From Candidatus Methylomirabilota bacterium (GTDB lineage: Bacteria > Methylomirabilota > Methylomirabilia > Rokubacteriales > CSP1-6): a stretch of 53,282 bases of DNA. The notes below the pieces were generated by a model. That model worked only from the letters and a program-made list of their open reading frames with translations. It was not told where the DNA came from and did not search any database. The stretch spans positions 1-53,282 of the forward strand of contig DASYUQ010000222.1 of NCBI GenBank assembly GCA_036001065.1, read 5' to 3'. Below are positions 1-53,282 of the stretch, piece by piece. How positions within the stretch are numbered: position 1 is the stretch's first letter; each line of letters starts with the position of its first letter. Both the position numbers and the translations under genes were made by a program.

Positions 1-103
1 CCTTTCTGTCAGCGTGCAGCTTGATTCGGGTGCGGAGGTCGTGCGTCGTTCTGGTGTAGAGCCGTTGATCTCGATCACTCCGCAACACGTACGTGTAGTA
101 CAC
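1..103 (-). CDS. GIY-YIG nuclease-like protein, N-terminal part only
   Basis: The frame starts at GTG (101-103), four bases after AAGGGAGG, and runs open off the left edge for 34 complete codons. The residues YYTYVLRS followed by RLYTRTTHDLRTRI match the N-terminus of small YhbQ-type GIY-YIG proteins (usually Y-x-Y-V-L-x-S, then L-Y-x-G-x-T-x-D-L-x-x-R). YTY stands in for GIY. The third residue of the YIG motif is Arg where Gly is usual, which could impair catalysis or mark a decaying copy. The catalytic Arg and the start of the following helix are in place. The rest of the protein, including any catalytic Glu, is outside the window. It lies downstream of rpe on the same strand inside a terminal-repeat-bounded element. 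Confidence 0.6.
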   Translation of the reverse strand, partial: MYYTYVLRSDRDQRLYTRTTHDLRTRIKLHADRK

Positions 104-141
104 GGCGCCTCCCTTGGCGCGAATAGTTGGAACGGCACTAG
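1..141 (-). mobile_element. Left end of a longer GIY-YIG-encoding element (family A), cut by the window edge
   Basis: Read on the minus strand from 141, the sequence begins with the same 17-base terminus (CTAGTGCCGTTCCAACT) that bounds the three 90-bp elements elsewhere in this window. It then continues with a Shine-Dalgarno-like AAGGGAGG (108-115) and a GTG-initiated GIY-YIG reading frame. The first 44 bases match the 90-bp elements at about 41 positions and then diverge into coding sequence the short copies lack. I infer a longer, possibly autonomous member of the same family. The other end lies outside the window, so a second terminal repeat cannot be checked. The terminal CTAG supplies the rpe stop codon. 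Confidence 0.65.
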
Positions 142-791
142 ACGCAGAGTTGGGCGGCGCTCCTCATCTCCTTGACGACCGCCGCGGGGTCGGCGGTCCC
201 GAAGATCGCCGAGCCTGCCACCAGGACGGTCGCGCCGTGCTCGGCCAGCGGGCGGGCGTGCTCCACCTTGACGCCGCCGTCCACTGACACCTCGACCGGG
301 CGGCCGCCCAGCAGCGTCCGGACGTGGCGGATCTTGGGATAGGCGCTCGGGATGAACTTCTGGCCGCCGAAGCCGGGGTTCACCGACATCACGAGCACCA
401 GGTCCAGGTCGTCGAGCACGTACTGGAGGGCCTCGGGGTGCGTGGCGGGATTCAGCGCGGCGCCCGCCTTGGCCCCCAGCTCGCGGATCTGGGCGAGCGC
501 GCGCTGCAGATGCGGGCATGCCTCCACGTGGACGGTCACCATGTCGGCGCCCGCGGAAACGAAGTCGGCCAGGTAGCGTTCGGGCTCCACGATCATCAGG
601 TGGACGTCGAGGGGCAGCCGGGTGCGCTTGCGGATCGCCTCCACGACCACGGGGCCGATCGTGATGTTGGGGACGAAGCGCCCATCCATCACGTCCACAT
701 GGAGCTGATCGGCGCCGCCGGCCTCGACGCGCGCGATGTCGTCGGCCAGCGCGGCGAAGTCGGCAGACAGGATCGAGGGCGCGATCTTCAC
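138..791 (-). CDS. rpe: Ribulose-phosphate 3-epimerase
   Basis: Interconverts D-ribulose 5-phosphate and D-xylulose 5-phosphate in the pentose phosphate or Calvin cycle; cytosolic TIM barrel. The 217 residues are full family length (about 220). The N-terminal PSILSADF, HVDVMDG (residues 31-37), DVHLM (62-66), the NPGFGGQ phosphate loop and the SVDGG strand near residue 170 cover the metal and phosphate ligands. The GTG start (789-791) overlaps the rsmB stop as GTGA, so translation is probably coupled; it is the last gene of the yicC-to-rpe operon. The TAG stop (138-140) lies inside the terminal CTAG of the adjacent mobile element, so the last residues (LCV) may be set by the insertion. Confidence 0.96.
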   Translation of the reverse strand: MKIAPSILSADFAALADDIARVEAGGADQLHVDVMDGRFVPNITIGPVVVEAIRKRTRLPLDVHLMIVEPERYLADFVSAGADMVTVHVEACPHLQRALAQIRELGAKAGAALNPATHPEALQYVLDDLDLVLVMSVNPGFGGQKFIPSAYPKIRHVRTLLGGRPVEVSVDGGVKVEHARPLAEHGATVLVAGSAIFGTADPAAVVKEMRSAAQLCV

Positions 792-2161
792 GCGCCCATC
801 TTATCAGAGCGCTCGGCTCCGCCCGACCGGCGGAACCTGAGCGCGGTGAATCCGTCGGTGTCGTGGCGGTCCGGGCGGCACCGCAGCACGCCGTCGGGGT
901 CGAGCGGCAGCGGAAAGGCGGCGGGCGGGTCGAGCCGGAAGTCCGGCCGGGTGGCCAGGAAGGCCCGGGCCACGTCGTTGTTCTCCTCGGGCTCGAGCGA
1001 GCAGGTGGCATAAACGAGCCGGCCGCCGGCCCTGACCATCGTCGCCGCCGCGGCGAGGATCGCGCCCTGGCGGGCGGCGTTGGCCGGGAGGTCCTCCGGC
1101 CGCCGCCGCCACTTCACCTCCGGGTTGCGGCGCAGCACCCCGAGATTCGAGCAGGGCGCGTCCACCAGCACGGCATCGCACGCGGCGCTGAACTCGAGCG
1201 CCAGCGTCTCGACCGTGCCGTTGAGCGTCCGGACGATGGTCACGCCCAGGCGCGCCGCCGCCTCGCCGACCAGCGCCAGGCGCGCCGGCTGGGGATCGAA
1301 GGCCAGCACGCGACCGCGGTTGTCCATGAGCTGCGCCAGGTGCGTCGTCTTGGTCCCCGGCGCGGCACAGACGTCGGCGACCGTCTCCCCGGGCTGGGGT
1401 TCGAGCAGGCGCGCGACGAGCATCGAGGCCTCGTCCTGGACGGCGAAGTCGCCGTCGGCGAACGCGCGCCAGTCCCCCGGACGCCCTCCGTGCCCGGCCA
1501 CCAGGCCCTCCGGCGCGTGGGTGGTGGGCTGCACGGCCAGGCCTTCCTCCTTCTCGAGCCGCCGGGCGAGCGCCTCGCGAGTGGAGCGCAGGGTATTGGC
1601 CCGCAACGTGAGCGGTGGGCGCTCGTTCAGCGCCCGCATGAGGGCCTCGGCCTCGCCCACCCCGTAGCGCGCGACCCAGCGCGCGCCGAGCCACGTGGGG
1701 AACGAGCAGCGCGTCGCCAGCGCGTCCACCGGATCGGCCGGTGGCTTCGGCTCGCGCTCGCGGAGGCCCCGGCGGGCGAGCGAGCGCAGCACCGCGTTGA
1801 CGAATTCGGCGACGCCGGGCTTGGCGCCCCGGCGGGCCAGGCTCACGGCATCGTTGACGGCGGCGAACGGCGGCACGCGCTCGAGGCAGGCGATCTGGTA
1901 GGCGGTCAGGCGCAGGAGCACCAGCGGCACCGGGTCGAGCGCGTCGAGAGGACGCTTGCAGTGGGGGGCCAGGATCCAGTCGAGGTAACGCTGCCAGCGC
2001 AGCGTGCCGTAGACCAGCTCCGTGGCCAGCGCGGCGTCGCGCGCGGCAAGCTTCCGCCGCCCGAGCTCGGCCTCGAGCGCGAGGTCGGCGAAGGCGCCGT
2101 CGGTCAGCACGCGCTCGAGGACGCGGGCCGCCGCCGCCCGCGCCGGCGCGGGCGCGCTCAT
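788..2161 (-). CDS. rsmB: 16S rRNA (cytosine-967-C5)-methyltransferase RsmB
   Basis: SAM-dependent m5C methyltransferase acting on C967 of 16S rRNA. The 457-residue protein has a NusB-like RNA-binding region over about the first 140 residues, then the Rossmann domain with DVCAAPGTKTTHLAQ (SAM binding), DAPCSNLGVLRR (motif IV with a conserved Cys) and YATCSLEPEEN (motif VI, catalytic Cys). The ATG at 2159-2161 overlaps the fmt stop as ATGA; the frame is open further upstream, but that part only mirrors fmt in another frame. The stop overlaps the rpe GTG. fmt-rsmB adjacency is a common bacterial arrangement. Confidence 0.95.
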   Translation of the reverse strand: MSAPAPARAAAARVLERVLTDGAFADLALEAELGRRKLAARDAALATELVYGTLRWQRYLDWILAPHCKRPLDALDPVPLVLLRLTAYQIACLERVPPFAAVNDAVSLARRGAKPGVAEFVNAVLRSLARRGLREREPKPPADPVDALATRCSFPTWLGARWVARYGVGEAEALMRALNERPPLTLRANTLRSTREALARRLEKEEGLAVQPTTHAPEGLVAGHGGRPGDWRAFADGDFAVQDEASMLVARLLEPQPGETVADVCAAPGTKTTHLAQLMDNRGRVLAFDPQPARLALVGEAAARLGVTIVRTLNGTVETLALEFSAACDAVLVDAPCSNLGVLRRNPEVKWRRRPEDLPANAARQGAILAAAATMVRAGGRLVYATCSLEPEENNDVARAFLATRPDFRLDPPAAFPLPLDPDGVLRCRPDRHDTDGFTALRFRRSGGAERSDKMGA

Positions 2162-3099
2162 GGTTCGAGGAAGGCGGGCCGCAGGAACCGGGCCCCCGCG
2201 GCGAGCCGCGCGCCCCGCAGATATTCGGGCCAGGACATCCGGCGCTTGTTCTCCGGCTGCACCTCGATGGGCAGGACGGCGCCGTCCGCGGTCGCAATCA
2301 CCAACCGGTCTTCGTGGGGACTCAGCATGCCCGGCGGATTCAGATGGCCCGAGCCGACCACGGTCGCGCGCCAGACCGTCAGGCGCCCGGCCCCACTCGT
2401 CGTCAGCGCTCCCGGCCAGGGGTTGCAGCCGCGAATCACGTTGACCAGCTCCCGGGCCGGACGGTCCCAATCGAGGTAGCCGTCCGATCTCTTGAGGCGG
2501 GGCGCCGGTGGTCCTCCTTCGCGTGGTTGGGGAACCGGCGTGATCGAGTCGAGGCGAGCGAGCGTCTCGATCAGGATGTCGGCCCCCAGCGCCGAGAGCC
2601 GCGCCGCCAGCTCGCCGGCGGTTTCCTCGGGCCCGATCGGGACGGGCTCGGATTGCAGCAGGATCGGGCCCGTGTCCATGCCCTCGTCCATCTGGAAGGT
2701 CGTGATTCCGGTGACGGTCTCGCCCCGCATGATCGCCCGCGCGACCGGGGCCGCGCCGCGGTAGCGCGGCAGCAGCGAGGCGTGGACGTTGATGGAGCCG
2801 CGCGCCGGCACCTCCAGCACCGCCTTGGGCAGGATCTGGCCGAACGCGACGACCACGGCGACCTCGGGCGCGAACTCGCGCAGCCGCGCCGGCCACTCGG
2901 GCTCGCGCAGGCGCGCGGGCTGGAGCACGGGGAGGCCGGCCGCCGTCGCCCGCACCTTCACGGGCGGGGGCGTCAGCCGCTGGCCGCGGTGGGCGGGACG
3001 ATCCGGCTGGGTGACCACCGCGACGACCTCGTGCCGGCGGAGCAGGGCATCCAGGGTGGGCAGCGCGAACTCGGGCGTGCCATAGAAGAGGACCTTCAC
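2158..3099 (-). CDS. fmt: Methionyl-tRNA formyltransferase
   Basis: Transfers a formyl group from 10-formyl-tetrahydrofolate to Met-tRNAfMet. The 313 residues match the usual length. The N-terminal Rossmann fold (FYGTPEFA), the catalytic Asn-His-Asp set in INVHASLLPRYRGAAP and DEGMDTGPIL, and the C-terminal OB-like domain are present. It lies next to def, which removes the formyl group after translation, and is coupled by ATGA to rsmB. A 33-base gap separates it from the upstream def stop. Confidence 0.96.
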   Translation of the reverse strand: MKVLFYGTPEFALPTLDALLRRHEVVAVVTQPDRPAHRGQRLTPPPVKVRATAAGLPVLQPARLREPEWPARLREFAPEVAVVVAFGQILPKAVLEVPARGSINVHASLLPRYRGAAPVARAIMRGETVTGITTFQMDEGMDTGPILLQSEPVPIGPEETAGELAARLSALGADILIETLARLDSITPVPQPREGGPPAPRLKRSDGYLDWDRPARELVNVIRGCNPWPGALTTSGAGRLTVWRATVVGSGHLNPPGMLSPHEDRLVIATADGAVLPIEVQPENKRRMSWPEYLRGARLAAGARFLRPAFLEP

Positions 3100-3132
3100 C
3101 GCTTCACCAGACGTACGCGAGGCCGGCGCCGG

Positions 3133-3657
3133 TTAGAGCGCGAACGCGTGGTGGGACGCGCCTTCGGAGAGGCCCTCTTTCTTGATCTTCCGCTTGATGC
3201 GGTCGCGCGTCACCGGATCGAGCCGGTCGATGAAGAGCACGCCGTCGAGGTGGTCGATCTCGTGCTGGAGCACCCGGGCCAGCAGGCCGCGGGCGTCCAT
3301 CTTCACCGTTTGTCCGCCGAGGTCGAGCGCCTCCACCCTGACCCAGGCGGAGCGCGTCACGGGCGCGAAGATCCCCGGGATCGACAGGCACCCTTCCTCC
3401 GCCGTGGCCTGGCCGCTCTGCTCGGTGATCACCGGGTTGATCAGGGCGCGGGCCTCGCGCGTCTCCTCGTCGCCGACGACGATGAGCCGGAGCGAGATGC
3501 CCACCTGCGGCGCGGCCAGGCCGATGCCGACCTCGTCGTACATCGTGTCCACCATGTCCGCGACGATCGTGCGGATCTCCGGCGTGATCACGCCCACGGG
3601 CTCGGCGCGCCGCCGGAGAGTCGGGTCGCCGTACTTGCGGACTTTCAGAACGGCCAT
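3133..3657 (-). CDS. def: Peptide deformylase
   Basis: Metalloenzyme removing the N-formyl group from nascent proteins. The 174-residue protein carries the three family motifs in order: GIGLAAPQVG (about residue 44), EEGCLSIPG (about 87; Cys metal ligand) and QHEIDHLDG (about 130; HExxH-type ligands and general base). The ATG at 3655-3657 lies 13 bases inside the 3' end of priA, consistent with coupling. The open frame upstream of it is only the antisense-type shadow of priA. Confidence 0.96.
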   Translation of the reverse strand: MAVLKVRKYGDPTLRRRAEPVGVITPEIRTIVADMVDTMYDEVGIGLAAPQVGISLRLIVVGDEETREARALINPVITEQSGQATAEEGCLSIPGIFAPVTRSAWVRVEALDLGGQTVKMDARGLLARVLQHEIDHLDGVLFIDRLDPVTRDRIKRKIKKEGLSEGASHHAFAL

Positions 3658-5483
3658 TCGACCGGGTCCACCTCCACGTCTATGATACCGCGACTCCGCG
3701 GAGCTCGATCCGAGCCGAGCGTCCGCAGCGCGTCGGCGACCACACGCGGCAGATCGTCTCCGCCCTTCACGACAATGCGCCGCGCCCGGGCGCGGCGGTC
3801 CGGGATCGCGGGATAGACCGTCAGCCCGGATCCGCCCGGGAGGGCCGTGGCGACGGCGTCCGCCAGCCGCTGGACGGCGGCGGCATCGGGGCCGCGGGCC
3901 GTGATGAGCGCCAGTCGCCGGAACGGCGGGTAGCCGAGCTCGGAGCGGAACCGCAGCTCGGGCCGGTAAAAGGCGGTGAGATCCTGCCCGGTGACGGCGG
4001 CCAGCGCATAATGGGTCGGGTTCTGCGACTGCACGATGAGGGCGCCGTCGGGCCGGACGCGCTCGGCGGCCGCCCACAGCAGGGCGAACGTCCGCTCGGC
4101 CGCGCGGAAGTCGGGCACGCCGAGCATCTGGTCGGGCGACACGAAGCCCGCCAGCCCCAGCGACGCAGGGCCGAAGAGCCGGAGCGCGCCGCGAGTGCCG
4201 ATCACGATCTCGGCGGCCAGCGCCGCCGCCCGTTGGCCCTCGCCCCGCCGGCTGCGGGCGGCGTCCGGATCGTAGCGGACGATGCGCGCGCGGGCGAAGC
4301 GGCGGCGGACGGCGTGCTCCACGCGCTCGGCGCCCCATCCGAACGGCGCCAGGCGGCGGCCCTGGCAACCGGCGCAGGTTTCGGGCAGGGCGACGCTGGC
4401 GCCGCAGAGCCGGCAGGCCAGCGTGCGGCCGGCGGGCGAGTAGGCCAGCGCGATCGCGCACGTCCGGCACCGGAGGATCGCGCCGCACTCGTCGCAGCCC
4501 AGCGCCGAGGTCAGGCGGCTCACCGCCAGGAAGACGCGGCGCCCGGTGGCGAGCGTCTCGCGGATCGTCCGCGCCAGCACCGGCGTCAGCGCTTCGCGCC
4601 GCGCGATGCCGCGCGTGTCGGCCACGGTCACGGTGGGCCAGGGCGAGGGGCGGACGGGGACCATGCGGGCGCGGCCGCTGTCGGCCCGCCACCACATCTC
4701 CACACTGGGCGTCGCCGCCGTGAAGAGCGCACGCAGGCCCTCGCGCGCGGCGCGCTCCAGCGTCACGTCGCGCGCGTGCATCCGCGGAGCGCCCGGCGGC
4801 TTGTGGGCCGCCTCGTGCTCGTCGATCATCGCCAGCGTCGCGCCGGCGGGCAGCGGCGCCAGCAACGCCGAGCGCGTCCCCACGCCCAGTCTGGCGGCGC
4901 CACTGGCGAGGTGCATCCACCCCGCCGCCCGCTCGGCGTCGGCGACGCCCGAGTCCAGACGCACGACGGGCCCGATCTTGGCGAGCCGCTGCGCCCAGCG
5001 TCCCGCCGCCTCCACGTCAGCCGTAAGGAGGAGCGCCGGCGGCTCCGCCGCGGCGATCAGCTCGAGCAGCTTCGCTTCGCGGCCGGCTCCGATGAAGAGC
5101 TCAGGAGCCGGGGGAGCCGGGACGTCCCTGCGCTCAGAAAGGTCCCTACTTCGCTGGGGACGTCCCCGCTCCCCCGGCGGTGTGACTTGGGGCGGTGGGA
5201 GGAGGGCGAGGCAGGTCGAGCCGAAGCTGGTCAGGCTCTCCGCCGCCATCCAGCCGATCAGGTCGAGCGGCGCGGGCGAGAGCAGCGGAACCTCGTCGAG
5301 GAGGCGGAGCACGGGCTTGAGCCGCTCGTCGTCACCGTCGCGCAGCGCCACGACGACGCCCACCCGCGACCCTCCCTTGAGCGGCGCCACGACGCGCTGC
5401 CCCCGCGCGAGCGTCCAGCCGTCGGGGACGCGATAGGAGAAGGGATGCGCGATCGGGGCGTCGAAGGCGACGTCCGCGATCAT
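3645..5483 (-). CDS. priA: Replication restart protein PriA, apparently lacking Walker A
   Basis: PriA recognises stalled forks and reloads the replisome. The 612-residue protein has the N-terminal DNA-binding domain (SYRVPDG, GSRVGVVV), a DEAH-like IDEHEAAHK, the eight-Cys zinc region (CDECGAILRCRTC through CAGC) and C-terminal helicase motifs (IGTRGALRLF, SPDQML, QSQNP). The Walker A segment, normally GxTGSGKT, is degenerate here: FIGAGREAKLLELI has no GKT. The protein is also shorter than the E. coli protein (about 730), so it resembles helicase-inactive PriA-like proteins of actinobacteria. Codons at 5108-5177, just before this segment, form a large palindrome. The ATG at 5481-5483 overlaps the udg stop as ATGA. 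Confidence 0.88.
   Translation of the reverse strand: MIADVAFDAPIAHPFSYRVPDGWTLARGQRVVAPLKGGSRVGVVVALRDGDDERLKPVLRLLDEVPLLSPAPLDLIGWMAAESLTSFGSTCLALLPPPQVTPPGERGRPQRSRDLSERRDVPAPPAPELFIGAGREAKLLELIAAAEPPALLLTADVEAAGRWAQRLAKIGPVVRLDSGVADAERAAGWMHLASGAARLGVGTRSALLAPLPAGATLAMIDEHEAAHKPPGAPRMHARDVTLERAAREGLRALFTAATPSVEMWWRADSGRARMVPVRPSPWPTVTVADTRGIARREALTPVLARTIRETLATGRRVFLAVSRLTSALGCDECGAILRCRTCAIALAYSPAGRTLACRLCGASVALPETCAGCQGRRLAPFGWGAERVEHAVRRRFARARIVRYDPDAARSRRGEGQRAAALAAEIVIGTRGALRLFGPASLGLAGFVSPDQMLGVPDFRAAERTFALLWAAAERVRPDGALIVQSQNPTHYALAAVTGQDLTAFYRPELRFRSELGYPPFRRLALITARGPDAAAVQRLADAVATALPGGSGLTVYPAIPDRRARARRIVVKGGDDLPRVVADALRTLGSDRAPRSRGIIDVEVDPVEWPF
5108..5177. repeat. Palindromic insertion-like segment inside priA
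   Basis: Two arms, 5108-5128 and 5156-5177, are inverted copies of each other (core CGGGGGAGC-GGGGACGTCCC type) with one internal mismatch and a 27-base loop. The segment is read in frame within priA and encodes a Pro/Arg-rich linker between the N-terminal DNA-binding domain and the degenerate Walker A region. It resembles an in-frame palindromic element insertion, but I see no second copy in this window. Confidence 0.6.
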
Positions 5484-6088
5484 CGCGTCCGGCGGCGGTC
5501 GTACTCCCGTTTGGCGAGCTTGAGGTCTTCCCAGGCCATGCGCCGGTACTCCGGGCCGGGATTGCGGAGCAGGAACGCCGGGTGAAACGTGGGGATCAGC
5601 ACGGCCGAGCCGAACGGATGGAGGCGACCGCGCAGCTTGCCGATCGGCTCGCGGGTTCTGAGCAGGGTCTGGGTGGCGATGCTTCCCAGCGCCAGAACGA
5701 CCTTGGGTTGGAGCACGGCGAGCTGCGCCGCGAGAAACGGCGCGCAGGTGGCCAGCTCGTCGGGCTCGGGATTGCGGTTGGATGGGGGGCGACACTTGAC
5801 GGCGTTCGTGATGTAGACTTCGTCGCGCGAGAGTTTCACCGACTCCAGCATCTTGGTGAGAAGCTGTCCCGCGCGCCCGACGAACGGCTTGCCCTGCGCG
5901 TCCTCGTCGGCGCCGGGTCCCTCGCCGATCACCACCAGCTCGGCGCGGGCGCTGCCCGAGCCGAAAACGACGGTCGTCCGTGCCTCGCAGAGCCGACAGC
6001 GGCGGCAGCCCTGGAGCGCGTGTTCCTGGGCCTGCAGCGCTTCCTCCGGCCCCATCAGATAGGCGCCGCCGAGCGGCAGCTCGCTCAC
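5480..6088 (-). CDS. Type-4 uracil-DNA glycosylase (iron-sulfur)
   Basis: Excises uracil from DNA. Motif 1 is GEGPGADEDAQGKPFVGRAG and motif 3 is TFHPAFLLR. Cysteines at CRRCRLC and further ones in VKCRPP and ATCAPF can supply the four 4Fe-4S ligands typical of family 4. The GTG at 6086-6088 is used here (202 residues). The frame stays open upstream nearly to the coaBC stop and would add a helical segment (ADPRAALAEALGALGATLRH) that many family members have, so the true start may be an uncommon codon near 6155-6170. It is coupled to priA by ATGA. Confidence 0.9.
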   Translation of the reverse strand: MSELPLGGAYLMGPEEALQAQEHALQGCRRCRLCEARTTVVFGSGSARAELVVIGEGPGADEDAQGKPFVGRAGQLLTKMLESVKLSRDEVYITNAVKCRPPSNRNPEPDELATCAPFLAAQLAVLQPKVVLALGSIATQTLLRTREPIGKLRGRLHPFGSAVLIPTFHPAFLLRNPGPEYRRMAWEDLKLAKREYDRRRTR

Positions 6089-6165
6089 GCCGAGGTCCCG
6101 ATGGTGGCGCAGCGTCGCCCCCAGCGCGCCGAGGGCCTCGGCCAGCGCGGCCCGCGGGTCGGCGC

Positions 6166-7398
6166 TCAGGGAGACACCCGGTCGGCGGGCCGCGCGGCGG
6201 CCGCGCTGCGCAGGGCCAGGATGTGAGTGAGAATGGCATCGGCCACGGCCGACTTGGCCATGCGCGGCAGCGCGCGCTGGCCGCCCCAGCGGTCGATCAG
6301 GAGCACCTGGTTGTCGTCGGTGTCGAAGCCGATGCCCTTCTGGCTGACGTCGTTGGCGACGAGCAGGTCGATCCCCTTGCTGGAGAGCTTGGCCCGGGCG
6401 TTGGCGACGACGTCCTGCGTCTCGGCGGCGAAGCCCACCACGAAGGCGCCTGTCTTCCGGGCGACAACCTCGCTGAGGATGTCGGGGTTCGGCGTCAACT
6501 CGAGCGTGAGGTCGCGCTTGCCCTTGATCTTCGTCGTGGCCAGGTGCCGGGGGCGGTAGTCGGCGACGGCCGCCGCCTTGATGACGATGGTGGCGCCGCC
6601 CGCGTGCTGGAGCACAGCCTCCCGCATCTCCTCGGCCGTCTGCACCGGGACGAAGACGGCGCCGGGCGGCGGCGTCAGCGCGGTGGGGCCCGAGATCAAC
6701 GTCACCACCCGCGCGCCGCGACGGAGCGCGGCGACGGCGAGCCCGAAGCCCATCTTGCCCGAGGAGCGGTTGGAGATGTAGCGCACCGGGTCGAGCGGCT
6801 CGCGCGTCGGGCCGGCGGTGATCAGCACCCGCTCGCCCGCCAGGTCACGGACGGGGTTGAGGATCGTCAGCAGGGCCTCGATGATGTGCTCGACCTCCGG
6901 CAGCCGTCCCTTGCCGCTGAGCCCGGAGGCCAGCTCGCCCGCCTCGGGCTCCAGCACCGTCACGCCGCGCTGGCGCAGCGTGGCGACGTTGGCGACGACG
7001 GCGGGATGATCCCACATGCCGCCGTCCATGGCCGGCGCCATCAGCACCGGGCAGCGGGCGGCGAGTAGCAGCGTCGTCAGGAAGTCGTCGGCGAGCCCGT
7101 GGGCGGCCTTGGCCAGCAGATTGGCCGTGGCCGGCGCCACGATCATGGCCTGGGCGCGCTCGGCGAGGGCGACGTGCTCGACGGCCTCCGGGCTCTGCGG
7201 GTCGAAGAGGTTAGAGAGGACCGGCCGGCCGGAGAGGGTGCGGAACGTCAGCGGGCCCACGAACTCGCGGGCGTGCTCGGTCAGGCAGACGGTGACCCGG
7301 GCGCCCAGCCGCACGAGCTCGCGCAGCAGGTACACTGCCTTGAAGGCGGCGATGGACCCGGTGACGCCGAGGACCAGCTCCTTGCCGTCGAGCGCCAT
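6166..7398 (-). CDS. coaBC: Bifunctional phosphopantothenoylcysteine decarboxylase/phosphopantothenate-cysteine ligase
   Basis: Catalyses two steps of coenzyme A synthesis. Residues 1 to about 185 form the flavin-dependent decarboxylase (GVTGSIAAFKA, active-site His in VEHVALAERA, PAMDGGMW). The rest is the CTP-dependent ligase (ITAGPTREPLDPVRYISNRSSGKMG, AAAVADYRP, KIKGKRDLTLELTPNPDIL). In E. coli Dfp the loop before GPGRM carries Cys158; the aligned position here reads ELASGLSGKGRL, apparently Ser. The 410-residue length is normal. The ATG (7396-7398) overlaps the rpoZ stop by one base (TGATG). Confidence 0.95.
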   Translation of the reverse strand: MALDGKELVLGVTGSIAAFKAVYLLRELVRLGARVTVCLTEHAREFVGPLTFRTLSGRPVLSNLFDPQSPEAVEHVALAERAQAMIVAPATANLLAKAAHGLADDFLTTLLLAARCPVLMAPAMDGGMWDHPAVVANVATLRQRGVTVLEPEAGELASGLSGKGRLPEVEHIIEALLTILNPVRDLAGERVLITAGPTREPLDPVRYISNRSSGKMGFGLAVAALRRGARVVTLISGPTALTPPPGAVFVPVQTAEEMREAVLQHAGGATIVIKAAAVADYRPRHLATTKIKGKRDLTLELTPNPDILSEVVARKTGAFVVGFAAETQDVVANARAKLSSKGIDLLVANDVSQKGIGFDTDDNQVLLIDRWGGQRALPRMAKSAVADAILTHILALRSAAAARPADRVSP

Positions 7399-7610
7399 CA
7401 GGCCTTCGTCTCGCCCTCGTCCTTCATGCGGTACTCGATCTTCGACTGCGAGATCTCCTCCAGCGCGGCACTGGTCGGTTTCTTGTGCTTGCTCTCCACC
7501 CGCGCCGGCGCCCCCCGGTTGATCTGGCGGGCGCGCTTGGCGGAGAGGACGACGAGCAGGTAGCGGTTGGAGACCTTGTTGAGCGCGTTTTCGAGCGATG
7601 GGAATGCCAT
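7398..7610 (-). CDS. rpoZ: DNA-directed RNA polymerase omega subunit
   Basis: Omega chaperones beta-prime into RNA polymerase. The 70-residue protein has the family core: SLENALNKVSNRYLLVVLSAKRARQI followed by the KPTSAALEEI segment. The start at 7608-7610 overlaps the gmk stop by one base. gmk-rpoZ-coaBC is a widespread bacterial gene order, which supports the call. Confidence 0.94.
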   Translation of the reverse strand: MAFPSLENALNKVSNRYLLVVLSAKRARQINRGAPARVESKHKKPTSAALEEISQSKIEYRMKDEGETKA

Positions 7611-8239
7611 CAGTGACGAACCTCCTTCTGCGGCAGATCTAGATCGGGCAAACCGAGCACGAGGCGGCTGATCCGCGCGCGCTCGGCCACGATGATGGCC
7701 GTGAGCCGGTCGACGGCCTCCTTCAGGTCCCGGTTCACGATCAGGTAATCGTATTCTCGCCACATCGCGATCTCTTCGCGGGCCCGCTCGAGCCGGCGCG
7801 CGATCTCCCGGTCGGCATCCGAACGGCGCTCGCGCAGGCGCTGCTCCAGCTCGGCCATCGAGGGCGCGACGATGAACACCAGCACGGCTTCGGGGTAACG
7901 GCGCCGCAGCTGCGCCGCGCCCTGGGTGTCGATGTCGAGCAGGATGTCCCGACCGGCGCTCTGCGCCTCCTCCAGCACGCTGGCCCGCGTGCCGTAGAGG
8001 TGGCCGTGCACGGTGGCCCATTCCGCGAACTCGCCCCGGGCCCGCAGATCGCGGAACCGCGCCTCGGCCACGAACCAGAAGTCGGTGCCGTCGATCTCGC
8101 CCGGTCGCGGCGCCCGCGTCGTGTAGGACACGGAGTAGGCGAGATCGGGGAGCCGCAGGCGCGCCTCGCGGCACAGGGTCGTCTTGCCCGCCCCGGAGGG
8201 TGCGGAGACGACGAAGAGCGCACCCCGACGCCGGATCAA
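7610..8239 (-). CDS. gmk: Guanylate kinase
   Basis: ATP-dependent GMP phosphorylation. The 209-residue protein has the P-loop SAPSGAGKTT (about residues 12-21), the GMP-binding SYTTRAPRPGEIDGTDFWF segment and the lid/ADP-binding RRSDADREIARRL region. The start is read as TTG (8237-8239) because GAGGGGAG stands about ten bases upstream and no in-frame ATG gives the conserved N-terminus. It is separated from yicC by 48 bases. Confidence 0.95.
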   Translation of the reverse strand: MIRRRGALFVVSAPSGAGKTTLCREARLRLPDLAYSVSYTTRAPRPGEIDGTDFWFVAEARFRDLRARGEFAEWATVHGHLYGTRASVLEEAQSAGRDILLDIDTQGAAQLRRRYPEAVLVFIVAPSMAELEQRLRERRSDADREIARRLERAREEIAMWREYDYLIVNRDLKEAVDRLTAIIVAERARISRLVLGLPDLDLPQKEVRH

Positions 8240-8287
8240 CCGCCGGCACTCCCCTCGCTGGCGAGGCGCCGCGCCAGGTCCCTCCGT

Positions 8288-9172
8288 CTATTCAAGGTTC
8301 TGAACCTGTTCCCGCATCTTTTCGAGAACGCCCTTGGCGGCGAGGGCGGCCTGGCTCAGCTCGAGGTCGTCGGCCTTGGCGGCGACGGTGTTCACTTCCC
8401 GGTTGAGCTCCTGGATCAGGAAGTCGAGCTGCCGTCCCACCGGCCCGCCCTTGTCGAGCGTCAGCGCGAAATCGTCCAGGTGCACCCGCAGCCGCACCAG
8501 CTCCTCGGTCACGTCGGTCTTCTGCGCCCACACCGCCACCTCGGTGATGATGCGCGCCTCGTCGAGCGGGAGCTCGCCCAGCAACGAGCGCAGCCGTTCC
8601 CGCAGCCGCTCGCCGCGGCGCGCCGCCGCCAGCGGCGCCCGCCCCGCCATCGCGCTCGTGTGCGCGGCCAGCTCCGCCACGAGCCCCCGCAGCTCGGAGA
8701 CGAGCGCCGCTCCCTCGGCGGCGCGTCGCGCGACCAGCGCGTCGAGCGCGTCGCCCAACGCCTGCGCCAGCAGGGGCCACGCCGCCGCGGCGTCGAGGGG
8801 CAGCGCGTCCTCGAGCTCAGTCACGCCCGGGCGCTCGAGCAGCCACGCTACCGTCCCCTCCTCGGTCAGGCCCAGCTCGCTGGCCAGCGCCCGCGCCTCG
8901 GCGAGGTAGCGCCGCGCCAGCGCCGTGTTCACCCGTACCGCCTGCGCCGACTGACCGGCCGCGGGCGTGAGCTGCACCGCGACGTCGATCCGCCCGCGCT
9001 CGAGCCGTGACTGGATGAGCCGCCGCGCCTCCATCTCGAGACTCGCCAGCGCCGGCGGCAGGCGCACCGCGATGTCGAGATGGCGGTGGTTGACGGAGCG
9101 TGTCTCCACGGTGAACGCGCAGGTGTCCCCGATGGATTCCGCGCGACCGAACCCGGTCATGCTGCGGATCAT
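8288..9172 (-). CDS. yicC: YicC/YloC family endoribonuclease
   Basis: The 294-residue protein begins with the diagnostic MIRSMTGFGRAE and ends in the conserved C-terminal block (GGPVGRQLDFLIQELNREVN, then NTVAAKADD). Characterised members are RNases implicated in small-RNA turnover. It is the first long gene of the operon; its ATG (9170-9172) overlaps the stop of a 13-codon upstream frame. gmk and rpoZ downstream match the usual yicC neighbourhood. Confidence 0.94.
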   Translation of the reverse strand: MIRSMTGFGRAESIGDTCAFTVETRSVNHRHLDIAVRLPPALASLEMEARRLIQSRLERGRIDVAVQLTPAAGQSAQAVRVNTALARRYLAEARALASELGLTEEGTVAWLLERPGVTELEDALPLDAAAAWPLLAQALGDALDALVARRAAEGAALVSELRGLVAELAAHTSAMAGRAPLAAARRGERLRERLRSLLGELPLDEARIITEVAVWAQKTDVTEELVRLRVHLDDFALTLDKGGPVGRQLDFLIQELNREVNTVAAKADDLELSQAALAAKGVLEKMREQVQNLE

Positions 9173-9210
9173 CGGAGGGCCTTGGCGGGGGCGACTCGGG
9201 TACCGCTCAT
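9169..9210 (-). CDS. 13-residue leader peptide ahead of yicC (candidate)
   Basis: An ATG at 9208-9210 opens a 13-codon frame (MSGTRVAPAKALR) ending in TGA that overlaps the yicC ATG as ATGA. The predicted transcription start from the promoter at 9217-9246 falls at about the A of this ATG, so it would be translated leaderlessly and hand ribosomes to yicC, which has no obvious Shine-Dalgarno of its own. No conservation data were available. Confidence 0.4.
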   Translation of the reverse strand: MSGTRVAPAKALR

Positions 9211-9216
9211 CGCTGG

Positions 9217-9246
9217 ATGATAGGCGAAAATCGCTTGTAGTGTCAA
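9217..9246 (-). promoter_or_regulatory. Sigma-70-type promoter of the yicC-gmk-rpoZ-coaBC-udg-priA-def-fmt-rsmB-rpe operon
   Basis: Minus strand: TTGACA (9241-9246), 18-base spacer, TATCAT (9217-9222). The expected start is about 9210. This is the only good promoter seen upstream of the ten co-directional, mostly overlapping genes. Confidence 0.65.
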
Positions 9247-9325
9247 TGTGTTGCGGTTGCTACCGGAGCCGGACCCCGCTCGAGGCGGGCCTGCTGCGCG
9301 GGCGGGGCCGGACCCTCGCCGGGGC

Positions 9326-9745
9326 TCAGCTGGAGCTGGGGACGGGGCCGCGACGGTTCGACCGCCGCGTCGCCAGCGCCGCCGCCACCAGATGGTCGAT
9401 GTAGAGAACGTTGAAGGGCTTCGGGATGTAGGCGAACGCTCCATGCTTCAGTGCCTCGGCGAAGGCCGTCTCGGTGGCGTTTCCGCTCACCATGAGGACC
9501 GGGATGTTCGGGTCGGCCTTGCGGATACGCTTGAGCACTTCGATGCCGCTCATGTCGGGGAGCTTGATGTCGAGAAGGACGAGATTCGGACGCTGCCAGA
9601 AGAGGGTCGCGATCGCGTCGGAGCCCTTCGAGGCGGTCTCGATTGCATACGCCTGCTTCGAGTCGCGCAGGACAGCGCTCAGCATTTCAACGACTGTGGG
9701 GTCGTCGTCGACGATCAGGATTCGGACCGGGTTCGGATTGCTCAC
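9326..9745 (-). CDS. Single-domain response regulator (CheY-like receiver)
   Basis: The 139-residue protein is one receiver domain: acidic pair in LIVDDDPTVV, phospho-acceptor Asp in NLVLLDIKLPDMSG, Thr/Ser switch in VLMVSGNATE and Lys in IPKPFN. There is no output domain; a short Arg/Ser-rich tail follows. It starts at GTG (9743-9745). No cognate kinase is adjacent, so it may be a stand-alone phosphorelay component. It is separated by 153 bases from yicC. Confidence 0.9.
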   Translation of the reverse strand: MSNPNPVRILIVDDDPTVVEMLSAVLRDSKQAYAIETASKGSDAIATLFWQRPNLVLLDIKLPDMSGIEVLKRIRKADPNIPVLMVSGNATETAFAEALKHGAFAYIPKPFNVLYIDHLVAAALATRRSNRRGPVPSSS

Positions 9746-10023
9746 CAGGGGTCACGACGCCACGGGGCTCTCGAGGGGGAGATGGAAGCGCGCGCGGCGG
9801 GCCCGGAGAGGCTGATCATGGTGTCAATGGAAGGACAGCAAACCAGGTACCAAGCCAACCGGACCGCGCAAGCCCCGATGATTCTTCGCGTCTCGGTCGG
9901 GACCCGTCGCGGCCGCGATGGCAACCGTGCCAGGGCGACAACCGCGTCGGGGAAAATGTCCCCTAAACGAACGACGACCCGCCGCCTCGAGTGCGCCGGT
10001 CGGCACGCGGTCCCGAGGGCTTT
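9746..10023. other. Non-coding stretch, no feature recognised
   Basis: Between the response regulator and the permease remnant I see no convincing gene, repeat or structured RNA. The short frames here have no family resemblance. Confidence 0.5.
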
Positions 10024-10053
10024 TTGACACCATCTGATGGAGCGACGTACACT
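10024..10053 (+). promoter_or_regulatory. Candidate sigma-70-type promoter before the permease remnant
   Basis: TTGACA (10024-10029), 18-base spacer, TACACT (10048-10053). It is followed by AAGGAGG (10065-10071) and in-frame CTG codons at 10075 and 10078. It could drive the truncated permease and the small membrane protein, or be chance. Confidence 0.4.
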
Positions 10054-10071
10054 CCGGAATCCTCAAGGAGG

Positions 10072-10494
10072 ATCCTGCTGGCGAAGATCGTGCTGGCCTG
10101 GACCATCGTCTTCTTCATCGTGTTCTTCAACACGTTTCAGGGAGCGCGGAGCGTCCACGCGGACTTGATCCACTCCGCGCGCTTCCTGGGCGCCAACGAG
10201 CGCCAGGTCATGACCACGGTGATCGTCCCCTCGGCCCTGGCCTGGACCTTCGCCTCCCTCACGCCCTCCATCTCGTTCGCGCTGATCGGCGTCGTCGTCG
10301 GCGCGTTCCTGGGCGGCGAGTCCGGAGGCGGCCTCGGCTACCTGATCATCCAGTCGCTCGGCACGCTCAATGCCGCGGACATGATGGTGGCGCTGCTCAC
10401 CCTGGGCGTCATCGGCAGCGTCATGGCCCTGGGGATCAAGCAGGTCGAGATGCGGCTGCTCCGCTGGCGGCCGGAGTACCGGAGCCGCCCATGA
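10072..10494 (+). pseudogene. ABC transporter permease, 5'-truncated (SsuC/TauC type)
   Basis: The frame encodes only the C-terminal half of a BPD-type permease: LAKIVLAWTIVFFIVFFNTFQGARSV, the EAA-like loop (ADLIHSARFLGANERQVMTTVIVPSA) and two further membrane segments. Family members are about 250-270 residues; roughly the first 110 are missing and no ATG precedes the homologous part. AAGGAGG at 10065-10071 could allow initiation at CTG, so a short product is not excluded. No ATP-binding or substrate-binding partner is nearby. It ends in an ATGA overlap with the next gene. Confidence 0.75.
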
Positions 10495-10847
10495 CGCGCG
10501 CGACCATCGCCACGCTGGCGGCCCTCTTCCTGGCGGGGACCGCCGCCGTGGCCGTGGCCCGGTTCTTCGGCGGGTCGGGCTCGCGCGGGTCCATCCTCGC
10601 ATCGGTGACCGCTCACTGGCTGGGCGCCTACGCGCTGTGGACCTTCGCCGGCGGCCTCGCCCTCCGCTACGGCGCCCTGAGCGTCTACGACAGCACGCTC
10701 TTCGGTCTCCTGGCGCTGGGTATGGGCTTCTGGCAGTACCGGACGCGCGTCCGGGCCGGCCGGGAGCCGGCGCTGGCGGTCTTCGTGGGCGGCCAGCTCG
10801 CGTGGCTGGCCATCGTCGGGGCCCAGAACGGCCTGTTCGGCCCCTGA
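10491..10847 (+). CDS. Small integral membrane protein, unknown
   Basis: The 118-residue hydrophobic protein has about four membrane segments (residues 5-23, 36-55, 66-84, 95-113) and no motif I recognise. The ATG overlaps the permease stop as ATGA, indicating the pair was once one transcription unit. Codon pattern (strong third-position GC) supports coding. It may be an accessory component of the lost transporter. Confidence 0.55.
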   Translation: MTRATIATLAALFLAGTAAVAVARFFGGSGSRGSILASVTAHWLGAYALWTFAGGLALRYGALSVYDSTLFGLLALGMGFWQYRTRVRAGREPALAVFVGGQLAWLAIVGAQNGLFGP

Positions 10848-10884
10848 CGGCCGGCTCCGCCGGCGCCGTCGTGTCCGCAAAACT

Positions 10885-11091
10885 TTGCCGCCGTCCGCCC
10901 GCCGCGTTGCACGGTCCCCGACCTTCCCACTTGGACTAGACAACCGCGTGATCGTGCGGATCGGTAGCGGGGAGCACCGCTGCGGGCCGGGAGCCCTGCT
11001 GACGATTCCCGCCAAGACCCGTCACCACGTGCGCAACCCCGGCCGCCCGCCGCTTTTCTTCGTGACCGTTTACGCGCCGCCCGCGTGCTAG
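10885..11091 (+). pseudogene. Cupin-domain protein, C-terminal fragment
   Basis: Residues RVIVRIGSGEHRCGPGALLT then IPAKTRHHVRN, followed by PPLFFVTVYAPP, match the second half of a small cupin barrel (G-x5-P-x-G motif and H-x-x-x-N region). The first cupin motif is missing and the sequence upstream is unrelated. The terminal TAG (11089-11091) comes from the CTAG end of the 90-bp element, so the gene is also cut on that side. Confidence 0.6.
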
Positions 11092-11177
11092 TGCCGTTCC
11101 AACTATTCGCGCCTAGGAAGGCACCGTGTACGTCGTTCGTGGACAGATTTAGTATCAACAAGTTGGAACGGCACTAG
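11088..11177 (+). mobile_element. 90-bp family A element, copy 1
   Basis: Ninety bases bounded by perfect 17-base inverted repeats (CTAGTGCCGTTCCAACT and its complement). Inside is AGGAAGG (11115-11121), then GTG and an eight-codon stub VYVVRGQI ending in TAG (11126-11152). The left 44 bases match the GIY-YIG element at the window start. Identical to the copy at 38679-38768 and one base different from that at 45689-45778. CTAG at both ends may be a duplicated 4-bp target. Confidence 0.8.
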
Positions 11178-11238
11178 CCCGCGCGGGCGCTCGGCCCGCG
11201 GGCTTGTGGTCACCGCGCGCCTGGTATTAGATGGTTGA

Positions 11239-12156
11239 GTGAGCGATTCGCGCGGCTCGATCGCCCGGCTCGAGGCCAGCATCGTCCGGTGCATCGTCGG
11301 CAAGCCCGAGGTGGTCCGCCTGGCCGTCGTGGGGCTTCTGGCCCGCGGCCACGTGCTGATCGAGGACGCGCCGGGAGTGGGCAAGACGACGCTGGCCGCC
11401 GCCCTGGCCCGTTCCATCGGCGGCCAGTTCCAGCGCATCCAGTTCACCTCCGACATGCTGCCGTCCGATATTCTGGGCGTCTCGGTGTGGCAGCCCGACC
11501 GCGCAGAGTTCATCTTCAAGCCGGGTCCGCTCTTTGCGAACATCGTCCTCGCGGACGAGATCAACCGGACGACGCCGAAGACCCAATCGAGCCTCCTGGA
11601 GGCGATGAACGAGGCGCAGGTCTCCATCGACCACGCGACCTACCCGCTGCCGCGGCCGTTCATGGTGCTCGCGACCCAGAACCCCCGGGAGTACGAGGGC
11701 ACGTATCCGCTCCCCGAGTCCCAGCTCGACCGGTTCCTGCTGCGCATCCGCATCGGCTATCCCGAGGCCCCGGACGAGAAGGCGATCCTCCGCGGCGCCG
11801 CCGCGCCCCCCGAAACGCTGGCGCCGGCCCTCGACAGCGCCGCCGTCGTCGCGCTCCAGGAGCAGACCGGGCGCGTGCGTGTGGAAGAGTCGATCCTCGA
11901 TTACCTGATGAGGCTCGTGGCCGCCACGCGCACGTCGCCCCTGCTGAGTCTCGGCGTCAGCCCCCGCGGGTCGCTGGCCCTGCTCCGGGCGGCCCAGGCC
12001 TCCGCGCTGGCCGATGGCCGCGAGTACGTGGTGCCCGACGACATCAAGCGGCTCGCCGTCGCGGTGCTCGCCCACCGCGTGATCCTCCGCGCCGGCGGGA
12101 TCGACGGCGACGCGGCGGTCCGCTCCATCCTGCAGGAAATCCCCGTCCCGCGGTGA
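11239..12156 (+). CDS. MoxR-family AAA+ ATPase (cluster 1)
   Basis: The 305-residue protein has Walker A APGVGKTT (residues 44-51), Walker B ILADEINR (about 106), sensor 1 in VLATQNP and the arginine-finger region YPLPESQLDRFLLR. MoxR ATPases act as chaperones for protein complexes and are typically encoded with DUF58 and transglutaminase-like membrane proteins, as here. The GTG at 11239 is chosen because an in-frame stop (11236-11238) lies immediately upstream. The stop overlaps the DUF58 GTG as GTGA. A weak TATTAG at 11225 would give an almost leaderless mRNA. Confidence 0.93.
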   Translation: MSDSRGSIARLEASIVRCIVGKPEVVRLAVVGLLARGHVLIEDAPGVGKTTLAAALARSIGGQFQRIQFTSDMLPSDILGVSVWQPDRAEFIFKPGPLFANIVLADEINRTTPKTQSSLLEAMNEAQVSIDHATYPLPRPFMVLATQNPREYEGTYPLPESQLDRFLLRIRIGYPEAPDEKAILRGAAAPPETLAPALDSAAVVALQEQTGRVRVEESILDYLMRLVAATRTSPLLSLGVSPRGSLALLRAAQASALADGREYVVPDDIKRLAVAVLAHRVILRAGGIDGDAAVRSILQEIPVPR

Positions 12157-13163
12157 GGCGGGTGGCGTTCTGGTGGCCACCGCGCTTCCTCCGGCCCCAC
12201 CGCACGATCCATCCGACGCGCGAGGGCTGGTGGTGTCTGCTCGTCGCGGTCGGGCTCGGCTTCACCGCGATCAACAGCGGCAATAATATGCTCTACCTGC
12301 TGGAGTCCATGCTGCTGGCGCTCATCATCGTCTCGGGCGTCCTCTCGGAGCAGTCCATGCGCCGGCTCCGGCTCGCCGCCCTCGTGCCCGACGAGATCTA
12401 CGCGGGACGCCCGGCCATGCTGGGCGCCACCGTGGCCAACGCCAAGCGTCGCCTGCCCGCCCGCTCGATCGCACTGGAGATTCTCGACGGGAGGCGGGTG
12501 ATCTATCTGCCCCGCTTGGCTGCGGGCGCCGAACGGGTGGTGACGTGGGAGCAGACCTTCCCGGCGCGGGGCCGACAGCGGGTGGCCGGGCTCCGCGTGA
12601 CGACGCGGTTTCCTTTCGGGCTGTTCGTCAAGGCCGGGCCGGTCCAGCTCCAGTCGGAGATCGTCGTCTACCCGGCGGTGGGGCCGGTGGCGGCCGACCG
12701 CCTCCGCCCGACCGCGGGCGCCGCCGCCGCCGCCCTCCGGCGCCGCGGCCGCGGCCAGGACCTGCACAACCTGCGTGAGTACCAGGACGGCGACGATCCG
12801 CGACTGATCCACTGGCGCGTGACCGCCAAGACTGGAGTGACGACGGTGCGTGAGCTGGAGGCGGAGGCAGCCGGCGACGTGCGGCTGGTCCTGCGGGGAA
12901 CGGGCGCGCGCGATCCGGTGCGGCTCGAGCGCGGGCTCTCGGAGGCGGCATCGCTGGCCGGACATTTCACCCGGCAGGGCGCCGCGGTGTCGCTTGTCGG
13001 GGCCGGGCTGTCCGTCCGGCGGGGCCGTGGCCGGGAGCACGAACGCCAGCTCCTCACGGCGCTCGCGCTCTACGCGCCTGGGAGCCCGGGGCTCGCGCCA
13101 GCTCCCCGGGACGTGCGCGAGCCGGAAAGGCCGATGCGCGAGATCGCGGTGGACCTCGACTGA
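12153..13163 (+). CDS. DUF58 domain protein (cluster 1)
   Basis: The 336-residue protein has two N-terminal membrane segments (WWCLLVAVGLGFTAINSG and LYLLESMLLALIIVSGVL), then a periplasm-side beta region and the DUF58 signature LREYQDGDDPRLIHWRVTAK (about residues 208-227), followed by a von Willebrand-like C-terminal region. Such proteins are functionally linked with MoxR ATPases. The GTG at 12153-12155 overlaps the moxR stop as GTGA; GTG at 12162 is an alternative. Its stop lies one base before the transglutaminase ATG. Confidence 0.9.
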   Translation: MRRVAFWWPPRFLRPHRTIHPTREGWWCLLVAVGLGFTAINSGNNMLYLLESMLLALIIVSGVLSEQSMRRLRLAALVPDEIYAGRPAMLGATVANAKRRLPARSIALEILDGRRVIYLPRLAAGAERVVTWEQTFPARGRQRVAGLRVTTRFPFGLFVKAGPVQLQSEIVVYPAVGPVAADRLRPTAGAAAAALRRRGRGQDLHNLREYQDGDDPRLIHWRVTAKTGVTTVRELEAEAAGDVRLVLRGTGARDPVRLERGLSEAASLAGHFTRQGAAVSLVGAGLSVRRGRGREHERQLLTALALYAPGSPGLAPAPRDVREPERPMREIAVDLD

Positions 13164-13164
13164 G

Positions 13165-15168
13165 ATGTCGGCCGAGCGCGCGCTGAGAATCGCGGCCTAC
13201 CTGGTGGTGGCCACGGGCGTCGCCGCCTTGTACCTCGGCGCGCTGATCGGCCCGCTCGGCCTCGCTCTCGTCGCGCTGGCCCTGGGAATCGGCTGGCGGC
13301 TCCGCGAGCGCGCCCACCCGACCGCCGCGCTCGGCGGCGTGCTCGCCGCCGGCGTCGTCGTCTTCGCGGGGGTCGACTTCCTCTACCTCGCCGAGAGCCC
13401 GTTCGACGCGTTCGTGCACCTCCTGGTTCTGCTGGTGCTCCTCCGGCTCGGCACCGCCCGACGGCCGCGGGACTTCCGGGACGCGGGGCTGCTCGCCTTC
13501 TTCATGCTGGTGGCGTCGTCCGCGATCACCGTCGGCCTGGAGTTCTTCTTCGTCCTCGTCGCCTTCCTGGTCGCCGGCATCTGCATGCTCCTCCTGGCCC
13601 ACGAGCTGTCCGAGACCGAGCGCGCCGGCGCGGCCGACCCGCTCCCGGTGGGCGCCGGCCTGGTGGGCCTGGGTCTGGCGGCCTCGGCGGGCGCGCTGCT
13701 CACGACCCTCGGTCTCTTCTTCGTCATCCCGCGAGTCGGCGAGGCGACCGTCGCGCTACGGAGCGCCGCGCGCCGGACGCCCATCGGGTTCAGCGACCGC
13801 GTGGAGCTGGGCGCGATCGGCGAGCTGGAGACCGACGCCGCGGTGGCCATGCGCGTCTATCTGGCGGACGGGCCGCCCTCGCCGGATCTGCTCCCACGGC
13901 TCCGCTGGCGCGGCGTCGCCCTCGATCGCTTCGATGGCCGCGCGTGGAGCGCCCAGCTTCACCGCCGCGTTCCCCTGCTGCGCTCCCCCGGCGGTCCGCT
14001 GGAGCTCGGCACCGCGCGGGGCACGGGCCGGCTCGTCACGCAAGAGGTCTTCCTGGAGCCGATCGGCACGGACGCCCTCTTCGCCGCCCCGCACGCCGTG
14101 CGCCTGCGGATCCGCGGCGGCGCGCTGGCGGACGACATGGGCGCCATCTCCGTTCCCACTCCGCTGGGCCGCGTGCAGTACACCGTGGAGTCGGAGGTGG
14201 GGCGCGCCTGGCCCGAGCGGCTGGGGAGCGTCGATGCCGCGCGCTACCTGCAGCTGCCGTCGCTGCCGCCGCGGATCCCGGCCCTGGCCCGCGAGGTCAG
14301 CGCGGGCGCGGGCAACGCGACGGCCACCGCCCTGGCGCTCACCAATTTTCTCTCCCGGGAGTTCCGCTACACGCTCAAGCTCGAGCGCACCACGGCGCTC
14401 GAGCCGCTCGAGGAGTTCCTCTTCGTGCGTCGGGCGGGCAACTGCGAGTACTTCGCTACCGCGCTGGCCGTCATGCTCCGCTCGCTGGGCATCCCGGCCC
14501 GCGTGATCACCGGCTTTCAGCAGGGAGAGTGGAACCCCTACGGCCAGCACTTCCTGGTCCGGATGGGCGACGCGCACGCCTGGGTCGAGGCCTACCTCGC
14601 CGGCGCCGGCTGGGTGACGTTCGATCCATCGCCGCGGGGCAGCGCGGGCGCGTTCGCCACCTCGAGCGGCGCCGGCCTCTGGATCGATGCCCTGCGGCTG
14701 CGCTGGTACCGCTACATCGTGAACTGGAGCCGTCAGGATCAGGTGCGGGTCGCGGCCACGCTGCGCCGGGCGGCCTGGACGGCGCAGCCCTGGCGCGTGC
14801 CGTGGCGGGCATCGGGCGATGGCTCCAACGCGGCGCTGCTGGCGCTGGCGCTCGCCACGGGTGGCCTGGCCTGGCTCGTCTGGCGCCACGCGCGCCCTGG
14901 CGCGGTGCGGATCCCGCCGCCGGCGGTGCCCGACTTCTACCGGCGCGCATTACGCTGCCTGGCGCGACGGGGGTTGCGTCCGGCGCCGGCAGAGACGGCG
15001 CGCGAGTTTTCCGCCCGCGTCGGTGCGGAGACGCCGGCTCGGGCCGCGCCGTTCGCGGTGATCACGGCGGCATACGAGGCCGTGAGGTTCGGCTCGGCGA
15101 CGCTCTCTGCGTTGGACACGGCCCGGATGGATGCGTGTCTCGGGGCCCTGGCCCACTTCCGGCCCTGA
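13165..15168 (+). CDS. TgpA-like transglutaminase-family membrane protein (cluster 1)
   Basis: The 667-residue protein has five or six N-terminal membrane helices (to about residue 200), a periplasmic domain containing a transglutaminase-like fold with Cys in RAGNCEYFATA, His in GDAHAWVEAYL and Asp in TFDPSP, then a membrane helix near residue 560 and a DUF4129-like C-terminal tail. Pseudomonas TgpA is the known relative; substrates are not established. It ends the moxR-DUF58-tgpA unit. The ATG at 13165-13167 lies one base after the DUF58 stop. A second cluster of the same three families lies at 35127-39846 but is clearly divergent. Confidence 0.9.
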   Translation: MSAERALRIAAYLVVATGVAALYLGALIGPLGLALVALALGIGWRLRERAHPTAALGGVLAAGVVVFAGVDFLYLAESPFDAFVHLLVLLVLLRLGTARRPRDFRDAGLLAFFMLVASSAITVGLEFFFVLVAFLVAGICMLLLAHELSETERAGAADPLPVGAGLVGLGLAASAGALLTTLGLFFVIPRVGEATVALRSAARRTPIGFSDRVELGAIGELETDAAVAMRVYLADGPPSPDLLPRLRWRGVALDRFDGRAWSAQLHRRVPLLRSPGGPLELGTARGTGRLVTQEVFLEPIGTDALFAAPHAVRLRIRGGALADDMGAISVPTPLGRVQYTVESEVGRAWPERLGSVDAARYLQLPSLPPRIPALAREVSAGAGNATATALALTNFLSREFRYTLKLERTTALEPLEEFLFVRRAGNCEYFATALAVMLRSLGIPARVITGFQQGEWNPYGQHFLVRMGDAHAWVEAYLAGAGWVTFDPSPRGSAGAFATSSGAGLWIDALRLRWYRYIVNWSRQDQVRVAATLRRAAWTAQPWRVPWRASGDGSNAALLALALATGGLAWLVWRHARPGAVRIPPPAVPDFYRRALRCLARRGLRPAPAETAREFSARVGAETPARAAPFAVITAAYEAVRFGSATLSALDTARMDACLGALAHFRP

Positions 15169-15332
15169 CACTAGCCCGGGATCTGCCCCGCCGGCGGCTG
15201 TTGCCGTTCTGACCCTGGGGTGGTCACAGGCTTGTCAGGTCCAGGGAATTTCTCCAGGCATGGGGGAGGCGCCTTCGGGATGGATCCTTTAATTCTCGAC
15301 AGGTTAGGTGTCCTGTCCCTTACTGTCAACCC

Positions 15333-15348
15333 TGGCCCGATCCTTGCG
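15333..15348 (+). promoter_or_regulatory. Candidate sigma-54 promoter
   Basis: TGGCCCGATCCTTGCG has GG and GC ten bases apart and matches the -24/-12 consensus (TGGCAC-N5-TTGCA) except for the C in place of A. The GC is 17 bases from the ATG at 15364, nearly the same spacing as at lpxC. Confidence 0.35.
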
Positions 15349-15357
15349 CAATGACGG

Positions 15358-15864
15358 GTGACCATGGCTGGAGAAGAGATCGGCAACCAGAGCCTCGGGG
15401 GGACCTCCTGGCTCTCCGCCCTGAGACAGCCGCTCACGAAGGTCCAGGCGATCGTGGGCATCACGGCCGGGATGCTCTCCGTGGGAGGCGCTCTCTTCCC
15501 GCTGGTCGGACTTACCAGGGTTGCGACGCACGGTGAGTTCGTGGGGGTCGTGCAGGACGCGCGCTCGCGCCGGCCCCTCATCAAGGCGACCGTCGAGATC
15601 GTGACGGCGCAGAACGCCATCGTGACGACCCTGGTCTCCATGGACGACGGGCGCGTCCGCCAGAGGCTGAAGGAAGGCCAGTACCGGGTGCGCGTGACCT
15701 ACCCCCGGTTCGTTCCGGAAGTCCGGCAGGTGCTGGTCATTGCAGGCCAGACCGCCGAAGTGCACCTCGCGCTGGCCCCGCGTCCCCTCCCGCCGCCTCC
15801 CCCGGCGAAGCCCGTGGAAAAGCCGGGCGCGGTCCGGCGGTTCTTCCGCAACCTCGGGATCTAG
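15358..15864 (+). CDS. Membrane-anchored carboxypeptidase-regulatory-like domain protein
   Basis: The 168-residue protein has one membrane segment (about residues 31-53, IVGITAGMLSVGGALFPLVG), then a small beta-sandwich of the CarboxypepD_reg/PEGA kind (GVVQDARSRRPLIKATVEIV, then GRVRQRLKEGQYRVRVTYP). A Pro-rich stretch and a basic tail (RRFFRNLGI) follow. It probably exposes the domain outside the membrane. The start may be GTG 15358 or ATG 15364. It is convergent with pyrE (15-base gap) and preceded by a possible sigma-54 promoter. The specific function is unknown. Confidence 0.7.
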   Translation: MTMAGEEIGNQSLGGTSWLSALRQPLTKVQAIVGITAGMLSVGGALFPLVGLTRVATHGEFVGVVQDARSRRPLIKATVEIVTAQNAIVTTLVSMDDGRVRQRLKEGQYRVRVTYPRFVPEVRQVLVIAGQTAEVHLALAPRPLPPPPPAKPVEKPGAVRRFFRNLGI

Positions 15865-15879
15865 CCCGCCGTTTCGATC

Positions 15880-16449
15880 CTACGCGCGGCTGCCGGGCTT
15901 GATGGCCTGACTGCCGCCCTTGCAGAGCGGGCACTCCTCGGGCTGCCAGGTCGCCGCCGCCACCCGCGCCAGCGCGACGTGCTTCACCGAGAACCGGGCC
16001 GCGCCGCCGCTGCGATCGATCAGCGAGCCCACCCCCACCACGCCGCCGCCGTGCCGTTCCACGCATTCGACCACCTCGCGCGTGGAGCCGCCCGTGGTGA
16101 TGACGTCCTCGACGACCAGGCAGCGCTCGCCCGGGCCGAGCGTGAAGCCGCGGCGCAGGCTCATCACGCCGCCCTCGCGCTCGGTGAAGAGAGAGCGCGC
16201 GCCCAGGGCCCGCGCGACCTCGTGGGCGACGAGGATGCCGCCGATGGCGGGCGCCAGCACCGTCGCGACGCGCGCGTCCCGGAAGGGCGCGGCCAGGGCG
16301 GCGCCCAGCGTGGCGGCGTGCTCGGGGTGCTGGAGCACGAGCGCCGATTGTAGATAAACGTCCGAGTGCAGGCCGGAGGTCAGCCGGAAGTGGCCGTGCA
16401 TGAGGGCGCCGGTCTTCTCGTAGAGGACGAGCGTCTCGCGCTCGGTCAT
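15880..16449 (-). CDS. pyrE: Orotate phosphoribosyltransferase
   Basis: Converts orotate and PRPP to OMP. The PRPP loop is LVVEDVITTGGST (about residues 117-129), with the usual N-terminal LTSGLHSDVYLQ. The C-terminal CPLCKGG is typical of one bacterial OPRTase group. The ATG at 16447-16449 overlaps the pyrF stop as ATGA (189 residues); a GTG 12 bases upstream is possible but would lose that arrangement. It is the last gene of the pyrimidine operon. Confidence 0.95.
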   Translation of the reverse strand: MTERETLVLYEKTGALMHGHFRLTSGLHSDVYLQSALVLQHPEHAATLGAALAAPFRDARVATVLAPAIGGILVAHEVARALGARSLFTEREGGVMSLRRGFTLGPGERCLVVEDVITTGGSTREVVECVERHGGGVVGVGSLIDRSGGAARFSVKHVALARVAAATWQPEECPLCKGGSQAIKPGSRA

Positions 16450-17190
16450 GCTTGTCGACACTCCTCCAGGATCGCGCGCGCGGCGGCGGTCGGGTCCGGC
16501 GCAGCGGTGATGGGACGGCCCACGACGAGGTAGTCGGCGCCGGCGCGGATGGCCGCCGCCGGCGTTGCCGTCCGCGCCTGATCATCAGCGTTGGGGGATC
16601 CGGGGGGCCGTGTCGGGGCCCCCCGGTCCAACATCCGAACGCCCGGCGTCACGATGACCCAGCCCTTGCCCAGGGCCAGCCGGAGCGGCGTGATCTCCCG
16701 GGGAGAGGCGACGCAGCCGTCGAGGCCCGCCTCGCGAGCCAGCCGGGCGAGGTGGAGGACATGGGCCTCGACCGTCGAGGGCACTCCGACCTCGACGTCG
16801 AGCGCGCGGCGGTCGAGGCTCGTCACCACCGTGACGCCGAGGCAGAGGGGCCGGGGCACGCCGAAGTCCGTGGCCGCCTTCGTAGCCGCCTCGGCGGCGG
16901 CGCGCATCATGGCGACCCCGCCGCTGGCGTGGACGTTGAGCATGAAGACGCCCAGGCGCGTCGCTTCCCGCACGGCCCCCGCCACCGTGTTCGGGATGTC
17001 GTGGAACTTGAGGTCCAGGAACACGCCGAAGCCGCGCTTCCGCGCCAGCTCCACCGCCGCCGGTCCCGCCGCCGTGAAGAGCTGGTTGCCGATCTTGCAC
17101 CGGCTGAGGACGCCGGCCAGCCGGTCGAGCAGGGCCGAGGCGTCGGCGAGGCTCTCGACGTCGAGCGCGACCAGCAGGCGCTCGGACGGG

Positions 17191-17204
<14 letters not shown>
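16446..17204 (-). CDS. pyrF: Orotidine 5'-phosphate decarboxylase
   Basis: Makes UMP from OMP. The 252-residue TIM barrel shows LLVALDV at the N-terminus, the catalytic [11 protein letters not shown] (D-x-K-x-x-D, about residues 64-74) and the phosphate-binding VTPGVR and YLVVGRPI loops. The GTG start (17202-17204) lies 14 bases inside the end of carB. pyrF-pyrE order completes the operon. Confidence 0.96.
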
Positions 17205-20397
<3,193 letters not shown>

Positions 20398-20398
20398 G

Positions 20399-20497
20399 CT
20401 ACCTACGCCCCGCCCCGCGCTTGCTCGCGTTGAGAATGGTCACTCCCACCAGTTGGTCCCCGCGGTACCGCAGGAGCACGCCGTCTTCGGTCCACGC
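20399..20497 (-). pseudogene. DUF2283-like C-terminal fragment
   Basis: Immediately after the stop of the 88-residue gene, one frame reads [20 protein letters not shown] followed by NASKR, the recognisable end of a DUF2283 domain (hydrophobic strand then G-x-x-I-L-N-A-S). There is no start codon and the first half of the domain is absent. It is probably a remnant left between carA and carB. Confidence 0.45.
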
Positions 20498-20498
20498 A

Positions 20499-20765
20499 TC
20501 ACTCTTCGACCTGCCCGTAGACGATGGAGACTTCGGGGGCGGCTTCCTCCCGGCGGTAGAGGACGTCGTCGAGCCGGCCGCCCCCGATCCACACGGCCTC
20601 GCCGTTGCCCCAGAGCTGCTCGCCGAGCACACTGATGCGCTTCTCGACCCGTTCGCGAACGGCGTGCGCCTCGAGGGAGGCCTCGCTCTGGGTCGTGAAC
20701 GAAGCCCACTCGGGCTTGTGACCTACTCCCTCCGTCTTCCGGTACGAGATCAGGTACAGCGGCAT
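20499..20765 (-). CDS. Small conserved-looking protein between carA and carB, unknown
   Basis: The 88-residue soluble protein begins MPLYLISYRKTEGVGHKPEW and ends IVYGQVEE. The ATG at 20763-20765 is preceded by AAAGGAGG, a stronger Shine-Dalgarno than most genes here. Predicted pattern is beta strand, helix (about 30-46, ASLEAHAVRERVEKRISVL), then strands. I recognise no family. It starts nine bases after carA, so it is co-transcribed with the pyrimidine genes; a role in the pathway is not implied by sequence. Confidence 0.7.
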   Translation of the reverse strand: MPLYLISYRKTEGVGHKPEWASFTTQSEASLEAHAVRERVEKRISVLGEQLWGNGEAVWIGGGRLDDVLYRREEAAPEVSIVYGQVEE

Positions 20766-20773
20766 AAGGCGGC

Positions 20774-21904
20774 TCAGCCTCCTTTCCCGCTCCCGCTCAT
20801 CAGCTCCATGAAGCGGTGAAAGAGATAGTTCGCGTCGTGCGGCCCCGGCGACGCCTCCGGGTGGTACTGCACCGAGAACACCGGCCACTCGCGGTGACGC
20901 AGCCCCTCGCAGGTGCCGTCGTTGAGGTTGACATGGGTGGTGGCCCACCCCGCGCGCTCGACCGACGCGGGGTCCACGGCGAAGCCGTGATTCTGCGCCG
21001 TGATCTCGACCCGGCCGGTGGCCAGGTCCTTCACCGGATGGTTCGCGCCGTGGTGGCCGAACGGCAGCTTGTAGGTCCGGCCGCCGGCGGCGAGCCCCAG
21101 GATCTGGTGGCCGAGGCAAATGCCGAAGATCGGCACGCGGCCCAGCAGCGCGCGGGCCGCGTCGATCAGGTAGGGGACCGCTTCGGGGTCCCCGGGGCCG
21201 TTGGACAGGCACACCCCGTCGGGCTCGAGCTCCCGCACGGCCCCGGCCGGGGTCGTCGCCGGGACGACCGTGACGTCGCAGCCGACGCTGGCGAGCTGGC
21301 GCAGGATGTTGAACTTGATCCCGGCGTCGTAGGCGACCACCCTGGCGCGCGCCGGGCCGGGCTCGCGGTAGCCGCGCGCCGGGTCCCAGATGGACTGGCG
21401 CCACGGAGCGGGCGCCTCGCTCGTCACCTCGCGGACCAGGTCGCGCCCGACCAGTCCGGGCAGGGCGCGCGCCTGTTCCTTCAACCGCGCTTCGTCCGTC
21501 TCCACCGACGCGACGATCCCGTCCTGGGCGCCCTGGTCGCGGAGGTGGCGCGTCAGCGCGCGGGTGTCGATCCCCTGGATGCCGACGATGCCGTGGGTCC
21601 GGAGATAGGCGTCGAGGGAGACCTGCCCGCGCCAGTTGGACAGGTAGGGGGAGGCCTCCTTGACGACGAAGCCGTTGACCCAGGGCCGTCGCGACTCCAC
21701 GTCCTCGGCGTTGAGGCCGTAGTTGCCGATCATCGGATAGGTCATCACGACGATCTGCCCGCGGTACGACGGATCGGTCAGGATCTCCTGGTACCCCTGC
21801 ATGGCGGTGTTGAAGATGACCTCGCCCCAGGCCTGCCCTACCGCGCCCAGCGCCTGGCCCCGGAACACCCGCCCATCGCGCAGTACGAGGACGGCGGGCG
21901 TCAT
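20774..21904 (-). CDS. carA: Carbamoyl-phosphate synthase small (glutaminase) subunit
   Basis: Class I glutamine amidotransferase subunit delivering ammonia to CarB. The 376 residues show the N-terminal family domain ([32 protein letters not shown]) and the catalytic triad: Cys in [12 protein letters not shown] and His/Glu in [12 protein letters not shown]. The ATG (21902-21904) overlaps the pyrC stop as ATGA. Confidence 0.97.
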
Positions 21905-23175
21905 CGGGCCACCACCTTTCCGTTCACGATCGTCATCCAGGGGCCGCCGCGGAGCGTCCAGCCCCTGAACGGGGTGTTCCGGCTGCGCGAATGAAACCGC
22001 GTGGGATCGACCGTGAGTTCCCGCTCGAGGTCGAGAATCGTGATGTCGGCCCGTGCCCCCGGCGCCAGGCTGCCGCCCGCGAGGTTGAGCACGCGCGCGG
22101 GGCCCGAGCTGAGGCGCGCGATCAGCGTCTTGAGCGGGAGCAGGCCGGGCCCCACCAGTCGGTCCAGCAGCACCGCCACCGCCGTCTCCAGGCCGACGAC
22201 GCCGAAGGCGGTCTGGTCGAACTCCCCCTCCTTCTCGCTGAGCGCGTGGGGGGCGTGGTCGGTGGCCACGCAGTCGATGGTCCCGTCGGCCAGCGCCTCG
22301 ATGAGCGCCTCCACGTCGCGCTTGGTGCGGAGCGGCGGATTCATCTTGGTGTTGCCGTCGAACGTCCGCAACGCCTCTTCAGTCAGCACCAGGTGGTGGG
22401 GCGTCACCTCCGCCGTCACCCGCACCCCCCGCGCCTTGGCATCGCGGACGAGGCGCACCGCCCCCGCGGTCGAGAGGTGGGCGATGTGGACGTGCGCCCC
22501 CGTCAGCTCGGCGAGGATGATGTCGCGAGCCACCATCACGTCCTCGGCCGCCGCCGGCGCCCCCGGCAGCCCCAGCTCGGTGGAGACGACGCCCTCGTTC
22601 ATCGCCGCGCCCCGAGAGAGGTTGTCGTCCTCGGCGTGGCTGATGAGCGGCGTGCCGAACGGCAGCGTGTACTCCATGGCGCGCCGGTAGAGCGCCCCGT
22701 TCATGACGCACTTGCCGTCGTCGGAGAACGCCACGCACCCGGTCTCGGCCAGCTCCGCCAGCTCGGCCAGCTCCTCGCCCCGGAGCCCGCGCGTCACCGC
22801 CCCGATGGGATAGACGTGGACGCGGCCCTCGGTCCGGGCCCGGTCCAGGATGTACTCGGTGATGGAGCCGTTGTCGTTGACGGGATCCGTGTTGGCCATG
22901 CAGCAGACCGCGGTGAAGCCGCCCGCCGCCGCCGCGCGCGTACCGGTCGCCACCGTCTCCTTGTACTCGAAGCCCGGCTCCCGCAGGTGGACGTGCATGT
23001 CGATGAAGCCGGGACAGACGATCCTGCCGGTGGCTTCGACGATTTCGGTCCCCTCCGGGGCGGCCAGCCGGGGCCCGACCCGGGCGATCACCCCGCCCTC
23101 GACGAGCGCGTCCTGGACGGCGTCCACGTTGTTGGCGGGATCGATCACGCGGCCGTTGCGGATCAATAAGCTCAT
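21901..23175 (-). CDS. pyrC: Dihydroorotase (type I)
   Basis: Zinc amidohydrolase closing carbamoyl aspartate to dihydroorotate. The 424-residue protein has all expected metal ligands: HVHLREPG (about residues 60-67), FSDDG (Asp near 151), SHAEDDN, AHLSTA and ATDHAPH, so it is a catalytic rather than a structural pseudo-DHOase. The ATG at 23173-23175 lies within a 10-base direct repeat that flanks the inserted hairpin element upstream. Confidence 0.96.
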
Positions 23176-23308
23176 GCGCTCCCTCGGAGGGGGCCTCGAT
23201 GGCCCCCTCCGAAGCCTCCCCCCAGGACCGATGGCGCCGGCGAAGCCGGCGCTCGAAAGAGTGCGCTGGGGGCGAGGAACACTCGTCGGGTGCGGTCACT
23301 CATGCGCT
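23171..23308. repeat. Family B hairpin element in pyrB-pyrC junction with 10-bp direct repeats
   Basis: CTCATGCGCT occurs at 23171-23180 and again at 23299-23308. Between them lie 118 bases with hairpin 1 (23184-23212, CGGAGGGGGCC against its complement) and hairpin 2 (23234-23252, GCGCCGGC-GAA-GCCGGCGC). Removing one repeat and the insert would leave pyrC starting a few bases after the pyrB stop, as in the rest of the operon. The repeat includes the pyrC ATG, so the insertion duplicated the start codon. Confidence 0.75.
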
Positions 23309-23311
23309 GTC

Positions 23312-24238
<927 letters not shown>

Positions 24239-24273
24239 GGCTCAGGCCTCCCGGGGTCGGAGCAGGGGCCGCA

Positions 24274-24891
<618 letters not shown>

Positions 24892-24898
24892 CTAACGC

Positions 24899-24928
24899 AC
24901 TCTACACAGGGTCTCGCCTTCTTGTCAA
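24899..24928 (-). promoter_or_regulatory. Promoter of the pyrimidine operon
   Basis: TTGACA (24923-24928), 18-base spacer, TAGAGT (24899-24904) on the minus strand; predicted start near 24892 with a leader of about 55 bases before pyrR. The -35 box overlaps the stop codon of the small zinc-ribbon frame. Confidence 0.6.
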
Positions 24929-25053
24929 CGTCTCTCCCCCGGCGGTGGGGGCTGCTTCCGCTCCTCGCGGCCCTTCGTATAACACTTGACGTGGACCATC
25001 TGACCCTTGACGAAGGCCACACTCTCGCCCGGGTGGATGGGCTCAGAGCACAT
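24925..25053 (-). CDS. Small zinc-ribbon-like frame (start uncertain)
   Basis: The frame reads ICPMCSEPIHPGESVAFVKG, QMVHVKCYTKG and a Pro-rich tail, giving C-x2-C and H-x2-C, a plausible single zinc site. The only ATG (25051-25053) lies between the two first cysteines and would give 42 residues. The frame is continuous upstream to the TAG stop of the amidohydrolase, with no other ATG, GTG or TTG. It may use an unusual start, be a readthrough extension, or be a remnant. Confidence 0.45.
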   Translation of the reverse strand: MCSEPIHPGESVAFVKGQMVHVKCYTKGREERKQPPPPGERR

Positions 25054-25086
25054 GGGGCAGATGGGTGGTGTCGGGGACGGGGAACA

Positions 25087-26337
25087 CTAGGGGGACGCGC
25101 GCCCCTCGCGCCAGCGCTCGCGGACGTGCCGCTCGTGCTCGATGGTCACGTGGCCGCTCTTGATGACGAGCGCGCGCCCGGCCAGCGTAGCGACGATGTC
25201 TTCGGGCTCGGCGCACTCCCAGACGACGAGATCGGCGCGGCAGCCGATGGCCAGGCCGTAGTTGGGCAGGCGGAGAATGTGGGCGGGATGAATGGTCACC
25301 GCGTCCACCAGCTGGCGCATCTCGTCGGCGGTGCCCATGTGGGCGGCGACGGAGGCCAGGAATGCCATGTGCGTGAGGTCGGCGGTCCCCACGGTGGTGA
25401 AGGGGTTGCGGATGTTGTTGGAGGCGAGCGCGACCGGCACGCCGCTGGCGAGGAGCCGGCGCACCGGCGTGAGGCCCCGCCGGGGGTTGGCGTCGTCGTG
25501 CCGTCCCATGAGGTAGAGGTCGGTGGCCGGCAGGCAGATGACGCCGATCCCGGCCGTGGCGATGTCCGCGATGATCTCGTCCTGCTCGAAGGGCGGCACC
25601 GCCGCCAGCTCGGTGAGGTGGCCCACGGCCACGCGCCCCTGCCATCCGATGCGAATCGTCTGGTCCACGATCTCGCGGATGTGCAGGTGCTCGGGCTCGT
25701 CGAAGAAGTCGACGTGGAAGTCGGCGTCGACGTTGAAGGCCTCGGCGAGGCGGAAGACGATGTCGATGTGCTTGAGGGCGTCGGTGTCGTTGTACGGACA
25801 GCCGCCGACGAGGTCCGCGCCCATCTGGAGTGCCCGTCGGAGGAGCGCCTCGGTCCCCGGCGCCTGGAGGATGCCCTCCTGGGCGAAGGCGCAGAGCTGG
25901 AGGTCGATGGCGGGCGCGTACTCCGTCTTGAGCGGCAGGATCGCCTCCATGCCCGCCAGGCCGATGATCGGATCGACCTCGACGTGGCTGCGCATCGCGG
26001 TGGTCCCGGCGGCGACGGCGAGATCGAGCACCCGCCGGGCCCGAAGCTGGATGTCCTCGACGGTGAAGTGGCGCTTGGCCTCGGCGACGAGACGGATCGC
26101 CTCCTGGGCGGAGGCGGCGGGCGCGCTGATGCGCTCGGAGAGCAGCGCCTTGTCCAGGTGGATGTGGGCTTCGATCAGCCCCGGGGTCACCAGTCGCCCT
26201 CTGACGTCCACGAGATTGCTCCGGGGCGGCGTCGGCTCGTGAGCGGTGATCGCCGTGATGCGGGCCTCGGAGATGGCGATGTCGGCGAGGCCGTCGCGGC
26301 CGGGCAGGCGGCAGCCCGTCAGGCGGAGCGAGGTCAC
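25087..26337 (-). CDS. Amidohydrolase, cytosine deaminase-like
   Basis: The 416-residue amidohydrolase-superfamily protein has HIHLDK (about residue 58), FHVDFFDEPEH (about 208), VGHLTEL and ATDLYLMGRHD, the layout of the cytosine deaminase/N-isopropylammelide group. Where cytosine deaminase has the catalytic Asp in GHDDV, this protein has ASNNIRNPF, an Asn, so its substrate or mechanism probably differs. It follows the PPC-domain gene by three bases. Context with a racemase and carbamate kinase upstream suggests nitrogen-ring or ureide catabolism, but this is inference. Confidence 0.85.
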   Translation of the reverse strand: MTSLRLTGCRLPGRDGLADIAISEARITAITAHEPTPPRSNLVDVRGRLVTPGLIEAHIHLDKALLSERISAPAASAQEAIRLVAEAKRHFTVEDIQLRARRVLDLAVAAGTTAMRSHVEVDPIIGLAGMEAILPLKTEYAPAIDLQLCAFAQEGILQAPGTEALLRRALQMGADLVGGCPYNDTDALKHIDIVFRLAEAFNVDADFHVDFFDEPEHLHIREIVDQTIRIGWQGRVAVGHLTELAAVPPFEQDEIIADIATAGIGVICLPATDLYLMGRHDDANPRRGLTPVRRLLASGVPVALASNNIRNPFTTVGTADLTHMAFLASVAAHMGTADEMRQLVDAVTIHPAHILRLPNYGLAIGCRADLVVWECAEPEDIVATLAGRALVIKSGHVTIEHERHVRERWREGRASP

Positions 26338-26340
26338 GTC

Positions 26341-26868
26341 TCAGCGCCGCCGGGCCAGCCGCTTCTGCACCGACGCCAGACTGCCTTCCTGATCGGGGCG
26401 CCCGTTGCGGCGCGCATAGGCGCGGACGGCTTGCAGGAGCTTCTGCCCGGTGGCCGGGTCCAGGAGCCGGGCCAGCTTGATGCCGTCCACGCGCATGATC
26501 GCGATCTCGGCGAGGCTCAGGATCCGGCAGCCCGCCTCGAGGTGGCCGCCGAAGGCCCCCGCCCTGTTGGCGAGGACGATGTGGCAGTGGACGTGGTGGT
26601 CGGCGATGACGCCGCTCATCGCGATGATCTCGACGCCCCGCGGCCGCCGCCGGTTGAAGAAGCGCCGCGGCGGAAACTCCGGGCCCAGGACCCCCGTCAC
26701 CGAGACGTCGGTCAGGCTGCCGAAGCCCGTGAGGATCACGCCGTTGCGGATCTTCTCCCGTCGGCAGATCTCCTGGAGGGACTCGAGCAGGAGGTCGCCG
26801 TAGGCCAAGCGTACGACGACGATGTGGCCGGCCCGGGCGCCGGGGGCGATCATGCGCTTCGCTGCCAT
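26341..26868 (-). CDS. PPC (DUF296) domain protein
   Basis: The 175-residue protein has the plant/prokaryote conserved domain: RLAYGDLLLESLQEICRREK, NGVILTGFGSLTDVSV, HHVHCHIVLA and GAFGGHLEAGC with a terminal strand. These trimeric domains occur alone in bacteria and fused to AT-hooks in plants; the bacterial role is not settled. There is no DNA-binding motif besides a basic tail. It lies 14 bases after the LysM gene and three before the amidohydrolase. Confidence 0.85.
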   Translation of the reverse strand: MAAKRMIAPGARAGHIVVVRLAYGDLLLESLQEICRREKIRNGVILTGFGSLTDVSVTGVLGPEFPPRRFFNRRRPRGVEIIAMSGVIADHHVHCHIVLANRAGAFGGHLEAGCRILSLAEIAIMRVDGIKLARLLDPATGQKLLQAVRAYARRNGRPDQEGSLASVQKRLARRR

Positions 26869-26882
26869 GTCTGTCTCCTCGC

Positions 26883-28001
26883 CTACTGCTTCCGCTGCCG
26901 CTCCTGGAGCGCCTTCAGAATGCGCTCGGCCTGCTCGATGTTCTTCCGGGCGTCCCCGTGCTGGGGGTCGTACTCGAGCACGGCGCGCCAGTGAGCGATC
27001 GCGGCCTCGATCTGCTCCTCCCGGTAGAGGCGGATGCCCTCGCTGTAGTGCTGCTGGATCGTCTGCGTCCGTGCCTCCTGGAGCAGCGCGGCCGAGTCCT
27101 TGTACCGGGCGTCGAGCTTGGTGAGCTGGGAGAACGCGCGGTAGGAGTCATCATAGTCCTTCTGGTCGAGGCTCTCCTTGCCGTACTCGTAGAGGATGGA
27201 CTTCTTGAGGTCGAGCCACTCCGGGTTGCGGGGACTGCCCTCGAGCAGCTTGTCCACCCCGGTCAGCGCCACGTCATACTCCTTCCGCTCGAGCGCCTCG
27301 CGGGTGTCCACCAGCAGCGGATTCGTCTCGGTGGTGACGTCTTCCCGCACGGGCTCTCGCGGTCCGGGGGCCGGCGGCGCCGGCTCCGGCCGCGCGCTCG
27401 CCGCCGTCCGCGGCTCCGGAGGCCGGAAGGGAATGCCGGCGATTTCCGGGATCTTGAGCTGGCTACCCGGGGCCAGCCGGGGATTCGGCGGCAGCTGGTT
27501 GGTCTCCCAGATGACCTCGGCGCGCGCGCGATCACCGTAGTAGCGCTCGGCGATCGCCCCCAGCGTCTCCCCGCGGGCCACCGTGTGGAGGACGAAGCGG
27601 ATCTCCTTCACGCCCTCGCGGAGCGCCTCGAACGCGGCCTTGTTGCCGGGATCGAGCGCCAGGACCGCCAGGAAGTGGCGGCGCGCCTCCAGCGGAGCGC
27701 CCTTTCGCAGCGCCTCCTGCCCCTGGCGAAGGCGGTTCGCCACCGCCCCGTCGAGCCGCGCCTGCAGCCGCCCCCGGCCCTCCCGGGCGGCGGCGTCGCG
27801 GGGATTGAGGGTCAGCGCGATCTTCCACTCGTCCAGGGCCCGCCGGAGATCCCCGCTCCGTTCCAGCTCGACGGCCTTCTGTCGGTGAGCCGCCACCAGC
27901 CGCTCGTAAGCGGGCGACATTGCCGCGGCGGGGGCGCAGGCCCCCAGGAGGAGGGCCAGGCCGATCGCCGGGAGCCGGTCGACGCAGCGGCGCGCCGTCA
28001 C
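26883..28001 (-). CDS. LysM and TPR-like lipoprotein
   Basis: The 372-residue protein begins with a lipoprotein signal ending in LLLGAC (Cys at 22). Two or three TPR-like helical pairs follow, then a LysM domain (about 139-189, HTVARGETLGAIAERYYGDR), a Pro/Ala linker and further TPR-like repeats to the end. It probably binds peptidoglycan. The GTG (27999-28001) overlaps the deacetylase stop as GTGA. Confidence 0.88.
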   Translation of the reverse strand: MTARRCVDRLPAIGLALLLGACAPAAAMSPAYERLVAAHRQKAVELERSGDLRRALDEWKIALTLNPRDAAAREGRGRLQARLDGAVANRLRQGQEALRKGAPLEARRHFLAVLALDPGNKAAFEALREGVKEIRFVLHTVARGETLGAIAERYYGDRARAEVIWETNQLPPNPRLAPGSQLKIPEIAGIPFRPPEPRTAASARPEPAPPAPGPREPVREDVTTETNPLLVDTREALERKEYDVALTGVDKLLEGSPRNPEWLDLKKSILYEYGKESLDQKDYDDSYRAFSQLTKLDARYKDSAALLQEARTQTIQQHYSEGIRLYREEQIEAAIAHWRAVLEYDPQHGDARKNIEQAERILKALQERQRKQ

Positions 28002-28993
28002 TGGAGCGCCTCCTGGTGGAAGATGTCGAGATTCCGGGCGAACTCCTCGAGGGTCATGTCCGCGTAGATCTGGCTCCGGCGGATGCGGAGCGGGTGGACG
28101 AAGGACGCGTTGCCCTCGCGGCGGACGGAGAAGGCGGCGATGTACCCGTGCTCGCGGACCTTCTGCGCCAGCTCGTCGTTATGGGCGCCGTAGGGATACG
28201 CGAGCACGTGCGGCGTCCGGCCCAGGCGCCGCCGGAAGAGCGCGAGCGGCTCCGCCAGCTCGATCTGCATGCGCCGGGTGAACTCCTCGTTCGGCTCGCC
28301 GGGATGGCGACGCAGATCGCTGTGCGTCTTGGAGTGGGCGCCGACCTGGAAGCCGTCGTTGGCCAGCCACTTGAGGTCGTCCCAGTCGAGCGCATTGCGC
28401 CCGTTGCCGACGTAGTCGGTGTACACGAACAGCGTGGCCGGGAAGCCCAGGTCCTTCAGGAGCGGATAGGCGTGCTGGAGGAACGACTTGTAGCCGTCGT
28501 CGAAGGTGAGGACGACGCTGCGCCGGGGGAGCTGGCGGCCCAGCGCCATGTACTCCATCAGGTCGGTGAGGCTGATCACCCGGTAGCCGTGAGTCTTCAA
28601 ATAACGCATCTGCTGCTCGAAGCCGCTGGCGGCCATGATCAGGCGGCCTTTGGCCTGGGGCGCGAGGTTGTGGTAGACGAGCACGGGCACGAGCTGATAG
28701 CCGGTCGCGTAGACGCCGGCCGGGCTCCACGGCTTCTTGGGAATGACGACCTCCCGGCCCGGGGTGAGGCGGGCCAGGCCGTTGTAGTCCTCGATCATCC
28801 ACGCCTTGGCGGGATCGCCGAGGAAGCGCCCGGCGAGGCTCTGCGTGGTGTCGCCGCTCTTGGCGAAGGTGACGATGAAGTCGCTCGATTCGAAGACCTC
28901 CCGGGTCTGCCACTCCGTCGCCGTGGCGCAGGCGCTGACCGCGAGCGCGGCCGCGGCCACCACGAGGGTTCCCAGACCCCCGGTGCCGCTCAT
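27998..28993 (-). CDS. Polysaccharide deacetylase lipoprotein (CE4 family)
   Basis: The 331-residue protein has a lipobox-like ALAVSAC (Cys at 22), a LysM-like segment (about 40-87), then a NodB-type deacetylase: VLTFDDGYKSF (catalytic and metal Asp), HSKTHSDLRRH (metal His pair) and AYPYGAHND. It probably de-N-acetylates an envelope or exported polysaccharide in the periplasm or outer membrane. It is coupled by ATGA to the upstream cyclase and by GTGA to the LysM lipoprotein. Confidence 0.92.
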   Translation of the reverse strand: MSGTGGLGTLVVAAAALAVSACATATEWQTREVFESSDFIVTFAKSGDTTQSLAGRFLGDPAKAWMIEDYNGLARLTPGREVVIPKKPWSPAGVYATGYQLVPVLVYHNLAPQAKGRLIMAASGFEQQMRYLKTHGYRVISLTDLMEYMALGRQLPRRSVVLTFDDGYKSFLQHAYPLLKDLGFPATLFVYTDYVGNGRNALDWDDLKWLANDGFQVGAHSKTHSDLRRHPGEPNEEFTRRMQIELAEPLALFRRRLGRTPHVLAYPYGAHNDELAQKVREHGYIAAFSVRREGNASFVHPLRIRRSQIYADMTLEEFARNLDIFHQEALQ

Positions 28994-30387
28994 TTGAGCC
29001 GCAGCACCTCGTACACCTCGACGTCCTCTTCCTTGCCCTTCACCTTCACCACGCCCAGCGGGCGCGCCTCCACGTGCTCCTTCACGTCCCGATAGGTGCG
29101 TCCGCTCATGAGGATCTGCATGGACTTGGCGTTGGATTCGAGCCGGGCGGCCAAGTTCACGCTGTCACCGATCACGGTGTATTCCATCCGATCCTGCGTG
29201 CCCACGGTGCCCGCCACCGCCTCCCCGGTGCTGACGCCGACCCCCACCGTGAGGGGCTCCTTGCCGGCGCGGATCCGCTGCGCGCTGAGCCGCTCGATCC
29301 CCTCCCGCATGGCCACTGCGGTGCGAACCGCTCGGATCGTGTGGTCCGGATGGGCGATGGGCGCGCCGAAGACCGCCATGACCGCGTCGCCGAGGAACTT
29401 GTCCAGGGTGCCTTCGTGCCGGAACGTCGCCTCGATCATGAGGTCGTAGAAGTCGTTCAGCAGCATCACGACCTCTTCCGGGCTCATGCGCTCGGAGAGT
29501 GCGGTGAAGCCGCGCATGTCGCAGAAGAGCACGGTCACCTCGCGCCGCTCGCCGGTGAGGACCAGCCGCTCGGGGTCCTTCAACAGCTCCTCCACCACCT
29601 CGCGGGCCACGTAGCGCGCGAACGCCCGCTTGATCATCTCCTTCTCGCGGAGGTTCTTGGCCATCAGGTTGAAGGCCTCGGTGAGCATGCCGATCTCGTC
29701 CCGGGAGGGGACGGCCAGCGTGACCGTGAAGTCGCCCTCGGCGATGGCGCGCGTGCCCTCGACCAGGCGGAGGATCGGCCGGGCCAGGAGCCCGGCCAGG
29801 ACCACGGCCCCGCCGATCCCGATCAGGATCATGACCACGCTGATGGCGATCGTCTGGTTGCGGGCCTGCGCCAGCGCCTGTCCGATGGATTTCTGGCTGA
29901 ACCCGAGGTAGATGGCGCCCACCGGCACCTTGCGAAAGGTCAGGGGGATCGCGAAGTCCATGATCCGTCCCTGCTCGGGATCGGTGTAGGTCTGGATCAA
30001 CGGGTCCTCGCCCAGCCGCGTCAGCTCGGTGATCCGCTCGACCCGCCGGCCGATCAGATTGACGTCGGTATGGGCGACGACCTTGCCATCGTGATCGGCG
30101 ATGATCACGTAGGCGACGTCCTCGTCCTTCATGGCGTCCTTCACCAGGAGGTTCAGCGTGAGCCCGTCGTTGGTGAGAAGGGGGTTCCTGGCGGCGTTGG
30201 CAAGGTGCTGAGCGATGGTGAGGCCCCGCTTGGTCATCTGGGCGGTCAGGCTCTTCTCGGCGCGATAGAGGAGGAAGGCGCTCAGGAAGGTCACCGTCAC
30301 CACCAGCAGCGCGGTGATGAGCAGGCCGAGCTTGAGCTTCAGCGGCAGGCGGATCCGCGACCCGCGACCGGCTTCTGGCTCTGGCAT
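28990..30387 (-). CDS. Membrane-bound class III adenylate/guanylate cyclase
   Basis: The 465-residue protein has a membrane helix (about 15-37), a Cache-like periplasmic sensor (to about 175), a second helix (about 182-205), HAMP (206-258) and a class III cyclase domain. The metal-binding FCDMRGFTALS, LDKFLGDAVMAVFGAP and the transition-state GDSVNLAARLE motif are intact, so it should be active; substrate preference is not clear. The ATG at 30385-30387 is used; upstream frame is non-conserved. It heads a unit with the deacetylase and LysM genes, so cyclic-nucleotide signalling may be tied to envelope change. Confidence 0.9.
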   Translation of the reverse strand: MPEPEAGRGSRIRLPLKLKLGLLITALLVVTVTFLSAFLLYRAEKSLTAQMTKRGLTIAQHLANAARNPLLTNDGLTLNLLVKDAMKDEDVAYVIIADHDGKVVAHTDVNLIGRRVERITELTRLGEDPLIQTYTDPEQGRIMDFAIPLTFRKVPVGAIYLGFSQKSIGQALAQARNQTIAISVVMILIGIGGAVVLAGLLARPILRLVEGTRAIAEGDFTVTLAVPSRDEIGMLTEAFNLMAKNLREKEMIKRAFARYVAREVVEELLKDPERLVLTGERREVTVLFCDMRGFTALSERMSPEEVVMLLNDFYDLMIEATFRHEGTLDKFLGDAVMAVFGAPIAHPDHTIRAVRTAVAMREGIERLSAQRIRAGKEPLTVGVGVSTGEAVAGTVGTQDRMEYTVIGDSVNLAARLESNAKSMQILMSGRTYRDVKEHVEARPLGVVKVKGKEEDVEVYEVLRLK

Positions 30388-30479
30388 CCCCCGTCTTTCA
30401 GCGTGATGGAATCGGCAACGGCGTGTTAATGACTCTAACGGGAGCGGTTCGCCACCGTCAACATCTGGCTTCAGGCGCA

Positions 30480-30585
30480 CCGCGCCATCCACCGCATGTC
30501 GTCGCGGAGCTCGTCGAGCCCGGTCCGCTTGTACTCGTTGAGCCGGCGCCAGCCGTCGACCAAGGCCATCAGCTACCTGGGGGCC
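30480..30585 (-). pseudogene. Unidentified coding remnant
   Basis: On the minus strand this reads LMALVDGWRRLNEYKRTGLD then ELRDDMRWMARCA, a helical sequence with coding-like character but no start codon; it does not extend into a recognisable gene. Its family is unknown. It sits in the 448-base gap between the cyclase and the racemase gene. Confidence 0.3.
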
Positions 30586-30689
30586 GGGAGGCACGCCTTC
30601 CGCATTGACCCGCGCCGCCACGATCCGGCTCGAGGTGGTCCGGCGCGCTCCCCGCGACCTCCCGCTGCCGGAGCGGAAGGGCGACCTGC

Positions 30690-30836
30690 CCCGGGGCCGC
30701 GCTCGATCTTCCACGGCGCCAGCGCCTCCAGGAAGTTGTCGGAGCAGTTGCGATGACCCCGGACGCCGAAGTCGTACTCGTACCGCCAGGGGTGGCGGGC
30801 GGCGATGATCATGTCGTGGGGCAGAGGCGCCGGCAT
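30690..30836 (-). pseudogene. DUF1989-like internal fragment
   Basis: The frame from ATG 30834-30836 reads PHDMIIAARHPWRYEYDFGV then RGHRNCSDNFLEALAPWKI, which resembles the middle of DUF1989 (urea-carboxylase-associated) proteins. The preceding about 100 residues and the C-terminal half are missing; the frame continues as low-complexity sequence to 30573. The ATG overlaps the racemase stop as ATGA, so a short product could be made. Confidence 0.45.
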
Positions 30837-31552
30837 CAGAGGTAGTGCTCGAGGGGCTGGGGCGGGGCCGCGAACTTCCGGATCTTCGAGTGCGAGAGGC
30901 CGAGCCCGACCAGGCTCTCGGCGACCTTCACGCCCACCGCGACCGGATCGAGCACGGGGACGCCTGCCCGGCGCGACAGCTCGGTGTCGTAGCCGCAGAG
31001 GCCCGCGCAGGCCAGGATGACGACCTCGGCGCGGTCCTCGGCCACGATCCTCTGGATCTCGCGCGCGAGCTCACCCAGCGTTTTGTCGCGGTTGGTCACG
31101 CACTCCTCGACGTTGATGTTGATGGCGCGGACCGACGCGCACTTGGCCTCGAAGCCGAAGAGGCGGACCAGATCTTGTTGATAGGGGATGAATTGCTGGA
31201 GCATGGTGAGGGTCGTGAACCGATGGCCGAGCAGGCAGGCCACGGCCATCGACGCCTCGGCGATCGAGACGACCGGGATGGTCAGCGCCTCCCTGAGCGC
31301 GTCGATGCCGACGCGGCCGAAGCCGGCCAGCACGACGGCGTCGGGCGCGTGCACGGCCACGGACTCCAGGCAGGTGCGGATCATGAACGCACCCGAGAGG
31401 TAGTCGCCGAAGGCAGAATCGATGTTGCGCGTCCCGCCCTTGGTGGTCACGCCGATCAGCTCGGTGCCGGGGGACGCCGCGCGCTTCGCCGACTCCATGA
31501 CCGCCCCCGTCACGGTCTCCGAGCTGTTCGGATTGATCACCGCGATCTTCAT
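30836..31552 (-). CDS. Asp/Glu/hydantoin racemase family protein
   Basis: The 238-residue protein has INPNSSETVTGAV at the N-terminus and the second catalytic-Cys region VVILACAGLCGYD (about 180). The first Cys region, normally ACFxDPG, reads VVLAGFGRVG (about 73), so the first catalytic Cys is replaced by Gly. It may be a one-Cys variant with altered specificity (hydantoin, allantoin or other) or a non-racemase. It lies downstream of an SDR, carbamate kinase and DUF1116 on the same strand. Confidence 0.85.
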   Translation of the reverse strand: MKIAVINPNSSETVTGAVMESAKRAASPGTELIGVTTKGGTRNIDSAFGDYLSGAFMIRTCLESVAVHAPDAVVLAGFGRVGIDALREALTIPVVSIAEASMAVACLLGHRFTTLTMLQQFIPYQQDLVRLFGFEAKCASVRAININVEECVTNRDKTLGELAREIQRIVAEDRAEVVILACAGLCGYDTELSRRAGVPVLDPVAVGVKVAESLVGLGLSHSKIRKFAAPPQPLEHYL

Positions 31553-31595
31553 GGGGCGACTCCTTGCTGGAAGCTATGAGGGGACGATGCGGCTC

Positions 31596-31731
31596 GGGGC
31601 CGGGGGCGGCAGGGTCCTCGGAGACCCGTTCCCGCCGCGCCTGACTGGGCCGAGCCGCAGAGGCGGGAACGCGAGCCGCCTTCACCGGCGCCGACCTCGT
31701 GGTCGACGAGGGCCCTGCCGCCCCCGGGCCC
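31596..31731. repeat. Long nested inverted repeat between SDR and racemase genes
   Basis: The outer 25-base arms 31596-31620 and 31707-31731 pair with one or two mismatches (core CCGGGGGCGGCAGGG). An inner pair, 31627-31636 (CGTTCCCGCC) and 31662-31671 (GGCGGGAACG), pairs perfectly. RNA from either strand could form a long branched stem. There is no U-run, so it is not a classic terminator. Confidence 0.65.
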
Positions 31732-31742
31732 GCAGACGCGCG

Positions 31743-32489
31743 TCACGGCATGATCTCCCCACCGTTCGGATGCAGCGTCTGCCCGCAGAAGTAGCGGCTC
31801 TCGTCGGATGCCAGGAAGACGAACGCCCCCGCGAGATCATCCGGCGTCCCCAGGCGCTTGAGCGGGAGCGAGGCGGCGTGGGCGCGCTTGGCCTCCTCGG
31901 GCAGCGGATCGAAGCCGGTGTCGATGAGCCCCGGTGCCACCGAGTTCACGAGGATCCCGTGCGGCGCCAGCTCCTGGGCCAGCGCGCGCGTGAACGTCAG
32001 CAGGCCGCCCTTGGCAGCCGAGTATGCGGCGTAGCGCGGGCGGCCGCTGTAGGCGAGCTGCGAGGTCACGAGGATGATGCGCCCGCTCTTCTGCCCGATC
32101 ATCACCGGCGCCACCTCGCGGCAGCACAAGAACGCCCCCCGCAGGTGCACCGCGATCATTCGGTCCCAGTCCTCGGCGGTCATCTCCGTGATCGGCTGGG
32201 CCTTCTGGATCCCCGCGCTGTTCACCAGGACGTCGATGCGGCCGAAGGCCTGGCCCACCCCGGCGACCATCGCCTTGACGTCGGCTTCGACGGTGACGTC
32301 CGTCCTGAGCGCCAGCGCGCGGCGGCCCTTCTTCTCGACGGCCTCCACCAGCGAGCGGGCCTCGGGCTCGCGTGCGATCCAGGCCACCGCGACGTCCGCG
32401 CCCTCGTCGGCGTAGGCGAGCGCGACGGCGCGCCCGATCCCGGTGTTGCCGCCCGTGATGATGGCCACCTTGTCCTGCAGGCGATTCAT
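31743..32489 (-). CDS. Short-chain dehydrogenase/reductase
   Basis: The 248-residue classical SDR has the cofactor loop TGGNTGIGRA (about 11-20), NSAG, and Ser and YxxxK catalytic residues in VTSQLAYSGRPRYAAYSAAK. The Arg/Ala after strand 2 (AWIAREPEAR) fits NADP(H). Annotated relatives include 3-oxoacyl-ACP-reductase-like and sugar dehydrogenases; the substrate is unknown. The ATG (32487-32489) overlaps the carbamate kinase stop as ATGA, so it is part of the same unit. Confidence 0.9.
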   Translation of the reverse strand: MNRLQDKVAIITGGNTGIGRAVALAYADEGADVAVAWIAREPEARSLVEAVEKKGRRALALRTDVTVEADVKAMVAGVGQAFGRIDVLVNSAGIQKAQPITEMTAEDWDRMIAVHLRGAFLCCREVAPVMIGQKSGRIILVTSQLAYSGRPRYAAYSAAKGGLLTFTRALAQELAPHGILVNSVAPGLIDTGFDPLPEEAKRAHAASLPLKRLGTPDDLAGAFVFLASDESRYFCGQTLHPNGGEIMP

Positions 32490-33430
32490 GCCGCCTCCCG
32501 CTGGATGATAGTCCCGCCCGTCCCCCTCGTGGCTTCCCCTATCCGGCCGAGCGAGGTGATGATGGCCGCGCGCCCGCCGGCTTCGACGAACTGCACCGCG
32601 GCCTCGACCTTGGGCCCCATGCTCCCCGGCGGGAACTCGCCCGCCGCCAGCAGGCGGCGGGCCTCGGCAACCGTGAGCCGATCGAGGAAGCGCTGGGCGG
32701 GGGTGCCGTAGCCGACGGCCACCCGGTCGACACCAGTGAGGAAGAAGACGCGGTCGGCGTCGAGCTCGCCCGCCAGCACGGCGGTCGCCAGGTCCTTCTC
32801 GATCACCGCCTCGGCGCCGTGCAAGCCCGTGGGCGTCTCGAAGACCGGAATCCCGCCACCGCCGACGGCGATGGGGATCATCCTCGCCTCCACGAGCGTC
32901 CGGATCAGCGGCGTCTCCACCACGCGCACGGGACGCGGCGAGGGCACCACGCGGCGCCAGCCCCGGCCGCTGTCCTCCACGACGCTCCAGCCGTGCTCGC
33001 GCGCTTGACGGAGGGCCTCGGCCTTGCGATAAAAGGCGCCGATCGGCTTGGTGGGACTCGCGAAGGCTGGATCGCTCCGGTCGACCACGACCTGGGTAAC
33101 CACCGACGCCACCCGGGCCGCCAGGCCGCGCTGGCCGAGCAGGTTGTCCATCACCTGCTGGATGGCGTACCCGATACTTCCCTCCGTCTCGGCCACGCAG
33201 AGATCGAGCGTCAGCGCCGGCATCACCGGCTTGGCGATCTCCATGCGCAGTAGCTCCTCGCCCACCTGGGGCCCGTTGCCGTGGGTGAGGACGAGCCGGT
33301 GGCCCTCGACCACGAGGTCCACCAGCGGCGGCAAGCTCTGCGTCAGCGCGTCGAACCACTCGGACGGCGCGCCGACGCCGTCCTCGGTGCGCAGGGCGTT
33401 GCCTCCGATGGCGACGACGATGAGGCTCAT
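32486..33430 (-). CDS. arcC: Carbamate kinase
   Basis: Reversibly converts carbamoyl phosphate and ADP to carbamate and ATP. The 314 residues match the family: VAIGGNALR (residues 6-14), THGNGPQVG (about 49-57), AVGGGGIPV (about 188) and the ATP-binding DRVFFLTGVDRV and GSMGPKVEAA. In E. coli the allantoin cluster pairs a carbamate kinase with FdrA and DUF1116 proteins; the same partners are here, so an energy-conserving role in ureide breakdown is likely. It is coupled to the SDR. Confidence 0.93.
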   Translation of the reverse strand: MSLIVVAIGGNALRTEDGVGAPSEWFDALTQSLPPLVDLVVEGHRLVLTHGNGPQVGEELLRMEIAKPVMPALTLDLCVAETEGSIGYAIQQVMDNLLGQRGLAARVASVVTQVVVDRSDPAFASPTKPIGAFYRKAEALRQAREHGWSVVEDSGRGWRRVVPSPRPVRVVETPLIRTLVEARMIPIAVGGGGIPVFETPTGLHGAEAVIEKDLATAVLAGELDADRVFFLTGVDRVAVGYGTPAQRFLDRLTVAEARRLLAAGEFPPGSMGPKVEAAVQFVEAGGRAAIITSLGRIGEATRGTGGTIIQREAA

Positions 33431-33473
33431 AGTCCTGGGAGGGGGCTCCGACGCTGCCGCACCGCCCGGAGGG

Positions 33474-34886
33474 TCACGGCTCGGCCAGCGCCAGGAGCGC
33501 CCGCTCGAAGCAGGCCAGCGGCGCCCGGACGACGCCGGCGCCGACCTGGCCGGTGCCGGCCCGGCGGCCGGCGATGCCGGTGTTGATGAGCGGCGCGATC
33601 CCGGTCTCGACGACGAGCCGGACGTCGATGCCCGCCGGCGCGCCGCGCTCGTCGAGCGTCGAGATGCGGAAGTGCGGATGCTCTCCGACGCAGATCTCGC
33701 GGATCTCGTCGGTCGCGGCCACCGCCTCGGCCATCCCTCCCGCGCCCACGAAGCGGGCCACCGCGGGCGACGCCGCCATGGCTCCTCCGCCGAGCCCGAT
33801 CGTCTCGACGATCGCGCTGTCGCCCATGTCCGGGTTGGCGTCCTCGGCCGAGAAGCCGGGGAAGTAGAGGCCGACCGGCGTGAGGACCGGCGCGGTGAAC
33901 CAGCGCTCGCCGGTGCCGCTCACGCGGATGCCGAAGTCGGTGCCGTTGCGGGCCATGGCCGTGACCAGCGTCGAGTGGGCGACGCCGCCCGCCGGATCGG
34001 CCAGCGCCTTGCCGGCGGCCATGGCGATGTTGAGGAAGAACTGGTCGTTACCGGCGATGAAATCCGCCAGGCGCGCGACCGCGCCGTGCTTCTGCCCCAC
34101 GCGGGCGATATGGGGCATGAGCGCGCGGGCCAGCAGCGCCGAGGCGGCCAGGTTGCGCTGGTGCATCTCGTCACCCATGCGGAGCGCCTGGGCCATGAGC
34201 GGGCGCAGCTCGACGCCCCCCGATGTCCGGAGGCCGGCGCCGAGGAGCGGGCCCGCTTCCACGGCGAGCCAGCGCAGGCGGGCGAGGACGCTCTCGTCGT
34301 TGGCGCCGAAGCGGAGCACCTTGCCTAGCCCCTCGTTGATGGTCGCGTGAGCCCGGTTGCCGTGCGCCCGGTTCTCGACGACGAAGACGGGCATGGAGGA
34401 CGTGACGACGCCGGTCATGGGGCCGACCGCCTGCCAGTGATGGCAGGGCGCCAGCGTCACCTCGCCGCGCTCGATGAGCGCGGCCGCCGCGTCGTCGTTC
34501 GCCGCCCACCCCTCGTAGCGGATGGCGCCCAGGATGGCGGCGCGCATCGGCTCGCACATCCGGGTCCACTCGATCGGCGGCCCCGCGTGCAGCACCGTGC
34601 GCTGCGGCAGCCCCAGCGCCTCCCACGCCGGCCGGCAGTCGACCAGGACCGGCTCACCGTGAACGAGGTGCCTGAGGGCCTCGGCGTTGGCCCGCTCGAT
34701 GACCTCCCGGCGCTGCTCCAGCCGCTCGAGCGCCGCCAGGAGCTGGGGGTCCGCCGCCGCGGGAGGTTGCCAGTCGGCGTGCACGACGGGAACGCCGAAG
34801 CGGGTCAGCTCCTGGGCGAAGATTGGCAGCCCCAGGCTCACGACCCGCGGGCGCGCGTGCAAGAGCGCCCGGGCCGAGTCGCTCAT
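33474..34886 (-). CDS. DUF1116 family protein (oxamate carbamoyltransferase subunit-like)
   Basis: The 470-residue protein matches DUF1116: PIEWTRMCEPMRAAILGAI, GMVTSSMPVFVVEN-type segment (GVVTSSMPVFVVENRAHGN), NDQFFLNIAMAAGK and the C-terminal PLINTGIAGRRAGTGQVGAG. E. coli YlbE (AllG) is the relative, assigned with FdrA and a DUF2877 protein to a three-component oxamate carbamoyltransferase. The ATG at 34884-34886 gives the conserved N-terminus. fdrA is 5 kb upstream, beyond the inserted transglutaminase cluster; no DUF2877 gene is visible. Confidence 0.87.
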   Translation of the reverse strand: MSDSARALLHARPRVVSLGLPIFAQELTRFGVPVVHADWQPPAAADPQLLAALERLEQRREVIERANAEALRHLVHGEPVLVDCRPAWEALGLPQRTVLHAGPPIEWTRMCEPMRAAILGAIRYEGWAANDDAAAALIERGEVTLAPCHHWQAVGPMTGVVTSSMPVFVVENRAHGNRAHATINEGLGKVLRFGANDESVLARLRWLAVEAGPLLGAGLRTSGGVELRPLMAQALRMGDEMHQRNLAASALLARALMPHIARVGQKHGAVARLADFIAGNDQFFLNIAMAAGKALADPAGGVAHSTLVTAMARNGTDFGIRVSGTGERWFTAPVLTPVGLYFPGFSAEDANPDMGDSAIVETIGLGGGAMAASPAVARFVGAGGMAEAVAATDEIREICVGEHPHFRISTLDERGAPAGIDVRLVVETGIAPLINTGIAGRRAGTGQVGAGVVRAPLACFERALLALAEP

Positions 34887-34984
34887 CGAGGGAGCGACAA
34901 TATCACACTTGCCGGGCGCGGGAGACGAACCCGCGTAGCCCCGTCTGCCGTCCAGGCATGCAGAATGCAAGGTAGTATCCGGCG

Positions 34985-35149
34985 ATGGATCGCGTTTTCG
35001 TATTGTCGCCGGCGAACCTCGGTGGGCCTCGGGCCCGGATGCTCATGCGCGAGCGCGCCGACTTCGATCTCGCGCACCGGCTGCGCCAAGCCGGCGGCGT
35101 GCCACTGGGCGAGGTGTTCAGCTTCGTCAGCGCTCTTTACTTCCGAGGG
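34985..35149 (+). pseudogene. N-terminal fragment of a conserved hypothetical protein
   Basis: The ATG at 34985 opens a frame MDRVFVLSPANLGGPRARML then ERADFDLAHRL and GEVFSFVSALYFRG, which looks like the start of a larger bacterial protein of unknown function. Coding character stops at about 35149, where the sequence becomes the antisense of the transglutaminase gene. The rest of the gene is missing, so this marks a rearrangement breakpoint. Confidence 0.5.
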
Positions 35150-37145
35150 CCTCGCCGACGCCGGCCGCGTCGTGGCTCGCCAGCCAGGAGCGCGCGGTTG
35201 CCCGCAGGGCCTCGCGATCCGACGCGCTCACCCCCAGCGGGTCGAACCGATACCGGTAGTGGAGCCGCACCAGGGGCTCGATGGGAGCGGTGGTGATCGA
35301 CGCGGGGCGCGTGGCCTCGATCCGGCGAATCCACGGGGTCAGAGGCTCGCCGGGCGCCCGCTCGAAGCCGAGCTCGGCCAGTCGCCGCTCGACCATGTAA
35401 AACTCGGAGTCGGCGCCGGGCCGGGCTGCGACACGCTCAGGCGCATCGGTGCGGGCGCCCGCGCGCCCCCGCCGCGTGCGGGAGTAGATCCGCCAGATCA
35501 GCGCCGCGCTGAGGGGGATCAGGAACCAGCCCAGGTAACCGGCCCACGTCCCCTGGCCCTCGCTCCACCGCCACCGTGAGAAGAGGAAGCCCGCCCACGA
35601 CCAGAGGTCCCAGAACGGCTCCAGCGCCGACGCGGTCGCGGCTTCGGCGCTGCGCCACTCGCCGGGCGTGGTATCGACATCCCGCCACGCCCCGTCGATG
35701 TAGGCGAGCGCCCACGCGTGCGCGTGGCGGGCCCGCACGATGTACCGGTTCTCGAACCGGCTGAACTCGTCGGTGGAGTAGCCGACGGCGTAGCGGGCGG
35801 GCATGCCCGCCGCGCGGAGCAGGAGCACGGTCGCGGTCGCGAAGTACTCGCAGTGGCCGGCCCGGCTGCGGACCAGAAAGTCCTCCAGGGCCGCCGGTCC
35901 CGCCGTCCGCTCGGGGACGAACATCGCGTACTGGAACCTGGTCCTGAAAAAGCTGCCGAGGGTGGCGAGCGCCTCGGGGGGCCGCTGGGAGCGCAGGCGG
36001 AGGTCCTCGACGACGCGGCTCAGGAGCGGCGCCTCCCGCGGCGGGAGCTTCAGATCGTTCTCCGTCGGCGGACCGTCGAGGGAAGAGCCGGGCCCGAGCA
36101 GCGCCGTGTAGCTGACGAACGCCGGTCCCTCGTCGACCTTGACCGCGCCTAAACGACTCACCTTCAGCCCCACGGCCGGCAGGTGCTGGAGCTCGAACGC
36201 GCCCCCCGGCAGGGCCAGCACGCCCTTGCCTCGTCGGAGCGCGCCCGAGACCGTCATGGCCCCGCTACGGCCCGTGGCCGGGCGGAGCTTCCAGGTGGCG
36301 CCGTCGCCCTCGGGCGGCACCTCGGCGAAGGACGAATCGACGGCGAACCACGTGGACGAGTGGTAGGCGTTGTAGGTGGCCTCACGGAGAAGGGGCTGGG
36401 CGCGGCCCTCCCGCGGCTCGACTCTCAGCACGATGTGCTCGCCGAGCTTCAGGGTCCCGATCTGGCCGATGTGGGTGGTCGTGCGGAACGGGTCGACATG
36501 CCGTCCGATCAGGGCCTCGAACCATTCCGTGATGCGGGCCTCGATCGCCTGCTGGAGGTCATGCAGGCCGAGGTGGCCGCCGTAGCCCAGGAGGCTGACC
36601 CCCAGGACCGCGCCCACCCAGACGGCCGCCGAGACGTGCCGGGGCCTCACCGACCAGAGCGCCCATGCGGCCAGGACGCACACCGCGACGTAGAACGCCC
36701 CGCTGCGGACGTTGGCGGCGCTCGCCGAGAGGACGCAGAGGGCGACGTATGGGTAGGCGAGGTTGAAGCCGGGGCTCCGGGCGGCGCCCTCCCGGCGCGC
36801 CTGTCGGCGGAGCGTCCAGAAGAGCGTGGCCAGCTCGATCGGCTCGCCGCCGCTCAGGGCCTGGGAGGCGACGAGCGGCAGACAGATCAGCGGCAGCCAC
36901 TGCAGCACGCCGATGACGGCGCGGTTGGCTCCGGCCGTCAGGCCGAGGTAAACCACGGCGCCCAGGAGCAGCAGAGTAGAGAGATCAGCGAGGCGGTCGA
37001 ACTCGGCGCGCGCGAAGTGCCAGCGCCAGGGCACGAGGCGGGACGCTTCCAGGATGAGGGCTGCGACGACGGCGAGCGGCAGGAGAGCGGTCTGCCAGCC
37101 CCAGAAGAGCACCGCGGCGCCGACGAGGCCCGGCGGCGTGTTCAT
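35127..37145 (-). CDS. TgpA-like transglutaminase-family membrane protein (cluster 2)
   Basis: The 672-residue protein has several N-terminal membrane helices (to about residue 195), a periplasmic transglutaminase-like domain with Cys in RAGHCEYFATA, His in ARHAHAWALAYI and Asp in WRDVDTTPGEW, a helix near residue 545 and a C-terminal cytoplasmic tail. The family and order match 11239-15168, but the sequence is divergent. The ATG at 37143-37145 follows a family B repeat whose reading frame stays open upstream. The last residues (about EALGSKER) may derive from the sequence beyond a breakpoint near 35149. Confidence 0.88.
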   Translation of the reverse strand: MNTPPGLVGAAVLFWGWQTALLPLAVVAALILEASRLVPWRWHFARAEFDRLADLSTLLLLGAVVYLGLTAGANRAVIGVLQWLPLICLPLVASQALSGGEPIELATLFWTLRRQARREGAARSPGFNLAYPYVALCVLSASAANVRSGAFYVAVCVLAAWALWSVRPRHVSAAVWVGAVLGVSLLGYGGHLGLHDLQQAIEARITEWFEALIGRHVDPFRTTTHIGQIGTLKLGEHIVLRVEPREGRAQPLLREATYNAYHSSTWFAVDSSFAEVPPEGDGATWKLRPATGRSGAMTVSGALRRGKGVLALPGGAFELQHLPAVGLKVSRLGAVKVDEGPAFVSYTALLGPGSSLDGPPTENDLKLPPREAPLLSRVVEDLRLRSQRPPEALATLGSFFRTRFQYAMFVPERTAGPAALEDFLVRSRAGHCEYFATATVLLLRAAGMPARYAVGYSTDEFSRFENRYIVRARHAHAWALAYIDGAWRDVDTTPGEWRSAEAATASALEPFWDLWSWAGFLFSRWRWSEGQGTWAGYLGWFLIPLSAALIWRIYSRTRRGRAGARTDAPERVAARPGADSEFYMVERRLAELGFERAPGEPLTPWIRRIEATRPASITTAPIEPLVRLHYRYRFDPLGVSASDREALRATARSWLASHDAAGVGEALGSKER

Positions 37146-37329
37146 AGGTCGGCGGGGGCGGACGTTACGGCCCCCTCCGAGATCCATAGTCGGAGGAGGC
37201 CTCCCGGCCCCCTCCGAATCCATAGTTGGTGGGAGGTCTCCCGGCCCCCTCCAAGCCACCCCAATGGTTGCGCCGGCGAAGCCGGCGCTCGAGGGAGCGC
37301 GCGCGATTCTTGGGTTGACACAGGGTGTC
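37146..37329. repeat. Family B hairpin array between DUF58 and tgpA (cluster 2)
   Basis: Contains three partly repeated GGCCCCCTCC blocks, two followed by ATCCATAGT, then the hairpin GCGCCGGC-GAA-GCCGGCGC near 37274-37292. It ends TTGACACAGGGTGTCTCA, whose last bases include the DUF58 stop codon on the minus strand. The same design, including both ends, lies upstream of rsmE at 48330-48510. Confidence 0.7.
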
Positions 37330-38673
37330 TCACAGCCTGGCCAGCCCTTCGGCGATCCGCCCGACCTCGAGCCGGTGGAAGCGAGCAAGTCGAGCGCCCT
37401 CCGCGTCCGGCGTGTCGGCGGCCTCGGCCCCGGCGATCAGCAGCACCAGCGTCGGCACCCCGAGCGCCGTGAGCTCTCCCACCAGGCGTCGGCGGTCCTC
37501 GTCCCACGCCATCAGGACGCAGATGCAGCCGCTGACCAGGGCGTGGTGCTGGATGACGAGGTGGTGGAGCGCGCTGAACGGCGCCGTCCGGCAGGCTCGC
37601 ACGCAGGCCAGGACCTCGAGCATCCGCTCCGCCTGGCCGAGCCCGCGCCCGGCCGTGAAGCAGTAGGCCGTGGGTCCCACGAAGAGAAGATCGAGCAGCG
37701 ACTCCTGGGTCTGGATCGTGTAGGCCAGGGAGGCGGCCACGGACACGGCCTCCTCGAAGAGGTCGCTGGGCTCGGAGTCGACGAAGGTGTCGAGCACGAG
37801 GGCATGCCGGACGAAGAACTCGTTCTGGTGCTCCTTCACGATGAGCTTGCCCACCCTGGCACAGCTTCGCCAGTGGATGCGGCGCAGCGGATCGCCGGGG
37901 CGGTACTCGCGCAGTGAGACGAACTCCTCGGAGTCGCCGACCGACGAGGCCAGCGCCACGCCGCCCTGATGGTGCTTGCGCGTGCCGGGAAGCTCGAGCG
38001 GGGGCACCGGATAGCGTCGGGGAAGCACCAGCACCGAGTGCGTCGCCGGCACCGAGACCGCCGCCTTGCAGACTCCCAGCGAGTCTGGCCGGGCCACCGT
38101 GACGCCGGTGAGCGTGAGCCGGCCGCGGCGCAGCGGGGTGATCTCGGCCCGTAGCTCGCACTGGCCGCCGGGCGGGAGGGCCGGCACCGGGAGATGTCCG
38201 GCGAGCGCCGACTGTCTCTTCGAGACGAGCCAGACCCATCGGAAATACCCGATGGCCCGGTCGAACCGGTTGCGCCGGTCCTCGCCGGGCTCCCGGGCCT
38301 GGAGGAACTCTTCGTAGGAGGGGCGAGGATCCTCGAGGTCCTCCGACAGGAGGAGCCCGCGCAGGGCTCGCGGTCCGTGATTGCGGACGGCGATCTTGTA
38401 GATCAGCCGCTCGCCGGCGCTGGCGAAGCGCGGCACCACCCGGTCGACGCTGAGCCGCGCGCGCCAAGAGCGGTTCGCGGCGAGGGCGACGACGAGAGCG
38501 GCCAGCACGAAGCTGAAGGCCTGATAGGCGACCGTCTGGTTGGTGTCGAGCCCGAGCACCGCGGAGGCGAAGAGGACGCCCAGGAGCCAGATGCCGGTGC
38601 CCGTGAACCGCCGTCGGATCCGCCACTCCAGCGACGACAGGTGCCGGAAGCCGAGGTAGAAGGCTCGCCTCAC
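37330..38673 (-). CDS. DUF58 domain protein (cluster 2)
   Basis: The 447-residue protein has two membrane segments (about 28-45 and 50-66) and the DUF58 signature SLREYRPGDPLRRIHWRSCA (about 255-274), followed by a vWA-like region. It is longer than the cluster 1 copy by about 110 residues. The GTG at 38671-38673 lies inside a 12-base direct repeat made by insertion of the A+B elements, which separate it from its moxR partner. Confidence 0.88.
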   Translation of the reverse strand: MRRAFYLGFRHLSSLEWRIRRRFTGTGIWLLGVLFASAVLGLDTNQTVAYQAFSFVLAALVVALAANRSWRARLSVDRVVPRFASAGERLIYKIAVRNHGPRALRGLLLSEDLEDPRPSYEEFLQAREPGEDRRNRFDRAIGYFRWVWLVSKRQSALAGHLPVPALPPGGQCELRAEITPLRRGRLTLTGVTVARPDSLGVCKAAVSVPATHSVLVLPRRYPVPPLELPGTRKHHQGGVALASSVGDSEEFVSLREYRPGDPLRRIHWRSCARVGKLIVKEHQNEFFVRHALVLDTFVDSEPSDLFEEAVSVAASLAYTIQTQESLLDLLFVGPTAYCFTAGRGLGQAERMLEVLACVRACRTAPFSALHHLVIQHHALVSGCICVLMAWDEDRRRLVGELTALGVPTLVLLIAGAEAADTPDAEGARLARFHRLEVGRIAEGLARL

Positions 38674-38899
38674 CGTCTCTAGTGCCGTTCCAACTTGTTG
38701 ATACTAAATCTGTCCACGAACGACGTACACGGTGCCTTCCTAGGCGCGAATAGTTGGAACGGCACTAGTTCAATCGGAGGGGGCCGCGACGGCCCCCTCC
38801 GAGGCCTCCCCCAGAAAGGGATTGCGCCGGCGAAGCCGGCGCTCGAGACGGCGAGGAGTGCCCGTAGTGAGCGCGCGCCATTCGCCCCACCGTCTCTAG
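38671..38899. repeat. Composite A+B insertion flanked by 12-bp direct repeats
   Basis: CACCGTCTCTAG occurs at 38671-38682 and 38888-38899. Between them are the 90-bp family A element (its CTAG shared with the first repeat) and a family B unit (38769-38887) with hairpins CGGAGGGGGCC/complement and GCGCCGGC-GAA-GCCGGCGC. Removing the insert and one repeat would put the DUF58 GTG five bases after the moxR stop, the spacing expected in this operon. Confidence 0.75.
38679..38768 (-). mobile_element. 90-bp family A element, copy 2
   Basis: Exact reverse complement of the copy at 11088-11177, with perfect 17-base terminal inverted repeats and the same eight-codon stub preceded by AGGAAGG, here on the minus strand. 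It sits six bases upstream of the DUF58 start codon and is followed by a family B unit. Confidence 0.8.
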
Positions 38900-39846
38900 G
38901 CCGGCACCGGGATCGCCTTGAGGATGTCCTCCACGATCCCCGGCGCCGTCGTGCCCGAAAAGCGCGCCTGCGGATCGACGACGAGCCGGTGAGCGATGAC
39001 GGCCACCGCGACTTCCTGGACGTGCTCGGGGGTGACGAACTCCACGCCGTCGAAGAGGGCCAGCGCCTGGGCGGCCTTCATCAGCGCCAGCGAGGCCCGC
39101 GGGCTTCCTCCCAGCTGGACGCCCGGCGCGCTCCGCGTGGCCTGGACGATGTCGACGATGTACCGCTTGATCTCGTCCCCCATGCGGACGGCGGCGACCG
39201 CCCGCTTGAGGGCCAGGATGTCCTCGCCGGCGGCGCACTCCGCGATGCCGTCGAGCGGATGGCCCTGCTCCTGCTCCGAGAGGATGATGGCCTCGTCCTC
39301 CGGCGACACGTAGCCCAAGCCGAACTGGAAGGCGAAGCGGTCCATCTGGGCCTCGGGCAGGGGATACGTCCCCCGGAACTCGACAGGGTTCTGGGTGGCG
39401 ATCACGAAGAAGAGCGTCTCCAGACGGTGCGAGGTCCCGTCCACCGTGACCTGGCCTTCCCCCATCGCCTCCAGCAGCGCCGACTGGGTGCGCGGCGACG
39501 CTCGATTGATCTCGTCGGCCAGCAGGATGTTGGTGAAGATGGGACCGCGGTGGAACCGGAAGGCCTGCTCCCGCTGGTCGTAGATGGACACGCCGAGGAT
39601 GTCGGAGGGCAGGAGGTCCGGCGTGAACTGCACCCGCCGGAACTGCGCCCCGATGGAGCGGGCCAGCGCTTTGGCCAGCGTCGTCTTGCCCGTCCCCGGA
39701 TAGTCCTCCAGCAGCACGTGGCCCCCGCTGGCGAGGGCGGCCAGGAGCTTGCGGATGGCCGCCGACTGGCCCTTCATCACTCTGGCGATGTTGCGGGCGA
39801 CGGTCTCGAACGTCTGCCGGGGGGGCGGCGGGAGCCGGCGGCTCAT
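38896..39846 (-). CDS. MoxR-family AAA+ ATPase (cluster 2)
   Basis: The 316-residue protein has Walker A DYPGTGKTT (about residues 48-56), Walker B ILLADEINRASPRTQ (about 107), sensor 1 in VIATQNPVEFRGTYPLP and the arginine-finger QMDRFAFQ. It is first in the minus-strand moxR-DUF58-tgpA unit, 61 bases downstream of fdrA. Sequence identity to the cluster 1 MoxR is only moderate, so this is not a recent duplication. Confidence 0.93.
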   Translation of the reverse strand: MSRRLPPPPRQTFETVARNIARVMKGQSAAIRKLLAALASGGHVLLEDYPGTGKTTLAKALARSIGAQFRRVQFTPDLLPSDILGVSIYDQREQAFRFHRGPIFTNILLADEINRASPRTQSALLEAMGEGQVTVDGTSHRLETLFFVIATQNPVEFRGTYPLPEAQMDRFAFQFGLGYVSPEDEAIILSEQEQGHPLDGIAECAAGEDILALKRAVAAVRMGDEIKRYIVDIVQATRSAPGVQLGGSPRASLALMKAAQALALFDGVEFVTPEHVQEVAVAVIAHRLVVDPQARFSGTTAPGIVEDILKAIPVPA

Positions 39847-39907
39847 GATCGCTCAGGGGCTCGACGCCAGCGAACGCCAGCTCGCATCGTCGCTATGATC
39901 CCGATCC

Positions 39908-41443
39908 TCAGCGGCCCGCCGCCACGCGGGCGGCCAGGCGGACGGCCTGAGCGTTCGATGGCATCACGGCGGCACCGAGGCCAGCGAGCCTGGCGACCTG
40001 CCCAGCCCGGCCTTGCGGGTCGGCGTCGGTGCCGGTCACGCTGGCGACGACGGCCAGGTGGCGGCCGTGGGCCCGGGCCTCCGCGCGCGCCGCGTGGAGG
40101 GCCGGCAGCAGCTCGCCGGCGGGATCGGGATGAGCGCCGTAGCCCAGCACCACGTCGAGGAGCAGAACGGCCGTGGAAGGATCGGCGCCTTCCTTCCGGA
40201 TCCACTCGCGGCGGACGGTGCCGTCGATCATCGGGTGCGGCCGCCCCACCGTGAAGATGTCCGCGCCGACATCGACGACGCGATGCCCGCTGCCGCCACC
40301 CGTCACGCCCGGCGCCACGTCGGACAGCGTGGCGCCGAGCAGGGCGAGCGCCTCCCAGGCGAGCGTGCCGCCCGAGTACACGCCCCGCACGAACCGCTGC
40401 CCGGGCTCGAGCGGGCGCACCGCCTCCTCCACGAGGCGCTGCACCTCGGCGGCGGGCAGCGTGAACTCCGTCGAAGCCGGGCGTTCCTTCCGGGCCAGCG
40501 CGACGGCGGCGCGAGCGCAGTCTTCCAGTGACGCCGCGATGTGGACACCGGCGCCGACGGTCGGCGCCGGAGCCGCGGCGCCGCCGACGACGTGCACGAC
40601 GCACCGCTTGCCGAGCCGGCTCACCGCTTCGTGCAGGCGGGCGGCAGCCGACGGTCCCGGAGGCTTGCCGATGACGCAGATCACCTCGGTGGCCCCGTCG
40701 GCGGCGAGGGCGGCGAGCGCCTGCTCCATCATGATGCCGCTCACCGCGTCGGACAGATCGCGCCCACCGACGCCGATGGCGTGCGAGATGCCCTCGCCGG
40801 CCCGGGCGATCAGGCAGGTGACTTCCTGGAGCCCCGTGCCCGACGCCGCAGCCAGGCCGATCCGCCCCCGCGGCACCGCGTTGGCGAAGCCGAGCGGGAC
40901 CCCGTCGATGATCGCCGTCCCGCAGTCCGGCCCCATCAGGAAGAGGCCCCGCTCCCGCGCGAAGCGCTTCAGCTCGATCTCGGTCTCCAGGGGCACGTTG
41001 TCGCTGAAGAGCATGACGTGGAGCCCTGCTCGCAGCGCCTTCAGCGCCTCGGCGCCGGCGTAGAGACCGGGCACCGAGATCAGCGCCAGCGTGGCGTCGG
41101 GCCTGGCCCGCAGCGCGGAGGCGAGCGTCCGGGGTCGGGGACTCGCCCGTCCTTCCCACCCCGCCGCCGGGCGGGAGCTCAGCGCGGCCCGGGCGGCGGC
41201 CTCGGCCGCGCGCGCGGAGGCTTCGCCGCTGCCGGCGACGGCGATGACGAGGTCCGTGGGCGCGGCGGCGGACCCCTCATCGGTCAGGAGTCCGGCATCC
41301 TTGAGGAGCGCGCGGTTGGCCGGCGTCCCCATCATGGCCGCGGCGCGGCTCACGCCCGGGACCGCCTCCATGTCCCGCGTCAGGCGCATCAGTGTGACGG
41401 AGTCGTGGTAGGCGCGCGTCCAGACGAAGTTCCAGACCGGCAT
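39908..41443 (-). CDS. fdrA: FdrA family protein (acyl-CoA synthetase-like)
   Basis: The 511-residue protein has succinyl-CoA-synthetase-alpha-like halves: LISVPGLYAGAEALKALRAG, MLFSDNVPLETEIELKRFA, MGPDCGTAIIDGVPLGFANA, GLAAASGTGLQEVT, and a C-terminal GGTLAWEAL and VDVGADIFTVGRPHPMIDG region. E. coli FdrA (AllF) is a subunit of oxamate carbamoyltransferase in anaerobic allantoin use. Its expected DUF1116 and carbamate kinase partners lie 5 kb downstream on the same strand. The ATG (41441-41443) gives the conserved start. It is 28 bases from the ntrX-like stop, possibly co-transcribed with it. Confidence 0.9.
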   Translation of the reverse strand: MPVWNFVWTRAYHDSVTLMRLTRDMEAVPGVSRAAAMMGTPANRALLKDAGLLTDEGSAAAPTDLVIAVAGSGEASARAAEAAARAALSSRPAAGWEGRASPRPRTLASALRARPDATLALISVPGLYAGAEALKALRAGLHVMLFSDNVPLETEIELKRFARERGLFLMGPDCGTAIIDGVPLGFANAVPRGRIGLAAASGTGLQEVTCLIARAGEGISHAIGVGGRDLSDAVSGIMMEQALAALAADGATEVICVIGKPPGPSAAARLHEAVSRLGKRCVVHVVGGAAAPAPTVGAGVHIAASLEDCARAAVALARKERPASTEFTLPAAEVQRLVEEAVRPLEPGQRFVRGVYSGGTLAWEALALLGATLSDVAPGVTGGGSGHRVVDVGADIFTVGRPHPMIDGTVRREWIRKEGADPSTAVLLLDVVLGYGAHPDPAGELLPALHAARAEARAHGRHLAVVASVTGTDADPQGRAGQVARLAGLGAAVMPSNAQAVRLAARVAAGR

Positions 41444-41471
41444 GGTCAGCGGCGTGGCCGGGCCGGGAGCG

Positions 41472-42830
<1,359 letters not shown>

Positions 42831-42837
42831 GGCTCGC

Positions 42838-45075
42838 TCAGGCCCCGCCGTAGGCCTCGACGGGCGCGGTGGAGCGCGACACGGGCAGCTCCATGACGAA
42901 GCGGCTCCCCTTGGGCTGGTTGTCCTCCACCCGGATCGTGCCCCCGTGCTCGGTGACGATCTCGTGCACGATCGGCAGCCCCAGCCCCATGCCGTTCGTC
43001 TTCGTCGAGAAGTAGGGCATGAACAGCTTGTCCTTGTCCTCGGGGCTGATCCCGGGCCCGGTGTCGCTCACGATGACCTGCACCCGCCCCGCCTCGGGCA
43101 GATGGAGAGCCTCGACGTCCACCTCGCCGGTGCCGCCCACCGCCTCCACGGCGTTGTCCACGAGGTTGAGCATCGCGCGCTTGATGTGGTCGGGGTCCAC
43201 CTCGAGCCGCGGCAGGTCGTCGCGGTAGCGCGTGGTCAGCCGCAGCGCGGGGTGCGACTCGCGGTAGAGGCCGGCCACCGCGTCCAGCAGCGACTTCAAG
43301 TCCGTGGGACGCGGCGTGAGCACCGGCATCCGGGCGAAGCGCGAGAACTCGTCCACCAGCCGCTTGAGCCCGTCCACCTCCTGGATGATCGTCTCCGTGC
43401 ACTCGGTGATGAGCTGCTCGTCGCCGGGGTTGCGGGCCAGCCGCCGCTTGAGCCGCTGGGCCGAGAGCTGGATGGGCGTCAGCGGGTTCTTGATCTCGTG
43501 GGCGATCCGCTGGGCGACCTCGCGCCAGGCGGCCAGGCGCTGGGCCTTGAGCAGCTCCGTGAGGTCGTCGAAGACGATGACCGCGCCCGTGTACTCGCCT
43601 TCGGGGCCGCGCAGCGCGGTGGCCGAGGCCAGGAGCGACACGCTCACGCCGCTCCGGCGCAGGTGCAACTCCTGCTCGATGGCGACCCCGGCCTTGGCGC
43701 GCCGGATGCGGGCCACGAGCCCGACCACGTCCCTGAACGCCGGGCTGCCGAACACCTCTTCGACGGGGCGTCCGACGGCGGCGGCGCTGTGCAGGCCGAA
43801 CATCCCGGCGGCGGCCCGGTTGAGCGTCGTCACCGCCCCTTGCGGATCGAGCGACACGACGCCGGTCGTGATGGCCTCCAGCACGGTCTCGATGTAGCGC
43901 CGCCGGTCCTCCAGCTCGGTGTGCTTGTCCTGCAGGTCCAGGTACGCCTCCTCCAGCTGTCGTTTCGACTGGGCGAGGTCGTCCGTCATCCGGTTGAAGG
44001 AGTCGACGAGCACGCCGATCTCGTCGTCCGCCCGCGCCTGCACCTTGTAGCTGAGGTTGCCGGCCGCCACCTCGCGGGTGCCCTCGGCCAGCTCGGCGAT
44101 GGGGCCGGTGATGCCGCGGGCCAGGTAGAGCCCGAACCAGGCGAAGGAGAAGACGACGATCAGCGTCATCAGGAGGAAGAGCAGGATGTAGATGCCCTTG
44201 ATCGGGTTCTTCACCAGTTTGAGCTGCTTGTACTCCTGGAACGCCTGCTCGATACCGCGGATCTTCTGCTCCAGCCGCTCGGAGACGTGGGTGCCCACCA
44301 CCACCACGCCGATGACGCCGCGCCGGGGGTCGTGCGAGAAGACGGGGGTGATCGCCTCGATCAAGTCGCCGGACGCCAGCTCGCGGACGGTGGTCACGTT
44401 CTGACCCGCCCGCCCCAGCCGGAGCTGGCTCTCGTTGACCTCGCGAGTGGGGAGATCGCCGAGCCCGGGGTCCTTCACGTGGACCAGCTCCTGGCCGCCG
44501 GCGCTGAACACGGTCAGCGCGCTGAGTCCGAGCTGCTCCTGCTGCTCGACCAGGTAGGCGGCCAGCTCCTCCCGGTTGGCCTCGTCCAGGAGGTCGTCGC
44601 GGTCGATGACACGGCCGATGTGCTGGGCGTGGCGCAGGGCGGTGGCCTGGAGGTTTTGGTAGTACGTCTGGGCCACCCCCAGCGCCTGGTCGAGGGGGCG
44701 CTCGACCTGGGGCTTGAACCAGCCCTCGATCGACTTGTTGATGAAGTTGGAGGCGATGATGAAGATCAGGATGGCGGGGGCCAGCGCCAGCGACAGGAAG
44801 GCCAGCACGAGCTTCGTCTTGAACCTGGCCCCGATCAGCTTCTGCCGACGCTCGACCCAGAGCTTCACGAGATTGCGAAGAAGCAGGACCAGCAGCAGCA
44901 GGAAGACGATGAGGTTCAGGTTGAACAGGGCGAAGACGACGATGTTCGAGGCCAGCGGCAGTTGGGGCACGCGCATCTCGAGGCTGAGCGCGCTGGCGAT
45001 CGCCACCAGCACGAGCAGCCCGCTGATGATGACGAGATTGCGCCGGCGCCGGCCCTGGTCGCTGTAGAGCGGCAT
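42838..45075 (-). CDS. ntrY: NtrY-like membrane histidine kinase
   Basis: The 745-residue kinase has two N-terminal helices (about 14-32 and 42-66), a third (about 88-112) before a periplasmic sensor and a fourth near 295-318, then HAMP, PAS (about 385-490), the dimerisation H-box AHEIKNPLTPIQLSAQRLKRR (phospho-His near 512) and an ATPase domain (N box LVDNAVEAVGG, GLGLPIVHEI). This is the NtrY layout. The start overlaps the DUF4390 stop by one base (TAATG); its regulator follows directly. Confidence 0.93.
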   Translation of the reverse strand: MPLYSDQGRRRRNLVIISGLLVLVAIASALSLEMRVPQLPLASNIVVFALFNLNLIVFLLLLVLLLRNLVKLWVERRQKLIGARFKTKLVLAFLSLALAPAILIFIIASNFINKSIEGWFKPQVERPLDQALGVAQTYYQNLQATALRHAQHIGRVIDRDDLLDEANREELAAYLVEQQEQLGLSALTVFSAGGQELVHVKDPGLGDLPTREVNESQLRLGRAGQNVTTVRELASGDLIEAITPVFSHDPRRGVIGVVVVGTHVSERLEQKIRGIEQAFQEYKQLKLVKNPIKGIYILLFLLMTLIVVFSFAWFGLYLARGITGPIAELAEGTREVAAGNLSYKVQARADDEIGVLVDSFNRMTDDLAQSKRQLEEAYLDLQDKHTELEDRRRYIETVLEAITTGVVSLDPQGAVTTLNRAAAGMFGLHSAAAVGRPVEEVFGSPAFRDVVGLVARIRRAKAGVAIEQELHLRRSGVSVSLLASATALRGPEGEYTGAVIVFDDLTELLKAQRLAAWREVAQRIAHEIKNPLTPIQLSAQRLKRRLARNPGDEQLITECTETIIQEVDGLKRLVDEFSRFARMPVLTPRPTDLKSLLDAVAGLYRESHPALRLTTRYRDDLPRLEVDPDHIKRAMLNLVDNAVEAVGGTGEVDVEALHLPEAGRVQVIVSDTGPGISPEDKDKLFMPYFSTKTNGMGLGLPIVHEIVTEHGGTIRVEDNQPKGSRFVMELPVSRSTAPVEAYGGA

Positions 45076-45641
45076 TATTGGACCCGCCTGATGCGACGGA
45101 AGTCGGACTGCTGCAGGGTCTGCTCGGCGGTGCCGGCCATGCGCGCCACGAACGTATTCTCGCCGTTCAGCGCGGTGGCGGCGCGGACGCGGACGTAGAT
45201 GATGTCGTCGGGGTCGAGCTCGGAGGCCGGCGTGAGCTTCGTCGCCCGCAGCTCCGAAAGCACCCGTTGCGCGTCGCGCAGGTCGCGCGTGCTGTACACC
45301 GGCCGCGTCTCACCCTTGAGGAAGGTCACCCGGTACTCCTTGGTGACGAGGTTGTAGGTGAGGTGGCGCTCGACCAGCTGGGTGGTGAGGAGGCGGTCGC
45401 GCCAGAACCGGTTGTACTGCCAGAGCTCGATGGTGAAGCGGACGTGGGCGGGGATGCCGCTGTGGATCGATTCGTAGAACGTCGGCGGCACGGCGCCCAG
45501 CGCGACGACGTGGACCGTCACCTCATGGTCGTTGAGGTAGATGGTCAGATCGCTGAGACGAATCTCGGCCCGCGCCGGCGCTCCCACGGCGAGCCATAGC
45601 GCCGCCGCCAGCACACAGAGTCCGGAACGCGCACCACGCAT
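45075..45641 (-). CDS. DUF4390 protein with signal peptide
   Basis: The 188-residue exported protein (signal peptide to about ARA at 25) matches DUF4390 proteins, which commonly precede ntrY-like kinases. It shows a beta-rich core (VRFTIELWQYNRFWRDRLLT, HLTYNLVTKEYRVTFL). It may act in the periplasm with the kinase sensor; this is inference from linkage. It has a perfect TATAAT at 45656-45661 only 15 bases from the ATG. Confidence 0.88.
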   Translation of the reverse strand: MRGARSGLCVLAAALWLAVGAPARAEIRLSDLTIYLNDHEVTVHVVALGAVPPTFYESIHSGIPAHVRFTIELWQYNRFWRDRLLTTQLVERHLTYNLVTKEYRVTFLKGETRPVYSTRDLRDAQRVLSELRATKLTPASELDPDDIIYVRVRAATALNGENTFVARMAGTAEQTLQQSDFRRIRRVQ

Positions 45642-45655
45642 ACGGCAGACAGGCC

Positions 45656-45661
45656 ATTATA
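45656..45661 (-). promoter_or_regulatory. -10 box of the DUF4390-ntrY-ntrX unit (candidate)
   Basis: Perfect TATAAT on the minus strand, predicting a start near 45649 and an untranslated leader of about eight bases. The -35 region at about 45679-45684 (CCCTCG) is poor. The family A element at 45689 begins about five bases upstream of it, so the insertion may have altered promoter input. Confidence 0.45.
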
Positions 45662-45688
45662 GCCCTCCAGCGGGCGGCCGAGGGCCGC

Positions 45689-45778
45689 CTAGTGCCGTTC
45701 CAACTATTCGCGCCGAGGAAGGCACCGTGTACGTCGTTCGTGGACAGATTTAGTATCAACAAGTTGGAACGGCACTAG
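45689..45778 (+). mobile_element. 90-bp family A element, copy 3
   Basis: Same structure as the copy at 11088-11177, with one base changed (GCGCCG instead of GCGCCT near position 27). Perfect terminal repeats. It is immediately followed by family B units, as is the copy at 38679. Confidence 0.8.
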
Positions 45779-46054
45779 CTCAGTCGGAGGGGGCCGTCGA
45801 GGCCCCCTCCGAGGCCCCCCCCAGGAAGGGATTGCGCCGGCGGAGACCGGCGGATCGATCACGTCGGAGGGGGCGTCTCGCCCCCTCCGACACCTCCCCG
45901 CATAAACTCGTTGCGCCGGCAAAGCCGGCGCTCGAAGCGCGGTTACGCCGCCTAGAAGCGTGTCGGAGTAACCTCGGTTCGAGCGCCGGCCTTGCCGGCG
46001 CAATCCTTTCTGGGGGGAGGTTTCGGAAGGGGGGCGAAGCCCCCCTCCGAGTTT
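45779..46054. repeat. Cluster of family B hairpin units, two orientations
   Basis: Three units are packed here. The first starts near 45785 (CGGAGGGGGCC...GGCCCCCTCC) and the second near 45865 with GCGCCGGCAAAGCCGGCGC; the third, about 45980-46049, is inverted and points back at the others (GCGCCGGCCTTGCCGGCGC, then GGGGGG and GGGGGGC...GCCCCCC). The arrangement lies between the ntrYX operon start and the lpxC end. No gene is visible in this stretch. Confidence 0.65.
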
Positions 46055-46972
46055 CTAGAAGGCGGCGAGGCCGGGTGCGGGAACGAGCGCGCCGTTGCGG
46101 CGGACGGCTGGGAACGGCACTACGGCCAGGCCGGCGCCGGCCGGACGGCGCTCGAGGCCTAGCGCGCGCTGGACCGCGAGCACCAGCTCGAAGTTCAGCG
46201 CGTGGCCCGCGTTGCGGGCGATGACGTGGCCCACCACCGGCCGACCGAGAAGGGCGAGGTCTCCGATGAGGTCGAGAATCTTGTGCCGCACGAACTCGTC
46301 ACGGTACCGGAGCCCGTTCAGGACGCCGCGCTTGCCCACGCCGATGGCGTTCTCCAGCGAGGCGCCGCGGGCCAGGCCGTTCTTGCGCATCGGGCCGAGA
46401 TCTTTCAGGAAGCCGTAGGTGCGGGCGGGGGCGAACTCCTCGATGAACATGCGCTCGCTCGGCGTGCAGGTGAGCGCCTGGGTGCCGATCGCAGGATGGT
46501 CGTTGTCGAGCGTGTAGCTGATGCGGAGCGTTTCGGAGGGAACCATCTGGATCCAGCGCCCACCGCTGCCCACTCGGATCGGGTAGGGGATCTTGATGGG
46601 CCGGCGCGGCGCCGACTGCTCGGCGCGCCCCGCCGTCGCCAGCAGGGTGACGAACGGCTTGGCGCTGCCGTCCCCCGCGGGGATTTCCGGGCCGTCGACC
46701 TCGACGTCGAGGTTGTCGATGCCGAGCCCGGCCGCGGCGGCCATGAGGTGCTCCACCGTCTGAATCCGCGTCCCATTGCGCCCGATGGTCGTCGCGTAAT
46801 GGCAGTTGACGACGCTCTCTGGCGCGGCGGGAATCGGCTCGTCGTGGCTCGCCACTCTGAAGATGATGCCGGAGTTGGCAGGCGCGGGAGACATCGTGAT
46901 CCGCACCGGCCTTCCGGAGTGAAGACCGACGCCGTCCATCGTCACCGGTTTCCGGATCGTTGTCTGGTGCAT
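46055..46972 (-). CDS. lpxC: UDP-3-O-acyl-N-acetylglucosamine deacetylase
   Basis: Zinc deacetylase committing lipid A synthesis. The 305 residues contain GVGLHSG (about 15-21), the zinc and catalytic TVEHLMAA (about 71-78), EIPAGDGSA and FVRHKILDLIGDLALLG with HKxxD, plus GHVIARNAGHALN. The ATG at 46970-46972 is used; a TTG 21 bases upstream is part of the sigma-54 -12 element. A family B repeat lies at its 3' end. Its presence implies an LPS outer membrane. Confidence 0.94.
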   Translation of the reverse strand: MHQTTIRKPVTMDGVGLHSGRPVRITMSPAPANSGIIFRVASHDEPIPAAPESVVNCHYATTIGRNGTRIQTVEHLMAAAAGLGIDNLDVEVDGPEIPAGDGSAKPFVTLLATAGRAEQSAPRRPIKIPYPIRVGSGGRWIQMVPSETLRISYTLDNDHPAIGTQALTCTPSERMFIEEFAPARTYGFLKDLGPMRKNGLARGASLENAIGVGKRGVLNGLRYRDEFVRHKILDLIGDLALLGRPVVGHVIARNAGHALNFELVLAVQRALGLERRPAGAGLAVVPFPAVRRNGALVPAPGLAAF

Positions 46973-46988
46973 GGCCGGCGGAGAGAAG

Positions 46989-47004
46989 AGCAACTGAGGT
47001 GCCA
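46989..47004 (-). promoter_or_regulatory. Sigma-54 (-24/-12) promoter of lpxC
   Basis: TGGCACCTCAGTTGCT on the minus strand is an essentially perfect match to TGGCAC-N5-TTGCW, with GG and GC ten bases apart. The predicted start is near 46979, leaving a leader of about seven bases. Confidence 0.6.
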
Positions 47005-47054
47005 GACGCGATTACGAGGGATAACAGATTGATTTCACTCGCTCTGGGTCCCTT

Positions 47055-47117
47055 ACATTGTCGGCTTTACAAGCGTCTCCGTGTTGCGTTCACGACACGC
47101 TGTGCCGCCACATTGTC
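47055..47117 (-). promoter_or_regulatory. Paired candidate activator sites upstream of lpxC
   Basis: GACAATGT (minus strand) occurs at 47055-47062 and again at 47110-47117, 55 bases apart, about five helical turns. They lie roughly 75-140 bases upstream of the predicted lpxC start, where enhancer-binding proteins usually bind. The stretch is also visibly less GC-rich than its surroundings. Confidence 0.4.
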
Positions 47118-47131
47118 TCGTTTTAGAAACA

Positions 47132-47554
47132 TCAAACATCGACGATCAGCCGGACCTCCGACCGGTCGCCCTCCTCGGTGACCGACACCTGGTGGTAGGT
47201 TGCAGCCTTCACGACCGTGCCGGGACGGTGGCGGCGGGTGTCGATCGCCTCGCCGCGCAGGAGGCCGTGCACCAGCGCCGGCCCCGGCCTCGTCACCTCC
47301 ACCCGCCGCACCGCGAACCCCTCGATCTCGTGCACGTACAGGCACTCGTTGATCCAGTTCACGAGCAGGCGCTCGGGCGAGTCGCCCTGCGCGCGGACCT
47401 CCCGCGTCTCGCGTTCCTCGACGTCTTCGGGGGCGATCGTCAGGGCGAGAACCCCGAGCGCGGCCTGGGCGAGCGCTTCCGTCAGCGTCGGTCCCCACGC
47501 CCTCACGCCGACGTCGGCGGCCACATCGAAGTAGTCGTAGCCGGCCTCAGTCAC
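47132..47554 (-). CDS. Archease family protein
   Basis: The 140-residue protein has YFDVAADVGVRAWGPTLTEAL, LVNWINECLYVHE and the metal-binding C-terminal GEAIDTRRHRPGTVVKAATYHQ, the archease (DUF101) pattern. Archease activates the RNA ligase RtcB by aiding guanylylation; no rtcB gene is in the window. The GTG at 47552-47554 overlaps rsmE by eight bases; an upstream start at 47584 would add ten residues. Confidence 0.87.
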   Translation of the reverse strand: MTEAGYDYFDVAADVGVRAWGPTLTEALAQAALGVLALTIAPEDVEERETREVRAQGDSPERLLVNWINECLYVHEIEGFAVRRVEVTRPGPALVHGLLRGEAIDTRRHRPGTVVKAATYHQVSVTEEGDRSEVRLIVDV

Positions 47555-48329
47555 GAAGGCGCTCCGCGGCCGGCGCCCCGCCACCGAGATCGCCGAACCT
47601 GAATTGAAGAATCGCGGCGATGGCCGGGCCCGCCGTCTCGGTGCGCAGGATGCGCGGACCGAGCCGGGCGGTCATCCATCCCTGCGCTCGCGCCAGCTCG
47701 ACTTCGCGGCGCGCCAGCCCGCCCTCGGGGCCGACGAGCACCAGCGCCACGCGCGGCGGCGCCGCCACCGCCTCCAGCGCGCGCGCCAGCGACGGCCCCT
47801 CGCCCTCCCAGAGGCAAAGCTTCAGCTCGGTCGCGCCGGCGGGGATCTCCAGCCACTCGGCGAGAGGGCGAGGCACGCCGACCTCGGGAACGATCGCGCG
47901 CCCGCACTGCTTGGCCGCTTCCTTGGCCACCCGCTGCCACCGGCGCGCACGCTCCCGCCAGCGACTCGGCTCCAGGTGGACGATGGTGCGCTCCGTAATC
48001 GCCGGCAGCACCCGCGCCACGCCGAGCTCGGTGGCCGCCCGCACGATCAGCTCCATCTTGTCGCCTTTGGGAACGCCCTGGACGAGCGTGATCGCCAGCG
48101 GGGTCTCGGCCCGGTTGGTGGCCACGCCGAGCACGGTCCCGGTGGCGGTCTCGCCGAGCGACTCGATGCGCACGGTGTAGTCGCGACCGCGCCCGTCGGC
48201 GGCGACGACGAGATCGCCGGGCGCCAATCGTAAGACCGCCGCCATGTGGCGCGTCTCGTCGCGGTCGAAGACGACGCGGTCGCCGTCGATCCGCTCGGGC
48301 GCGATCGTGAACCGCCGCAGAGCGCTCAT
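47547..48329 (-). CDS. rsmE: 16S rRNA (uracil-1498-N3)-methyltransferase
   Basis: SPOUT-class methyltransferase modifying U1498. The 260-residue protein has an N-terminal PUA-like domain (HMAAVLRLAPGDLVVAADGRG), LVQGVPKGDKMELIVRAATELGV, and the C-terminal knot VGPEGGLARREV and LGPRILRTETAGPAIAAILQ. The ATG at 48327-48329 is chosen; the frame is open upstream through a family B repeat, which would add repeat-encoded residues. It is separated from prmA by that repeat. Confidence 0.93.
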   Translation of the reverse strand: MSALRRFTIAPERIDGDRVVFDRDETRHMAAVLRLAPGDLVVAADGRGRDYTVRIESLGETATGTVLGVATNRAETPLAITLVQGVPKGDKMELIVRAATELGVARVLPAITERTIVHLEPSRWRERARRWQRVAKEAAKQCGRAIVPEVGVPRPLAEWLEIPAGATELKLCLWEGEGPSLARALEAVAAPPRVALVLVGPEGGLARREVELARAQGWMTARLGPRILRTETAGPAIAAILQFRFGDLGGGAPAAERLRD

Positions 48330-48510
48330 AGGTCGGAGGGGACCTCGGCGGCCCCCTCCGAGATCCCTGGTCGGAGGGGAGCCTCGCGGCCCCCTCCGAA
48401 TCCATAGTCGGAGGGAGCCTCGCGGCCCCCTCCGAACCACCCCCAAGGGGGCGCCGCCGAGGCCGGCGCTCGAGGAAGCGCGTGCGACCTTTGGATTGAC
48501 ACAGGATGTC
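48330..48510. repeat. Family B hairpin array between prmA and rsmE
   Basis: Matches the array at 37146-37329: three GGCCCCCTCCGA blocks separated by ATCCCTGG/ATCCATAG, the hairpin-like GCGCCGCCGAGGCCGGCGC, and the same end TTGACACAGGATGTCTCA, which merges with the prmA stop. It lies immediately upstream of a gene start in the same orientation. Confidence 0.7.
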
Positions 48511-49392
48511 TCATCCTGTGCGGCGGAGCTCGAGGGTGGTCCAGCCGTCCACAGACCGGGCGGCCCCCGGCGCGAAGCCCTGCGCGCGCAACGCGGGGCC
48601 GAGGCCGGCCGCCTCGCCGTCGAGCAGGCCGCCCAGGACGAGCCTGCCGCCGGGGGCGACGTAGCGCGCGTAGGCGGCCGCCAGGCGCCGGTGGGCGGCC
48701 GACAACAGATTGGCGAGCACCAGCGGTGCCGGGTCCGTCGTGAGCGCGCCGGCGTCGGCCGTCATGCAGGCGATGCGCTCGGCTACGCGGTTGAGTGCGA
48801 TATTGGCGGTCGCGCAGGCCACCGCGTCGGGATCGTCGTCCACCGCCAGGATCCGCCCCACGCCCAGTCGCGCCGCCGCGATGGCCAGGATGCCGGAACC
48901 CGTGCCCAGATCGATCGCCGCGCGCGGTGGGCGCTTGCCGATGATCGTCTCGAGCGCTTCGAGACAGCCTGCGGTGCTGCCGTGATGTCCGGTGCCGAAG
49001 GCGCGGCCCGGCTCGATGACGATCGCCAGCCGCCCGGGGACCGCCGGGACGTCCCACGGCGGCGCCACCAGCAGGCGGCGCCCGACGCGCAGCGGCCGAA
49101 AGTGCTCGCGCCAGGCCTCGGCCCAGTTCGCCTCCGCGACCGGCGCCACGCGCGGCGCGCCCGGAGCCGCGAAGCCCAGCGCGCGCAGTCCGCCGATGTA
49201 GTCGCTCATGCGCGCGTGGAGGCGCTGCGCGTCGAGGTGGCCCGGAAAGAACGCCCGCAGCCGCGGCTCCTCACCGGAGGCCTGCTCCTCGACGACCCCG
49301 AGCGCGCCCAGCTCCCAGAGGAAGTTGGTGATCCCTTCGGCGACGTCGCCGGAGACGGGAAGGGCGAGCTCCCAATACGAAGCCGCGCTCAT
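48511..49392 (-). CDS. prmA: Ribosomal protein L11 methyltransferase
   Basis: SAM-dependent methyltransferase of L11. The 293-residue protein has an N-terminal substrate-binding domain (YWELALPVSGDVAEGITNFL), EANWAEAWREHFRPLRVG, PGRAFGTGHHGST and the SAM-binding IDLGTGSGILAIAA (about 166-179). prmA-dnaJ linkage is common. The ATG (49390-49392) lies 26 bases after the dnaJ stop. Confidence 0.94.
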   Translation of the reverse strand: MSAASYWELALPVSGDVAEGITNFLWELGALGVVEEQASGEEPRLRAFFPGHLDAQRLHARMSDYIGGLRALGFAAPGAPRVAPVAEANWAEAWREHFRPLRVGRRLLVAPPWDVPAVPGRLAIVIEPGRAFGTGHHGSTAGCLEALETIIGKRPPRAAIDLGTGSGILAIAAARLGVGRILAVDDDPDAVACATANIALNRVAERIACMTADAGALTTDPAPLVLANLLSAAHRRLAAAYARYVAPGGRLVLGGLLDGEAAGLGPALRAQGFAPGAARSVDGWTTLELRRTG

Positions 49393-49418
49393 CGGGAGGC
49401 TCGACGGCGCATCCGCGC

Positions 49419-50507
<1,089 letters not shown>

Positions 50508-51062
50508 CTACGAGGCCGCGTCCGCGTCGGGGGCGACGGCGACGGCGACCTGGGCGGGGCGGAGCACGCGACCGTTCAGGAGGTAGCCCGGGACGTGTTC
50601 CGACACGACCGTGCCGGGCGGCTGGTCGGGCTTGACCACGCGCTCGGTCGCCTCGTGGCGCGTCGGATCGAATGGATGCCCGACCGCCGAGTAGCGCGTG
50701 ACGCCGGCCCGCTCCAGGACGCGCAGCAGCTCGCGCTGGATGAGCTCCACGCCCTCGACCACTCTGCTGACGTCCGGGGCCGAGCGCGCCGCCGCCAGGG
50801 CACGGTCCAGGTTGTCGAGCACGGGGATCAGCTCGCGGACCAGGCCCTCGTTGGCGTAGCGGATGGACTCCTCCCGCTCGCGCTGGGTACGGCGCTTCAT
50901 GTTGTCCATCTCGGCCAGCGCGCGGAGGAGCCGGTCCTGCTTGTCGTCGAGCTGCCGCCGGAGCTCCTCGCGCTCCGCCGTGATCTCGACCTTCTCGGTC
51001 TCCCGTAAGTCCTGGGACTCCGCGCGATCAGCCGGCGATTTCATACGGTCAGCGTCGCTCAT
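50508..51062 (-). CDS. grpE: Nucleotide exchange factor GrpE
   Basis: Exchange factor of DnaK. The 184-residue protein has a long N-terminal coiled coil (about 25-80), the ALAEMDNMKRRTQREREE segment, the conserved VLDNLDRAL and the C-terminal beta domain (GHPFDPTRHEAT, GYLLNGRVLRPAQV). It lies 48 bases after hrcA and directly before dnaJ. Confidence 0.95.
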   Translation of the reverse strand: MSDADRMKSPADRAESQDLRETEKVEITAEREELRRQLDDKQDRLLRALAEMDNMKRRTQREREESIRYANEGLVRELIPVLDNLDRALAAARSAPDVSRVVEGVELIQRELLRVLERAGVTRYSAVGHPFDPTRHEATERVVKPDQPPGTVVSEHVPGYLLNGRVLRPAQVAVAVAPDADAAS

Positions 51063-51110
51063 GTCTCGAATTATAGCAGCCGGCGTCGCGGCGCCGGCGG
51101 TCGGCCGGGC

Positions 51111-52133
51111 CTACGACGGCAGGTAGAGGTCCTGGCGGACGCGCGACAGCGCCTCGGTGACGTGGCGCGCGGTCTCGTTGACTACCGAGATGACGTCGGG
51201 GTAGGGCAGGCGCCGGGGCCCGACGACGCCGAGGATGCCCAGCACCTGGTTGCGATAGAGATAGGTCGAGGTGATGAGGGTGCACTCGCGCATCTCGGCG
51301 TAGGGATTCTCCCGGCCGATGGTGACGTGCAGGCCCTCGTCCTCGGCCAGGTTGGCCATCAGATCGGCCAGCCGCTCCTTCTGTTCGAAGGTGCGCAGCA
51401 GCTCGCGGGTCGTCTCGATGTCCCAGAACTCCGGGTGGTCGAGCATGTTGATGGCGCCGCTGATATAGAGCGTGCGGCCGCGCAGGAGCACCAGGATCTG
51501 CTCCATGATGGCGCGCGCCCGCGTGTGCAGCTCGTCCAGCGGATCGGCCGGCGGCGTCTCCATCTCCACGATCTCCGCCACGGTGCGGTCGCGGAAGCGC
51601 CGCGTCAGCTCGCGGCCGATCTTGCGCACCTCGTCCGCGGGAAGCGGGGGGTCGACGGCGATCGCGCGGGCCGTCACCCAGCCGGAATCCGTCACCAGGA
51701 CGGCCAGGACACGGTCCTCCTCCAGCGGAATCATCTCGACCCGAGTGATGGTCGTCTGCTTGAGCGGCGGCGCCAGCAGCAGCCCCGTCATCCGGGTGAC
51801 GCTGGACAGGTGCTCGGACGTGCGCTCCATGAAGCCGTCGATGCCGGAGGGGCGCGCCGGCAGGCTCTCGGGCGGCCCCGGCGGTGTCGCCAGCGACGGC
51901 GGGAAGGACTCCACGTAGAGGCGATAGGCCTTGTCCGTGGGCACCCGGCCGGCACTGGTGTGGGGCTGGGCGAGGTAGCCCATCTCTTCGAGGTCGGCCA
52001 TCGCGTTCCGGATGGTCGCCGCCGAGAGCTGTTTCAGGTAGCGCTTGGCCAGCAGGCGCGAGCCGACGGGCTGCGCCGAGTCGATGTATTCGCGGATCAG
52101 GGCGATGAGAACGTCGCGATGCCGCTCATCCAT
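51111..52133 (-). CDS. hrcA: Heat-inducible transcription repressor HrcA
   Basis: Represses class I heat-shock genes by binding CIRCE. The 340-residue protein has the N-terminal winged helix (VGSRLLAKRYLKQLSAATIRNAMADLEEMGYL followed by PHTSAGRVPTDKAYR) and a GAF-like core. The ATG at 52131-52133 (MDERHRD) is used; the longer frame to 52169 would overlap the promoter. I found no CIRCE (TTAGCACTC-N9-GAGTGCTAA) near it. Confidence 0.95.
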   Translation of the reverse strand: MDERHRDVLIALIREYIDSAQPVGSRLLAKRYLKQLSAATIRNAMADLEEMGYLAQPHTSAGRVPTDKAYRLYVESFPPSLATPPGPPESLPARPSGIDGFMERTSEHLSSVTRMTGLLLAPPLKQTTITRVEMIPLEEDRVLAVLVTDSGWVTARAIAVDPPLPADEVRKIGRELTRRFRDRTVAEIVEMETPPADPLDELHTRARAIMEQILVLLRGRTLYISGAINMLDHPEFWDIETTRELLRTFEQKERLADLMANLAEDEGLHVTIGRENPYAEMRECTLITSTYLYRNQVLGILGVVGPRRLPYPDVISVVNETARHVTEALSRVRQDLYLPS

Positions 52134-52140
52134 CAACGCT

Positions 52141-52169
52141 CTTGTAGCAACCGGGTGTGGCCAAGTCAA
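52141..52169 (-). promoter_or_regulatory. Promoter of hrcA-grpE-dnaJ
   Basis: TTGACT (52164-52169), 17-base spacer, TACAAG (52141-52146) on the minus strand. The expected start is near 52134, directly at the hrcA ATG, so the mRNA would be leaderless or nearly so. The -35 box lies about 10 bases beyond the hemW stop. Confidence 0.55.
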
Positions 52170-52179
52170 GGTGAGTGGA

Positions 52180-53282
52180 CTACAGCAGCTCCACGAACAG
52201 CGCGTCGGAGACGAGAAACCCGGCTTCGCTGAGGGCGACGCGCGCGCCGGTCCACGCGAGCAGCCCGGCGCGCTCCCAGTCGTCGAGCCGCCGCTCCCGC
52301 GCGGGGTCGCCGGCCAGCCGCTCGCTGAGCCACGCCGCCGGTACGCCGTCGGCGGTGCGCAGCCCGAGGATCAGGCGCTCGCCGAGCCGCTGGCGGGGCG
52401 TCAGGCGCTCGGCCTCCGCGATGGGCAGCGCGCCGCGCTCGAGCGTCTCGCAGTAGCGCGGGACGGGCTTGGCGTTGCAGTAGCGCAGGTCGCCCGCGAA
52501 GGCGCAGGCGCCGGGCCCGGCGGCGAGATATTCTGCCGCCCGCCAGTAGATCTGGTTGTGCCGCGACCGGAAGCCGGGGCGCGCGTAGTTGGAGACCTCG
52601 TAGTGCTCGAAGCCGTGGGTGGCGGCGGCGCGCACCAGCGCCCAGTACTGCTCGACCACCGTGCCCTCGGGCGGCAGCCCCGCGACCCCGGTCACGCCCC
52701 AGAGGCTTCCGGCGTCCAGCGTCAGCCCGTAGGCGGACAGGTGATCGGGCTGCCAGTCGAGCACCCGCTGGACCGCCCCCGTCCAGCCGGCGAGGTCCAG
52801 GCCGGGCAGGCCGTACATGATGTCGACGCTGACGTTCGCGCACCCCGCCGCGCGCGCGGCCTCGAATGCGGCGCGCGCGTCGCGGGCGCTGTGGAGGCGG
52901 CCCAGGCGCGGCAGGAGCGTGTCGTCCAGCGACTGGATCCCGAGACTGATCCGGTTCACGCCGGCCTCGCGGTAGCCCTCGAACTTCTCCCGCGAGACGC
53001 TCTCCGGGTTGCACTCCACGGTGACCTCGGCGTCCGCCGCCACGTGGAAGCGCGTCCGGAGCGCGGCGAGGATCGCCGCCACCTCGTCGGCGGCCAGCAA
53101 CGAGGGTGTGCCGCCGCCGAAGAACACCGTCGCCAGCGTGACGTCGCCCGCCCACGGCAGGGTGCTCAGCAGCTCGACCTCGCGCTGGAGGGCGCCGAGA
53201 TAGCGGATCATCGCGCCGGCGTCCATCGGGGCGGTGTTGAACGAGCAGTAGTAGCACCGCTTCGCGCAGAACGGCACATGTA
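52180..53282 (-). CDS. hemW: HemW-like radical SAM protein, 5' end outside the window
   Basis: The radical SAM cluster CAKRCYYC (C-x3-C-x2-C) stands at the visible N-terminus, followed by FFGGGTPSLL, VECNPES, GINRISLGIQS-type (GVNRISLGIQSL) and DIMYGLPG, then the HemW C-terminal domain (YEVSNYARPGFRSRHN, GERLILGLRT). HemW is a heme chaperone related to the coproporphyrinogen oxidase HemN. The frame remains open to the window edge (HVPFCAKR), so only the first few residues are missing. hemW followed by hrcA is a widespread order. Confidence 0.94.
   Translation of the reverse strand, partial: HVPFCAKRCYYCSFNTAPMDAGAMIRYLGALQREVELLSTLPWAGDVTLATVFFGGGTPSLLAADEVAAILAALRTRFHVAADAEVTVECNPESVSREKFEGYREAGVNRISLGIQSLDDTLLPRLGRLHSARDARAAFEAARAAGCANVSVDIMYGLPGLDLAGWTGAVQRVLDWQPDHLSAYGLTLDAGSLWGVTGVAGLPPEGTVVEQYWALVRAAATHGFEHYEVSNYARPGFRSRHNQIYWRAAEYLAAGPGACAFAGDLRYCNAKPVPRYCETLERGALPIAEAERLTPRQRLGERLILGLRTADGVPAAWLSERLAGDPARERRLDDWERAGLLAWTGARVALSEAGFLVSDALFVELL

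Follow-up and report, generated by a model that had tools for sequence, protein, structure and literature searches.

A conserved sigma-54 promoter of lpxC in Rokubacteriales and its predicted activation by NtrX

Control of LpxC is known mostly as regulated proteolysis in Escherichia coli and its kin. Transcriptional control by sigma-54 has also been recorded: the accessible text of two studies lists lpxC (DVU2917) of Desulfovibrio vulgaris under sigma-54 and the regulator DVU2934, as control of lipid A (PMC3333781, PMC4641369). This qualifies the view of an earlier note on the DNA analysed here, which took lpxC to be normally a housekeeping gene. According to the same accessible text, DVU2934 is an NtrC-family response regulator bearing the GAFTGA motif, with lpxC as its single target; its gene is grouped with those of an HD-GYP regulator and the kinase DVU2931 at a distance from lpxC, and beyond D. 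vulgaris just two Desulfovibrio genomes show the validated DVU2934 motif at lpxC. The operon of the orthologous regulator borders lpxC in S. fumaroxidans (PMC3333781). A putative sigma-54 promoter has likewise been predicted for lpxC of Leptospira, where the accessible text names an activator, LIC_11549 (EbpB), and describes no dyads (PMC12655853). In Rhodobacter sphaeroides and Caulobacter, in turn, the NtrYX two-component family has been linked with the envelope and lipid A (PMC7240162, PMC12444477). In the accessible account of R. sphaeroides, lpxC rises on loss of ntrYX, an effect judged indirect, and the NtrX motif is GCA-N9-TGC. In the accessible part of a 2025 review, NtrYX figures solely as an alpha-proteobacterial inhibitor of lpxC transcription, and no sigma-54 promoter is mentioned (PMC12444477). 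Francke et al. 2011 (PMC3162934) tie sigma-54 to LPS genes both phyletically and by promoters; lpxC and NtrX are not named in the accessible text.

The window, that is, the whole stretch of DNA analysed, is 53,282 nucleotides long and lies on contig C222 (DASYUQ010000222.1) of genome G000 (GCA_036001065.1), that of a soil-dwelling Candidatus Methylomirabilota bacterium of the order Rokubacteriales. The close relatives of its lpxC among named records are Candidatus Rokuibacteriota MAGs. The genes archease, lpxC, DUF4390, ntrY and ntrX follow one another on the minus strand:

46973-47131: intergenic gap between archease and lpxC, 159 bp
46055..46972, minus strand: lpxC (Pfam LpxC, 1.8e-96; NCBIfam TIGR00325 above its cut-off)
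45075..45641, minus strand: DUF4390 membrane or periplasmic protein, the next gene 3' of lpxC (Pfam PF14334, 8.1e-19)
42838..45075, minus strand: NtrY-like sensor kinase (Pfam NtrY_N, HAMP, PAS, HisKA, HATPase_c)
41472..42830, minus strand: NtrX-like sigma-54 activator with receiver, AAA+ domain and Fis-type HTH (Pfam domains; GAFTGA read in the AAA+ domain)

As in the D. vulgaris circuit, a GAFTGA-bearing response regulator of the NtrC family is predicted to act on lpxC, and sigma-54 is again tied to an LPS gene. The linked pair here, however, is NtrYX, and the dyads described below are found across the order and, in looser form, in other phyla, a contrast with DVU2934 that concerns gene context and phyletic spread and not binding motifs. 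Whereas the effect in R. sphaeroides is negative and judged indirect, direct activation is predicted here, and the R. sphaeroides-type motif is absent. In the literature found, which mostly leaves subscription journals outside its coverage, NtrX acting on a sigma-54 promoter of lpxC is not described, nor did the accessible texts yield the NtrX-linked dyads, their breadth or an in-place promoter switch.

The start of lpxC is placed at the ATG at 46972, since alignments with lpxC of other phyla begin at residues 1 to 3 of the N-terminus. The predicted regulatory features of the gap upstream are the following:

47004..46989, minus strand: sigma-54 -24/-12 promoter TGGCACCTCAGTTGCT with GG-N10-GC spacing (exact match and conservation)
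47034..47022, minus strand: IHF-type site AATCAATCTGTTA, 3' of the dyads and 5' of the promoter (exact match to WATCAANNNNTTR)
47098..47083, minus strand: UAS2, proximal dyad GTGTCGTGAACGCAAC, consensus GTGTCAT-N4-GNNAC (conservation in the order)
47131..47114, minus strand: UAS1, distal dyad TGTTTCTAAAACGAGACA, consensus TGTCTC-N6-GAGACA (leave-one-genus-out test)

The promoter had been recognised in the earlier note, which placed it 17 bases before the ATG; the distance is 16 nt. Its core TGGCACCTCAGTTGC (47004..46990, minus strand) is the sole match to TGGCAC-N5-TTGC without mismatches in the window. One exact match of this kind is little proof alone, so the proof rests on conservation. Of the 60 genomes that represent the order, 58 yielded lpxC, at 56 to 97% identity with that of the window, and the order-level counts cover the upstream sequences of all 58, with eight duplicates removed. 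TGGC with the GG-N10-GC spacing stands upstream of lpxC in every one of them. The strict form TGGCAY-N5-TTGC occurs within 75 nt of the lpxC start in 53 of 58 genomes and 23 of 25 genera, against 0.01 by shuffling, and the looser TGGC-N7-TTGC in 57 genomes and all 25 genera, against 0.1; the remaining 452 kb (strand-bases) of the lpxC loci of the order contain one strict and four looser matches. With the upstream sequences anchored on the promoter, conservation in the gap between archease and lpxC is highest at the -24/-12 element. The two findings named in the earlier note as fatal to its claim, a genome lacking rpoN and a GG/GC spacing not kept in relatives, did not turn up: the spacing is universal in the order, and rpoN is present in the genome (PF04552 match, 5.0e-61) and in 91 of the 95 genomes of the phylum. 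Judged by this conservation, the sigma-54 promoter before lpxC is real and important.

Transcription is predicted to start at about 46978, giving a leader of about 6 nt when the last C of the -12 element is counted as -12. By the same rule, the predicted leader measures 5 to 12 nt in 51 of 58 genomes and 5 to 42 nt overall, and may read up to 3 nt too long where the alignment begins at residue 3. At about 6 nt, the leader predicted here would be too short to hold a Shine-Dalgarno site. A CGG motif just 5' of the ATG (46973-46978), at the predicted start, is conserved in the order.

The earlier note had also proposed a pair of upstream sites as enhancers. The two copies of GACAATGT do exist, at 47055-47062 and 47110-47117 on the minus strand, 55 bp apart (two against 0.35 expected by chance), but the word is found upstream of lpxC in one of 58 genomes, that of the window itself, and its enhancer role was discarded. 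Of the two copies, the distal one overlaps a conserved dyad at its edge and the proximal one matches no conserved element; by this distribution the GACAATGT sites are incidental.

Conservation points instead to two tandem dyads and the IHF-type site as the putative regulatory sites of the gap, all three missed in the earlier note. UAS1 (consensus TGTCTCnnAnAnGAGACA) attains p<0.01 in the leave-one-genus-out test in 52 of 58 genomes and 23 of 25 genera. UAS2, usually found 90-94 bp above the -24 element, matches its consensus at 9 or all 10 positions in 43 of 57 genomes, against 0.1 by shuffling; as the consensuses of both dyads were drawn from the tested set, such shuffle expectations are lower bounds on chance. 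The dyads are 32 bp apart, centre to centre, in the window, and UAS1 sits 32-34 bp above UAS2 in the order, about three helical turns, which keeps them in a fixed helical phase. Both halves of UAS1 may change while the dyad is preserved, as in TGTCCC/GGGACA of locus L123 and CGTCTC/GAGACG of several genomes. As enhancer-binding sites upstream of a sigma-54 promoter, the locus thus offers two conserved dyads, judged from sequence alone.

The IHF-type site was scored against WATCAANNNNTTR, the E. coli IHF consensus. Matches at 8 or more of its 9 positions occur in 20 of 58 genomes and almost always lie at -29 to -31 relative to the T of the -24 element; seven matches are exact and 13 have one mismatch, against 0.01 and 0.8 by shuffling. 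The genome encodes IHF-beta (119.6 bits, cut-off 115) and IHF-alpha (112.2 bits, cut-off 111), each passing one NCBIfam model; neither gene passes the TIGR models.

Genome-wide, we find 45 matches to the sigma-54 consensus, against six in the reversed control. Scored for a UAS1-type dyad, lpxC reaches 25.8 bits, the next match 16.6 and the one after it 9.3, the rest lying below 10. The second-best dyad, CGTCACCTAACAGTGACA (L211:1386-1515), which alone among the other matches is of fair quality, is located between apt and a short ORF. Sigma-54-like TGGAACGGCACTAGC matches at 11087, 11164 and 45765 of the window were rejected as promoters, being the ends of a dispersed inverted-repeat element. 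This 90-bp element, with exact 17-bp inverted ends (AGTTGGAACGGCACTAG), is present at 11088-11177, 38679-38768 and 45689-45778, with a half copy at 125-141, and resembles a small repeat of the non-autonomous mobile or the REP type. The copy at 45689 lies between lpxC and DUF4390.

The candidate activator has the architecture of NtrX: a receiver, a sigma-54 AAA+ domain with GAFTGA and a Fis-type HTH, with NtrY adjacent. Its best NCBIfam model is NtrX (NF051870) at 506 bits, under the equivalog cut-off of 600, and we therefore call it NtrX-like; the best model of the kinase is the Leptospira LIC_11548 kinase family. In 46 of 58 genomes of the order, lpxC is followed at 2.4-3.4 kb downstream by a strong NtrX match on its own contig and strand. 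Of the remainder, six have NtrX on another contig and six have none recorded, one of the latter (G049) showing a partial 78% match. Four genomes of the phylum (G047, G057, G063 and G079) have neither an lpxC match nor a close NtrX. Gaps in the assemblies at one linked locus may account for these absences; with G079 at 94% and G057 at 97% completeness, a true lack is possible.

Linkage alone is not proof, because the genome of the window contains 25 strong Sigma54_activat (bEBP) matches. The alpha-proteobacterial NtrX motif GCA-N9-TGC is found in none of the 58 upstream sequences of the order, with 3.2 expected. The recognition helix reads ERSNL or ERSHL, and GTCTC half-sites are confined to the H lineages; this co-variation decides nothing, given that G037 and G051 (H) keep GTTGC-like sites and that G089/L068 carry H outside the order.

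The sister family f10, which contributes lpxC of 15 genomes, bears on the choice of activator. The sister families f5-f8 have the promoter, in a TGG[TC] form, in 18 of 18 cases, 60-75 nt before the aligned lpxC start. Within f10, NtrY is linked to lpxC in three genomes (G088, G087 and G082), NtrX also where the contig reaches, and all three keep the promoter. The other 12 genomes form one clade (support 100/99), in which no ntrYX is found within the DNA read, a downstream reach of 4 to 7421 bases that in G086 and G091 permits no local judgement; genome-wide, no close NtrX is found in any of the 12. On the tree, the loss is a single evolutionary event. The loose -24/-12 rule fails in nine of the 12, the exceptions being G090, with an intact element, and G093 and G094, with a loose CTGC form. 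Ten of the 12 carry instead a sigma-70-like promoter, TTG-N17-TANNNT with at least 8 of 12 positions matched, whose TTGC is the old -12 element; this count includes G090, which has both promoter types, and G081, whose spacer is one base short. No score above 7 is seen in f5-f8. Of the 15 f10 genomes, 14 keep rpoN. The promoter appears to have changed its sigma class in place, with the TTGC of the -12 element taken over as the -35 hexamer of a sigma-70-like promoter.

Outside the order, matches to the sigma-54 rule are seen again, as is a general dyad, TGT[GT][GTC]C-N6-G[ACG][AC]ACA. Among promoter-matching loci, the dyad is found in 15 of 24 class outgroups and 13 of 31 loci of other phyla, with 0.24 expected in each, the consensus for other phyla being drawn partly from the tested sequences. 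In a set of 50 genomes from other phyla, 21 of 35 with NtrY_N have the promoter against 6 of 15 without, a difference that is not significant (p=0.23). NtrX can be read next to NtrY in 24 genomes; GxF[TS]GA is intact in 20 and absent from four (L087, L066, L097 and L111). Under a relaxed -24/-12 rule, set after seeing five apparent exceptions and following the null NtrY_N test, lpxC has the element in 18 of 19 genomes with an intact motif, against a chance level of 0.9 of 19, and in none of the four without (Fisher p=5.6e-4); L093 is left out for its short upstream sequence, and L100 counts as a miss despite TGGCAAGACTATTGC. Promoter and dyad occur together in 11 of the 19. The stricter rule used first gives 15 of 20 against none of four (p=0.012). 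Phylogeny confounds these comparisons, two of the four motif-less NtrX being of beta/gamma type with low identity. Two Desulfobacteraceae loci, L097 and L111, have lost GAFTGA (GAFTEA and DALTEN) and have lpxC without a -24/-12 element.

In the L085 family, titled Geobacteraceae, the relaxed element is present at 15 of 15 lpxC loci (0.06 expected) and TGTG-N10-CACA at 13 (0.02 expected); the family was fetched later, but the relaxed rule and this form of the dyad were set after seeing it, and under the earlier rules the promoter is found at four of 15 loci and the dyad at two, against 0.13 and 0.02 expected. In Myxococcaceae, TGGCAT-N5-TTGC stands 109-119 nt before lpxC at three of four loci, including that of Myxococcus xanthus, and the fourth has TGGCGT.

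Linkage, co-loss and GAFTGA co-variation together indicate that the activator of lpxC is probably NtrX, as the earlier note had suggested, with binding a prediction from sequence. Drawing on the promoter, dyads and IHF site with their conservation, on the domains of the activator, and on its linkage and co-loss, we consider it likely that NtrX switches on the sigma-54 promoter of lpxC through the two dyads and IHF. The gene would be transcribed from a promoter that requires an enhancer-binding activator. Phosphorylated NtrX, made from the downstream ntrYX, would bind the tandem dyads centred about 144 and 112 bp above the predicted start, and a DNA bend imposed by IHF at about -50 would bring the NtrX hexamer into contact with the sigma-54 polymerase. 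The GAFTGA loops would then open the polymerase complex, with transcription starting some 6 nt ahead of the ATG. NtrY, as the sensor kinase responding to a presumed signal, would set the amount of LpxC, the committed enzyme of lipid A synthesis; were lpxC and ntrYX cotranscribed, NtrX would raise its own level.

LpxC is required for growth in most Gram-negative bacteria, and a missed housekeeping promoter or read-through from archease could provide a basal supply to which sigma-54 adds under envelope or nutrient stress. We regard such a dual supply as a tenable but less favoured possibility. It is compatible with NtrX as the activator, G090 carries both promoter types, and a consensus scan of 46900-47300 revealed no terminator, leaving nothing of that kind between archease and lpxC. 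The same scan revealed no sigma-70 promoter, however, the rest of the intergenic sequence in the order is taken up by the sigma-54 architecture, and f10 gained its sigma-70-like promoter where ntrYX was lost.

It is rather unlikely that the promoter answers to another activator, perhaps a relative of DVU2934, and that ntrYX is nearby for other reasons. The two dozen further enhancer-binding proteins of the genome would offer candidates, and the accessible text on D. vulgaris places its lpxC activator in an operon with the HD-GYP regulator and DVU2931 (PMC3333781). In other phyla, the promoter is still present in six of 11 genomes lacking a readable NtrX next to NtrY, where the activator may be another protein, and in five of 15 lacking an NtrY_N match (0.81 expected). 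Against this stand the linkage in 46 of 58 genomes, the loss of the promoter with ntrYX in f10 and the co-variation with GAFTGA. We give very little weight to repression or indirect tuning of lpxC by NtrX, with a fortuitous -24/-12 match, as modelled on R. sphaeroides, whose lpxC transcript is up 8.8-fold without ntrYX and, in the accessible text, has no NtrX site at lpxC (PMC7240162); in the order, no intergenic feature is better conserved than the -24/-12 element (58 of 58 genomes), the dyads are spaced from the promoter as enhancers would be and do not cover it, and the R. sphaeroides-type motif is missing from all 58 upstream sequences. A chance match is refuted by the conservation of the strict form, even though loose matches are common (32 with up to two mismatches in the window, yet below the 41.9 obtained by shuffling).

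The f10 clade furnishes a natural example of a sigma-class change at an existing promoter. The accessible texts leave open the reason for the essentiality of rpoN in Geobacter sulfurreducens and M. xanthus (PMC2725144, PMC4641369). We suggest tentatively, as a proposal slightly less likely than not, that NtrYX-sigma-54 control of lpxC is old and widespread, spanning Methylomirabilota, Acidobacteriota, Nitrospirota and several delta-proteobacterial lineages, that it is part of the reason why rpoN cannot be deleted in these two species, and that loss of ntrYX is followed by in-place rewriting of the promoter. Recurring in other phyla, the arrangement at lpxC could account for the vital role of sigma-54 control in some of them. 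Should lpxC rely on sigma-54 and NtrX across many phyla, an essential pathway would rest on a sigma factor that needs an activator.
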